A stretch of DNA of 52,708 bases from Nitrospinaceae bacterium (GCA_029261695.1 JAJDAV010000028.1:1-52708), one strand, 5' to 3'; shown: positions 1 through 52,708, counted from the stretch's first letter. Numbers and translations are program-made. The notes: generated by a model not told the origin, from the letters alone.

Positions 1-930
1 CGCGAGTTTGTTGCAATTCCACAGTCCTGGACGGTAGGCGAAACCATCGATTCTTTACGTGCTTCTTCTGACGATGATATCCCTGAATTTTTCTCAGATA
101 TATTTATTGTTTCATCAGGCTCTCAGGTTTTTGGGAAAGTCCCATTGGCCCATCTAGTTCGATCAGAAAGTGATACCAAATTAGACACTCTTGTTCAGGA
201 AGAGATTTATTCCATCCCCGCTTCAATGGATCAGGAAGAAGTGGCACAGATATTCAGACGCGAAAATCTGTTGTCTGCCGCGGTAGTTGATTCAGAAGAA
301 AAGATGATCGGAGTGATCACCATAGATGACATCGTAGATGTAATTGATGAGGAAGCTCAAGAGGACATTCTCAAGTTGGCAGGTGTAAAAGCACCGAGCA
401 TATACCGTGACGTCATTACCACCAGTCGCTCGCGCTTTGGCTGGCTTTTTATTAACCTCCTCACAGCAATAATGGCTTCAATTGTTATTTCTCTGTTTGA
501 TGCCACCATTCAGCAAATTGTAGCGCTTGCGGTATTGATGCCTATCGTCGCTTCTATGGGAGGAAACGCAGGCACTCAAGCATTGACCGTGGCGGTCCGC
601 GCCCTCGCAATGCGAGAGGTATCGAATATCAACTCCTTCCGAGTAATTTGGAAGGAAACCATTGTGGGGACTTTAAATGGAGCGGCCTTTGCTGTGATCA
701 TAGGTGTGATTACATTTTTCTGGTTTAAAAATATGGAATTGGGAATAGTTATTGCCGTAGCAATGATCATTAATCTTATAGTGGCGGGGTTATTTGGAGC
801 AGGAATCCCTATTTTCTTGAACCGCGTTGGTAGCGACCCTGCTATTGCTTCTACGGTACTTCTTACTACTGTGACTGATGTAATTGGCTTTTTGGTATTT
901 TTAGGATTGGCGTCTATCTTCTTGATTTAG
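1..930 (+). CDS. mgtE: Magnesium transporter MgtE, C-terminal part (5' end lies outside the window)
   Basis: Frame +1 is open from base 1 (REFVAIPQSWTVGETI...). CBS-like segment followed by the MgtE membrane domain (ASMGGNAGTQALTVAVRALA). Confidence 0.93.
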   Translation, partial: REFVAIPQSWTVGETIDSLRASSDDDIPEFFSDIFIVSSGSQVFGKVPLAHLVRSESDTKLDTLVQEEIYSIPASMDQEEVAQIFRRENLLSAAVVDSEEKMIGVITIDDIVDVIDEEAQEDILKLAGVKAPSIYRDVITTSRSRFGWLFINLLTAIMASIVISLFDATIQQIVALAVLMPIVASMGGNAGTQALTVAVRALAMREVSNINSFRVIWKETIVGTLNGAAFAVIIGVITFFWFKNMELGIVIAVAMIINLIVAGLFGAGIPIFLNRVGSDPAIASTVLLTTVTDVIGFLVFLGLASIFLI

Positions 931-1109
931 TATTATACTTATTCTCCGAATAAGATGATAATAGGCGAACTCTTATAACTTCCTATTTCTAAAAAGCTTG
1001 GATAGCGCCTCATTTCCAATTTAGCTTAATCCCATCAAGATTTTTCACCTTTAGAAAAATGAGTTCAGAGTAATTTTTATCACCATCAACTATTTTTGAG
1101 AGACTGAAT

Positions 1110-3302
1110 ATGAAAGTAGCTGTTATTTATAATAAACAAAAGGATGCCGAAGGTGTCTTAAATGTTTTCGGCATGCAAAATCAGGAAACCTATAATCCCC
1201 AAACAGTTGAACGGGTAGCCAGTGCTCTTGAAAAGGGTGGGCATAACGTTCGCATCATCGACGGTAATATTAACGTCATCCAGCAACTCCAGGACTTTAT
1301 GCCCAGGGTGGTTCAGGGGGAACAACCGGGAATGGTTTTCAATATGGCATACGGTCTTCAAGGAGTCAGCCGTTATACCCATATGCCTTCATTACTAGAA
1401 ATGCTGGGAGTGCCCTATGTAGGCTCCAGCCCTGCCGGTCATGGCATTGCTCTCGACAAAGTAACCACAAAAGTTATGGTGCAAGCCGCAGGGTTGCCGA
1501 CATCCCCCTATTGGGTATTTTACGATGCGAAACAAATTCCTGACGACCTGCCCTACCCTGTTATCACCAAACCAAAAATGGAAGCGGTGTCTCTCGGAAT
1601 AGAAGTGGTTCACAGTAAAGCCGACCTCGAAATTCTGATCGCTAAGCTGGTAGAAGAATTTCATCAACCCATTTTAGTGGAACAATTCATTCCGGGACGG
1701 GAGTTTGCTATCGGTCTAATCGGAAACAAAGACCCTGAAGTTTTTCCATTACTGGAAATAGATCTGGCAGGAAACCCCAACGCCATCCAGAGTTTGGAAG
1801 ACAAGCTTAGAAAGCCAAAGGAAAAAATCTGTCCCGCAAATCTTGACGAAAACTTAGCCAACGAACTCCGCAGATTGACAAAAGAGACCGCAAAAGTTTT
1901 AGGAATCTATGATTTTTGCCGGGTCGATTATCGACTCGATGATGATGGAAACTTATACATCCTGGAATTGAATTCAATGGCTAGCCTTGGCTTGACCGGG
2001 TCTTATGTCCACGCCGCCAAAGTTGCAGGTTACACCTTTGAATCAATGGTCAACCGCATGCTGGATGTGGCAGTCGAACGATATTTTGGTAGTCAGCAGA
2101 TGGATCAGGTTGCAGTTGAGGAACCCGAGTCTAAATCTAAAAAAGATCCTCTTAGAATTCGGTTAAGAAGTTACTTGCGAGGCAACCTTGGAACAATGGA
2201 AGATGACCTTTCCAATATGGTGGAAATCAACTCATACGTTGAAAACATAGAGGGAGTCAACTCACTAGGCAGGTGGATCTCGAATAAACTTGGAGCAATA
2301 GGTTTTAATCGCCACGTATATTCCCGCGCTGAGTTTGGTAATATTTTGTATCTCACCAATCATATGGATGAAAAAAATGATGTGTTGATTGTTGGAAATA
2401 TGGATAACCCGATTGATTTTGAAGATTTCAATTCCTATCAGGAAGAAAAGGGCCGCATATATGGAACGGGAGTAGCTCGTGGTAAAGGTGGAATCGCCGT
2501 ATTGCTCGGTGCGCTTAAAGCCTTGCGATATACCCGGACTTTACGAAAGGTTAAGGTTGGGATTCTCCTTATCCCCGATGAATCTTATGGGGAACGATCT
2601 TCTAAACCAGTAATCGATGAACTATCGAAGAAGTCGAAGTATATTCTAGGGCTAAGCGGTGCAGGCTTGAGTGGAGAAATCATGACCTCATGTTCCGGTA
2701 CTTTACGATATGAAATCGAAATAAACCGCCGCCAAAATAAACAAGGGCTCAAGTCTTCAACAGAAACCAGTGACCCCATTCTTTATGCGTCTCAAAAAAT
2801 CAACTCCCTTAGAAAACTAAACTACGAGTCAGATGGAATTTTCATCACGATCACAGGCTTGCAAACCAAGGGTATGGAAGATCAACCTACTTACCATGCG
2901 GCCTTGTCATTTGTAATTCGCTATCGCAATCCAGATCAACGAGTCAGACTTGAAGAACAAGTAAACCAAATCTTTTCATCCAAATCACAAGACAACATTA
3001 AGGTGCATGTAACAAAAAGACCACAGAGCAAACCCTTCTTGGAAAATGAAAAGACGCTTAATTTTTATGAGCAAGTTGAAAAAGTAGCCAAGTTAGTTGA
3101 AACACGAATCAAGAAATCTGAAAACAGTATCGTTTCATGCTTATCTAATATCGGTGAAAATATTCCTGCCTTGGATGGCCTCGGCCCTGTTACAGGTGGC
3201 TACGGCACAAACAACGAACATGTCGTGCGCGACAGCTTGATTGACCGAAGTGTTCTTCTTGCATATCTCATATATTTGTCCTCAAAGAATTTTGATATAT
3301 GA
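1110..3302 (+). CDS. Fusion protein: D-Ala-D-Ala-ligase-like ATP-grasp domain (N-terminal) plus M20 peptidase-like domain (C-terminal, degenerate metal-site motifs)
   Basis: ATP-grasp features (GVPYVGSSPAGHGIALDKVTTK, PILVEQFIPGREFAIGLIG, FCRVDYRLDDDGNLYILELNSMASL); C-terminal half has the M20 layout (VLIVGNMDNP...GRIYGTGVARGKGGIAVLLGALKAL...LLIPDESYGE). Confidence 0.85.
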   Translation: MKVAVIYNKQKDAEGVLNVFGMQNQETYNPQTVERVASALEKGGHNVRIIDGNINVIQQLQDFMPRVVQGEQPGMVFNMAYGLQGVSRYTHMPSLLEMLGVPYVGSSPAGHGIALDKVTTKVMVQAAGLPTSPYWVFYDAKQIPDDLPYPVITKPKMEAVSLGIEVVHSKADLEILIAKLVEEFHQPILVEQFIPGREFAIGLIGNKDPEVFPLLEIDLAGNPNAIQSLEDKLRKPKEKICPANLDENLANELRRLTKETAKVLGIYDFCRVDYRLDDDGNLYILELNSMASLGLTGSYVHAAKVAGYTFESMVNRMLDVAVERYFGSQQMDQVAVEEPESKSKKDPLRIRLRSYLRGNLGTMEDDLSNMVEINSYVENIEGVNSLGRWISNKLGAIGFNRHVYSRAEFGNILYLTNHMDEKNDVLIVGNMDNPIDFEDFNSYQEEKGRIYGTGVARGKGGIAVLLGALKALRYTRTLRKVKVGILLIPDESYGERSSKPVIDELSKKSKYILGLSGAGLSGEIMTSCSGTLRYEIEINRRQNKQGLKSSTETSDPILYASQKINSLRKLNYESDGIFITITGLQTKGMEDQPTYHAALSFVIRYRNPDQRVRLEEQVNQIFSSKSQDNIKVHVTKRPQSKPFLENEKTLNFYEQVEKVAKLVETRIKKSENSIVSCLSNIGENIPALDGLGPVTGGYGTNNEHVVRDSLIDRSVLLAYLIYLSSKNFDI

Positions 3303-4930
3303 AACTAGGAAATATCGAGGGCAAATTTTCTCCCACTGAAAATAGCAAGTGTGCAGTATCTGATGGAGGCATGGTATCCACCGCTTTTCCTGAAGCCACT
3401 CAAGCCGGTGTTGAGTTGTTACGGCAAGGGGGAAATGCCGTAGATGCAGCCTGTGCAGCTGCATTTGCTTTAAGTATTTGTGAACCACAAGCCAGTGGGC
3501 TGGGTGGGCAATCCACAGCAATCCTTCATTTTAAAGGCAACACCATCGCCTTGGATGGGTCCAGCCGAGTTCCCTCACTCGCACATATTGATCGCATTGA
3601 CAAGAAAACTCATAGGTTTCAAGGTTACAAAGCCACCACCGTTCCCAGCACTCCTGCTGTTTTGGGTTATCTGCATTTCCGCTACGGAAAACTGGATTGG
3701 TCTGAAATTTTAAAACCAGCCATTCGAATCGCCAGAGAAGGTTACCAGATCACCCAATTGCAACATGATCTTCAAAAACGTGAAGCAGAAAAATTCCTTA
3801 GTATGGATTCTCTATCTGGAGCTAAATATTTCCTGAAGGAAGGACAAGTCCCATACGAGGTCGGCGACAAATTCATACAAGAGGATATGTCTGGATTGCT
3901 CGAACATATGTCCCAACATGGAGTGAAGGCTTTTTATACGGGTGACGTTGCCAAACAAATTGATGAGGACATGCGGTTCAATGAAGGATTTTTGAGGGCG
4001 GAAGACTTGGCTTTAATACCCTGGCCCGTTGAAAGAAAACCCATTCGCAGGAGTTACCGGAAAGTAAAAATTTTCACTTGCCCCCCTCCGGGATCAGGAA
4101 GAACTCTGCTTCTTGTTTTGCAAATGATGAAAAATATGCCCTCAAAATTTTTCAAGAATCCCACACCGAAAATGTATCACTTTTTAGCTGAAACTTTTCG
4201 AAAAGGATTGCTCAATCATAAGGAACGCCCCTTTGATCCAAATATATATCCACAACTTCCTCACGACAAAAAGATTCTCAGTCTTGATTTCGCAAGAGAA
4301 CTTTCGTCCACTATCCGTGATGATATTGATCCCACACTGCCATTGACTGAACTTTTCACCTTAAACAATGACACCACCCATTTATCCGCTATGGATTCAG
4401 AGGGAAATGCTATTGGGATTACCCAGTCGATTGAACTGGTATATGGATCAAAAGTGGCAGCACGAGGATTAGGGTTTTTATATAATAATTATATGAGTTC
4501 TCTCGACACCACTGATCCATCTCATCCTTACTACTTGAGACCCAATGCTATTCCGTGGAGTTCAGTAGCGCCTATCATTGCCTTTCATAACAACCAACCT
4601 TGGATGGTAGCTGGAAGCCCTGGAAGTGAACGGATATTTTCTGCAACGAGCCAGTTTCTTTCACATATTATTGACGGTGACCAGTCTATTGGCGAAGCAA
4701 TGTTAAGGCCAAGAATGCATTGCTCCGTGGGTGGCAAGTTGTCATTAGAAGCGGAACGATTTGATCCTGCCATCGTAGATTATTTGAAGGCAGTAGGTTA
4801 TAAAATTGATAAAAGAGAACCCTATTCGTTTTACCTGGGTGCAATCCACGCCGTCCTAAAGTCCCAGACTACCGGTCAGTTTCAAGGTGTGGCTGAGATC
4901 CGCAGAGACGGAACAGCCGCAGGCCCCTGA
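3299..4930 (+). CDS. Gamma-glutamyltranspeptidase family protein
   Basis: Typical N-terminal GGT motif (GGNAVDAACAAAFALSICEPQASGLGGQ) and catalytic Thr region (NNDTTHLSAMDSEGNAIGITQSI). ATGA overlap with the upstream gene. Confidence 0.92.
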   Translation: MKLGNIEGKFSPTENSKCAVSDGGMVSTAFPEATQAGVELLRQGGNAVDAACAAAFALSICEPQASGLGGQSTAILHFKGNTIALDGSSRVPSLAHIDRIDKKTHRFQGYKATTVPSTPAVLGYLHFRYGKLDWSEILKPAIRIAREGYQITQLQHDLQKREAEKFLSMDSLSGAKYFLKEGQVPYEVGDKFIQEDMSGLLEHMSQHGVKAFYTGDVAKQIDEDMRFNEGFLRAEDLALIPWPVERKPIRRSYRKVKIFTCPPPGSGRTLLLVLQMMKNMPSKFFKNPTPKMYHFLAETFRKGLLNHKERPFDPNIYPQLPHDKKILSLDFARELSSTIRDDIDPTLPLTELFTLNNDTTHLSAMDSEGNAIGITQSIELVYGSKVAARGLGFLYNNYMSSLDTTDPSHPYYLRPNAIPWSSVAPIIAFHNNQPWMVAGSPGSERIFSATSQFLSHIIDGDQSIGEAMLRPRMHCSVGGKLSLEAERFDPAIVDYLKAVGYKIDKREPYSFYLGAIHAVLKSQTTGQFQGVAEIRRDGTAAGP

Positions 4931-4933
4931 TTT

Positions 4934-5701
4934 ATGAGCAAACTTCCCGTCCTTATTTCCATACCTCATGGCGGCAGCCAAATTCCGCCCGAAATATCTG
5001 ACCGGGTTTGCATAACCCCGAAAGACCAATTTGAAGATGGGGACGCGCTAACTCAGGAAATTTATGGAATCAAAAATGAAGTTCTGGCTTATGTAGAAGG
5101 AAATATTGCCAGAGCATTTTTAGATTTGAATCGTGACGTCAATGACCGGCCTCCCAAAAACCCTGATGGCGTCATAAAATCCATGACCTGCCTGGGAAAA
5201 CCTATTTATCATTCGGGCAAGGAATTGAATGATGAATTGACGCATCTACTTTTGCAAAAATATTATCACCCCTATCACGACTATCTTCGAAGCACATTGG
5301 ATTCGATGGAAGGAATCCAGTTGATGCTTGACTGTCATACTATGGAAGCCGTTGGCCCAGAAATATCACCAGATCCTGGAAATACACGACCGAAGTTTTG
5401 CCTAGGAAGTAATTTTGGGAATAGCTGTCCAGACGAAATAGTTCAGCGCATGGCCGATTGCATTAGTAATGCTTTTGAATTGAACAAAGAAGATGTGGTA
5501 ATAGACAAGCCCTTTGCAGGTGGACACATTACTCGAACCTATGGGAACAAACCTGTTCCTTGCATTCAAATCGAAATGAGCCGGGCTCTTTATCTATCCG
5601 ATCCTTGGTTCGACAGAGACAAACTTAAGGTCACACCCATGCGATTAAAACAATTACAGCAATGTTTTAAGAACACCTTAAATATGTTTTTTAAAAAATA
5701 G
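4934..5701 (+). CDS. N-formylglutamate amidohydrolase family protein
   Basis: ISIPHGGSQIPPEI, FLDLNRDVNDRP, LDCHTM and QIEMSRALY motifs; starts 3 nt after the GGT stop. Confidence 0.88.
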   Translation: MSKLPVLISIPHGGSQIPPEISDRVCITPKDQFEDGDALTQEIYGIKNEVLAYVEGNIARAFLDLNRDVNDRPPKNPDGVIKSMTCLGKPIYHSGKELNDELTHLLLQKYYHPYHDYLRSTLDSMEGIQLMLDCHTMEAVGPEISPDPGNTRPKFCLGSNFGNSCPDEIVQRMADCISNAFELNKEDVVIDKPFAGGHITRTYGNKPVPCIQIEMSRALYLSDPWFDRDKLKVTPMRLKQLQQCFKNTLNMFFKK

Positions 5702-5707
5702 AAAAGC

Positions 5708-6370
5708 TCAGACAGACTTCACGGTCAGTTCGGGGTGGAGTTGTTCGCGCAGTTGGCCTTGAATGTATTTTAAGGTTCCGCTGGTAGAGGTTGGGCAACT
5801 ACCACAGGCACCTTGATAATGGATACTTACTTCGTTGCCTTCGATGCCTTTTAATTCGACACCGCCGCCGTCTTTGGCAAGGTTGGCTCGAATCGAACGG
5901 TTGAGGACCATTTCAATTCCCTGCAATTTCTTTTCGTTTTCCAGTTTCTGGAAGTTCACAACATCTACTTCACTCAATTGGATTTTTTCTTCTGCCTGAT
6001 AAACGGTTACTGTTTCATCGATGCTTTTCCAGACACGATCTTTTAACGGAATCCAACTTGTTTTATCCTCTTTCGTCACGGTGATAAAATTTTCCATGAC
6101 GTAAACGTTTATCACCCCAGGCTTTTCGAACAAGGCGGCTGCCATCTTGTCGTCTTTAGCTTCCTGCTTGCTGGAAAAGGAAGCGTTTCCGTTATCAAGA
6201 ATCACGGCGTTAATTACAAACTGCAAAGCGTTCGGGTTAGGAGTCTCGCGAGTTCGCACCACTTTCAAAGCCTTGTTTAAACTTGGTTTTGCTTTGGGCT
6301 TCGGTTTGGATTTCGCCGTTGTTTTTTCGTTTATTTTTGCCTGAATGGCAAGGACTTCACTGATCTTCAC
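5708..6370 (-). CDS. NifU-like / Nfu Fe-S scaffold protein with Nfu N-terminal domain
   Basis: Nfu_N motif (RETPNPNALQFVIN...) and C-terminal NifU motif GACGSCPTSTSGTLKYI. Confidence 0.9.
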   Translation of the reverse strand: MKISEVLAIQAKINEKTTAKSKPKPKAKPSLNKALKVVRTRETPNPNALQFVINAVILDNGNASFSSKQEAKDDKMAAALFEKPGVINVYVMENFITVTKEDKTSWIPLKDRVWKSIDETVTVYQAEEKIQLSEVDVVNFQKLENEKKLQGIEMVLNRSIRANLAKDGGGVELKGIEGNEVSIHYQGACGSCPTSTSGTLKYIQGQLREQLHPELTVKSV

Positions 6371-6462
6371 AATTCTTCTACGCTCAATTTTTTAATGGAA
6401 TAATTATACTAAACTATTACCCTGAAATTTCCAATGGGTACACAGCGATAAACCTTAATTTT

Positions 6463-8196
6463 TTATTCAGCGCGGGACGGAATTTCAGCCCCAGAGGTCC
6501 CAACAACTCTCCTGCCTCTCAATGCCTGCATACCTTCATTCCCTACAAACACCGCCAACCCTATGAGCACTAACGCTGTGATCCCCAAAAACAGATTGGG
6601 TTCAGGTGCGGTAAAAAAACGATAGGCCTGCCAGCCCAGTGCCGCAATGGTTGTAATGACCATGAATATTGCAGGATAAAGAACATACTGAGTCGGTTTT
6701 TTAACGGCCATCAACCATGTTGCCACTACAAATAATGCCACTGCCGCAATCAGCTGATTGGTCGCCCCAAAGATAGGCCAAATTTTTTGCCAGCCATCGG
6801 TTGCACCAATTAAGTAAGAAAGGAAGACCACTACTACTGTCACCACATATTTATTTTGAAAAGCAGGGATTTTGTCCCCCAGCGATTCTTGAACAAGAAA
6901 TCGAGTGATGCGAACCGCAGTATCGAGTGTGGTTAACACAAAAGTGTTAAGTGCAAGAACCGCAATCATAGACGCAAAGGTAAAACTTAAAATGGGAAGC
7001 ATCTGATGCACTATGTTTCCAAAACCATTGCCGAAGGCAAGAATCCATCCCCCCGATTGTAAAGTTTCCCGGAAACCCAATTGGGCCATATCCACACCAC
7101 CGCCTTGGGGCGCAACCCAATACAGTCCACCGCCCACCAGTAATACGGTAACAACGGCTACCACACCCTCTGTTAACATTCCGCCGTAGCTGATAATTTT
7201 CCCCTGCATTTCACTGGCAAGTTGTTTGGATGTGGTACCACCAGCCACTAGCGAATGAAAACCAGAAACTGCACCGCACGCAACCAAAACAAAAAGCATC
7301 GGCCAGACCGGGCCTTGCCCTTCAGACATCGCACCTCGCCAAGCTGGCGTATTGAGTTCGGGACCGACCCACAACAACCCGAGAATCGCCAAACCCATCG
7401 AACCAAAAAGGATATATGTGGATAAGTAGTCGCGTGGTTGCAATAAGGTTTGCACGGGTAAGATAGAAGCCACCGCCGCATAAATCATCAGTATCACAAA
7501 CCAGAAGATTAAAGGGGAGAACCCCATCACCCCTTCTTCAGGAAGAGGAACTGGAATTTGAAAACCTATATAAATATTTAAAATAACGGTCAGCACCGCA
7601 ATTGCTGAGACTATTTGTAAATTGAAATTCTTTTTATAAATGCACCAGCCCAGCACAACCGAAACCGGGATTATTGCGAAAGTGGGGAACACCATTTCGG
7701 GTTGGGCAATCAATGTTTTCGCCGCGACTACTCCGAACACAGCGATTACCAACAGCATTGCCAACACCAAAAAGATAGCAAACACAGCCTTGGCTCGATA
7801 ACCCATCGTGCTCTCAGCTATATCAGCAATTGAACTGCCGCGATTACGGACAGAGACCATTAAGGTAAGGTAATCGTGAACAGCACCAATAAAAACATTG
7901 CCGAGCAGAATCCACACTAACGTGATGGCCCAGCCAAAGTGATGCATTGCAATGATAGGTCCAATGACGGGCCCAGCGCCGGCTATCGATGCGAAGTTAT
8001 GACCAAAAAGCACAAGTGGTTTGCTGGGCACATAGTCGATACCGTCGTTTTGATTTACTGCTGGAGTGCTTTGTCTGGCATCGGGTTGAATCAGTTCACT
8101 GTCCAACTTGCCCGCATAAAAACGGTAGCCAATAAAATAGAAAAACAGGCAGGAGAATAATAGAATCCCGATAGTCAGCATAAATTGCAGCCTCAA
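6463..8196 (-). CDS. cstA: Carbon starvation protein CstA (peptide/pyruvate transporter family)
   Basis: Multi-TM protein with GHNFASIAGAGPVIGPI, VSGFHSLVAGGTTSKQL and WPIFGATNQLIAAVAL. Confidence 0.93.
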   Translation of the reverse strand: MRLQFMLTIGILLFSCLFFYFIGYRFYAGKLDSELIQPDARQSTPAVNQNDGIDYVPSKPLVLFGHNFASIAGAGPVIGPIIAMHHFGWAITLVWILLGNVFIGAVHDYLTLMVSVRNRGSSIADIAESTMGYRAKAVFAIFLVLAMLLVIAVFGVVAAKTLIAQPEMVFPTFAIIPVSVVLGWCIYKKNFNLQIVSAIAVLTVILNIYIGFQIPVPLPEEGVMGFSPLIFWFVILMIYAAVASILPVQTLLQPRDYLSTYILFGSMGLAILGLLWVGPELNTPAWRGAMSEGQGPVWPMLFVLVACGAVSGFHSLVAGGTTSKQLASEMQGKIISYGGMLTEGVVAVVTVLLVGGGLYWVAPQGGGVDMAQLGFRETLQSGGWILAFGNGFGNIVHQMLPILSFTFASMIAVLALNTFVLTTLDTAVRITRFLVQESLGDKIPAFQNKYVVTVVVVFLSYLIGATDGWQKIWPIFGATNQLIAAVALFVVATWLMAVKKPTQYVLYPAIFMVITTIAALGWQAYRFFTAPEPNLFLGITALVLIGLAVFVGNEGMQALRGRRVVGTSGAEIPSRAE

Positions 8197-8272
8197 ATTG
8201 GACTAAAAAATCACCTGAATATTATACCAACGGCAGTTAGCTTATTAGAGTTTTTTTGGAAAGAAGAAAATA

Positions 8273-9571
8273 TCAGGAGTCGGCAAACAGAGGGCCGAGT
8301 TGAATGGTATCCTCACGATCAGGGCCGGTAGAAACAATCAGGAAAGAAGTTTCCAGCAAATCGCTGAGGTATTTCACATAGTTTTTGGCTTTTTCCGGCA
8401 GGTCATCAAAGTCTTTGGTGCCAGCAGTTTTTTCCATCCACCCTTCATGTTCCGTGTAAACCGGCTCACAATTTTCCAAAATTTTAGGATCAGCAGGCAT
8501 ATCCGAATAAACGGTTCCTTCAAATTTATATCCGGTACAAACCTTTATAGTTTTGAATCCATCCAGCACATCTATCTTGGTCAAGATCAATGCGTCAATT
8601 CCATTGATTTGAATTGCATACCGGGCGACCACGGCATCGAACCATCCGCACCGTCTTTGTCTTCCAGTAGTAGCACCAAATTCATGTCCTACCTTTCCTA
8701 GTTGCTCGCCATCTGCATCCAGCAATTCTGTTGGAAAAGGGCCTTCACCCACTCGTGTGGTATACGCTTTAACAACTCCAAGCACTCGGTCAATTTTTGT
8801 TGGGGGAATAGCAAGACCTGTGCACGCCCCACCCGATGATGAATTAGAAGATGTCACGAATGGATAAGTTCCATGATCTACATCCAACATGGTGCCTTGA
8901 GCGCCTTCGCAAAGAATTTTTTTATTCTGCGAGATCAGTTTATTCATTAATACTTGTGTATCCACAAGGTACTTAAGAATCACCTCTCGAAAAACCATCA
9001 AATCATTGAACAACCCATCAAATCCTGGCAGTTGCTGACCATAAAGGCTCTTTAGCACCTGGCTTTTTTCTTCGTAATTGGCTTCGAGTCGACTTCGAAG
9101 ATATTTTTCATCCCTTAAATCACATGTTCGGATGCCAATGCGTGCAATTTTATCTGCATAAGAGGGTCCAATACCCCGGCCTGTAGTTCCAATTTTTTGA
9201 AACTTTCCGTTTTCCTTTTCACGCCCCTGATCACTGACACCGTGGTAAGGCATAATAATATTCGCCCGATCACTGATAACCAGTCTGCCTTCGAGATCAA
9301 TATCAACCGCTTCCAGTTGTCGCATCTCATCTGCCAATGCCATGGGGTCAACCACAACGCCATTACCAATCACACAAAGTTTTCCCTCGTGGAAAATCCC
9401 TGAAGGAATGAGGTGGAGAACAAACTCTTTCTCATCAAAACAAATAGTGTGCCCCGCATTGTGTCCACCCTGATAACGGGCCACCACATCGACATTTTCA
9501 GCAAACAAATCGATGATCTTGCCTTTACCTTCATCTCCCCACTGCATCCCTACAACCACTGCAACCGGCAT
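8273..9571 (-). CDS. purA: Adenylosuccinate synthetase
   Basis: VVVGMQWGDEGKGKIIDLFAE, GGHNAGHTI, GTTGRGIGPSYADK, CEGAQGTMLDVDHGTYPFVTSSN. Confidence 0.98.
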   Translation of the reverse strand: MPVAVVVGMQWGDEGKGKIIDLFAENVDVVARYQGGHNAGHTICFDEKEFVLHLIPSGIFHEGKLCVIGNGVVVDPMALADEMRQLEAVDIDLEGRLVISDRANIIMPYHGVSDQGREKENGKFQKIGTTGRGIGPSYADKIARIGIRTCDLRDEKYLRSRLEANYEEKSQVLKSLYGQQLPGFDGLFNDLMVFREVILKYLVDTQVLMNKLISQNKKILCEGAQGTMLDVDHGTYPFVTSSNSSSGGACTGLAIPPTKIDRVLGVVKAYTTRVGEGPFPTELLDADGEQLGKVGHEFGATTGRQRRCGWFDAVVARYAIQINGIDALILTKIDVLDGFKTIKVCTGYKFEGTVYSDMPADPKILENCEPVYTEHEGWMEKTAGTKDFDDLPEKAKNYVKYLSDLLETSFLIVSTGPDREDTIQLGPLFADS

Positions 9572-9832
9572 TTACTACTCCAGAAAAATTAACAAACCCT
9601 CATTTAGTTTGAGGACAGCCCGGTATTATGCTTACCCCTCCCCCTCTTGTCAACCACTAGGCGTAGGAACAGAAAGCAAAGGCCGTATTTCTAAATATTC
9701 ACCAAAATAAAACTCCATAAGGCACTGTTTTTCAGGGCAGAATAGCGCCTGCAAACTTTTAGCCTAATTTACTTCAGAAGCCTTCTGGAAAAAGAATCGC
9801 AGGTACAAGTCTTGACCCTATGGAGAATATGC

Positions 9833-10240
9833 CTAATGTCTGAATTTTTTGAGGAAGGATTTAATAGTCTCTATTTTTATCATCGGCCCGATATCGATGC
9901 CGGGGCAAAACCCGCCAACCAGTTTCCACATGTTTTTGGAATCCATATTCTCTCGCCAAAATGGGTAAGATTGACATTGCTTGGGTTTCGATTCGTGGAT
10001 ACCACACCCTTTATCCGTTAGAAAACTACAAGGCGCGCCATCTTCCCCAACTTCCAAAACCCATTCCCCATCATCTCGAATGAGAAAGGCTTTTTTAAAC
10101 TCTGCGGGAGAGATACCCAGGTAATCCGCCGCATTCCTTATATCTTCCCGATCAAAATGGACGATTCCAGGCTTCGTACAACATTTAAAGCAATCGGATT
10201 GACATTCAAAACGTAAGGGTTCTTTTTCCCACCATTTCAT
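9833..10240 (-). CDS. YkgJ-family cysteine cluster protein
   Basis: CQSDCFKCCTKPG...CSFLTDKGCGIHESKPKQCQSYPFW. Second Met chosen as start so it no longer overlaps the proB stop. Confidence 0.85.
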   Translation of the reverse strand: MKWWEKEPLRFECQSDCFKCCTKPGIVHFDREDIRNAADYLGISPAEFKKAFLIRDDGEWVLEVGEDGAPCSFLTDKGCGIHESKPKQCQSYPFWRENMDSKNMWKLVGGFCPGIDIGPMIKIETIKSFLKKFRH

Positions 10241-10244
10241 AATT

Positions 10245-11399
10245 TTAAAATACCACCAAATCGTCACGATGAATCACCTCTTCGTAGAAGGAGTCACCGA
10301 TTGATTTTTTTATAGCCGAGGTTTTCAACCCTTTAATTTGCTGCAGGTCCCGGGAACTATAATTGACCAGACCACGACCAATTTCTTTTCCCGACTCATC
10401 ACAAATGGACACTGCCTTCCCAAAGTCAAACGTGCCTTTGATTTTGATGAGTCCCGCCGGAAGAAGGCTTTTACCTCTTTCCACCAGAGCTTTTCTTGCA
10501 CCCGCATCGACCGTGAGCGTTCCTGCCGGCTTGAGGGTGTGTGCTATCCAATGTTTTCGATCGCGAATTTTTCCTTTGCCCGACCAGAACAAAGTACCGA
10601 CATCCTGTCCCAAAAAAATATTTTCCAGTACTTTTTTGTCCAATCCATTAACAACCAGAGTGGGGATACCAAAACTCATCGTCTTTTTGGCGGCAAGCAC
10701 TTTTGTGTACATGCCTCCCACAGTCAATCGGTTATTACTCTTGCCCGCAGTGCGCTCAATTTCATCATTCACCCGTGCTACGTGTGAAATAAGCTCTGCC
10801 TTTTCACCCTTAATCTTGATCGAGGGATCCCGGTTATACAAACCCGCCACATCCGAAAGAATCACCAAAAGTTGCGCGTCTACCAAGCACGCAACTGTAG
10901 CGGAAAGCGTATCATTATCGCCAATTTTAATTTCTTCGATCGTCACCGAGTCGTTTTCATTGATGATCGGAATGACCCCGCGTTCGAGAAGAGCCTCGAT
11001 TGTGTGTTTGGCGTTCAGATACCGACGACGGTTGCCCAGGTCATCGTGGCTCAATAAAATTTGCGCTACTTTTATTTCCTTTTTCTCAAAAGCTTTTTCA
11101 TAAGTGTGCATTAAAAAACTCTGACCAATCGCAGCACAGGCTTGCTTTTCTGGAATAGAAAGATCGGCACGACTCAGCCCCAATCTTTCGCGCCCCGCCA
11201 TAATAGCTCCCGAAGACACCAACACCACATCGTAGCCTTTGTCTTTAATCAGTTTTATCTGTCGAGCATAGTGTCGAACCCAGTCTTTGCTCAATCCACA
11301 TTCCAGTGACGACCGCCCCTTATCCTTGTTAGAGATAACGCTGCTGCCGATTTTAATCACCACGCGCTTGATATTTTTTAAAATGTCTTGTCGAATCAT
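10245..11399 (-). CDS. proB: Glutamate 5-kinase with C-terminal PUA domain
   Basis: VVIKIGSSVIS, VLVSSGAIMAGRERLGL, PIINENDSVTIEEIKIGDNDTLSATVA, GGMYTKVLAAK, C-terminal PUA-like segment. Confidence 0.96.
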   Translation of the reverse strand: MIRQDILKNIKRVVIKIGSSVISNKDKGRSSLECGLSKDWVRHYARQIKLIKDKGYDVVLVSSGAIMAGRERLGLSRADLSIPEKQACAAIGQSFLMHTYEKAFEKKEIKVAQILLSHDDLGNRRRYLNAKHTIEALLERGVIPIINENDSVTIEEIKIGDNDTLSATVACLVDAQLLVILSDVAGLYNRDPSIKIKGEKAELISHVARVNDEIERTAGKSNNRLTVGGMYTKVLAAKKTMSFGIPTLVVNGLDKKVLENIFLGQDVGTLFWSGKGKIRDRKHWIAHTLKPAGTLTVDAGARKALVERGKSLLPAGLIKIKGTFDFGKAVSICDESGKEIGRGLVNYSSRDLQQIKGLKTSAIKKSIGDSFYEEVIHRDDLVVF

Positions 11400-11455
11400 G
11401 TCTGAAGAATGGAAATCTAAAAATAGCTAAATTTTAAAACAGGAATCAATTTAGC

Positions 11456-12313
11456 TTAATTTTTCTGCGAGGTCATGGGAATTTTAAGAGTTTCGGAAAT
11501 AAACCCATCCAGAGCCTGATAATAACCCGGCCCACCCATGATATAGGTGTCATTATGGCCCGCGCCTTCAATGGTATAAAAACTTTTTGGATCGGCAGCC
11601 GCATCATAAAGTTTCCTCCCTAAATCAAACGGAACAATCTCATCCCTGTCTCCATGAAGAACCAATTTAGGAAGTTTAATTTGAGGCACTTTGCCAATGG
11701 CATCGAGCTTGGAACGGATAGCCCACCCCAAGGGGATCAATGGAAAAATTTTTCTCGACATGTCAGAAGCTGAAGTAAAAACAGATTCGAGGATCAAACC
11801 GCGCGCCGGATTATTAAGAGCGGTTTCGACGGCGCAAATACCGCCCAATGAACGTCCAAAAAGAAACAGAGAATCAACCGATACACCTTCAAGCTCAAGA
11901 ACCTTATTATAGGCTGCCAAGGAATCTCGATAGATTCCAATTTCATCCGGCGTTCCTTCGCTTTTTCCATAGCCACGGTAATCAAAAATAAAAATATTGA
12001 TATTCAAAGGAAGTAATCGCTGAATATTATCAAGTCGGTGACTCAAATTTCCAGCGTTACCATGAAACCACAATAAGGTAGCCCTTGCATTTGGGGAAGC
12101 GACAAACCAACCATGAAGTTTTATTCCATCTTCAGATTGAAAGCTTACATCCTGGACATTTAATCCCATAGAACTGGGATTCCAATAACCCTCAGGAAAT
12201 TTAGAAGGATGATAAATTATCTTTTTCTCACACCCCACCAACAATACCGCGTACAGCACAAAAAGTACTGCCATCACTCCCAGTGATTGAAAAATAGTCA
12301 TTGCCGCTTTCAT
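11456..12313 (-). CDS. Alpha/beta hydrolase with N-terminal membrane anchor
   Basis: LLWFHGNAGN, LFLFGRSLGG nucleophile elbow, LVLHGDRDEIVP, GAGHND. Confidence 0.88.
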   Translation of the reverse strand: MKAAMTIFQSLGVMAVLFVLYAVLLVGCEKKIIYHPSKFPEGYWNPSSMGLNVQDVSFQSEDGIKLHGWFVASPNARATLLWFHGNAGNLSHRLDNIQRLLPLNINIFIFDYRGYGKSEGTPDEIGIYRDSLAAYNKVLELEGVSVDSLFLFGRSLGGICAVETALNNPARGLILESVFTSASDMSRKIFPLIPLGWAIRSKLDAIGKVPQIKLPKLVLHGDRDEIVPFDLGRKLYDAAADPKSFYTIEGAGHNDTYIMGGPGYYQALDGFISETLKIPMTSQKN

Positions 12314-12323
12314 TTTAGGAATA

Positions 12324-13613
12324 CTAGGGAATTTTTTTGACTTTAACCTTAAGCCCTTCTACAGATTCAACTCGAACCTCTTCACCCACCTTTACCTCCT
12401 CATCACATTCCGCTTCCCATAACTCTCCGTGCACCAACACCAACCCATGCGGATTCAATACTTCCCTTACAATTCCCGTCTCCCCAAGCATTCCATCTGT
12501 CCCGCCTTGTTTTTTCAAGTTACGAGTCCTGATGGCAAAAACAACAATGCCAATGGAAATTGCGATAGTAAGACCTAGAGTGGGATAAAGAATGGCTAAT
12601 GAAATTTGCATCGCCGGGTCATCACTATCGATCAACATGGTTGACCCTAAAAAAATTGACACCACACCCGCCAGCGACAACAAGCCATAACTCATGACTC
12701 CAATCTCGGCGATAAAAAACAAGGCTCCAAGTAGAATCAGTAGCAATCCCGCATAATCAATGGGAAGTGTTTGCATGGCATAGAGCGCCAATACCATACT
12801 GACAGCACCAATCACACCGGGAAAGACCAATCCTGGATTTGACAGTTCAAAATAAAGCCCTACCATTCCTATCATCATTAGAATGTAGGCCACGTTTGGA
12901 TTAGAAATAATATCCAGCATTTTTTGCCGCGCATTCATTTCATGATAGATGATTTCCAAATCACCGGTTTTCAATATCACCGGCCCCGAGGCAACTTGAA
13001 TTTCTCGTCCATCAACCGCAAGCGCCAGTGCCTTTACATCACCCGCAATGAGATCAATCACATTCAATCGTTTCGCTTCTTCGGCTGAAATAGAAACACT
13101 CTTCACCACCGCAAGTTCTGCCCACTGACTGTTCCGATTTCGTAATTCCGCAAGAGACCGAATATAAGCCGCGGCATCGTTGACCACTTTACTTTCCATC
13201 GTTTCTGCCTGCTTGCCTCCACCGCCCCCTCCCATCATATTTACAGGATGCGCCGCCCCAATATTAGTTCCAGGGGCCATTGCAGCAATATGCGAAGCAA
13301 TTGTAATGAAGGCTCCCGCTGAGGCAGCCCGCGAACCACCGGGAGAAACAAAAGAGGCCACGGGCACATGTGAACTTTGAATTTTCTTTATGATCTGACG
13401 CATTGAGGTATCCAAGCCGCCTGGGGTATCTATGTTGAGGACAATTAATGCCTGCCGTTCCTCATTGGCTTGATGGATTTCCTGAGAAATATATTCAGCA
13501 ACGGCGGGATTGATAGCGCCAGAAACTTTTACTACAACGATTTGATTTTCTGCAAAGGCAGGAACTGCGAACCAGAAGAGCACTAAAAAAATGAAGGAGC
13601 TTTTATTCAACAT
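12324..13613 (-). CDS. NfeD-family membrane serine protease (ClpP-class)
   Basis: NIDTPGGLDTSMRQI, GSRAASAGAFITIASHIAAMAPGTNIGAAHPV; C-terminal NfeD membrane and OB-like region. Confidence 0.93.
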   Translation of the reverse strand: MLNKSSFIFLVLFWFAVPAFAENQIVVVKVSGAINPAVAEYISQEIHQANEERQALIVLNIDTPGGLDTSMRQIIKKIQSSHVPVASFVSPGGSRAASAGAFITIASHIAAMAPGTNIGAAHPVNMMGGGGGGKQAETMESKVVNDAAAYIRSLAELRNRNSQWAELAVVKSVSISAEEAKRLNVIDLIAGDVKALALAVDGREIQVASGPVILKTGDLEIIYHEMNARQKMLDIISNPNVAYILMMIGMVGLYFELSNPGLVFPGVIGAVSMVLALYAMQTLPIDYAGLLLILLGALFFIAEIGVMSYGLLSLAGVVSIFLGSTMLIDSDDPAMQISLAILYPTLGLTIAISIGIVVFAIRTRNLKKQGGTDGMLGETGIVREVLNPHGLVLVHGELWEAECDEEVKVGEEVRVESVEGLKVKVKKIP

Positions 13614-13737
13614 AACAGAAAACCTCCGTTTTGCTTATTCACCATTGTTTCATAGCGGCTCGTGCAAATCAAAGAGACTTTGCTTGAAAATAAATGCTAA
13701 ACTGGGCTGCGTATCTATTTAATCTCAGGAAATTTTA

Positions 13738-14184
13738 ATGAGCTACAAAACTATATTCATTGTCGATCCGGTTCGCGGCGAGCGCATACAATTGGCGAAG
13801 TTTCTCAGTGAAGAAGTTATCACCGTTATGACATTTGTATCCATCAATGACTGTTTTAAACGCCCCGATCTGATTCGTAGCAACCTGATTGTGTTTGTAC
13901 CGCGAAAAGAAAAAAATGAAATCAAACACCTTTTCAATATTAAAAAGAAATACCGTCAGATACCCATCATTCTTCTTTTGAACAATGACTATCCTGATAT
14001 TAATCTCACAGAATTAACTGAAAATGGTTTTGCTTCACCCTACAAAGCAATTAACAATGAAAAGGTAAGGGAAATAATGTTGGGCCTACTTGCGCCCGAG
14101 GGTCTGCCTGCTCGCACAGAAGTTCCCCACCCTGTTCCTATTGCAGATGAAGTACAAGCTGCATTGTCACCGAGACCCGAATGA
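13738..14184 (+). CDS. Receiver-like (pseudo-receiver) protein
   Basis: CheY-like beginning ([18 protein letters not shown]) but the expected phospho-Asp site reads LIVFVPRKE. Stop overlaps the kdsA start (ATGA). Confidence 0.55.
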
Positions 14185-15041
14185 GCCTGTCACCAAAAAT
14201 CACTCGCTCTGTTACTGTTGGCCCTCACTCGATAGGAGACCAAAATCCACTGGCACTTATTGGTGGCCCTTGTGTGATTGAGTCCGAACAAAACGCAATG
14301 GGCATCGCTGAAAAACTGAAACGTATTACAAGTGATTTGGGTGTGCCGTTTATCTTCAAAGCGTCTTTTGACAAAGCCAACCGCACTTCAATCAAGTCCT
14401 ATCGTGGCCCCGGATTGGAAAATGGATTAAAAATATTACAGAAAATTAAAAATGAGCTGGACCTGCCCATCTTATCTGATGTCCATAAAGAAGAAGAAAT
14501 CGAACCTGCAGCAGAAGTGCTCGATATCTTACAGATACCCGCTTTCCTTTGCCGACAAACCGACTTACTGGTTAAAGCTGCAAAAACCGGAAAAACCATC
14601 AATGTTAAAAAAGGCCAGTTTCTCGCACCCTGGGACATGAAAAATGTAGTGGTCAAACTGGAAGAAAGCGGCAACAACAATATTTTACTCACAGAGCGCG
14701 GTGCTACTTTTGGTTACAACAATCTTGTGGTCGATATGCGTTCTCTGGTGTTGATGCGCGACCACGGTTATCCGGTGATATTCGATGCAACACATAGCCT
14801 CCAACAACCCGGAGGACAAGGCACAACAAGCGGCGGACAAAGTGAGATGGTACCTGATCTTGCGCGCGGTGCTGTCGCAGTGGGTTGCGATGCTTTGTTT
14901 ATGGAAATCCATCCCGATCCCAGTAAAGCACTTTCAGATGGACCGAATATGGTGAAACTCGATTTGGTGCCCGAACTTCTTGAACAATTGGTAACGCTCG
15001 ACCAGATCGTAAAAGGCAAAACTGCATTTAAATCCAATTAG
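14181..15041 (+). CDS. kdsA: 3-deoxy-8-phosphooctulonate synthase
   Basis: [85 protein letters not shown]. Confidence 0.98.
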
Positions 15042-15046
15042 CCGCT

Positions 15047-16015
15047 ATGAAACGCCTCGCTGCAATATTAATTACAGCAACGCTGGGTACTCTGATATCC
15101 AGCCCCGCACTTTCCAACACACTTGGAACCTGGAAACAACTGCCGGTAACCCCAACCACTCGAACGGAAAACTCAGCAGTTCTATTGAATGGTAAATTTT
15201 ATGTGCTCGGTGGATTCACTCCAAAAGGCGTAACCAAACAGGTTGATGTTTGGAATCCCATATTAAACAATTGGAGCTTGGCATTACCCCTTCCTCATGC
15301 CCTGCATCACACCACCGCTTCTGTGGTTAATGGCAAACTTTATGTAATTGGTGGATTTGAAAGTAGCTCTTGGAAACCGATCAACACAACTTACGAATAC
15401 GATCCCGATCTCCACACATGGAAAAACAAAACACCGATGCCCACAGCACGTGGAGCACATGCAGCCGCCGTCATCAACGGCAAAATTCATCTGGTGGGAG
15501 GAGCTCATAGAAAATTATTCAATCTGGTAAACACCGACGCCCATGAAGTGTACGACCCTGCAACCGATTCCTGGGAAACTTTATCACCGTTACCCACCGC
15601 CAGAGACCATCTCACTGCAACCGTAGCCAATGGAAAGTTATTTGCCATTGGTGGCCGCATTGATGTCAATTATCATAACAACCTCAACACAAACGAGTCT
15701 TACGATCCAAAAACTAAAAAATGGATCCAACACGCGCCCTTGCCCACGGCACGCAGTGGCGTCACCTCACAATTTCTAAATGGATGGATTCATGTATTCG
15801 GTGGGGAATCAGGTGAAGGAACTTTCGTGGAAAACGAAGGATACAACCCAGAAACAAATGAATGGAAAACCTTCCAACCCATGCCACGAGGATTGCACGG
15901 ATTAGACTCGGTTCTCTATAAAAACAAAATCCATTTACTGAACGGCGGCCCCAACCCGGGAGGCGGTGGCAGCAACCACCATAGCGCCTTCTCAAATAAC
16001 GCGGAAGCTGAATAA
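15047..16015 (+). CDS. Secreted Kelch-repeat beta-propeller protein
   Basis: Signal peptide, then repeated NGKxYVxGG...W...PxPTAR motifs. Confidence 0.88.
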   Translation: MKRLAAILITATLGTLISSPALSNTLGTWKQLPVTPTTRTENSAVLLNGKFYVLGGFTPKGVTKQVDVWNPILNNWSLALPLPHALHHTTASVVNGKLYVIGGFESSSWKPINTTYEYDPDLHTWKNKTPMPTARGAHAAAVINGKIHLVGGAHRKLFNLVNTDAHEVYDPATDSWETLSPLPTARDHLTATVANGKLFAIGGRIDVNYHNNLNTNESYDPKTKKWIQHAPLPTARSGVTSQFLNGWIHVFGGESGEGTFVENEGYNPETNEWKTFQPMPRGLHGLDSVLYKNKIHLLNGGPNPGGGGSNHHSAFSNNAEAE

Positions 16016-16150
16016 CAAAAACTCATTAAATGGCTCATGCGTCTGGCAGTTGACAGTTGCTTCACCAATCATTAGTATGAAGACAAAACAGATTAGAGGT
16101 TTTAATCTGACTCCTCTTCCACAACTCTTCAGGACAGAGGGAAAGGCAAT

Positions 16151-17392
16151 ATGCCCGGCCCAATAAAAAATGTTCTAGGAATGATCCTTGCCGGTGGCGA
16201 AGGCAACCGCCTATATCCTCTGACACAACACAGAGCGAAACCCGCTGTTCCCTTCGGCGGAAAATACCGATTGATAGATTTTGTTTTGAGTAATTTTATC
16301 AATTCAAGCATTTACTCCCTCTATGTACTTACCCAGTTCAAATCGCAATCGCTGACAGAACATATAAATGAAACCTGGAGAATTGGTTCCGTTATACGCG
16401 ACCATTTCATTCTTCCGGTTCCGGCTCAGAAAAGAACGGGAGACACCTGGTATCAGGGAACGGCTGATGCCATATACCAAAATATCAACTTAATTGAAGA
16501 TGGTGATTTCGACCTCATCGCCGTGTTTGGTGCGGACCATATTTACCGGATGGATTTACAACAAATGATCGACTTTCATATAAAAAAGAAAGCCGATGTT
16601 ACGGTTTCTGCCATTCCCGTGCCCATTAGCGATGCAACATCCTTTGGAGTGATACAGGTTCAGGAAAAGTTTCGGATCATCGGTTTCCAGGAAAAACCCA
16701 AACGCCCCAAACCTATTCCCGGAAGAGAAAAAGAAGCCTTTGCCTCAATGGGGAATTATCTGTTCAACAAAGATTTTCTAATCGATATTCTATATAAAGA
16801 CGCTGAAGATAAAAATTCTTCGCATGATTTTGGCAAGGATATTTTGCCGAAAATTTTCAAGACATCAAGAGTTTATGCCTATAACTTTCGTAGAAATAGA
16901 ATCCCCGATCACACAAAAAAAGAAATCGGTTATTGGCGTGATGTAGGAACGATAAAAGCTTTCCTGGAAGCCAATATGGATCTCAGAAGCGTCAACCCAG
17001 ACTTCAACCTCTATAATAAGAAGTGGCCGATCCGCACTGCCAGTTATGGCACTCCTCCCGCAAAATTTGTTTTCAACGAAGATGGTCGACGCGGACAAGC
17101 CATTGACAGCATCATCGCAGAAGGAAGCATTATTAGTGGAGGAAAAGTATTAAACTCCGTCATTGGCCGAGAAGTTAGCGTAGACAGCGGAGCAGAAGTC
17201 AAAAACTCTTTGATCATGGACAGGGTTAAAATCAGTAAAGGTTGTAAAATTAAAATGGCCATTATCGATAAGGATGTAGAAATTCCCGAAGAAACCGAAA
17301 TAGGTTATGATTCGGAAAAAGACAAGAAACGATTTTTTGTCGATAAAGAATCAGGGATCATTGTTATCCCCAAAGGTTACAAATTCTCCTGA
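16151..17392 (+). CDS. glgC: Glucose-1-phosphate adenylyltransferase
   Basis: GMILAGGEGNRLYPLTQHRAKPAVPFGGKYRLIDFVLSN, WYQGTADAIYQN, VFGADHIYRMD, YWRDVGTIKAFLEANMDL. Confidence 0.97.
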   Translation: MPGPIKNVLGMILAGGEGNRLYPLTQHRAKPAVPFGGKYRLIDFVLSNFINSSIYSLYVLTQFKSQSLTEHINETWRIGSVIRDHFILPVPAQKRTGDTWYQGTADAIYQNINLIEDGDFDLIAVFGADHIYRMDLQQMIDFHIKKKADVTVSAIPVPISDATSFGVIQVQEKFRIIGFQEKPKRPKPIPGREKEAFASMGNYLFNKDFLIDILYKDAEDKNSSHDFGKDILPKIFKTSRVYAYNFRRNRIPDHTKKEIGYWRDVGTIKAFLEANMDLRSVNPDFNLYNKKWPIRTASYGTPPAKFVFNEDGRRGQAIDSIIAEGSIISGGKVLNSVIGREVSVDSGAEVKNSLIMDRVKISKGCKIKMAIIDKDVEIPEETEIGYDSEKDKKRFFVDKESGIIVIPKGYKFS

Positions 17393-17477
17393 CTCGACAT
17401 ATCGTATGTGAAATTAGTTTTATTCCAAGTTCCCATAAAATTAAAATGTATCCTTCCCACGTAAAACCATAAAAGGC

Positions 17478-17517
17478 AACCCCCCTATCCCCCCTTATCA
17501 GGGGGGATAGGGGGGTT
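17478..17517. repeat. Perfect 17-bp inverted repeat with 6-nt loop
   Basis: AACCCCCCTATCCCCCC-TTATCA-GGGGGGATAGGGGGGTT, between glgC and the DUF1343 gene; no T-tract follows. Confidence 0.9.
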
Positions 17518-17569
17518 CAAAATAAAATGTTCAATAAGTGGGCTAATTTAATTCGACTTTTATAACTCC

Positions 17570-18751
17570 ATGACTCTTCCTGGCATCAATCATCTTCTTG
17601 CACAACCTGAAAAATTTTTGACCGGAAAAACGGTCGGCTTGATCGTCAACCACACCAGTCTCACCAGTGACCATCGACACTCAATCGCACATTTTAATTC
17701 TCATCCCTCTTTTACTTTAAACGCGCTTTTCGCACCCGAGCATGGACTCTATGGAATCGCGCAAGACATGATCGAAATAGAAAACGAAGTCGACCCGGTT
17801 TCAGGTTTGGCCATATCCAGCCTCTATGGCAAAAGTGAGGACACTCTCGAGCCCGACCCCGAAGCTCTGGCAGAAGTCGACAACCTTGTTTTCGACATTC
17901 AGGATGTGGGCGCGCGTTATTACACTTTTATCTACACCATGGCGAAGTGCATGGACATCTGCAAAAAATCCAACACAAGAATGATCGTTTGCGACCGACC
18001 GAACCCCATAAACGGCGTTAGCCTGGAAGGCAATCTGGTAACAGAAAATTATCGCTCCTTTGTAGGGCAATACCCTTTGCCCAATCGACACGCCATGACG
18101 GTGGGAGAACTCGCGTTATTCTTTAATCATGAAATTGACATTGGCTGCGAACTCAAAGTCGTACCCATGACACATTGGAATCGTGAGCAATGGTACGATG
18201 AGACTGGTTTGCCTTGGGTTCCTCCTTCCCCCAACATGCCAACACTCGATACGGCAGTGGTGTATCCCGGCATGTGCTTGATAGAAGGAACTCAATTATC
18301 AGAAGGCCGAGGCACTACCCGCCCTTTCGAAAATTTTGGCGCACCCTACATCGACCCGCATAAATTATTAAAGAGAATTGAAGACGACAAAGAGAAACTT
18401 CCCGGCGTAATGTTTCGCCCCCAGTTCTTCCAACCTATGTTTCAAAAACACGGCGGCGAGGTTTGTGGCGGGCTGCAAATTCATGTCACCGACAGAAATC
18501 AGTTCAAACCGCTGTTAACGACCATCGCCCTGCTTCGTACAATCGCCGAACTTTATCCAAATGATTTTAAGTGGCGTACTGAGCCTTACGAGTTTGTCAG
18601 CGACCGATTGGCGATTGACCTTTTGTATGGCAACACTAACTTGAGAGAAAGCATCTTCAGTGATTCTTTCTCCCTCGCAGATATGGAGGAAAGTTGGCAG
18701 GTTGAATTAGAAGGCTTTAAAAAAGTCCGCAATAATTATCTTATCTATTAA
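17570..18751 (+). CDS. DUF1343 / NamZ-like exo-beta-N-acetylmuramidase family protein
   Basis: GKTVGLIVNHTSL, FAPEHGLYG, LVFDIQDVGARYYTFIYTM, DRPNPI, EGTQLSEGRGTTRPFENFGAPYID. Confidence 0.9.
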   Translation: MTLPGINHLLAQPEKFLTGKTVGLIVNHTSLTSDHRHSIAHFNSHPSFTLNALFAPEHGLYGIAQDMIEIENEVDPVSGLAISSLYGKSEDTLEPDPEALAEVDNLVFDIQDVGARYYTFIYTMAKCMDICKKSNTRMIVCDRPNPINGVSLEGNLVTENYRSFVGQYPLPNRHAMTVGELALFFNHEIDIGCELKVVPMTHWNREQWYDETGLPWVPPSPNMPTLDTAVVYPGMCLIEGTQLSEGRGTTRPFENFGAPYIDPHKLLKRIEDDKEKLPGVMFRPQFFQPMFQKHGGEVCGGLQIHVTDRNQFKPLLTTIALLRTIAELYPNDFKWRTEPYEFVSDRLAIDLLYGNTNLRESIFSDSFSLADMEESWQVELEGFKKVRNNYLIY

Positions 18752-18769
18752 ATAAAAAGAGGCTGCCGT

Positions 18770-18880
18770 ATGGACCTTGTAAACATTTCGCAAAAAATCC
18801 TGATCGCCTCGGCGGTTGTGAACACAGTTGTAACCACCCTCGCTTTCTTTTTCTTTATCATCAATGGAGGTGTCGGATGA
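18770..18880 (+). CDS. 36-aa single-TM micro-protein (not in the supplied ORF track)
   Basis: MDLVNISQKILIASAVVNTVVTTLAFFFFIINGGVG; AGAGG upstream; ATGA overlap with the next micro-ORF. Confidence 0.6.
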   Translation: MDLVNISQKILIASAVVNTVVTTLAFFFFIINGGVG

Positions 18881-18981
18881 CCTTCAACGATATGAAAGAT
18901 ATTGTCTGGAACCTATTTGGCGCGTTCGTTTATTTTTGTGTTGGCGGCGGCGCCGTCTTCCACACCTTTCTGGGGTATTGA
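18877..18981 (+). CDS. 34-aa single-TM micro-protein (not in the supplied ORF track)
   Basis: MTFNDMKDIVWNLFGAFVYFCVGGGAVFHTFLGY; GGAGG Shine-Dalgarno at 18866-18870. Confidence 0.6.
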   Translation: MTFNDMKDIVWNLFGAFVYFCVGGGAVFHTFLGY

Positions 18982-19134
18982 GGAGTTTATTTTCTCTCCT
19001 CGGAAAAATCAGGAGACTGGCTCTGATTTTAACCCTCACCACTTTAAACAAGGAGTGATTTTCGCTCGCCCTACCTTCTCGAGCATTCAAGACTCATAAA
19101 AGTGGGTACATACTTACCAGCAGAGAAAAACCTA

Positions 19135-20661
19135 ATGACTCAAAAAATCTCTTTATTCCAACGAATCAAAATAGGTGAATTTGAATATAAATTAGCCTGT
19201 TTGCAAATCATTTCAATCACATTAATGGTTGTCCCTGTTTTAGTTTCCATATTATTATTTCACCATCAAACAGATGACTATTTCATTGATATCTGGAAAT
19301 ACCTTTCATCCATAAAGTTAGCTTTTCCACCTCTTCTGCTATTACTTTCTGGATATATTTTAGCATTCCTTTTTGGAGCCTCCATTTCAGAAACCCCAAA
19401 ATTGGTATTAAAATATTTGAGGAACAAATTTTTCCAAAACCCAGTCACGATGATTATTTTTATTCTGACTTCCACTATCTATAATTATCTTGTAATTCAC
19501 CACATCAAGACAACCCCACCCCCTAAATATAATTTATTTGTTTCACAAATTTTGGGTGGGGAATCCGATGACTTTGAAGTCGCAAAAAAATATCTAAAAA
19601 AAATTAAAACATTAAACGAAGTTAGGGCAGAAAATTTTCAACTTGTTTTAGATGTTTTTCATTATCGGAATAAAATAAATACAAAAAATCTCCATGAAAC
19701 CCTTACTAAAGCTAGAATTTTTGTCCGCGCCTTAGATGCAAACCTTGACGATGAAATTTGGCAACATCATCCTTTGCGCCTTCATACATTAGCAGAAGCC
19801 TATTCCATGTGGGCACAAGCTATATTTAGTGATAAAAAGCAACAGTCCAACACAAAAAAAGTAGATGCTGAATGGAAAGAAATTTCAAACAAAAGCCTAG
19901 AGTTATATGAACGGGTTTATTCTTCGGAGTCCAATTTATCCACCAAACTACTAAAGGCTAGTGCCCTCCACAATAAAGGAAATGTATTGCTTTATACCCA
20001 GCAATTTAAAAAATCTCTGGAAGCAATGGAAAGAGCACTGGTTTTCAACCCAAACACATCAACCTATTCCAATCTGGTAGCAATTTATGTTCTTCTAGGA
20101 AACATTCCCAAGGCAATAGAAAAAGGGCTAGAAGGAAAAGAATGGGCTCTAAATAATGGGAAAGCGCTAAGAGATATTTCTAACTACGCAGGAATTTTAG
20201 GAAATATGGGATTTGCCCAAATGATTAAAGGGGATTTTCAAAATGCTACAGAAAATTTAAACTCGCAGTTCAATTTATTGAATGATGAGCTTAGCCAATT
20301 AAACCTTGTGGTTGCTTTAGCCTTTCAAGGAAATAAAACACAGGCCAAAATATTAATGGCCAAATTAAAAGTTCCACCACTTGAATTAAATAACCAGGCA
20401 GATAGAGTTAGACATCCCACAGTTTCTCGTTGTGCTTATTTAATATGGGAGATCATATCGGATGATCTCCCCCCATCTCAATCCGCTGCGTACCTCCATA
20501 CATACTTAGAGCAAGCAAGAACAGAAACACAATTGAATCGAGAAACTTTGACAGGAGTCTTGGATTTAAGGAAAAAGGCATGGAATAACCTTTTAAAAAG
20601 CCAAGAACCCTGTAGTTACTTTTCATTGGTTCCTAAATTTAAGAATAGCTTGGTTCCCTAA
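19135..20661 (+). CDS. Membrane-anchored TPR-like protein
   Basis: N-terminal hydrophobic segments, then TPR-like helices (ALHNKGNVLLYTQQFKKSLEAMERALVFNPNTSTYSNLVAIYVLLGNIPKAIEKG). Internal ATG at 19135 preferred over 19102. Confidence 0.7.
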   Translation: MTQKISLFQRIKIGEFEYKLACLQIISITLMVVPVLVSILLFHHQTDDYFIDIWKYLSSIKLAFPPLLLLLSGYILAFLFGASISETPKLVLKYLRNKFFQNPVTMIIFILTSTIYNYLVIHHIKTTPPPKYNLFVSQILGGESDDFEVAKKYLKKIKTLNEVRAENFQLVLDVFHYRNKINTKNLHETLTKARIFVRALDANLDDEIWQHHPLRLHTLAEAYSMWAQAIFSDKKQQSNTKKVDAEWKEISNKSLELYERVYSSESNLSTKLLKASALHNKGNVLLYTQQFKKSLEAMERALVFNPNTSTYSNLVAIYVLLGNIPKAIEKGLEGKEWALNNGKALRDISNYAGILGNMGFAQMIKGDFQNATENLNSQFNLLNDELSQLNLVVALAFQGNKTQAKILMAKLKVPPLELNNQADRVRHPTVSRCAYLIWEIISDDLPPSQSAAYLHTYLEQARTETQLNRETLTGVLDLRKKAWNNLLKSQEPCSYFSLVPKFKNSLVP

Positions 20662-20958
20662 ATTCTGAAATTTTATCCAAACTTTTCAATTCTTAAACAG
20701 CAAAACCGAAACTAAAAAAACAAAAAAACACCATTATTTGTACCTCAAAGCATGAAAATGTGAGATAATGCCTCGCTTTGGAAATTTAATTTAAGCAGTC
20801 CTTTACAACCCGCCGGCCCATGCCCGCCCTATCTATTTGATAAAAAAGGACTTGTTAAATTTTCCATACATTTCCCATAAAATATTTAATTGTTTGGAAG
20901 TATTGACAAAACCCCTTGGGGTACCTATATTTCCACCTTTGCCCGATGTTATAAGCCT

Positions 20959-21402
20959 ATGAGTTTAAAGGAAAAACTCCTTTCTGACATGAAGGAGGCC
21001 ATGAAGTCTAAAGATTCTATAAGACTTGGAACTGTCCGCAGCGTTATTTCTGCTTTTAAAAGTCAGGAAATCGACACTCGAAAAGACATTAAAGAAGAAG
21101 AAATTCTTACTATTGTCGCTCGCGAGGTAAAAAAAAGGAAAGAAGCCGCCGCGCTTTATGAAAAAGGCAATCGACCTGAATTAAAAGATAAAGAAATTCA
21201 GGAAATGGAAATTTTGCAGACTTATCTACCGGAACAAGTTTCGGAAGAAGATTTACGTCGTCGCATTCAAGAGGTGATTAAAGAAACCGGCGCAGAAGGT
21301 ATGAAAGACTTTGGGAAGATCATGAAAACCCTGGTTCCAGAATTTAAAGGAAAAGCTGACAACGCTTTAATTAAAGATCTGGCAAACGAATATTTAAATT
21401 AA
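20959..21402 (+). CDS. GatB/YqeY domain protein
   Basis: MSLKEKLLSDMKEAMKSKDSIRLGTVRSVISAFKSQEID, ILQTYLPEQVSEEDL, DFGKIMKTLVPEFKGKADNALI. Confidence 0.93.
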   Translation: MSLKEKLLSDMKEAMKSKDSIRLGTVRSVISAFKSQEIDTRKDIKEEEILTIVAREVKKRKEAAALYEKGNRPELKDKEIQEMEILQTYLPEQVSEEDLRRRIQEVIKETGAEGMKDFGKIMKTLVPEFKGKADNALIKDLANEYLN

Positions 21403-21447
21403 CTTTGTATCTATAAACACAAAGATACTAATTCACTTTCTTATATA

Positions 21448-23220
21448 TTGAACTATTCCATCCCCGACAACATCATTGATGAAGTTAGAGACCGCACCGA
21501 CATTGTCGAAGTGGTTTCTCAGCATGTTGCCTTAAAAAAAGTCGGCAAAAACTTTAAAGGCCTTTGCCCTTTTCATTCAGAAAAGACACCTTCGTTCACT
21601 GTCAGTTCTGAAAAGCGCATTTACCATTGTTTCGGATGTGGTGCAGGCGGAAACGTCTTTAAATTTGTAATGGAAGTTCAAAGCATTTCGTTTATAGATG
21701 CTGTCCGACAATTTGCTGAGAGTGCCGGTGTTCCCCTTCCCAAGCCCAATTCAGGCAACCTGAACGACCCTGCTTTTAAAGAACGGGAAGAGCTTAAAAA
21801 AGCCAATGAACTGGCTGCTAAATATTTTCATTCCCTCTTCAACGATGCGCAAGCGGGGTTAGCGGCAAGAGACTACTTGAAAAATCGCCATTTTACTGGA
21901 GAGGTCCTGGATAAATACAACATCGGTTGGGCTGTTCCGGAATGGAGAGGGTTGACCGACCATCTACAAAAAACCGGAAACCTTTCCCGAAAAACGGTAC
22001 TGCAGTCGGGTCTCGTCATAGAAAAAGAGGAAGGGTCAAAAGTTTATGACCGGTTTCGTGGTCGGGTGATTTTTCCCATCAAAGATAATTATGGCAGTGT
22101 TATCGGTTTTGGAGGTCGGGCTATTGCAGAGGGGGATAACCCAAAATACCTGAACTCACCGGAAACCCCGCTTTATCAGAAAAGTCAGGTTCTATTTGGG
22201 ATGGATATTGCCAAGCAAGCCATTCGCAAGGAAGATCAGGCAATTTTAGTCGAAGGCTATCTCGACCAGATGAGAGCCACTCAATATGGCATTTTGAATT
22301 CTGTGGCAACTTGTGGAACCGCTTTGACCCCAAAGCAAGCCACAATGCTGAGAAATTACGCCAGCTCGGTAGTACTGGTATTCGATTCAGACAACGCCGG
22401 CCGGTCTGCCGCAGATAAAGGGTTCGATGTTCTCCATGAAAAAGGACTCCAAGTAAAAACCGTCTTTCTACCTGAAGGGCAAGACCCTGACTCGTATATT
22501 CAGGAAAATGGAGCTGAAAAATTTCTGGAAAAAATTAAAACCGCAAAGCCTTATTTGGAATCCTATATTGATACAGTTGTTGCGGGCAAAAATGGCAATT
22601 CCCCATCTGAACGGGTGGAAATGGCAAACCAGGTGGTTCCTATGCTTAGGAAAGTGCAAAATCTGGTAGAACGAAACGGTTTGATTGAATATTTTTCATC
22701 AACAGCAAAGATTGACGAAGCATCGTTTCTAGGCGAATTGAAAAAATCATTCTCGCAGAACCAGTCAAAAGTTGAAGTTCGGGAGCCTGGAAAAGATTCA
22801 ATTTTACATACAGAAAAATATTTAGTTCAATTGATTCTTTCCGATAAAGAAACCGCTGAAAAGGTTCTTCAATCTATCAATCCGGAAGACTTTTCCGACC
22901 CGGCACTAAAATCTATCGCAATGGCCTCTATGCAAAAGATCAATGAAGATGAAGATCTTGAAATAGACAAACTCATAGACGAGACCGATGACCCAGAAAT
23001 CAGGAGCCAGTTAACTCAATTAGGAATGGAACCCATGGAGTTTGATGCAATTGAACGAACCATTTCCGATTGTGTCGCTAAATTTAATAACGTTCACATC
23101 AAATCGAAAATAAAAATTGTCAAACAACAACGTAACGAAGCCGACATGGCCGGCCAAGTAGAAAAGTCGCGCGAACTTCAAAATAAGCTTCGTGAAATGC
23201 AATTAGCTTTAGCTCATTAA
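21448..23220 (+). CDS. dnaG: DNA primase (TTG start)
   Basis: Zinc-binding CPFHSEKTPSFTVSSEKRIYHCFGCGAGGNVFKFVM and TOPRIM region (AILVEGYLDQM, VLVFDSDNAG). Confidence 0.97.
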   Translation: MNYSIPDNIIDEVRDRTDIVEVVSQHVALKKVGKNFKGLCPFHSEKTPSFTVSSEKRIYHCFGCGAGGNVFKFVMEVQSISFIDAVRQFAESAGVPLPKPNSGNLNDPAFKEREELKKANELAAKYFHSLFNDAQAGLAARDYLKNRHFTGEVLDKYNIGWAVPEWRGLTDHLQKTGNLSRKTVLQSGLVIEKEEGSKVYDRFRGRVIFPIKDNYGSVIGFGGRAIAEGDNPKYLNSPETPLYQKSQVLFGMDIAKQAIRKEDQAILVEGYLDQMRATQYGILNSVATCGTALTPKQATMLRNYASSVVLVFDSDNAGRSAADKGFDVLHEKGLQVKTVFLPEGQDPDSYIQENGAEKFLEKIKTAKPYLESYIDTVVAGKNGNSPSERVEMANQVVPMLRKVQNLVERNGLIEYFSSTAKIDEASFLGELKKSFSQNQSKVEVREPGKDSILHTEKYLVQLILSDKETAEKVLQSINPEDFSDPALKSIAMASMQKINEDEDLEIDKLIDETDDPEIRSQLTQLGMEPMEFDAIERTISDCVAKFNNVHIKSKIKIVKQQRNEADMAGQVEKSRELQNKLREMQLALAH

Positions 23221-23271
23221 AACCGTTTTTTAATTCAACAACCGCTTAGCGTAAGAGGAGAAATTGTCCAG

Positions 23272-25029
23272 ATGGCCACAATGGAAAAATTGACTCATGT
23301 TTCTGAAATCAATCAATTGGTTTCACAAGGCAAGGAAAAAGGTTACCTGACGTATGAGGAGGTCAATGATGTCTTACCTTCAGATGTCGTTACCCCAGAA
23401 CAAATCGACGATCTCATGGCCCTTTTTAGTGAAAATGAAATTGCCATCGTTGACACTTCTGTAAAAGGGGAAAAAATTGCTGCCTCCAAAGGAGACAAGA
23501 AAGATGGCGCTGAGGATGATGTGCAGACTTCCAAATCAGACTCTGTTTCAATTGATGATCCCGTCAGGCTGTACCTCCGCGAAATGGGGACCATTTCTCT
23601 TCTAACTCGTAAAGGCGAAGTAGAAATCGCTAAACGAATTGAAGCCGGGCAAGATGAAGTTCTTGGTGCAGTTGCCAATTGTGGGCTTACTATTCGGGAA
23701 TTCGTGTCTTTGACTGAGCTGGTCAAAAAAGGAGAAGTCCGGATTTTTGACATCATTCAAGCAACCGAGCCAGAAGACGGAAAAGAAGCAGCGGAAAAAA
23801 AGGAAATCAAAAATCTGCAGAAACGGGTAAAAACACTCAAAAGTGAGTGTCTAAAACTGGAAAAGCTTCGCGATCGGATAGAGGGCGGAAAATTATCAGA
23901 AAAAATGCTCGCAAAAGTCACCGACCAGTCGCTAAAACAGCAAAAGATAGTCGAGAAATTGATTTTAGGTCTCGGGCTTTCTAATGATGTCATGGATGAA
24001 AACATTGAAAAAATTTATGGGATCGCTGCAGAGTACCGGGAAGCTGGAAAACAAGAACGCGACATCGAAAAACAACTTCGCATGTCTCTTGCGGGAGTAA
24101 AAAAACTCGCAAAAAACTGGACCAAGCAAAAAAGTGTAAAACTGCCGATCGGCAAAGTAATCACACGAGCCCAGTACGATAGTTTTATTAAACAGATTCA
24201 AGGCGGTCGTCGCAAAATTAAAAAAATTGAGAAAGAAACACAAACCAGCAAAGACAGCTTACTGGCAACAGTTCGGTCTATTGCCCGCGGAAGAGTGAAA
24301 GAAAAAACCGCAAAGCGAGAATTGGCAGAAGCAAATCTCCGACTGGTGGTCAGTATCGCCAAAAAATATACAAGTCGTGGCCTTCAGTTCCTCGATCTTA
24401 TCCAAGAGGGCAACATCGGTCTTATGAAGGCTGTTGATAAGTTCGAATATCAACGCGGATATAAATTCTCAACCTATGCAACCTGGTGGATTCGACAAGC
24501 TATTACCCGGGCCATTGCCGATCAGGCAAGAACCATCCGAATTCCGGTGCACATGATTGAAACTATAAACAAGCTCATCAGAGTTTCTCGGCATCTCGTT
24601 CAAGAACTGGGAAGAGAGCCGACCCCCGATGAGATTGCTATCAAAATGTCTCTTCCCGTTGACAAGGTTCGAAAAGTGCTAAAAATTGCCAAAGAACCAA
24701 TTTCACTGGAAACTCCAATTGGCGAAGAAGAAAACAGCCATCTGGGGGATTTCATTGAAGACAAAAAAGTTCTCTCGCCGATCGATGCGGTCGTCAAAAG
24801 AAACCTCAAAGATCAAACCTTGAGCGTTTTGTCTACTCTGGCATCCAGAGAAGAACGTGTCTTACGCAAACGATTCGGGATAGGAATGGACTCTGAACAT
24901 ACACTTGAAGAAGTCGGACAGGATTTTGCGGTTACCCGCGAGAGAATCCGTCAGATCGAAGCCAAGGCTCTGCGCAAACTACGGCATCCAAGCCGCAGTA
25001 AAAAACTACGTAGCTTTATTGAAAGCTGA
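23272..25029 (+). CDS. rpoD: RNA polymerase primary sigma factor (sigma-70)
   Basis: [105 protein letters not shown]. Confidence 0.98.
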
Positions 25030-25038
25030 TCAGGATGC

Positions 25039-25111
25039 GGGCCTATAGCTCAGTTGGTAGAGCCCCCGGCTCATAACCGGGTGGTCAGAGGTTCGACCCC
25101 TCTTGGGCCCA
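25039..25111 (+). tRNA. tRNA with CAT anticodon (tRNA-Ile2 or elongator tRNA-Met)
   Basis: GGGCCTATAGCTCAGTTGGTAGAGCCCCCGGCTCATAACCGGGTGGTCAGAGGTTCGACCCCTCTTGGGCCCA folds as a cloverleaf with acceptor stem GGGCC.../...GGCCC; CCA not encoded. Confidence 0.93.
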
Positions 25112-25119
25112 CTTTAATT

Positions 25120-25160
25120 AAAAGGACTTATAGCTTCGGCTGTAAGTCCTTTTTTATTTT
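25120..25160 (+). terminator. Rho-independent terminator after the tRNA
   Basis: AAAGGACTTATAGC-TTCG-GCTGTAAGTCCTTT followed by a T-run. Confidence 0.88.
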
Positions 25161-25173
25161 GGAAAGGAATTTT

Positions 25174-25545
25174 TTAAACTTTCAGGAGAGATTTCACCTT
25201 GGCCTCAAAACTCTTACTGGACAAGGGTTTGACGATGTAGTCGCGGATTCCTAATTTCAAGGCTTCAACCACCTTTTCTTTAGAGTCCTCCACCGTTACC
25301 ATCAGGAAAGGTGTACTTTGAAGTGATTCTTCTTTTTTAACCGCCTTGTAAAATTCCAACCCATCCATAATTGGCATATGCCAGTCAGAAATGATCAGGT
25401 CGGCTTTTTGCAGTTTTAACTTTTGCAAAGCAGTTTCTCCATTTGTTGATGCGACTATTTTGTTGATTCCCATTTTTTTAAGTAGCTCAATAGTCATCTT
25501 TCGAGAAACCTTTTCATCTTCTACAACACAAACGGTGTAATCCAT
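25174..25545 (-). CDS. CheY-like single-domain response regulator
   Basis: VCVVEDEKVSRKMTIELL, LIISDWHMPIMDGLEFYK, FLMVTVEDSKE, YIVKPLSSKSF. Confidence 0.95.
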   Translation of the reverse strand: MDYTVCVVEDEKVSRKMTIELLKKMGINKIVASTNGETALQKLKLQKADLIISDWHMPIMDGLEFYKAVKKEESLQSTPFLMVTVEDSKEKVVEALKLGIRDYIVKPLSSKSFEAKVKSLLKV

Positions 25546-25646
25546 TTTACTCTCCCCGAACTACTTAGTATCCATTAGATCAGCAAACCGCCATATACCG
25601 GCCTCATTTAAATTATAGCATTTTTAACAGAAAATTTTGAGGTGCC

Positions 25647-25675
25647 TTGACATCCATTGAATCAAATTTTATCTA
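25647..25675 (+). promoter_or_regulatory. Sigma-70-type promoter upstream of hsp20
   Basis: TTGACA, 17-nt spacer, TATCTA; about 80 nt upstream of the hsp20 ATG. Confidence 0.65.
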
Positions 25676-25756
25676 TTAATCAGAGTAAGAAAAATTCTCT
25701 CGGCCGAGAACCATGACTAACTAAATTCAATTTATTTATCTCAGGAGGACAACATC

Positions 25757-26191
25757 ATGAGTCTCGTAACTTGGCACCCAGAAGAAGCTTTAGACACAAT
25801 TTTTAATACGGATCGGTTTTTCAATGTAAAACCCAGCCGATGGCAAGCAAAAGCAGATACGATTTTGCCAAAAGTAAACGTCACTGAAAACGAAGGTTCC
25901 TTTCAACTTGAAGCTGAAACACCAGGAATGAAAGATAAAGACATAAGCGTGGAAGTCCATAATGGCGTTTTAACCATTAAAGGACATAAAGAAGAAGAGT
26001 CTAACGCGAAAAAAGATAATTATCATATCCGCGAATTCAGCAACCAAAGCTTCGAAAGGAGTTTCAGACTGAGTGACCGCGTGGACACCGGGAAGGTCTC
26101 GGCAAAAATCGATAATGGGGTTTTAAGAGTCCATTTACCAAAACATGAACTGGTAAAACCTCAAAAGATTGAAGTTCAAGGCATTTCCTAG
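25757..26191 (+). CDS. Small heat shock protein, Hsp20/alpha-crystallin family
   Basis: VTENEGSFQLEAETPGMKDKDISVEVHNGVLTIKGHKEEE...FERSFRLSDRVD...AKIDNGVLRVHLPK; AGGAGG RBS. Confidence 0.95.
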   Translation: MSLVTWHPEEALDTIFNTDRFFNVKPSRWQAKADTILPKVNVTENEGSFQLEAETPGMKDKDISVEVHNGVLTIKGHKEEESNAKKDNYHIREFSNQSFERSFRLSDRVDTGKVSAKIDNGVLRVHLPKHELVKPQKIEVQGIS

Positions 26192-26199
26192 TCACATAT

Positions 26200-26257
26200 A
26201 AAAATAGGGTTGCCGGCTCGGGCAAAAGTCAAGCGCACCGGGCCGGTCTATTTTTTC
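26200..26257 (+). terminator. Probable terminator after hsp20
   Basis: AATAG...CCGGCTCGG / CCGGGCCGG...CTATTTTTT hairpin (one wobble) with T-run. Confidence 0.55.
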
Positions 26258-26400
26258 CTGCATACATAATAGAGGGCCAAAATATTTATTCCTCTGGCCC
26301 TAAATTTTCATACGGTGAAGGCAAAGTTTGTGGTAAAACATCAAGGATTCAGTGCTGGTAAATCCAGTGCATTTACAACAACTTGATATCCGCAGGAAAA

Positions 26401-26751
26401 ATGAAATCTCTCGCATCAATAACAGACAACGATATAGAAACAATCAAAATGGCTCTTAATGATTCCATTTCAGACATGACAAGCGAACTTAAGAATGAGT
26501 TGAGTCCAGAACAAAAAAACTCCCTAATAAATTATAAAGACAAGTATTCACGAGTATTTGAAAAACTCAAAACGAACGGATCAATGTACGCTCTTACAGA
26601 AACCGAACTAGATGTTGTAGCCGGTGGATTGAACGATGCCATTGAACTGATTGAGGATAACCTGACTGACGATTTGAGCGATGAAGAAAGTGAAGAAATT
26701 CTGGGATATAAAAACGATTGTCAGCGGCTGGTAGACTTACTGGCGAGTTAA
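26401..26751 (+). CDS. Small acidic helical protein of unknown function
   Basis: MKSLASITDNDIETIKMALNDSISDMTSELKNEL...; two similar halves (DNDIETIKMALNDSI / ETELDVVAGGLNDAI). 26383 is the alternative start. Confidence 0.5.
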   Translation: MKSLASITDNDIETIKMALNDSISDMTSELKNELSPEQKNSLINYKDKYSRVFEKLKTNGSMYALTETELDVVAGGLNDAIELIEDNLTDDLSDEESEEILGYKNDCQRLVDLLAS

Positions 26752-26757
26752 TTTTTT

Positions 26758-26988
26758 TTAGCGCAGAAAGTTAGCGTAGTAGCCATAATAAAACATCCAA
26801 CCTGTGATGCCAGTTCCGGCTGTCATGCAAAGTATCCAAGCCAACCTACTGTCTTTTTTTATGCTGCCCTTGTCCTCGTACATCCATGCAGAGTGGACCA
26901 ACATTCCCATAAAGTAGGAAATCACGAAAAAAGACAGGACTAACACCAGAATCATGTATCCTGAAAAATCGGATGGCTGTGTGCTCAT
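26758..26988 (-). CDS. Small two-TM membrane protein, unknown
   Basis: 76 aa, hydrophobic segments LVLVLSFFVISYFMGMLVHSA and LAWILCMTAGTGITGWMFYYG; ATGA overlap with the upstream small ORF. Confidence 0.5.
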   Translation of the reverse strand: MSTQPSDFSGYMILVLVLSFFVISYFMGMLVHSAWMYEDKGSIKKDSRLAWILCMTAGTGITGWMFYYGYYANFLR

Positions 26989-27194
26989 AAGAAAAATCCA
27001 GACTGTGCAACCCCCAGATAGGCAAGGAGCCAGGCAATGGCAAAAACTCCACCAACTATTACCGCAGCAGCGGTAGCAACCTTAAGAAAAACCACAAAGA
27101 TTTCTTTTCCTGTCTGTTTTTTTTGCCAGAAACTGATAGCAAAGGTCAGGACTCCTAATAAAATTGTGGTGCCAATATAGTATCTTGGGGACAT
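26985..27194 (-). CDS. Small two-TM membrane protein, unknown
   Basis: 69 aa, IGTTILLGVLTFAISFW and VATAAAVIVGGVFAIAWLLAYL. Confidence 0.5.
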   Translation of the reverse strand: MSPRYYIGTTILLGVLTFAISFWQKKQTGKEIFVVFLKVATAAAVIVGGVFAIAWLLAYLGVAQSGFFL

Positions 27195-27257
27195 TTTCAG
27201 AAACCAGCAGGATTAATCATAAAATAATGTTTCTTTCCAGACAATCAGAGTCAAGCG

Positions 27258-28688
27258 TCAGGGAACTTCCTCCACTCTAATGATATTGGTCCAGTTTGGA
27301 ATGCCTACCGGAATCCCAGTAGTAATTACAACTCGGTCGCCTTTTTTCAATAGTCGTCTTTTTTTCAGCATAATGACCAGTTGCTCCATATGGAGCAACA
27401 AATGCTTGTCTTCTTCCACAACAAAAGGTGCGACTCCTCGAATTAAATTGAGCAAGCGAGCTCGATGTAAACTGGGAGTGAAAGCAAACACTGGCACCAT
27501 AGGCTTATGGCTGGCAACCATTTTAGCCGTACCACCACTATGAGTAAAAACCACCATTGCTCTGGCCTTGAGTAATTCAACCATTCTATTTGCCGAGTAA
27601 GTTATCCCAGCATTTATATCCGGTTCATCTTTGAAGAATAGATCCATAGGGTCAACAGTTCGTGTTTCAGCCAAATAAGCTTCTATTTTCAACGCCGTTT
27701 CCACCATCACACCCACAGCGGCTACCGCGTGTTTCCCCACTGCTGTTTCTCCTGAAAGCATGATGGCATCGGCGCAATCCTTCACAGCGTTGGCAACATC
27801 AGAAACCTCGGCTCGAGTCGGCCTTGCATGTTCTATCATTGACTCCAGCATCTGCGTGGCCACAATCACGGGTTTAGAGTGTTTAGCCCCTTCTCTAAGA
27901 ATTCTCTGCTGCACAATCGGAACTTCTGTAAGGGAAATTTCTATTCCCAAGTCACCTCGAGCCACCATTACTCCATCTGCTTCTTCAACAATTTCCTCCA
28001 GATTATCGACGGCCTGTTTGCGCTCAATTTTGGCAATCACTTCAATCTCTGGGCTTCCATGTTTTTTAATCAGGCTTTTCAGTCGTCTCACATCCTTCGC
28101 GCAACCCGTGAAGGACAACGCTACCATGTCAACACCTTCCTGAACTCCAAATTTAAGATCTGCTTTATCTTTTGAAGTTATGGGGTCTGCAGTGAGTTTA
28201 GAGTCCGGCAGATTAATTCCTTTATGATCGGACAAAATTCCGCCCGTTAGAATTTCCACTTCTGCTCTTTGGCCTGACACCTGTCTCACAACACCGCTAA
28301 GCTTTCCATCATCGAGAAAAATTTTGCCACCTTTTGTCACCTCTTCATGAAAACGTGGGTATTGAACTGGCACAAGAGATTCATCGCCTATTTTTTTCTC
28401 TGTAGTAAAAGTCAGCTTCTGGCCCTTTTTGATATGAATAGAACCTTCCTTAAACTTCCCTACCCTTATTTTTGGACCTTGTAAGTCCAACAAAATACCC
28501 ACGAAAGAATGGTGTTCCTCTTCCACCTCACGAATCCAGTGAATCCACTGGCGAACAGTCTCATGAGTTCCATGTGAAAGGTTGAGTCTGAAAATATTAA
28601 CGCCTTTCGCTACCAGGCTTTTTATTGCAGCTTTGTTTCCGCTGGCAGGACCCAGGGTTGCAACAATTTTAGTTAATGGAATAGCCAT
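27258..28688 (-). CDS. pyk: Pyruvate kinase
   Basis: TKIVATLGPAS, FRLNLSHGTHE, LLDLQGPKIRVG, VMVARGDLGIEISLTEVPIVQQ, VIVATQMLESMIEHARPTRAEVSDVANAV. Confidence 0.97.
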   Translation of the reverse strand: MAIPLTKIVATLGPASGNKAAIKSLVAKGVNIFRLNLSHGTHETVRQWIHWIREVEEEHHSFVGILLDLQGPKIRVGKFKEGSIHIKKGQKLTFTTEKKIGDESLVPVQYPRFHEEVTKGGKIFLDDGKLSGVVRQVSGQRAEVEILTGGILSDHKGINLPDSKLTADPITSKDKADLKFGVQEGVDMVALSFTGCAKDVRRLKSLIKKHGSPEIEVIAKIERKQAVDNLEEIVEEADGVMVARGDLGIEISLTEVPIVQQRILREGAKHSKPVIVATQMLESMIEHARPTRAEVSDVANAVKDCADAIMLSGETAVGKHAVAAVGVMVETALKIEAYLAETRTVDPMDLFFKDEPDINAGITYSANRMVELLKARAMVVFTHSGGTAKMVASHKPMVPVFAFTPSLHRARLLNLIRGVAPFVVEEDKHLLLHMEQLVIMLKKRRLLKKGDRVVITTGIPVGIPNWTNIIRVEEVP

Positions 28689-28697
28689 AGGGACCTC

Positions 28698-29516
28698 TTA
28701 ATCCTTTTCCGGGAAAAGGGAATAGTTTTTGGGTACAGTCTTAAAAGGCATCAACAATAAATTTTTTAATGTCACTTCTTCGCTGGTTCTGAATTGATCA
28801 ACACCAATAATTATTTTGGGTTGTTCTTTTTTTGCATCATGAATATAGGTTCCCAATAATCGGTCCCATATCGAAAGATTAAAACCGAAGTTGGAATTCG
28901 TTTCATTTTTTTCAATCGAATGATGAATACGATGCATATCAGGTGTGACAAGAATATAGCGTAATACACGATCTAGTTTTTCAGGCAGGGTAATATTAGA
29001 ATGGGAAAATTGTGCCATTCCATTTAACACGGCCTCAAAAATAACCACCGCTAAAGGTGATGGACCTAAAGCAAAAACCAAACCGATTTTAAATAACATC
29101 GACCCAAAAATTTCAACAGGATGAAATCGTAAACCGGATGAGACGTCTAAATCCAGATCTGAGTGATGGACAACATGAAATTGCCAGAAAAAAGGAATCA
29201 TATGAACCACAACATGCTGGATATAAATCATCAAATCCAGAATTATTATGACTGCGATAATTTCAAGGCCACTCCACCAATCCAGATAATTAAAAAGCCC
29301 CCATCCGTTCTCTTGGGCAAATTGTGCAGCTCCCACAGCAGCAGCACCAAACACCAGACGCACTACCAGGATATCGATCCCTGTCAGTGCTAGGTTTATT
29401 TTTAATCTATTTGTTTTTGAATCAACCGTTGGATGTCTTTGGATAACCGACTCCAAAGCCAGCATCAGCAAAAACACCCCCAGAAATATGGTGAATCTAA
29501 TTTGTTGGATATCCAT
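28698..29516 (-). CDS. Sterol desaturase / fatty acid hydroxylase family membrane protein
   Basis: His-box pattern IQHVVVHMIPFFWQFHVVHHSDLDLDVSSGLRFHPVE and MHRIHHS. Confidence 0.92.
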   Translation of the reverse strand: MDIQQIRFTIFLGVFLLMLALESVIQRHPTVDSKTNRLKINLALTGIDILVVRLVFGAAAVGAAQFAQENGWGLFNYLDWWSGLEIIAVIIILDLMIYIQHVVVHMIPFFWQFHVVHHSDLDLDVSSGLRFHPVEIFGSMLFKIGLVFALGPSPLAVVIFEAVLNGMAQFSHSNITLPEKLDRVLRYILVTPDMHRIHHSIEKNETNSNFGFNLSIWDRLLGTYIHDAKKEQPKIIIGVDQFRTSEEVTLKNLLLMPFKTVPKNYSLFPEKD

Positions 29517-29740
29517 TCCTGTATTTTACTCCAACCGGCGGAAGTTTGCATGAGGTGATTTCCGACCTCCTTGGAACCTTGTAAAGCAACCCAAACATCC
29601 CTCTTATAAATCAGATTGTTTAAAGAGTGTCGATTTCACATGTTTTGTGAAAAACAACTCGCAAAAAGTGCTACAACATTATGTGAATGGAAACCTTTTT
29701 CACTCCATCCTCAACAGTCTTTCTCAGGTGTAAAAAATTA

Positions 29741-29756
29741 TTGATTAATTAATCAA
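29741..29756. promoter_or_regulatory. 16-bp perfect palindrome immediately upstream of the FG-GAP gene
   Basis: TTGATTAATTAATCAA, 11 nt before the ATG at 29768. Confidence 0.4.
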
Positions 29757-29767
29757 GGATTTATGCA

Positions 29768-32700
29768 ATGAAAAATACCACCTCAGTTCTTGTTGGAATT
29801 ATTCTTTATCTCCTAATCCCCGTAAATTTATCTTTCGCTTCTATATTAGAAATCAACAATTCAGAAAAACAAGGGTCTCTCTTTCGTTTTGATCCGTTTT
29901 GGAAACAGAAATCCGGTCCTTTATTTACTAAAGAAAAGGACAGCAGTATCTCCTTACACGTTTTAGGAGCCCACTTATCTTTCCCTCCAGTTTTAACTTC
30001 AGATTACCCAATAATCATCAAAACTAAAAATGGTACGGTGAAACAATTTTTGAAAGAAGAAGGAACTTACAAAGTCGATCTTGCGGGCCGCTACCTGATT
30101 TACAAAGGCAAAAGCAAATCCATTCTCTATCGTTATGACAGTAAAAAGAAAGAATTGCGCGAATTTGTTTACCTACCAGAAAAAAATTCTCTAGATTCTG
30201 GAGATTCTGTTATTCGCTGGCGGTTCCAAGGTGGCAAGCTAAAAGCCAAAGAGGATGGCAGTATTGCCCTAATCAAGACTGAAGCCAAACTTGGAATTAG
30301 GGCCCGGGAAATTTCTGACAACAGTATGGAAATACGCATTAATCGGTTTCTTAACCAGCAATTTGGAGAATTAGCGGCCAAAACTTTATCTGGGAAAACC
30401 CTGTTTACAATTCCTAAGCCCATGTACATAGATGCATCGGGCAGAGAATACCACCGCGAAATTTTTTATCAAATTCAAACAGACAATAAGAACCCCTCTC
30501 TTAATGAGGTGGACAATATTCTTCAATTGGTTCTTCCTGATTCGCAGAACAAATCATTCCCTCTATGGGTCGACCCCACAATTAAATTTGCGGAAGTAAG
30601 CCCGATCATTCTCAATGGAAGAAGAGCAGGGGATCAATTTGGTTACTCCGTTGCCTCGGCAGGAGATTTTAATAGTGATGGGAAGGATGATGTTATCGTC
30701 GGTGTTCCCTTTGCTGATAAAAACGGTCTCTCTTCAGGTAGCGCGTTTATATTTTTTGGCGGTAAAACGGGAACTGTGGAAAACCCCAACGCAAAAGCAG
30801 ATGTGGCACTTCATGGCTTAAAGGCATCCGGGCAATTTGGTTTCTCAGTTTCTTCTGCGGGTGACTTCAATGGCGATGGAGTGAATGACGTCATCGTTGG
30901 TTCCTATGGAAATGATGATAACGGCACAGACTCTGGCAGTGCTTATATATACCTTGGCCGAAACAACCCTCGCAAACGACTTCGCCCAAACTATACTTTT
31001 TTCGGGGAAAAAGCATATGAACATTTTGGTTTCTCAGTTGCTTCTGCGGGTGACTTCAATGGTGATGGTAGGGATGATGTTGTAATTGGATCTCGGTTGG
31101 ACGACAGTAATGGTGCCAATGCCGGAAGCGCATCGGTTTTTCTAGGTCAAAGAAGGCCAAGATGGTCAGGGGCTTTAATGGGGATATCGAGTTTTCAAAG
31201 CACACGCAAAATCACACGCAAGAAATGGACGGTTTACGGAAAAAACAGAAAAGATCAATTGGGTTTTTCCGTCTCCTCGGCGGGAGATTTCAACGGCGAT
31301 GGGTTGGATGATATTATCGTGGGAGCTCCTAATGAAAGCAGCAACGGGGTTGAATCAGGAAGCGCATATCTCTTTTTTGGAGGAAAATCAGGATCAACCA
31401 ATGACCCTGATGCAGCGGCCGATTTGGTCATTCGCGGGGAGGCTGCAGGGAATAGGCTGGGATATTCCGTCTCTTCAGCAGGAGATTTTAATGGCGACGG
31501 GCTGGGTGATATTATCGTGGGAGCCCCTTTTGACAACAAGTACGGAAATTCTTCAGGAAGTGCATTTTTAATTTTTGGGGATTCCAATCTCACTACCCCG
31601 CCATACCTTTACCGGTTGAGTGGGGAAGACCGTCAAAATGGTAGATTTGGACATTCCGTCGCCTCAGCGGGAGATTATAACGGAGATGGCAAAGATGATT
31701 TAATAATCGGTGCAGCTTATGATTACTTTCAGGCCTCGGCCACAGGCAAAGGCAAGGCGTTCATTTATTTTGGAACAGATCCTTCTTTCCTAAGCAATTT
31801 ACCAGATGTGGTGCTCCACGGCCCGCTGTATCAGATCGGATTGGGAGGACATTCAGCAATTGAATTTGGATATTCCGTTGCAGCAGCGGGAGATTTTAAT
31901 GGCGACGGGTTAGCTGACGTTATCGTTGGAGCCCCTCATGAGAACAGTGGTGGGCCTTATTCTGGAGGAAGTGCTTTTATTTCATATGGCCGCTATAACG
32001 GCCCCTATCGTGCAGCATTGCAAGGTCGTGGACCACAGGATGAATTTGGATTTTCCGTGGCCTCGGCGGGTGATTTCAATGGCGACGGGCTGAGTGATGT
32101 CATTATCGGTGCTTACAATGATCACCAAGCAGGTGCCGCATATATTTTTTTAGGAGGCAGTAGCCTGGGAGTTCCAGACACTACTTTCCTAGGGCAAAAT
32201 GACCATGATTGGTTTGGGTATTCTGTTTCTTCTGCAGGGGACTTTAACGGCGATGGTATGGATGACGTGATCATAGGTGCCCCTCATAATAATTACAGAG
32301 GAACCTTTTCAGGCAGTACATATATTTTCTTTGGAAAACAAACCGGAATAATTAACACCCCAGATATCAATGCGGATATAGTCCTTCGCGGTCTACGTTC
32401 TGGTGATCAGTTTGGCATTTCGGTTTCCAGTGCCGGAAATTTCAACGGCGATGCATGGGATGATGTGATTGTCGGTGCCTGGCAGGATGATAGAAAAAAC
32501 GTAAATGCCGGAAGTGCCTCTGTCTACTTTGGAGGCATCCACCCCGATGTCTTGGCCGATGTAGTTTTTTTAGGTCAGGATTCAGAGGATATTTTTGGCA
32601 AATCTGTTTCTTCCGGTGATTTCAATGGCGACGGGAAAAGTGATGTGCTAATTGGCGCCCCTTATGACGACAACAACGGTTCGGCCTCTGGAAGTGCTTT

Positions 32701-33319
32701 TATTTTTTATGGAGGTATAACAGGCCTATTTACCAACCCCGACAACGATGCAAATGTTGTTTTCCGGGGAAAAACAGATGGTGATTGGTTTGGGTATTCT
32801 GTCTCTTCGGCAGGCGACTTTGACGGCGACGGCAAAGATGATGTCCTTATCGGCGCAATGAGAAATGATAAAAATGGATCAGACTCTGGGAGAGCTTATG
32901 TGTTTTTTGAAATAACCCCGGGGACTTATAATGATCCGGAAGGGGCAGCCAAGATGATCTTCGGCGGACAAAGTAGAAATGATCGATTCGGTTTTTCTGT
33001 TTCTTCTGCGGGTGATTTTAACGGCGATGGCAAAGATGATGTAGTCATCGGCAGTGTCGGGGATGACAATAATGGAATTCGGTCAGGCAGTGCTTTTATT
33101 TTCTTTGGTGGGCAAACAGGGACCCTCGACAACCCCGATACTCAAGCAGATGTTATTTTGCATGGACGAAATAAGCATGATCAATTTGGAGTTTCCGTTT
33201 CGTCAGCAGGAGATTTTAACGGCGATGGACGTGATGAGGTAATTGTCGGCGCCAGTAAAGATGATATCAATTCAACAGGCTCGGGCAGTGCCTTTATTTT
33301 TCAAAAAGGATTTCAATAG
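29768..33319 (+). CDS. Secreted FG-GAP / integrin-alpha-like beta-propeller protein with 14 repeats
   Basis: Signal peptide; 14 copies of xxFGxSVxSAGDFNGDGxxDVIVGAxxDD. Confidence 0.93.
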   Translation: MKNTTSVLVGIILYLLIPVNLSFASILEINNSEKQGSLFRFDPFWKQKSGPLFTKEKDSSISLHVLGAHLSFPPVLTSDYPIIIKTKNGTVKQFLKEEGTYKVDLAGRYLIYKGKSKSILYRYDSKKKELREFVYLPEKNSLDSGDSVIRWRFQGGKLKAKEDGSIALIKTEAKLGIRAREISDNSMEIRINRFLNQQFGELAAKTLSGKTLFTIPKPMYIDASGREYHREIFYQIQTDNKNPSLNEVDNILQLVLPDSQNKSFPLWVDPTIKFAEVSPIILNGRRAGDQFGYSVASAGDFNSDGKDDVIVGVPFADKNGLSSGSAFIFFGGKTGTVENPNAKADVALHGLKASGQFGFSVSSAGDFNGDGVNDVIVGSYGNDDNGTDSGSAYIYLGRNNPRKRLRPNYTFFGEKAYEHFGFSVASAGDFNGDGRDDVVIGSRLDDSNGANAGSASVFLGQRRPRWSGALMGISSFQSTRKITRKKWTVYGKNRKDQLGFSVSSAGDFNGDGLDDIIVGAPNESSNGVESGSAYLFFGGKSGSTNDPDAAADLVIRGEAAGNRLGYSVSSAGDFNGDGLGDIIVGAPFDNKYGNSSGSAFLIFGDSNLTTPPYLYRLSGEDRQNGRFGHSVASAGDYNGDGKDDLIIGAAYDYFQASATGKGKAFIYFGTDPSFLSNLPDVVLHGPLYQIGLGGHSAIEFGYSVAAAGDFNGDGLADVIVGAPHENSGGPYSGGSAFISYGRYNGPYRAALQGRGPQDEFGFSVASAGDFNGDGLSDVIIGAYNDHQAGAAYIFLGGSSLGVPDTTFLGQNDHDWFGYSVSSAGDFNGDGMDDVIIGAPHNNYRGTFSGSTYIFFGKQTGIINTPDINADIVLRGLRSGDQFGISVSSAGNFNGDAWDDVIVGAWQDDRKNVNAGSASVYFGGIHPDVLADVVFLGQDSEDIFGKSVSSGDFNGDGKSDVLIGAPYDDNNGSASGSAFIFYGGITGLFTNPDNDANVVFRGKTDGDWFGYSVSSAGDFDGDGKDDVLIGAMRNDKNGSDSGRAYVFFEITPGTYNDPEGAAKMIFGGQSRNDRFGFSVSSAGDFNGDGKDDVVIGSVGDDNNGIRSGSAFIFFGGQTGTLDNPDTQADVILHGRNKHDQFGVSVSSAGDFNGDGRDEVIVGASKDDINSTGSGSAFIFQKGFQ

Positions 33320-33357
33320 AGAAATTTTTTCCATAGAGGAACAATGAGGACCAGCGG

Positions 33358-33870
33358 CTACGATTCTTTTTCTCGTTCGGCCTGTTCTTTTTCCAACCGA
33401 TACGTTTTGATTCTAGCTTCTGAGTTTCGTCGCATAAGAATGATACAAGCTTCGGCCATCAAACCGACAAACCAGAAAGTAGTGAAAAATATGACCCAGG
33501 CAAAAAACAGATTGAACCAATATTGATTAGGGGTGTAGTCGGTTGAGATATGAATTAAAGCCTTTAACTTCTTTTTTTCAGCCTCAGAGGCTCTTACATA
33601 TTTTAAATAGAAGGGATGTTTTTTTTTGTAGGCAAAAGCAATCATTTCATTGCGAGGCAGATCAATAAACGTCATAACAGCGCGGTTATTTTCTTTAAAA
33701 AATACTCGCATTTTTACCACTGCGGGAGAATCGGGTGGATTCTCATTGTAATACCAAACCACAACTATAGTCGTCAGGATTATAGACACCCATAAAGAAA
33801 TCCGGCTGATCCATTTTTCTTTTCCATCTTCAATTTCTTCGGTTATTGGCTCGATATCTTCCATTTTCAA
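33358..33870 (-). CDS. Two-TM membrane protein, unknown
   Basis: 170-aa ORF with TM segments ISLWVSIILTTIVVVWYY and LFFAWVIFFTTFWFVGLMAEACIIL. Confidence 0.55.
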   Translation of the reverse strand: MKMEDIEPITEEIEDGKEKWISRISLWVSIILTTIVVVWYYNENPPDSPAVVKMRVFFKENNRAVMTFIDLPRNEMIAFAYKKKHPFYLKYVRASEAEKKKLKALIHISTDYTPNQYWFNLFFAWVIFFTTFWFVGLMAEACIILMRRNSEARIKTYRLEKEQAEREKES

Positions 33871-34001
33871 CCCACGTTTAGATTTATCAACTAAACATAC
33901 CAGACCGCAGAAATGAATTCCAGTTGCAGATTCAAGTCCCCCTGATTAGTATGGTGGAGGTCATTCTATACCCCTCTTTAATAGCTTTTTGAAAAGGTTT
34001 A

Positions 34002-35364
34002 ATGCAAAAGAAAAGTTCTATCGGCTATTTCCAACTGTTACGGCAAAATGAATCCTTCCGCAATCTCTGGTTCGGGCAAGTCGTTTCTGAATTAGGAGAC
34101 TGGTTAAACAGCATAGCAATTTATGCTCTGATTCTCAGGCTGAGTGATTCGGGCATGGCTATGGCGGGAGCTATGATGGCAAAACTCCTTCCTATTGTAT
34201 TGATAAGTCCAATTGCCGGTGTGGTGGTAGACCGCGTCAGTCGTAAATCCGTTATGATAGTAAGCGATTTGTTGCGATTTGTTGCGATTTGTTGTCGTAC
34301 TCGGTTTCCTTTTTGTCGAAGACCAGAGCACATTATGGTTTATTTACGCACTGGTAATAATTGAGATTTCTCTGTCAGGTTTTTTTGAGCCTGCCAGAAG
34401 TGCGATTATTCCCTCACTTGTTCCCAAAGAGCATCTGGTTACAGCAAATGCCCTAAGCGGTTCCACATGGTCTGTTATGCTGGCTTTTGGGGCTGCCCTT
34501 GGGGGAGTTGTGGTGAGTTTATTTGGAATCCAAGTGGCTTTTATTGTAGATGCCTGCACCTTTTTAATCTCCGCCTGGTTTATTTCTAAAATACCTTCGC
34601 AGGAAAAGGTTGAAAAAGAGCACAAACAGAAAAATGGGTTTCAGGAACTGGTAGATGCTATGCGCTTCCTTTTAAAGGAGCCTGTAGTGCTGGTTTTAAG
34701 CTTGTTAAAATCCGGCTTAGCCGTGGCAGGGGGCATCATGACGCTAATCCCACTAATGGCAAGCCAAGTGCTTGCGAAACCCGCCATGCTTTCATTGGGA
34801 ATCGGAATCCTTTATTCAGCGCGTGGGCTGGGAGCCGCATTAGGCCCTCTAATGGTAAAACGGTTATTTGGCGAAACCGCAACCGTTTTACATTGGTCTA
34901 TTGCAGCAGCATTTTTTCTTAAAGCAATATCATATTTATTCATCGCGAACTCTGACAACCTTTGGTCCTTGTCTTTTGGAGTAGCGGCGGCAACATTATT
35001 TGGATCGATCATTTGGGTATTTAGTTCAGCATTGATTCATTTATCCACCCCAGATCATTACCTGGGAAGAGTCTTCAGCTTTGAGCTTGCCATAATGACC
35101 TTGGTAATGGGAATCAGTAATTGGGGAGTCGGATTTGCTGTTGATGATTTGGGGCTTACATCTAATCAGGTGGCCCTGTGGATGGCTGCCTTGGTAACCC
35201 TTCCTGGTTTATTCTGGACAGGGTTTCTCACTTTTATCCGCAAAAAATTACAGGGGGGAGAATGCACTGATTCTGTCTGTCCTATCGACCCGAGCGGGTT
35301 TAATCCTGTACCTATGGTTCGAGAAGAACAAATTGAAGGAAAGGTTCAACTGGGAGAGAAATAG
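34002..35364 (+). pseudogene. MFS transporter (enterobactin-exporter EntS-like) split by a frameshift at a 10-bp tandem repeat
   Basis: ORFs 34002-34364 and 34279-35364 give adjacent parts of one MFS protein (FRNLWFGQVVSELGDWLNSIAIYAL... / ...SGFFEPARSAIIPSLVPKEHLVTANAL). The frame changes inside (gcgatttgtt)x3. Confidence 0.85.
34264..34294. repeat. 10-bp tandem repeat, 3 copies plus 1 nt
   Basis: GCGATTTGTT GCGATTTGTT GCGATTTGTT G. Confidence 0.98.
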
Positions 35365-35678
35365 TCCGCAACCGATTTGCCAATATCAAAGTGGCTTATA
35401 ATTTTATGAGCATCCTCCTGAGTATTGGCCCAACGGTAAGCTTCAGCAACCCCTTCATTTTGCCCTAAAGCATGCAAAACTCCAACCGAGACAAACGAAG
35501 TCGCAAGGTCAGTAGATTGTGAAAAGTTTAAAACCATTTTTATCATAGTCTGCATCCCGTCATGATCCAGGCTATGATATTTATTTAATAAATTGCGAAT
35601 ATTTTCTTCGCCATAAGTATTCGTATAAGATGCGCCAATACCGGGTTCCTGATAAAGGTGCAAGATTTCATCTTCCAT
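35346..35678 (-). CDS. Conserved-looking small protein, unknown
   Basis: 110-aa ORF; 3' end overlaps the MFS gene convergently by 19 bp. Confidence 0.5.
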   Translation of the reverse strand: MEDEILHLYQEPGIGASYTNTYGEENIRNLLNKYHSLDHDGMQTMIKMVLNFSQSTDLATSFVSVGVLHALGQNEGVAEAYRWANTQEDAHKIISHFDIGKSVADYFSPS

Positions 35679-35701
35679 TTTTCATCCCAAAATTTTTGTG
35701 T

Positions 35702-36259
35702 CTATGATGAGGCTTCTTCTTCCTTTTTCAGCCAAAATTCTTCAAACTCTTCCTGATAAGACAATTGTGTCAAATCCTTCATACGATCCAGAAAAACAAG
35801 CCCTTTGAGATGGTCAATCTCATGCTGCAATACCACCGCCTCAAAACCGGATACCGTTTTTTGGATACTCTTTCCATTCCGGTCATATGCAGTGAGAGTA
35901 ATTGTGGTCGATCTCGGGACCAATCCGCGGAAGTCCACCAAGCTCAGGCAACTTTCCCATCCATCTTGCTCTTCCTCGCTATAATCGGACAACACAGGGT
36001 TAATCAGAACCGTTAGAGGGATAGACCCTTCACCAGGATATCTCTCGTTCTCAGCATACTCAAGCACCACAATCTGTATGGACTGGTTAACCTGTGGTGC
36101 CGCAAGCCCTACCCCACCCTCATGGTGCATGGTTTCGATCATATTATCGATAAAAGTTTGTAACTCACCACCCGGTTCGGTCAAATCATTTAAGTCAACC
36201 GGTTTTGCCACCTTCCTCAGTACCGGGTTGCCTAACTTGGAAATTTTTAATAGTGCCAT
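35702..36259 (-). CDS. def: Peptide deformylase
   Basis: HHEGGVGLAAPQVNQSIQIVVLE, EEQDGWESCLSLVDFRGLVPR, VLQHEIDHLKGLVFLDRM. Confidence 0.95.
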   Translation of the reverse strand: MALLKISKLGNPVLRKVAKPVDLNDLTEPGGELQTFIDNMIETMHHEGGVGLAAPQVNQSIQIVVLEYAENERYPGEGSIPLTVLINPVLSDYSEEEQDGWESCLSLVDFRGLVPRSTTITLTAYDRNGKSIQKTVSGFEAVVLQHEIDHLKGLVFLDRMKDLTQLSYQEEFEEFWLKKEEEASS

Positions 36260-36531
36260 TATCCCCCCTCATATTCCAGAGCCAACCACCTCGGAATTAT
36301 GAAAAAAATTTAAACTAGATTTTTACTCCCCGAAAAAAATCCTGTCCCGCGAACCCCTTATTTTTTATAAGTTATCTTATCACATCCAAACGAAGAGAGT
36401 CGATATCCCCCGCCATCACTGCTTAAAAGATAGGCAGCCTATTTTTTTTCTTTGCTTTTTTGTTTGACTTTTTTAGCCGGTTTCCTATAATGCACCGGCC
36501 GATAATTCTTTTACATGAGGAGGGGGAAACC

Positions 36532-36810
36532 TTGACTAAAGACGAACTTATTAACGCAGTAATCAAAAGTTGTAAAGATGACAATCTCACAAAGAGATTA
36601 GCAGGAGACGTAGTGGATGCTGCTTTTGAAAACATTTCAAAAGCCATCAAAAAAGAGAAGCGATTCGCCTACCCTAGCTTTGGAACATTTACCGTAAGAT
36701 CCAGAAAAGCAAGAAAAGGACGAAATCCTCAAACGGGTGAAGAAATTAAAATTAAGGCCAGTAAAACTGTTGGCTTTAAACCGGCTCCTACTTTGAAAAA
36801 CTCTTTATAA
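36532..36810 (+). CDS. HU family DNA-binding protein (TTG start)
   Basis: LTKDELINAVIKSCKDDNLTKRLAGDVVDAAFENISKAIKKEKRFAYPSFGTFTVRSRKARKGRNPQTGEEIKIKASKTVGFKPAPTLK; strong SD gaggaggggg. Confidence 0.95.
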   Translation: MTKDELINAVIKSCKDDNLTKRLAGDVVDAAFENISKAIKKEKRFAYPSFGTFTVRSRKARKGRNPQTGEEIKIKASKTVGFKPAPTLKNSL

Positions 36811-36829
36811 AAAGTTTTTTTCTGAAATT

Positions 36830-36868
36830 AAAAAGCCGCCCACTATAAAGTGGGCGGCTTTTTTTTGT
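36830..36868 (+). terminator. Rho-independent terminator after the HU gene
   Basis: AAAAGCCGCCCACT-ATAA-AGTGGGCGGCTTTTTTTT. Confidence 0.95.
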
Positions 36869-36892
36869 TCAAAAACTCTTTTGTTCAAAAAC

Positions 36893-38923
36893 TCATGGAC
36901 TAATTCTTTTAAAACTAAACCCCTGATCCTTGAGCACTTGCATCAACCAAATTGCATTCTCAGGTTTTTTAAAAGCCCCCACTAAAACCCTGAAAGAGGC
37001 AGCTCCGCCCGTCGCCTCATTTGAGATTGACAAAAATCCAGAAACTCGCTTTAACCTAAGTTTTTCAAGAAGTTGCCTAGCCTCCCCTATTGATTCCACA
37101 GCCCCCACTTGCAAAGCAAAGGGATATGGAATTGCCGTTGCATGGCTGGCCAAACGTTTTCCCCTTAGATCCTTTATCACCCTTAGTGCCCGATCCCATG
37201 TAGCAAATCGACCTATATAAACTCGATACATCTGGATATCTTTTGAAATTCGAACCGGTACGGTATAAGCATCATATCCATTTTCTCTTAATTTATTGGA
37301 AGCAGAAACAGCCTTGGATTCATTAGAGTGGCTGGATACATGTATTACAAAAGGATTTTTATTTTTTAATTTATCCTTTTCTTTGCGAAGAGATTCCGTG
37401 ACTACATGTTTTTCAGCATAGAACTTTTCTTCCGCAATTTTCCAATTTCCATTTTCCCAATCCACTTTTATTTCTTTTGTCCCCATGCTTTCTAAAGATT
37501 TCGAAAAAAAATGTTGTTCGAATACCACCCAAGTTCCATCTTGTTTAGAGATCAAATTTTGTGAAGATAAAACCAAACTGGGGTCCGGGAATTTTAAAAA
37601 CAGGCTTTTCTTCTTTTTCCGTACCGAGCTTTCCAGCGGGGATATCTTTTTGGAGCTTTCTGAAATATATTCACGATAATAAGAAATATGCTTATCGATA
37701 TCATTTCCCTCCCAAGAAGACTTCCATCCAGCAACCCAATCGAAAATAGAAGCGACTTGATCTAGCCTCTCCACAGGGAGCGGAATTTCCTGAACACTAG
37801 GAGTAATCTCATCAGCCACATGGTTTTTTTCTTTTGTTAATTTCCATTCCTGAGCTTGGTGATTTAAAATATTCTTGGCTGTTTGCAGATCAATTTTCGT
37901 CGCCAGCTTCTCAATCTCTGTCTTATCCAGTATCGTACCGGCTTGAATTCCATTTATATTCCCATAGATGAACTTATCAATATTCCTCAGCCACAGAGCC
38001 ACTGCAAGCTGCGCAGGATGGATATTCTGGGCTTTTAGTCTCCTGGCTGCGGCAAACAAGCCTTCTCCTTTTCCAAGCTCAATGGTTTCTCCGGGGGATG
38101 GGGCCAAAAACCCATTACTCAAAGCTGTTTTCACTTGCCCGGATACTGGGGGTGAATGAGCAGAAAGAGAAGATACGGTTTTGGGAGTCGCCCAAATTGC
38201 ACCAGAAAGCCTTCGACGATTTTTCGAAACGCTCACAATTGTTGTAGGAGCAACTGCCAAAATTTTAACAGCAGAGGCTGATTTTTTTTCTGTTTCAACA
38301 TCAGGCTTTTGAAGCAAATCAGCAGTTTCCGGTTCAGACACCTCACTATTTTTTGGGGGAGGTAAAGCTTTTTCTTTTTCGGCTGGAGCATTTTTATCTG
38401 CGACTGCCGTTTTATCCTGAGGTGCGATTGTTTCTTTCTTTTTCTTTCCTAAGGCGTTAAGAGCCAGCCCTTGTTGAAAGTCCACCGTTATCAGGAAGTT
38501 TTCCAGCAAGGTCCCGCCATTATGTTTGGCAATGACCACGAGATTAAAAGAAGGAAAAAATAAGGGAGTTTTAGAAAAAACACGGATAATTTTCTTCGTT
38601 CCAGGGGCAGCGGCGGGTTTCTCCAACTCCAATAAGTCCACCAAAGACGGTCGTATTAAACCCAGCTTATCATAATCATCAACATCTCCCAGAATCACGT
38701 CATAGGAAGCATCACTATCCAAATGAACGTCAAATGAAGCATTAAATGTTTCTCCAAACTTACTTTTTATTTCTATATTTCCAACAAAAAATGCTGCAGC
38801 AGGGTTAGCAATTATCAGCACTACAAAAACTACCGCACTTGAAAAATTGAGTTTTTGTTTTTGCCTAACCATAAATTTGATGGGTTGATTTTTTTGAGGA
38901 AAGAAGCGGGTTATTATCTTCAA
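36893..38923 (-). CDS. Secreted FimV-like N-terminal / FimV core / NTF2-like / tandem SPOR protein
   Basis: Signal peptide; FFVGNIEIKSKFGETFNASFDVHL; LFAAARRLKAQNIHPAQLAVALWLRNIDKFIYGNINGIQAGTIL (FimV core-like); two SPOR-like segments (FVIHVSSHSNESKAVSASNKLRENGYDAYTVPV; FALQVGAVESIGEARQLLEKLRLK). Confidence 0.7.
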   Translation of the reverse strand: MKIITRFFPQKNQPIKFMVRQKQKLNFSSAVVFVVLIIANPAAAFFVGNIEIKSKFGETFNASFDVHLDSDASYDVILGDVDDYDKLGLIRPSLVDLLELEKPAAAPGTKKIIRVFSKTPLFFPSFNLVVIAKHNGGTLLENFLITVDFQQGLALNALGKKKKETIAPQDKTAVADKNAPAEKEKALPPPKNSEVSEPETADLLQKPDVETEKKSASAVKILAVAPTTIVSVSKNRRRLSGAIWATPKTVSSLSAHSPPVSGQVKTALSNGFLAPSPGETIELGKGEGLFAAARRLKAQNIHPAQLAVALWLRNIDKFIYGNINGIQAGTILDKTEIEKLATKIDLQTAKNILNHQAQEWKLTKEKNHVADEITPSVQEIPLPVERLDQVASIFDWVAGWKSSWEGNDIDKHISYYREYISESSKKISPLESSVRKKKKSLFLKFPDPSLVLSSQNLISKQDGTWVVFEQHFFSKSLESMGTKEIKVDWENGNWKIAEEKFYAEKHVVTESLRKEKDKLKNKNPFVIHVSSHSNESKAVSASNKLRENGYDAYTVPVRISKDIQMYRVYIGRFATWDRALRVIKDLRGKRLASHATAIPYPFALQVGAVESIGEARQLLEKLRLKRVSGFLSISNEATGGAASFRVLVGAFKKPENAIWLMQVLKDQGFSFKRISP

Positions 38924-39113
38924 TTTTTTTTTAAACAGTTACTACCTATATAGTAATCCGACTATTGGGATTTTCAAAATTGGATTTTCACCTAACAGGG
39001 AGGAAATAAATAAAGCAAAATAAATTCTAAAAACGAAAAAATTAGTTCATCAATAAGGAATGAAATTTCAACAACTCATGGGCAGGATTTAAACTGGATA
39101 GAAGGGATGAATC

Positions 39114-39536
39114 TTAGCCTTTTCGGAGGCGGCTCAACTCTTTTTTCTCAAACTTCCTGAACTTCCCACTATTAGCATCCTCAGGCATTCGGGTTTTTCG
39201 TTCATGCTGATTATGCATCCAGTCCTTTTCAATATAATGGCAGGACCTGCATTCTCGTGCTTTTCTAAAAACACGACTTTTGTACAGCCCTCGTACATTT
39301 GAAACATGGAGAGGTGAATCAAAATCTTTGTGTATATGGCAGCTTTGACAATATTCGCCAATTACTTTATTGGCTTTTCCTGGTCGCAAATCGCCCTTGA
39401 AAGCTTCTTCAACTTCCACATTAGTGCAACCCATTAAAACTGTAAACAGAAGTGCAGAAAAAACGACACCGTTTCTCCTCAACCTTAAAATCTCGAAGAG
39501 AGACTTAATGGATTTTTGATAGTTCTCCATTTCCAA
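39114..39536 (-). CDS. Small c-type cytochrome lipoprotein with two CxxCH motifs
   Basis: Lipobox-like LFTVLMGC; CQSCH and CRSCH heme-binding motifs. Confidence 0.75.
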   Translation of the reverse strand: MEMENYQKSIKSLFEILRLRRNGVVFSALLFTVLMGCTNVEVEEAFKGDLRPGKANKVIGEYCQSCHIHKDFDSPLHVSNVRGLYKSRVFRKARECRSCHYIEKDWMHNQHERKTRMPEDANSGKFRKFEKKELSRLRKG

Positions 39537-39585
39537 TTCCTAATAAGGGGTAACTTTAAAATACAAAATAAATGAGCGACCCATC

Positions 39586-40257
39586 CTAAATCGGTTGGAA
39601 ACGTATTTCTCTGTAATTTTTTAAGACTTTTCGGGAGTAACGCTTGGGTTGATAACCTTTGCGAAGATACTTACTTAAACGTGAGGGACCATGGTTATAA
39701 GCCTCAAGTGCCAAAGTTAAGTCACCAAATCGAGCCACCATTTTATTCAGGTAATAGGCTCCCAGAGCTATATTCTTCTCTGGATCAAAAAGGGTCCGCG
39801 TCCCCTTCCACTTCAGGCGAGTTTCAGAAGCCAAAGCTACGGCTGTAGCAGGCTTTAATTGCATCAGCCCACGTGCTCCACGATTGGACTTAGCCCAATT
39901 ATAAAAAGAGCTTTCGGTGATTATCAATGCTGTTAAAAAAAGAGGATCGTAACCATATTTCTTACTTTCTAAAACTATCCACTCAGGAATGCGAACATCG
40001 TTTTTTTCGTCTAGCCCAGTGTAATATTTAGAAATTACTTCCCCAATTCTATCTCTTACCCGGTCTTCATAGGCTTGTTCTTGCACAAGGCGTGAATCTT
40101 TAGCCTTACTGAAAACAACAGTTTCCACCCGAGCCATGTCCAAAAAGAATGGCGATAAACCACTAACGTAATGCGGGGTTTTACCCGTAAAGAACCCTGT
40201 AAATGCTAAAATTAAAAAAACAGATATTAAGTTTTTTGCTGTCTTATTATTTGTCAT
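39586..40257 (-). CDS. Lytic transglycosylase, SLT family
   Basis: FLTALIITESSFYNWAKSNRGARGLMQLKPATAVALA...NIALGAYYLNKMVARFGDLTLALEAYNHGPSRL. Confidence 0.93.
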   Translation of the reverse strand: MTNNKTAKNLISVFLILAFTGFFTGKTPHYVSGLSPFFLDMARVETVVFSKAKDSRLVQEQAYEDRVRDRIGEVISKYYTGLDEKNDVRIPEWIVLESKKYGYDPLFLTALIITESSFYNWAKSNRGARGLMQLKPATAVALASETRLKWKGTRTLFDPEKNIALGAYYLNKMVARFGDLTLALEAYNHGPSRLSKYLRKGYQPKRYSRKVLKNYREIRFQPI

Positions 40258-40591
40258 ATTTTCTTATCGGCTTTTAAGCTGGTAAACCTTAAATGTCTTT
40301 GCCTGAAAGGTGTTATAGACTTTGAACGGACTGGGCGATCAGGTCAGAAATCCCTTTAAGGAAGAAAAAGAATCAAGGAACTCTGGAAGTTTAAAACTGT
40401 AACCATTATATTAAAATTGTACTAGGGTTGTCAATTTAGCTTACAAAAAACTATGGCAGAATGCGATAAATTGCCAAAAATGGTTTACTTTCATTGGAAA
40501 AATAAATATACTTTTCTACATAAATCATTGAAATATATATAGTTATAATATTTTCGGCGGTTTTGTATCGCCTGCTGGAAACAAAAATAAA

Positions 40592-42403
40592 ATGGCGGAA
40601 GACAAAGAAAACAAAAAAGATTCAGACGCAGATTCGGATCTCGACAATATGCTCGATGGTCTCATCAGCGGAGACAATGAGACGGAGTCTGAAGAAGCAA
40701 GCGAAAGCACTCCCGAGCCTGAACTCGACAATATGCTCGATGATCTGATCAGCGGGGACAATGAGACGGAGTCTGAAGAAGCAAGCGAAAGTACTACCGA
40801 GCCTGAACTCGACAACATGCTCGATGACCTCATCAGTGGAGATACCCAAACCCAAGAGGACTCTGGAGAAACCTTGAGTGAATCAGGGGAGGAACTGGAG
40901 TTAGACACGATGGCCGATAAACCTAAAAATGAGTCTCCTGAGTCAGTAAAAGAAGAGGAAGCTGAATCTGTTGATTTGAATGATGAATCACCTGACGAAG
41001 AGGATGAAGATTTAGATAGCCTATTGGACGATATTCTCAATGACGAAGATGAGGATGAAGACAAAAAGGAAGAAGCCAATGATGAACCAGTCGCTTCTCA
41101 AGAAACCGACGAAACGGATCCTCCTGTAGAAGTAGACGATGAGGAGGAGGAAGATCAAGAAGAAAATCAAGAAGAAAATGAATTAGCAGAAACTTCTGAA
41201 GAGGTTGTTGAAGAACCCGTCGAAGAAAAAACCGAAGAGGCAACAGAAGAAAAAGCAGAAGAACCCGCCGAAGATATGAGCGATGAAGATATGTGGGCCG
41301 CCGCCTTTGCCGACCAGGAAACTACAGAACAAACCGCTGAAGGTGAAAAAACCGAAGAGGCAACGGAAGAAAAAGCAGAAGAGCCTGCTGCCGAAATGAG
41401 TGAAGAAGATATGTGGGCCGAGGCTTTTGCTGACCAGGAATCTACAGAACAAACTGCAGAAGGTGAAAAAACCGAAGAGGAAGCAGAAGAAACAGAACAA
41501 GAAGCTGAAGACGAAGAAGATGAGGAAGAAGACGAAGAAGAAAACGACGAGGAAGACGACGAGGAAGAAAATGACGAGGAAGAAGACGAAGAAGATGCTG
41601 CAGCAGCTGAGTTAGGAATCTCGGAGGACGATTATCCAGAAGATGACGATGAAGAATATGATGATGAAGATGAAGAAGAGGAAGAAAGAATAAAAATAGG
41701 ACCGATTTCGGTTCCTGCTACCAAAACAGGAAAAATGATGTTGGCAGGGGGTGCGCTAGGTATTTTGTTGACCGCAGGAGGCGTGTATTTCGCTATGCAA
41801 ACATTCGCCCCTCCTGAACTTGCGGAAGTGGAAAAAACAGAGGCTGAAGTTCCTGAAGGCTTAACCCCCAAAAATGACGAAAGTAAAATTCCTACACCGG
41901 AAGAGGAAGCTGCTCCCCAACCAAGTTCCAAAGAAGAAACAAAGAAACCTGATGTCCCAGGAATGACTAAAGAAGATACTAAATCTGATGTTGCTCAGGA
42001 AATTAATAAATCAGAAACCCTGTCAGAGGCTGCAAAATCTATAGAAGTGGTTGAAGAAGATTCTGAGGGACTACTGGCCGCCTTGTCACCTGAAGCTAAA
42101 ATGGTTAAGCTTGCAACCATAATGCCAGTTGCCTTTGATGTAAATGACATCAGAGTTTTAAGCTTCACACTTGAAATAACTTTTGATAATGAATCTGGGG
42201 CGAAGGTTTTGCAAAATGCCCTACCTTACTTTGAAGAAATCACAGTACAAACGGTTGAAAGGTTTTTGAGTAGAAAGTTTTATAATGATATTCTCTATGT
42301 AAAAGAGAAACTGCAAAAACGTTTAAAACTCGCTTATAACAAGAAAATTGAAGGTAACAGTAGGGTCAAAAAAATTAAATTCGAAGACTTTTTGATTCAA
42401 TAA
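40592..42403 (+). CDS. Acidic-repeat single-TM protein with a FliL-like C-terminal domain
   Basis: Very Glu/Asp-rich region of about 360 aa, TM segment MMLAGGALGILLTAGGVYFAM, C-terminal VLSFTLEITFDNESGAKVLQNALPYFEEITVQTVERFLSRKFYNDIL...VKKIKFEDFLIQ resembling FliL. Confidence 0.65.
   Translation: MAEDKENKKDSDADSDLDNMLDGLISGDNETESEEASESTPEPELDNMLDDLISGDNETESEEASESTTEPELDNMLDDLISGDTQTQEDSGETLSESGEELELDTMADKPKNESPESVKEEEAESVDLNDESPDEEDEDLDSLLDDILNDEDEDEDKKEEANDEPVASQETDETDPPVEVDDEEEEDQEENQEENELAETSEEVVEEPVEEKTEEATEEKAEEPAEDMSDEDMWAAAFADQETTEQTAEGEKTEEATEEKAEEPAAEMSEEDMWAEAFADQESTEQTAEGEKTEEEAEETEQEAEDEEDEEEDEEENDEEDDEEENDEEEDEEDAAAAELGISEDDYPEDDDEEYDDEDEEEEERIKIGPISVPATKTGKMMLAGGALGILLTAGGVYFAMQTFAPPELAEVEKTEAEVPEGLTPKNDESKIPTPEEEAAPQPSSKEETKKPDVPGMTKEDTKSDVAQEINKSETLSEAAKSIEVVEEDSEGLLAALSPEAKMVKLATIMPVAFDVNDIRVLSFTLEITFDNESGAKVLQNALPYFEEITVQTVERFLSRKFYNDILYVKEKLQKRLKLAYNKKIEGNSRVKKIKFEDFLIQ
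40640..40850 (+). repeat. 84-bp (28-aa) in-frame tandem repeat, about 2.5 copies
   Basis: LDNMLDDLISGDNETESEEASESTTEPE units starting at 40640, 40724 and 40808. Confidence 0.95.
41225..41490 (+). repeat. 120-bp (40-aa) in-frame tandem repeat, about 2.2 copies
   Basis: EKTEEATEEKAEEPAxxMSxEDMWAxAFADQExTEQTAEG units starting at 41225, 41345 and 41465. Confidence 0.93.
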
Positions 42404-42427
42404 TAAACTCTCACCAGACCTTTAGCA

Positions 42428-43450
42428 TTAAAACTCCGCATCATCATCAACCTTTTCGGCGGCTAAACATTCCTTTATTTTCCATAGAAGTTTGTCCACC
42501 CCTTCCCCAGTTACTGATGAAATTGTAAATACCAATAGATTCATTTGGGTCAAGGATTCCGTTAATTTTTCCAGATTCTTTATGGATTGAGGATCATCCA
42601 TTTTAGTTGCGACTAAAATTTGTGGCTTTTCGAACAGACTCTCGCTAAAAGCATTTAATTCGATCTGCAATTTTTGGTATCGATCCAGAATATTTTCACA
42701 TTCAACATCAGAAAAATCGACTAGATGAAGAAGCAGTTTGGTCCGTTCTATATGCCGTAAGAACTGATGACCCAACCCCTTACCTATATGAGCCCCTTCT
42801 ATCAGACCGGGGATATCCGCTGCAACAAACGACTCACCCTCTTCCAGCCGTACTATCCCAAGATTTGGAACCAACGTAGTGAAAGGGTATCCTGCAACTT
42901 TAGGTCGAGCATTTGAAATTCGAGATATTAAAGTAGATTTACCGGCATTGGGGAATCCAATAATGCCAACATCAGCCAGTAATTTTAGTTCCAGAAAAAG
43001 CTGATAAGCTTCGCCTGGCTTTCCTTTACCAAATTTTTTTGGGGCTCGGTTGGTGGAAGTTTTAAAGCGGGCATTGCCCTGCCCATAATTACCGCCTTTT
43101 GCGACAACAAATTGTTGGCCTGGTTCTTTCAGATCAACCAACAGTTCTCCAGTTTCCTCATTCTTGATCAATGTACCTGGAGGTAGACGAATGGTAAGGC
43201 TTTTCCCGCTCCTTCCCGTCATCTGATTTCCTTTACCCTGCTTTCCGTTTTCAGCCTGATAAAGTTTCTTATATCTGAGGTCAATTAAAGTGGTGAGGCT
43301 GGAGTCAACTTCGAGAATTAAATCTCCGCCTCTTCCGCCATCGCCGCCATCGGGGCCACCTAGAGCGATGTGCTTTTCGCGCCTGAAACTGCAGCAACCA
43401 TCCCCACCATCTCCTGCTTTTACAGAGATGCTAACCTGATCAATAAACAT
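42428..43450 (-). CDS. obg: GTPase Obg/CgtA
   Basis: FIDQVSISVKAGDGGDGCCSFRREKHIALGGPDGGDGGRGGDLIL; GFPNAGKSTLISRISNARPKVAGYPFTTLVPNLGIV. Confidence 0.98.
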   Translation of the reverse strand: MFIDQVSISVKAGDGGDGCCSFRREKHIALGGPDGGDGGRGGDLILEVDSSLTTLIDLRYKKLYQAENGKQGKGNQMTGRSGKSLTIRLPPGTLIKNEETGELLVDLKEPGQQFVVAKGGNYGQGNARFKTSTNRAPKKFGKGKPGEAYQLFLELKLLADVGIIGFPNAGKSTLISRISNARPKVAGYPFTTLVPNLGIVRLEEGESFVAADIPGLIEGAHIGKGLGHQFLRHIERTKLLLHLVDFSDVECENILDRYQKLQIELNAFSESLFEKPQILVATKMDDPQSIKNLEKLTESLTQMNLLVFTISSVTGEGVDKLLWKIKECLAAEKVDDDAEF

Positions 43451-43538
43451 GCGTTTTATTTTTGTATGGGCTATTAAATAATAGCCCGGGGTGGTTTTTC
43501 AAGCTTTGCGTGGAAAAGCTTAGAATGGAGAGACGAGT

Positions 43539-43796
43539 TTAGTTTTGTGGATGGACACTAATTTTTTGAGTTTTGCGATCACGATATTCAAATTTTACAA
43601 CTCCCGCAATTTTTGAAAAAATCGTATAGTCGCTTCCCAGCCCAACATTTTCTCCAGGATGAAAAGAAGTGCCACGTTGGCGCACCAATATTTCCCCTGC
43701 TTTAACCGCTTGTCCGCCATACCTTTTTACGCCTAATCTTTGGCCTCTACTATCACGACCGTTTGAGGTGCTTCCCTGTCCTTTTTTATGTGCCAT
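43539..43796 (-). CDS. rpmA: 50S ribosomal protein L27
   Basis: [60 protein letters not shown]. Confidence 0.98.
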
Positions 43797-43814
43797 GTTC
43801 CGTTTCCCCAGTTA

Positions 43815-44126
43815 TTACGCGTTAATCGCAGTTATCTTCAAACGTGTCATTGATTGACGGTGTCCATTTTTTCTGCGGTAGTTTTTTCGTCTATGTTTTT
43901 TGAATACGATGATTTTTTTATCTCTGTATTGTTCTGTCACTTCACAAACAACAGAGCAGCCTTCCAGAAATGGGTTCCCAACTTTTGCTGAATCTCCTTC
44001 ACCGCAAATAAGAACTTTTTCTAAATTAATGCTTGCACCAACATCACCATCAAGTTTTTCAACTTGAATTTCATCACCTTCAGATACTTTATACTGTTTA
44101 CCACCCGTTTGTATTACTGCAATCAT
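43815..44126 (-). CDS. rplU: 50S ribosomal protein L21
   Basis: [25 protein letters not shown]...[28 protein letters not shown]. Confidence 0.96.
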
Positions 44127-44255
44127 TCCCATCACTCCTGATTTTCTAACCATAGAAAACGGCAAAGTCCCCGCCCTAGAGTTGTAAATAAAACTGTCAT
44201 ATTATGAAAAAAATGAGGCGATGTCAAGATTTTGCGTAACTCTCGCCCACCAGAC

Positions 44256-44275
44256 TCCACATCGGCTTGTTATTG
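44256..44275 (+). repeat. 20-bp direct repeat, left copy
   Basis: TCCACATCGGCTTGTTATTG, identical to 48033-48052. Confidence 0.95.
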
Positions 44276-44301
44276 GCCAACTATGGGGTCAAGAACTATG
44301 G

Positions 44302-45349
44302 GGGTCAAGTCCACTCTTGACGGCAACTTTGCAATAAAAGCCCGTATTTCTTCCTCAGCGCTTTATCCTGTTTCATTCTTTCCTGGAACCTCAGGCATTG
44401 AGAACCCACGGTCCGGTAGGAACTAAACCCGAAATGAGCCCCAATCGCAGAAAGCTTCAATCCAGACAGTTCTTTCGATAATACCAGGGCGAATTGTCGA
44501 GGAAGATTAGAAACTCCACGTTTCCCTGTCAAAAGATGTTCTCCCTCCACCTTGAACACCCGGCAAATCTCTTTCTTGATACTTCTAATTACCTCTTCAC
44601 TGCGGAGTCTTCTTTTTTCTTGTATCTCAATCTCAGGTGAAGGGTCGCTAAATATGTATTTCTCTTTAACCTGCCTAAGAAATTCCATGTCTCCCAAAAT
44701 GCTCCCTGATTTTTTAGAAGAATAAAATTTTTCAAGCTCATCATTTTCTCCTTTTTCCGCCATGAACCGTTTATACAAATCAATAGATTTCTTACGATTT
44801 TTGGAAAAGTATCCCAACACAAAATCCTTATCCAGACCAGTAGCTGAGGCCTGGATGTCAATATAAGACTTATGGCTACTCCACTTAAACTGACTTGTTC
44901 GTTCCACCATATTGGCTTTAATAGGGTTTTTGTGAATATAACGCACCACCTGAATTAAATAGGAGTCCTCCTGAACCAGAATACTTTTATAACGTCCCCG
45001 AAACAAGGGACCGTCACGATGGTGTTCTTGATTAAATCTTTGGGTATAGACGCCGTTCAAATGTCTCATAAATCGCGAGATATTGCCCAAAGGTGTGCAA
45101 ACTAAAATATGGTAGTGGTTAGGCATCAAACAATAGCTATAAAATTTCACGGAAAAAAAACGACTTGCCTCTTCAAGCGTAGTCAGAAAAGCCTCATAAT
45201 CCTTATTACTAAGAAAAGTAAGGTTTTGGTTTAATCCACGGTTCATCACATGATAAACCGCACCCGGATATTCAATGCGCAGAGGCCTACTCATTATCGA
45301 AGTTTACTCTTCCAGAAAGAAGCAGTCAAGAGTGGACTTGACCCCTTAA
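44302..45349. mobile_element. RAYT/IS200-like element: transposase gene bounded by perfect 21-bp inverted repeats
   Basis: GGGGTCAAGTCCACTCTTGAC near 44302-44322; its exact reverse complement GTCAAGAGTGGACTTGACCCC near 45327-45347. Each end can itself form a GTCAAG/CTTGAC hairpin. Confidence 0.8.
44305..45294 (-). CDS. REP-associated tyrosine transposase (Y1_Tnp) with C-terminal DnaA-like helix-turn-helix region
   Basis: MSRPLRIEYPGAVYHVMNRGLN, YCLMPNHYHILVCTP, MRHLNGVYTQRFNQEHHRDGPLFRGRYKSILVQ, YIHKNPIKANMVE. Confidence 0.93.
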   Translation of the reverse strand: MSRPLRIEYPGAVYHVMNRGLNQNLTFLSNKDYEAFLTTLEEASRFFSVKFYSYCLMPNHYHILVCTPLGNISRFMRHLNGVYTQRFNQEHHRDGPLFRGRYKSILVQEDSYLIQVVRYIHKNPIKANMVERTSQFKWSSHKSYIDIQASATGLDKDFVLGYFSKNRKKSIDLYKRFMAEKGENDELEKFYSSKKSGSILGDMEFLRQVKEKYIFSDPSPEIEIQEKRRLRSEEVIRSIKKEICRVFKVEGEHLLTGKRGVSNLPRQFALVLSKELSGLKLSAIGAHFGFSSYRTVGSQCLRFQERMKQDKALRKKYGLLLQSCRQEWT

Positions 45350-45425
45350 TTGCCCCCGAGGAAAAATTGGCGTAAGCAGCTTGTGCCAACAAACTGTCCC
45401 GATAAGCTTGATTAATTGTAGTCAT
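45294..45425 (-). pseudogene. Truncated N-terminus of a T1SS-type cargo-like protein, reading out into the RAYT inverted repeat
   Basis: MTTINQAYRDSLLAQAAYANFSSGAI, then the IR sequence encodes KGSSPLLTASFWKSKLR and stop. Not in the ORF track (43 aa). Confidence 0.5.
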
Positions 45426-45443
45426 AATAAACCCCCTTATTCA

Positions 45444-46004
45444 TTATTTGGAATGCTGTTTGAAAACAGCTATTGGAAAATTTTTATAGGGTTTTTCTTT
45501 TGAAGTTGGACACCATTTTTCACCAGGGCCTCCAAAGAAAATAGCTCCCCATGGAAGCCAACCTCTCCCTTTGGAAAACCTTATTAGTTCCCCAAGTATT
45601 TTTTTGTCTTCCTTTCGCTTTATTTGGTAATGATACTTTCGAATATTCGTTATTGTTGATCGCTTTGAATTTCCAATATCCAGAAATTCAAACCCCTCTG
45701 GCATTTCATTTGTTAAACGATGGTCAGCTAAAGGAAGATTTAAAGCCCCATCTTTCTTCCAAGACTCTGGCCCTAGAATGACTTCTTCGTAAACATGAAT
45801 ACCCGCCTCAGCTTTGCAAAGTTTCTCGAATTCCCAATTGATAATCGGTATATCCCAAATCAGGATGATGCACGCAATGAGAGGGCTTAATACAAGCACA
45901 AATAGTTTCCCCCCTTCATTTTTTGGAATACGCATCAACCATCGGGTTAAAATTATTACGAAAAAAATGTAGGCAATCATTCCCAACAAAATAACAAAAC
46001 CCAT
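45444..46004 (-). CDS. Membrane protein of unknown function
   Basis: 186 aa, two N-terminal TM segments, then a soluble region (INWEFEKLCKAEAGIHVYEEVILG). Confidence 0.55.
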   Translation of the reverse strand: MGFVILLGMIAYIFFVIILTRWLMRIPKNEGGKLFVLVLSPLIACIILIWDIPIINWEFEKLCKAEAGIHVYEEVILGPESWKKDGALNLPLADHRLTNEMPEGFEFLDIGNSKRSTITNIRKYHYQIKRKEDKKILGELIRFSKGRGWLPWGAIFFGGPGEKWCPTSKEKPYKNFPIAVFKQHSK

Positions 46005-46072
46005 TTATTTAACTCCCTGCAAACTGATTATTAAACTTAAGCTTTTCATTATGTTTTCCGTGTGTTGCTCGA

Positions 46073-46318
46073 TTAACGCTCTCTTATACTTTCGTGTTTA
46101 TACTTAAGCACTGGACTCAAGAAATACCCCTTCGGGTCATGAATGCTAAGGTTAAATATCACATACCCGTGCCGGGCACGAAATTTATGGATAGATACCA
46201 CGTACTCTATGATCTTTCTTTGCCCTGTTTTCACTTCGACCATCACCGACATGCTGGGTGAAAGGTTCACCAACTTATCGTTGATCTGCATTTGTGTTTT
46301 CTCATGCTGCAAGGGCAA
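46073..46318 (-). pseudogene. Partial duplicate of the HlyD C-terminus carrying a 78-bp in-frame insertion
   Basis: KTQMQINDKLVNLSPSMSVMVEVKTGQRKIIEY[VVSIHKFRARHGYVIFNLSIHDPKG]YFLSPVLKYKHESIRER; without the bracketed part it matches the end of the 46354-47733 product. Confidence 0.88.
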
Positions 46319-46353
46319 ATAAAGGTTTTTTAATTTCTCCGGGCAAGGCCCGG

Positions 46354-47733
46354 TTAGCGTTCTCGTATGCTTTCGTGTTTGTACTTCAGCACAGGACTCA
46401 AGAAGTATTCAATAATTTTTCTTTGCCCTGTTTTAACCTCGACCATCACCGACATGCCGGGTGACAGGTTCACCAGCTTATCGTTGATCTGCATTTGTGT
46501 TTTCTGTATCTCAACAATGCATTGATAGATAAGTCCCAAATTCTCATCGGCAATGGCATTATTCGACAAATCTATTATCTTGCCGTGAATCATGCCGTAT
46601 TTGGTGAAGTCGAAAGTGTCGATCTTGACCTCGACCTCCATGCCTTCTTCTACAAACCCTATATCTTTATTGAGTAGAAATGCTTCGACCTCAAGCACCG
46701 AACTTTCGGGGACTATTTGCATCAGCTCCTGCGCTGGGGTGACAATGCCGCCTACGGTATGAATTGCCAGTTGTTGAACCGTCCCTTCAATAGGTGCGGT
46801 GAGAATTTGCTGTTTGTTGTGTTGCTTTGATTTTTTAAGTTCTTGCTTATAGGCACCGATCTGAATTTGCGTTTCGTTGAGTTCTCTTAAATTCTCTTTT
46901 TGCGTTTCGGCTTTCAGTGTGTCGAGTTGCGCGGTTATCTCGCTGATTGCCGCTTCGATTTCTTGATATTTTACTTGATAACTTTGCAAATCTTGCTCTT
47001 GCACGATCCGCTGTTGTTCGAGCTCCAGAAACTGATGGCGGGAAACGATTTCCTGCTCCATCAATGTTTTGTATGACTGGGTACGCTCGGTAATAATAGG
47101 CAGCGTCCGTTCGATTTTGGTGATGGATACCTCTGCTCCCTCCTGTTCAGATTGACGTTTGCTGTATTCAGCATCGAGAGCCTGTTTGCGAAAAAGATAT
47201 TCCTGCACTTGTTCTATAAACAATTGTTGCTGTGTGGCAATGTCTTGCGGCTTTGCACTTTCTGGTGCCTGGCTGAATTGTGCATGCGCCTCTACCTGCC
47301 AATCTGGAGAAATACTTTCTTGCATGAGCAGTTGCTGAAACTCTTTTTGCCTTATCTGTTTTAGTTTTGCCATTGCCATTTGCTGGCGTATTTGGTCAGC
47401 ATCGGCTTCGATGAGAGTGTTGTCTAACGTAATCAGGGTGTCGCCTTTTTTTACCAACTGGCCGTCTTTAACATGAATGAATTTTACGGTTCCTATTTCT
47501 AACGGTTGAATGGTTTTCACTCTACCACTGGGAATGATTTTGCCTTGCGCTGTGGCGACCACATCGAGCTTTCCATACCATCCCCATGCGACTGCGAGGG
47601 TGAACAGTAAAATGATGAGCAGACTGATAACGCGCCCTATGGGTGAGGGCGGGGTTTCGGTTACTTCCAACGCTGCCGGTAGAAACTGGTAGGCCTGACG
47701 TTTTAGTTTTTCTGCTGCTGCAAGATCGTTCAT
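46354..47733 (-). CDS. Type I secretion membrane fusion protein, HlyD family
   Basis: VAWGWYGKLDVVATAQGKIIPSGRVKTIQPLEIGTVKFIHVKDGQLVKKGDTLITLD; LTAPIEGTVQQLAIHTVGGIVTPAQELMQIVPE. Confidence 0.94.
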   Translation of the reverse strand: MNDLAAAEKLKRQAYQFLPAALEVTETPPSPIGRVISLLIILLFTLAVAWGWYGKLDVVATAQGKIIPSGRVKTIQPLEIGTVKFIHVKDGQLVKKGDTLITLDNTLIEADADQIRQQMAMAKLKQIRQKEFQQLLMQESISPDWQVEAHAQFSQAPESAKPQDIATQQQLFIEQVQEYLFRKQALDAEYSKRQSEQEGAEVSITKIERTLPIITERTQSYKTLMEQEIVSRHQFLELEQQRIVQEQDLQSYQVKYQEIEAAISEITAQLDTLKAETQKENLRELNETQIQIGAYKQELKKSKQHNKQQILTAPIEGTVQQLAIHTVGGIVTPAQELMQIVPESSVLEVEAFLLNKDIGFVEEGMEVEVKIDTFDFTKYGMIHGKIIDLSNNAIADENLGLIYQCIVEIQKTQMQINDKLVNLSPGMSVMVEVKTGQRKIIEYFLSPVLKYKHESIRER

Positions 47734-47853
47734 AGTACTTGTATTATTAAAATCATTAAATCCCCCCTCACCTAACCATCAACCCCTCAATTAATCGGGC
47801 TTGAGTCCCACAAGGGGAGAGGAATTATTTAAACAATCTCCTTTTTATTTTCA

Positions 47854-48010
47854 TCACGAAACCACTCGCAAACCACCGTGCTGCATGGAATGTAGTTTTG
47901 CATAAACTCCATTTTTCTTTACCAATTGCCCATGACTGCCTTGCTCTACAATATGGCCTTTATCCACTACTAAAATTCGGTCGGCTTGCCTTACGGTGGA
48001 CAAACGATAG
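47854..48010 (-). pseudogene. C-terminal remnant of a type I secretion ABC transporter (HlyB-like)
   Basis: RLSTVRQADRILVVDKGHIVEQGSHGQLVKKNGVYAKLHSMQ is an ABC ATPase C-terminus; similarity stops just upstream of RLSTV (PYPKIY replaces the usual IAH). Confidence 0.85.
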
Positions 48011-48032
48011 ATTTTCGGATAAGGCAAAACAT

Positions 48033-48052
48033 TCCACATCGGCTTGTTATTG
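48033..48052 (+). repeat. 20-bp direct repeat, right copy
   Basis: TCCACATCGGCTTGTTATTG, identical to 44256-44275. Confidence 0.95.
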
Positions 48053-48105
48053 ATTTCACTCGCCTTTATAATAACCGCACTCGAACTCATATCTCGAAAG
48101 TTTAT

Positions 48106-48666
48106 ATGTCCTTGAAAGACAAGGAAAAATGGGATTCCAAGTATAGCGCTGAAGATCGCATTTCGGCAAAAGACCCTTCTGACTGGCTCACAGCCCATTC
48201 TGGGCTGCTTTCTGGTAAGGGGAAAGCTCTCGACATTGCTGCGGGAGAGGGCAGAAATTCCGTTTTTGCCGCTTCTTTGGGTTACGACGTGGTTAGCTTG
48301 GATATTTCCGAGATCGCACTTGGCAAAGCCCAAAACCTGGCAAACGAAAAAAACGTAAAGATTACAACACTTTCCGCCGATTTAGATAATAGCCCCTTTC
48401 CAGGAAATGAATATGATCTGGTGCTCTGCTTTAATTTCCTCGAACGAAAATTGTTCCCGGAAATACGGAAGACTTTAAAACCTGGCGGAATTCTATTTTA
48501 CGAAACGTTTAATGTGGACTATTTAAAATACAGCAGTTTTAAAAAGGAATGGGTTTTAGAGCAAAATGAATTACTAAGGGTTTTCGATGATTTTCGTATT
48601 TTAAGATACAGGGAAGTAGACGAAGACCCAGAAGGATTTGCATCTATCATCGCACAAAAGCTTTAA
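48106..48666 (+). CDS. SAM-dependent methyltransferase (TehB-like)
   Basis: MSLKDKEKWDSKYSAEDR...GKALDIAAGEGRNSVFAASLGYDVVSLDISEIALGKA. The ORF extension upstream of 48106 is non-homologous junction sequence. Confidence 0.88.
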   Translation: MSLKDKEKWDSKYSAEDRISAKDPSDWLTAHSGLLSGKGKALDIAAGEGRNSVFAASLGYDVVSLDISEIALGKAQNLANEKNVKITTLSADLDNSPFPGNEYDLVLCFNFLERKLFPEIRKTLKPGGILFYETFNVDYLKYSSFKKEWVLEQNELLRVFDDFRILRYREVDEDPEGFASIIAQKL

Positions 48667-48682
48667 GAAATATTTTGCCCCT

Positions 48683-49489
48683 ATGAAATCACATAAACAA
48701 CTTTTAGTTTTTTTTCTTATCCCAGCTCTGTTACTAGGGCTATTTTCGGGTTGCTCTACTACCCGTGAAAAAAGGCTTGAAGCCAAGGGCTTAACCCTAA
48801 TGTATAAATCAAAATCCGCTGCGGGGCATGATCTCGCTGACATACGGTTGAAGCCTGTTCAATTATCTGAAGGGCAAGTTCGCCAGCAAATGCAATCCCT
48901 AAAATATGAAGAGCTTTCTCTCTTTGGCAAAAAGAAACCCGTTTTTACGCCTAAAAATATTACTCGCTTGGCTCGCATAATAACCAAAGCGTTAAACAAA
49001 GCTCCCGCAAACAAAATAGTTTATTATGAGCTGGAAACACCTAGTGGAAGCACAGAAGGGATAGTTTTCCCCAGTAAAAACGTATTAAATTGGAAGTTCT
49101 CAAGTATTCAGGGTGGTAGTTTCTCCAGCCGTTCTTTTACCGGATGGGGGGGGAGTAACTGGAGACTGGTGCCAGGCTCAGGACAACATTATCATTCCAC
49201 AAAAAAATTGCTTGGCTCTGAAGCTTCGGAAAATTGGATAGAGGCGAGTCTGTCCCAACCCAGATATTCAGAAAGAGACAACCCTGTTTACAAAGAGCCC
49301 GCTCCCTCAAGAACAAAAAGGAAAGCACGTCGGGCTACCAGGGAACCAACACGAAAACAAGCCCCATCTACAATAAATCCAGAGCTGGAAAAGAAATTGC
49401 AATTCTTAAAAGACCTTTACGAAAAAAACCTGGTGGACGAAGAAGAATACAATCGTAAAAGAAAAGAATTGCTGGATACTTACCTTTAA
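48683..49489 (+). CDS. Lipoprotein with C-terminal SHOCT-like domain
   Basis: Signal peptide with lipobox LFSGC; C-terminal LEKKLQFLKDLYEKNLVDEEEYNRKRKELLDTYL. Confidence 0.75.
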   Translation: MKSHKQLLVFFLIPALLLGLFSGCSTTREKRLEAKGLTLMYKSKSAAGHDLADIRLKPVQLSEGQVRQQMQSLKYEELSLFGKKKPVFTPKNITRLARIITKALNKAPANKIVYYELETPSGSTEGIVFPSKNVLNWKFSSIQGGSFSSRSFTGWGGSNWRLVPGSGQHYHSTKKLLGSEASENWIEASLSQPRYSERDNPVYKEPAPSRTKRKARRATREPTRKQAPSTINPELEKKLQFLKDLYEKNLVDEEEYNRKRKELLDTYL

Positions 49490-49959
49490 GAGTTCGACTT
49501 CCCTTCAGACTTACTCTGAAGAATTTCATCAACCTTATCCATCAGGTCATTACGTTCCTGATTGGTTGTATCAATCCGCCTTTTTATTTTTACAATTTCC
49601 GCATCTGGCAAATCTGTACGCCTTACTTCATCTTCACAATGCCAAAGCTTTATATTTCTGAAAGCCAGCTCACTTACAGCTTGTCCCAGTTTCTTTAAAT
49701 GGTCCGAAGAGGACACATTTGTATTGGCATACATTTTAATTTTTTCATCGCGAATACAAACTTCCCCTGCCAACGCAGCAGCGAGGAAACCATTAATCTC
49801 GTCAACAAGGTTCTGTCTTTGTTTGTCAGCCAGATCGCGTTTAGCCTTCAACTCTTCATGTTTGGATTCGTTATCATTTTCCAACGCCTCATCGAGATGC
49901 CAGATTCTTAAGTTTTTTATTGAAAGTTTGTCGACAAGGCTACCGAGTGTTTCAGCCAT
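49486..49959 (-). CDS. Protein with internal duplication, DUF4254-like
   Basis: Two similar halves: LSIKNLRIWHLDEALEND...LADKQRQNLVDEINGFL and LAFRNIKLWHCEDEVRRTD...IDTTNQERNDLMDKVDEIL. Confidence 0.6.
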   Translation of the reverse strand: MAETLGSLVDKLSIKNLRIWHLDEALENDNESKHEELKAKRDLADKQRQNLVDEINGFLAAALAGEVCIRDEKIKMYANTNVSSSDHLKKLGQAVSELAFRNIKLWHCEDEVRRTDLPDAEIVKIKRRIDTTNQERNDLMDKVDEILQSKSEGKSNS

Positions 49960-50059
49960 AAATATTAGATTCCCGAGAAATTATTATATTTTAATTTTTT
50001 TTAAGTTATCACAGGCCCATACGAGGATCAACCTCTCGTATCCGCCCTTCCACTGCATA

Positions 50060-50692
50060 CTAATTTTTGATAATACAATTTAATCCATCTCTCACAGTAA
50101 GCAAAACTGACTCCACCCTTTCGTCCTCAATCACTTTCTCATTGAACTGGTGAATGGCCTTATCTGACTTGTCTACCGGGTCAAGCACACGACCGCTCCA
50201 CAGCACATTGTCCACAGCAATCAATCCTCCAGATCGAATCAAAGGCAAAATAGCTTCGTAATAATTACTGTAGTTTTCCTTATCCGCATCAATGAAGGCC
50301 ATATCGAATTGACCTGAGATCGTCTTTAAAGAATCCAATGCCGGCCCTTCCATCAGCGCAATCTTTTTCCCATGCGCGCTCATCCCAAAATATTTTCTTG
50401 CTACAACAATTGCTTCAGGGTCCATTTCACAGGTTATCAGTTCACCTTCTTCGGGCAAAGCCTCTGCCATTGAAAGTGCGCTGTAACCAGCAAATGTACC
50501 GATTTCCAATATACGTTTGGCACTAACCAATCGGGCCAGTAATTTTAGCAGCCTTGCTTCAATTCTCCCCGTTGTCATTTGAGGAATCTCTAGTTTTTCA
50601 TAGGTCTCTTCTTCAAGTTGCTTTAAGAGATCCCCTTCGTAGCTCGTGTGATTAAAGGCATACTCTTCAATTTTTTCATCTATAAAATCCAT
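50060..50692 (-). CDS. O-methyltransferase family 3 (SAM-dependent)
   Basis: AKRILEIGTFAGYSALSMAEALPEEGELITCEMDPEAIVVARKYF, FDMAFIDADKENYSNYYEAILPLIRSGGLIAVDNVLWSGRV. Confidence 0.93.
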   Translation of the reverse strand: MDFIDEKIEEYAFNHTSYEGDLLKQLEEETYEKLEIPQMTTGRIEARLLKLLARLVSAKRILEIGTFAGYSALSMAEALPEEGELITCEMDPEAIVVARKYFGMSAHGKKIALMEGPALDSLKTISGQFDMAFIDADKENYSNYYEAILPLIRSGGLIAVDNVLWSGRVLDPVDKSDKAIHQFNEKVIEDERVESVLLTVRDGLNCIIKN

Positions 50693-50718
50693 ATTATCCT
50701 TACCTCGTTTGGAAACTT

Positions 50719-51348
50719 TTAATAGGTTATAATTTCTGCATCCTGCACCCGCCATGCATACCACGTTGCCACAGTTTCCATGGGATGCCATTTTTCACCC
50801 AAGGCCAGTATCTTTTTTGGGGAAGGCAAGCTGCGCATTTTGTATATTTTTTTTATTCCCGCCTGAAGTCCTAAATCGCCCAAAGGCAATATATCGAGCC
50901 GGTTCAAAGAAAAAATAAGGAACATCTCTGCAGTCCACCTGCCTATTCCGTAGACAGAGGTTAGATTTTCAACCACCTCTTCATTACAAAGAAAGGGTAA
51001 CCGGCGAGGCCTTATTGAACCATCCAAGAACCGGGCAGCGAGGTCTTTTAAATACTTCACTTTTTGTCCCGACAAGCCGGATTGCTTTAGCTCGGTCACG
51101 GAAATTGCTATAACTTTTTCGGGTGTTGGGGTTTGATTGTGAAACAAACTATTAAAACGCTGCGTGATTGATTCCGCAGCTTTTGTGGAAATTTGTTGTC
51201 CAATGATAGCCTTACACAAAACCAGAAAATAGTTGCGGTTCAAACTCAATTTAAAAAGACCCTTGTCGCGAATAACCCCTGCCATGACAGGATCTCTTTC
51301 ATCGAAATGGGAAAGGATATTTTTTTTGCTGGGTAGTTTTTGAGCCAT
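50719..51348 (-). CDS. DNA-3-methyladenine glycosylase II-like (HhH-GPD)
   Basis: FLVLCKAIIGQQISTKAAESITQRF, LTSVYGIGRWTAEMFLIFSLNRLDILPLGDLGLQAGI. Confidence 0.92.
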   Translation of the reverse strand: MAQKLPSKKNILSHFDERDPVMAGVIRDKGLFKLSLNRNYFLVLCKAIIGQQISTKAAESITQRFNSLFHNQTPTPEKVIAISVTELKQSGLSGQKVKYLKDLAARFLDGSIRPRRLPFLCNEEVVENLTSVYGIGRWTAEMFLIFSLNRLDILPLGDLGLQAGIKKIYKMRSLPSPKKILALGEKWHPMETVATWYAWRVQDAEIITY

Positions 51349-51367
51349 ACAACCTTTCGCGAAAAAA

Positions 51368-52180
51368 TCAACTTCGCCAGTCGACCTGCAAAGCTTTTAG
51401 CTTGGGAAGGTTTGGTGATGCTCGAAGCTGATCTACAGCCTGATCGCTTATTTTATTATGATAAAGGTCTAACGTATTTAATTCAGGGAAAGCTTTTGAG
51501 TGATAAATCAATTCAGCCGCATGGTCATCTAACCCGTTACCTGCGAGAGAAAGAAGCTTTAGTTTTTTAAAATTCCCTGATTCACAAAGAGCTTGTAATC
51601 CTTTTTCCCCCAAACCTGTTTTCTGCAAATAAAGCTCCTCCAATTGCGTAACTTTCCCTTCACCGCCTAAAATTCTGGCTCCCTCAGGCCCAATAGGATT
51701 GAGATTCAGGTACAAAAGTTGCAAATTCGAAAGAGTTTCCGATGACACTAAAGCCTTTAAACCTTCTGCACCAATCTGATTCCCCTGCAAGAAAAGCTTT
51801 CTAAGATTTACAAGGTTCTCAGAGGATGCCAAAGCCGCAACGGCTTGATTCGACAATTTATTGTGAGCAAGAGAAAGAGTTATCAACTTTTGCAAAGCCG
51901 GAGCTTCAACAAGCAAGCCCACCCCTTCGTCAAAAAACTCATTCTTATCCAGCCTGAGATCTTTAACCTTCCGAGTTTTGCTATAGGACAGCAAGTCCTC
52001 TATTTCTTCTGGCAAAATCTCCTTATCATTCAAATCAAGTCGATATATGGCCTTTTCATTGTTTTCTAACTCTGCCTGAGTTTCCGTTTCATTCCACACC
52101 ATGGCCGTAGAGTCATCAGGCTCATCCGCCAGAATTGTAAGATTGTTTACCACTAGACTCTCAAACAAGGGGCTCATCAT
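51368..52180 (-). CDS. Leucine-rich repeat protein (RNase-inhibitor-like repeats)
   Basis: Repeats such as LQKLITLSLAHNKLSNQAVAALASS, LVNLRKLFLQGNQIGAEGLKALVSS, LSNLQLLYLNLNPIGPEGARIL. Start at 52180 gives an ATGA overlap with aroK. Confidence 0.85.
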   Translation of the reverse strand: MMSPLFESLVVNNLTILADEPDDSTAMVWNETETQAELENNEKAIYRLDLNDKEILPEEIEDLLSYSKTRKVKDLRLDKNEFFDEGVGLLVEAPALQKLITLSLAHNKLSNQAVAALASSENLVNLRKLFLQGNQIGAEGLKALVSSETLSNLQLLYLNLNPIGPEGARILGGEGKVTQLEELYLQKTGLGEKGLQALCESGNFKKLKLLSLAGNGLDDHAAELIYHSKAFPELNTLDLYHNKISDQAVDQLRASPNLPKLKALQVDWRS

Positions 52181-52704
52181 TTTAAAATCCATCCCTTCGT
52201 TTTTAAAAATTCGGTAATTTCCTCGACAGACTCCCTGGGCCGGCGATGCGATGTATCACAATAAAAGTCAGCAGCAGCTTGATACTTAGACTCTCTCTCT
52301 GCAAGATTCTTTTTCTGTTCATCTTCAAAACTGAGTCCCTTTTGCAAAGAAGGTCGATTGGGATCATGGCGAATTCTTTTTATTATTGTTTCCAAACTTG
52401 CTGTGAGGACAACACAAATCCCGTTTTTTTTAAGGTTTACTATATTTTCATCATTTAGAACCACCCCACCCCCGCAATCAATAATACTATTATTCGCTTT
52501 GCTAGAAACTTCTGCCACAATTTCTGATTCAAGCTTCCTGAAACTTTCCCATCCCTCTTGATCAACTATTTCAGGAATTGACTTGCAAGCCGAATCAGAA
52601 ATCAACTTATCGATTTTATACAGTTTCATGCGAAGCTTTTCGGAAAGTATTTTTGAAATCACCGACTTTCCTGTGCCGCGATAACCCAGCATTACAATAT
52701 TCAC
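52177..52704 (-). CDS. aroK: Shikimate kinase
   Basis: NIVMLGYRGTGKSVISKILSEKL, IIDCGGGVVLNDENIVNLKKNGICVVL, RHDPNRPSL. Confidence 0.93.
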   Translation of the reverse strand: MNIVMLGYRGTGKSVISKILSEKLRMKLYKIDKLISDSACKSIPEIVDQEGWESFRKLESEIVAEVSSKANNSIIDCGGGVVLNDENIVNLKKNGICVVLTASLETIIKRIRHDPNRPSLQKGLSFEDEQKKNLAERESKYQAAADFYCDTSHRRPRESVEEITEFLKTKGWILK

Positions 52705-52708
52705 GGAA

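Follow-up and report, generated by a model that had tools for sequence, protein, structure and literature searches.

Some of the described systems closest to the locus studied here combine an ATP-grasp ligase with hydrolases. The NAGGN osmolyte cluster, which is linked to osmoadaptation, contains an ATP-grasp enzyme and a metallopeptidase family member. In P. aeruginosa, the RloABC operon encodes an ATP-grasp protein, a 7TM inactive transglutaminase and glutamate-cleaving proteases, and is tied to hypo-osmotic tolerance, and in the RimK/RimB system glutamates are added to and removed from ribosomal protein S6 (PMC12239564). Tagging has been proposed for the Anbu operon (PMC6376114).

Here we describe a three-gene cassette at positions 1110-5701 of the window (the whole stretch of DNA analysed, 52,708 nucleotides, from a Nitrospinaceae bacterium whose 3.07-Mb genome in 220 contigs was also examined). 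Among the marine nitrite oxidisers known so far, Nitrospinota rank first in abundance. That a conserved ligase/hydrolase cassette of uncharacterised function lies next to genes for Mg2+ transporters and mechanosensitive channels leads to a specific and testable claim of a missing solute or tag. A reading made earlier from the sequence alone (hereafter, the sequence-only reading) recognised no described pathway of this composition; likewise, no paper uniting ATP-grasp, GGT and FGase was found in the literature searched (the 2009 amidoligase survey lay outside this scope, and a prior mention is possible).

Gene layout

The cassette consists of three genes, all on the + strand; the list also gives the parts of the fusion gene, the predicted nucleophile and the upstream neighbour.

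145-930, + strand: MgtE-type Mg2+ transporter, 5' part lost at the contig end (Pfam MgtE 7.1e-36, plus CBS)
1110-3302, + strand: ATP-grasp/M20 fusion gene (730 aa)
1110-2105, + strand: ATP-grasp ligase half, residues 1-332, Ddl-like fold (Pfam Dala_Dala_lig_C 2.8e-29)
2160-3302, + strand: C-terminal M20 pseudo-peptidase half, residues 351-730 (Pfam Peptidase_M20 3.6e-14)
3299-4930, + strand: GGT-like Ntn (N-terminal-nucleophile) hydrolase gene (543 aa; Pfam G_glu_transpept 1.6e-108)
4373-4375, + strand: codon of Thr359 (TTHLS), predicted nucleophile and self-cleavage residue (alignment with solved GGT small-subunit chains)
4934-5701, + strand: FGase-like gene, N-formylglutamate amidohydrolase family, putative metallo-amidase (255 aa; Pfam FGase 1.2e-47)

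The stop of the fusion gene overlaps the GGT start by 4 nt (ATGA, 3299-3302) and 3 nt separate the GGT and FGase genes, so that the open reading frame coordinates and Pfam matches confirm the three same-strand genes of the sequence-only reading, with their overlap and gap. Its view of the composition also holds at the family level, at which the set comprises one amide-forming ligase and two amide hydrolases. MgtE, 180 nt from the cassette in the window, is a recurrent neighbour, and its membership of the operon is not proven; promoter and terminator scans performed no better than on shuffled sequences. Downstream, a convergent gene on the opposite strand (5708-6370), whose product reads as NifU-like, ends 7 nt past the FGase stop. 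Elsewhere, the window encodes a 1183-aa protein that consists mostly of FG-GAP repeats (29768-33319).

Conservation and spread

The fusion protein was present in 24 of the 77 Nitrospinota genomes searched, and a full-length fusion was found in 6 of 393 Planctomycetota genomes (L095-L100; 31-35% identical), a seventh match (G117) being cut by the contig end. Wherever the cassette occurs (Nitrospinota, Planctomycetota and one proteobacterium), the order is ATP-grasp/M20, GGT, FGase. Among the Nitrospinota, GGT follows the fusion in all loci with enough contig and FGase lies immediately downstream in most, being shifted by approximately 1 kb in L015, L018 and L019 and not found within approximately 6 kb downstream in L016. 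All six Planctomycetota loci have a same-strand GGT (43-46% identical) and then FGase (38-43%). The proteobacterial genome (G574) holds the trio at 67% identity on a 3.7-Mb contig, and its position as the sole carrier among 199 genomes of its order suggests acquisition by lateral transfer.

Across 23 loci, the three proteins show correlated pairwise distances (r = 0.93-0.98; 0.66-0.91 without Planctomycetota). Because the same genes recur in the same order in two distant phyla and their distances co-vary, the arrangement is not due to chance; very probably, the cassette is one conserved functional unit and therefore probably serves one pathway. The sequence-only reading had made its single-pathway claim depend on linkage in distant taxa, and this linkage was found; homologues that are never clustered, its opposite case, are contradicted. 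It might still be argued that the trio stays together by descent only and that its members act in separate pathways, as the displaced FGase genes, or that not found in the searched stretch of L016, could indicate. However, the order is the same in another phylum at the low full-length ligase identity given above, the three proteins diverge in a correlated manner and the trio seems to have been transferred laterally intact, which leaves this explanation a very slim chance.

An apparent further spread based on metagenome-assembled genome labels (L010-L012, labelled Woeseiaceae, Phycisphaerales and Planctomycetota; 80-81% identical) was not counted. L012 is a misbinned Nitrospinota contig, because a gene that flanks its cassette shares 87% identity with one from the Nitrospinota genome G024, and L010 and L011 (both 81% identical) probably are as well. 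Additional cassette-related sequences were also seen: in G008, the intact cassette is preceded, at a distance of approximately 3 kb, by a decayed duplicate, the remnant of a second ligase start with two stops (C21:10950-11148; 56-76% identical), and in L015 (6049-7800) a second GGT homologue with a signal-peptide-like N terminus, 27-28% identical to the cassette GGT, is located directly upstream of the cassette.

The ligase half

Like Ddl (E. coli DdlB, 1iow), the N-terminal half has an ATP-grasp fold and the catalytic residues for ATP and Mg: K97, K144, E187, K215, R255, D257, E270 and N272 align with DdlB K121, K154, E198, K232, R271, D273, E286 and N288, and all eight are invariant across the Nitrospinota set. 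It differs from Ddl in its fusion to M20, in its distant position in the tree and in two further features. Tyr216 of the DdlB omega loop is replaced by L233 rather than kept as Tyr or Phe, and residues 1-84 could not be aligned with Ddl; because of these two differences, the acceptor pocket is probably not that of Ddl. The NCBIfam scores are far below the Ddl cutoffs (TIGR01205, 133.5 versus 245.65 bits; NF002378, 147.5 versus 243 bits). Phylogenetically, the fusions group together (92/88) and, at 100/98, with L102 and L104 (a stand-alone proteobacterial ATP-grasp), far from the Ddl branch. The sequence evidence thus characterises the ligase half as a competent ATP-grasp enzyme whose family is not that of Ddl.

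The Ddl-like fold could point to an operon that scavenges or salvages fragments of peptidoglycan or peptides and whose ligase would join amino acids anew, and in L004 and L007 a gene with both SBP_bac_3 and transglycosylase SLT domains does separate MgtE from the cassette. That gene is limited to these two close relatives, however, genes for Mur proteins, amidases or permeases are not linked to the cassette, and the genome under study has a separate Ddl-like gene (contig C30), the product of which is 27-31% identical to the cassette ligase and far from the fusion clade in the tree. Salvage is therefore highly improbable.

Related ATP-grasp proteins were observed in other settings. In L102 (7021-9468; Planctomycetota G100), an ATP-grasp that is 43% identical to the cassette ligase is fused to a 7TM_transglut membrane domain (PF14402), a domain whose usual partner, as in RloB, is an inactive transglutaminase (PMC12239564). 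Other Nitrospinota loci (L055:5820-11299 and L056:6493-10724) have tandem pairs of Ddl-like ATP-grasp genes beside genes for lysine-2,3-aminomutase-like radical SAM and GNAT proteins, in L055 also with a GNAT-histone-deacetylase fusion. L057 (4700-10002) encodes a methyltransferase/Ddl-like ATP-grasp fusion together with an M32 carboxypeptidase, and a divergent gene there falls into one cluster with the GNAT-histone-deacetylase fusion; by sequence clustering, L058 (4128-9422) has the same arrangement, another unusual ligase-hydrolase set.

The M20 half

An AlphaFold2 (AF2) model of the M20 half alone (pLDDT 62, pTM 0.55) had carboxypeptidase G2 (CPG2; 1cg2) as its best PDB match over the whole chain (E 5.8e-20, TM 0.69), indicating that the M20 fold is complete; the model of the full fusion, built with 17 close sequences (pLDDT 42.6), was not usable. 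The active site has not been retained. In the window protein, H112 of CPG2 is replaced by N, D141 by R, E176 by S and E200 by S; in CPG2, these four residues are metal ligands, Asp141 being the bridging one, and E175 is the general base. Among relatives, the ligand positions vary and the general-base position is occupied by E, D, G, K, N or Y. The Planctomycetota M20 halves are degenerate too, although some keep the histidine of HxD, and two members that were checked fall below Pfam M20 scoring. The M20 half also diverges much faster than the ligase half (18-22% versus 45-48% identity with Planctomycetota). Given that the metal ligands are lost in every member (the final M20 His being assessed by motif alone), we are highly confident in predicting that this half is a dead pseudo-enzyme, for which we infer a binding or regulatory role. 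The ATP-grasp/M20 fusion of the sequence-only reading stands as regards the M20 fold, which both Pfam and the model recover; an enzymatic role of the M20 half is not supported.

The two hydrolases

The GGT-like protein shares with E. coli GGT (2e0w) the Ntn fold, the self-cleavage motif and the Thr nucleophile. As the sequence-only reading had it, the protein contains the motif TTHLS. In the alignment, the mature small subunit of solved GGTs starts at the first Thr of this motif (residue 359), which is kept in all members. S463 is also kept in most members. By contrast, R114 is replaced by S, Q430 by Y, D433 by S or A and G484 by S, the score lies under the TIGR00066 equivalog cutoff (328.2 versus 357.85 bits) and inspection by eye revealed no obvious signal peptide. 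Arg114 and Asp433 are substrate-binding residues of GGT, and in the variants D445A (B. subtilis) and D433N (E. coli) transpeptidation is lost while hydrolysis is kept (PMC8062742). Loss of Arg114 alone is weak evidence, because an R109S variant of B. licheniformis GGT kept 85% of its activity; Arg-to-Ser replacements are also found in GGTs of extremophiles (PMC8062742). With both residues absent, the protein is predicted to hydrolyse amides rather than to transpeptidate; it would act in the cytosol, have a changed acyl pocket and differ from classical transpeptidases.

The FGase-like protein, which carries PHGG, DCHT and IEM motifs, belongs to the Pfam family of the HutG N-formylglutamate deformylase (PF05013; 163.3 bits versus a gathering score of 28.9), but is far under the HutG equivalog cutoff (TIGR02017; 109.5 versus 278.75 bits). 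A PDB sequence search with this protein found no relative. The low HutG score, together with the missing Arg114 and Asp433 of the GGT-like protein, renders the gamma-glutamyl substrate favoured by the sequence-only reading doubtful.

These residues bear on whether the product is glutathione-like or another gamma-glutamyl compound of redox or detoxification metabolism, with the GGT-like protein a true gamma-glutamyl hydrolase. Such a role would fit the GGT family membership, and GGACT-like and dimethylargininase-like genes lie immediately upstream of the cassette in two loci (L008:242-1487 and L009:6634-7879). FGase and gamma-glutamylcyclotransferase also co-occur in chlorite-dismutase neighbourhoods that have been filed under oxidative stress (PMC9751292). 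A further replacement, N411 to E, was dropped as a sign of lost gamma-glutamyl recognition; B. subtilis GGT has Glu423 there, so that the change is not in itself a loss (PMC8062742). Against this role, Arg114 and Asp433 are replaced, the ligase is Ddl-like and not GshA or GshB, and the GGACT pair are the only redox genes that recur next to the cassette, where MgtE and mechanosensitive channels are far commoner. We regard it as unlikely.

Gene neighbourhood

MgtE and MS_channel_2nd were searched for in 22 genomes that carry the cassette, each of which gave 1-4 matches to the former and 1-9 to the latter. In 11 of these genomes an MgtE gene is found no more than 10 kb from the cassette (0.33 expected; Poisson P 9e-14), and in 7 a mechanosensitive channel gene is (0.45 expected; P 5e-7), figures that assume related genomes to be independent; grouping by genus (MgtE, 8 of 15 groups, P 2.5e-9; channels, 5 groups, P 1e-4) reduces this dependence and does not remove it. 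The two kinds of gene also cluster with each other. Their side and orientation vary by lineage and both phyla contribute, and in seven genomes (G012, G020, G036, G042, G049, G574 and G106) both MgtE and PF00924 channels are absent from the 10-kb surroundings of the cassette. Other neighbours, present at some of the loci, are genes for cation efflux, a Na+/H+ exchanger, and RimK with a RimB-type protease and an aspartoacylase.

Genes for Anbu, Alpha-E, CP-ATP-grasp and transglutaminase adjoin the cassette in L014, L018 (cut by the contig stretch) and L019, and genes of the CP-ATP-grasp and Alpha-E type do so in L016. Alpha-E is present in 17 of the 24 genomes with the cassette and in 9 of the 53 without it (Fisher P 1e-5; P 0.013 for genomes of at least 2.8 Mb only). 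Both the neighbours and the co-occurrence, along with the glutamates that RimK/RimB add to and remove from S6 and the tagging proposal for the Anbu operon, would suit a modification of proteins or peptides in which the ligase tags with amino acids and the hydrolases untag, alongside Anbu/Alpha-E or RimK/RimB. Most cassette loci, however, are without such neighbours, the GGT and FGase families are mostly small-molecule enzymes and the cassette contains no peptide substrate gene; we consider a tagging role rather improbable.

Proposed function

Beyond the observed gene set, conservation, domain states and neighbour enrichment, we infer a reaction, substrate, direction and physiology as follows. 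The cassette may be a co-inherited cytosolic make-and-break module for an amide-bonded small molecule, a glutamyl-type solute that serves turgor and cation balance (probability roughly 0.4). The ATP-grasp half would activate a carboxylate as an acyl-phosphate and then couple this with an amine. The dead M20 half would bind the acceptor or the product, probably through a C-terminal glutamyl group, and position or regulate the ligase, and the GGT-like hydrolase and FGase-like amidase would take the product apart again or remove its acyl cap. CPG2, GGT and HutG all act on glutamate derivatives, and because all three hydrolase ancestors do so, we favour a glutamyl-type solute. To judge from the neighbours, it may balance turgor and cations together with Mg2+ import by MgtE and release through mechanosensitive channels. 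A solute role in salt or ion stress is suggested because the cassette often adjoins genes for Mg2+ transport and mechanosensitive channels; for an osmotic or ionic role in general, the odds are a little short of even. The RimK/RimB and Anbu/Alpha-E gene groups beside several cassettes also speak for the proposal, as does the L102 protein, one of the ATP-grasps closest to the fusions, which has the RloB type of architecture; the operon of RloB is the one tied to hypo-osmotic tolerance in P. aeruginosa (PMC12239564). More specifically, the cassette might encode an undescribed pathway by which marine nitrite oxidisers and planctomycetes make and recycle a glutamyl-type compatible solute, with the dead CPG2-like domain as the substrate-binding part of the ligase, a tentative proposal that is on the doubtful side.

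The osmolyte repertoire of Nitrospinota (glycine betaine, ectoine and sucrose) varies among strains (PMC8026999). Cassette presence was not anticorrelated with ectoine synthase, and one cassette genome (G036) has an ectoine synthase gene; since approximately one-third of Nitrospinota carry the cassette and it does not track ectoine synthase, the cassette is not a simple osmolyte replacement. 'Ca. Nitronauta litoralis', which may carry the cassette, is cultivable in binary culture.

Comparison with known systems

RimK/RimB and RloABC resemble the cassette in combining an ATP-grasp enzyme with a hydrolase, in their glutamate chemistry and in the osmotic phenotype, which is theirs; RimK, RimB and aspartoacylase genes also lie beside some cassettes. 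RimB and RloA are, however, aspartic peptidases with no homologue within the cassette (PMC12239564). From the RloABC set of a retropepsin, a 7TM-inactive transglutaminase and an ATP-grasp, the cassette has the ATP-grasp only, and L102 is the sole case of a related ATP-grasp that carries the 7TM domain. The Anbu operon likewise pairs an ATP-grasp with an Ntn-type hydrolase and adjoins some cassettes, but its ATP-grasp is circularly permuted and its hydrolases are different (PMC6376114); its gene set (CP-ATP-grasp, Alpha-E, transglutaminase and Anbu) is found in some loci as a separate neighbouring cluster and not in the cassette. The NAGGN cluster is similar in joining an ATP-grasp with a metallopeptidase family member and differs by its asparagine-synthase-like, GNAT and M42 genes, which are absent from the cassette. 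With CPG2 and the M20A glutamate carboxypeptidases, the cassette shares the entire two-domain M20 fold in the predicted structure, but neither the metal ligands nor the general base of CPG2 is conserved; the cassette thereby offers a case of a peptidase domain recruited into a ligase, that is, for the opposite reaction.
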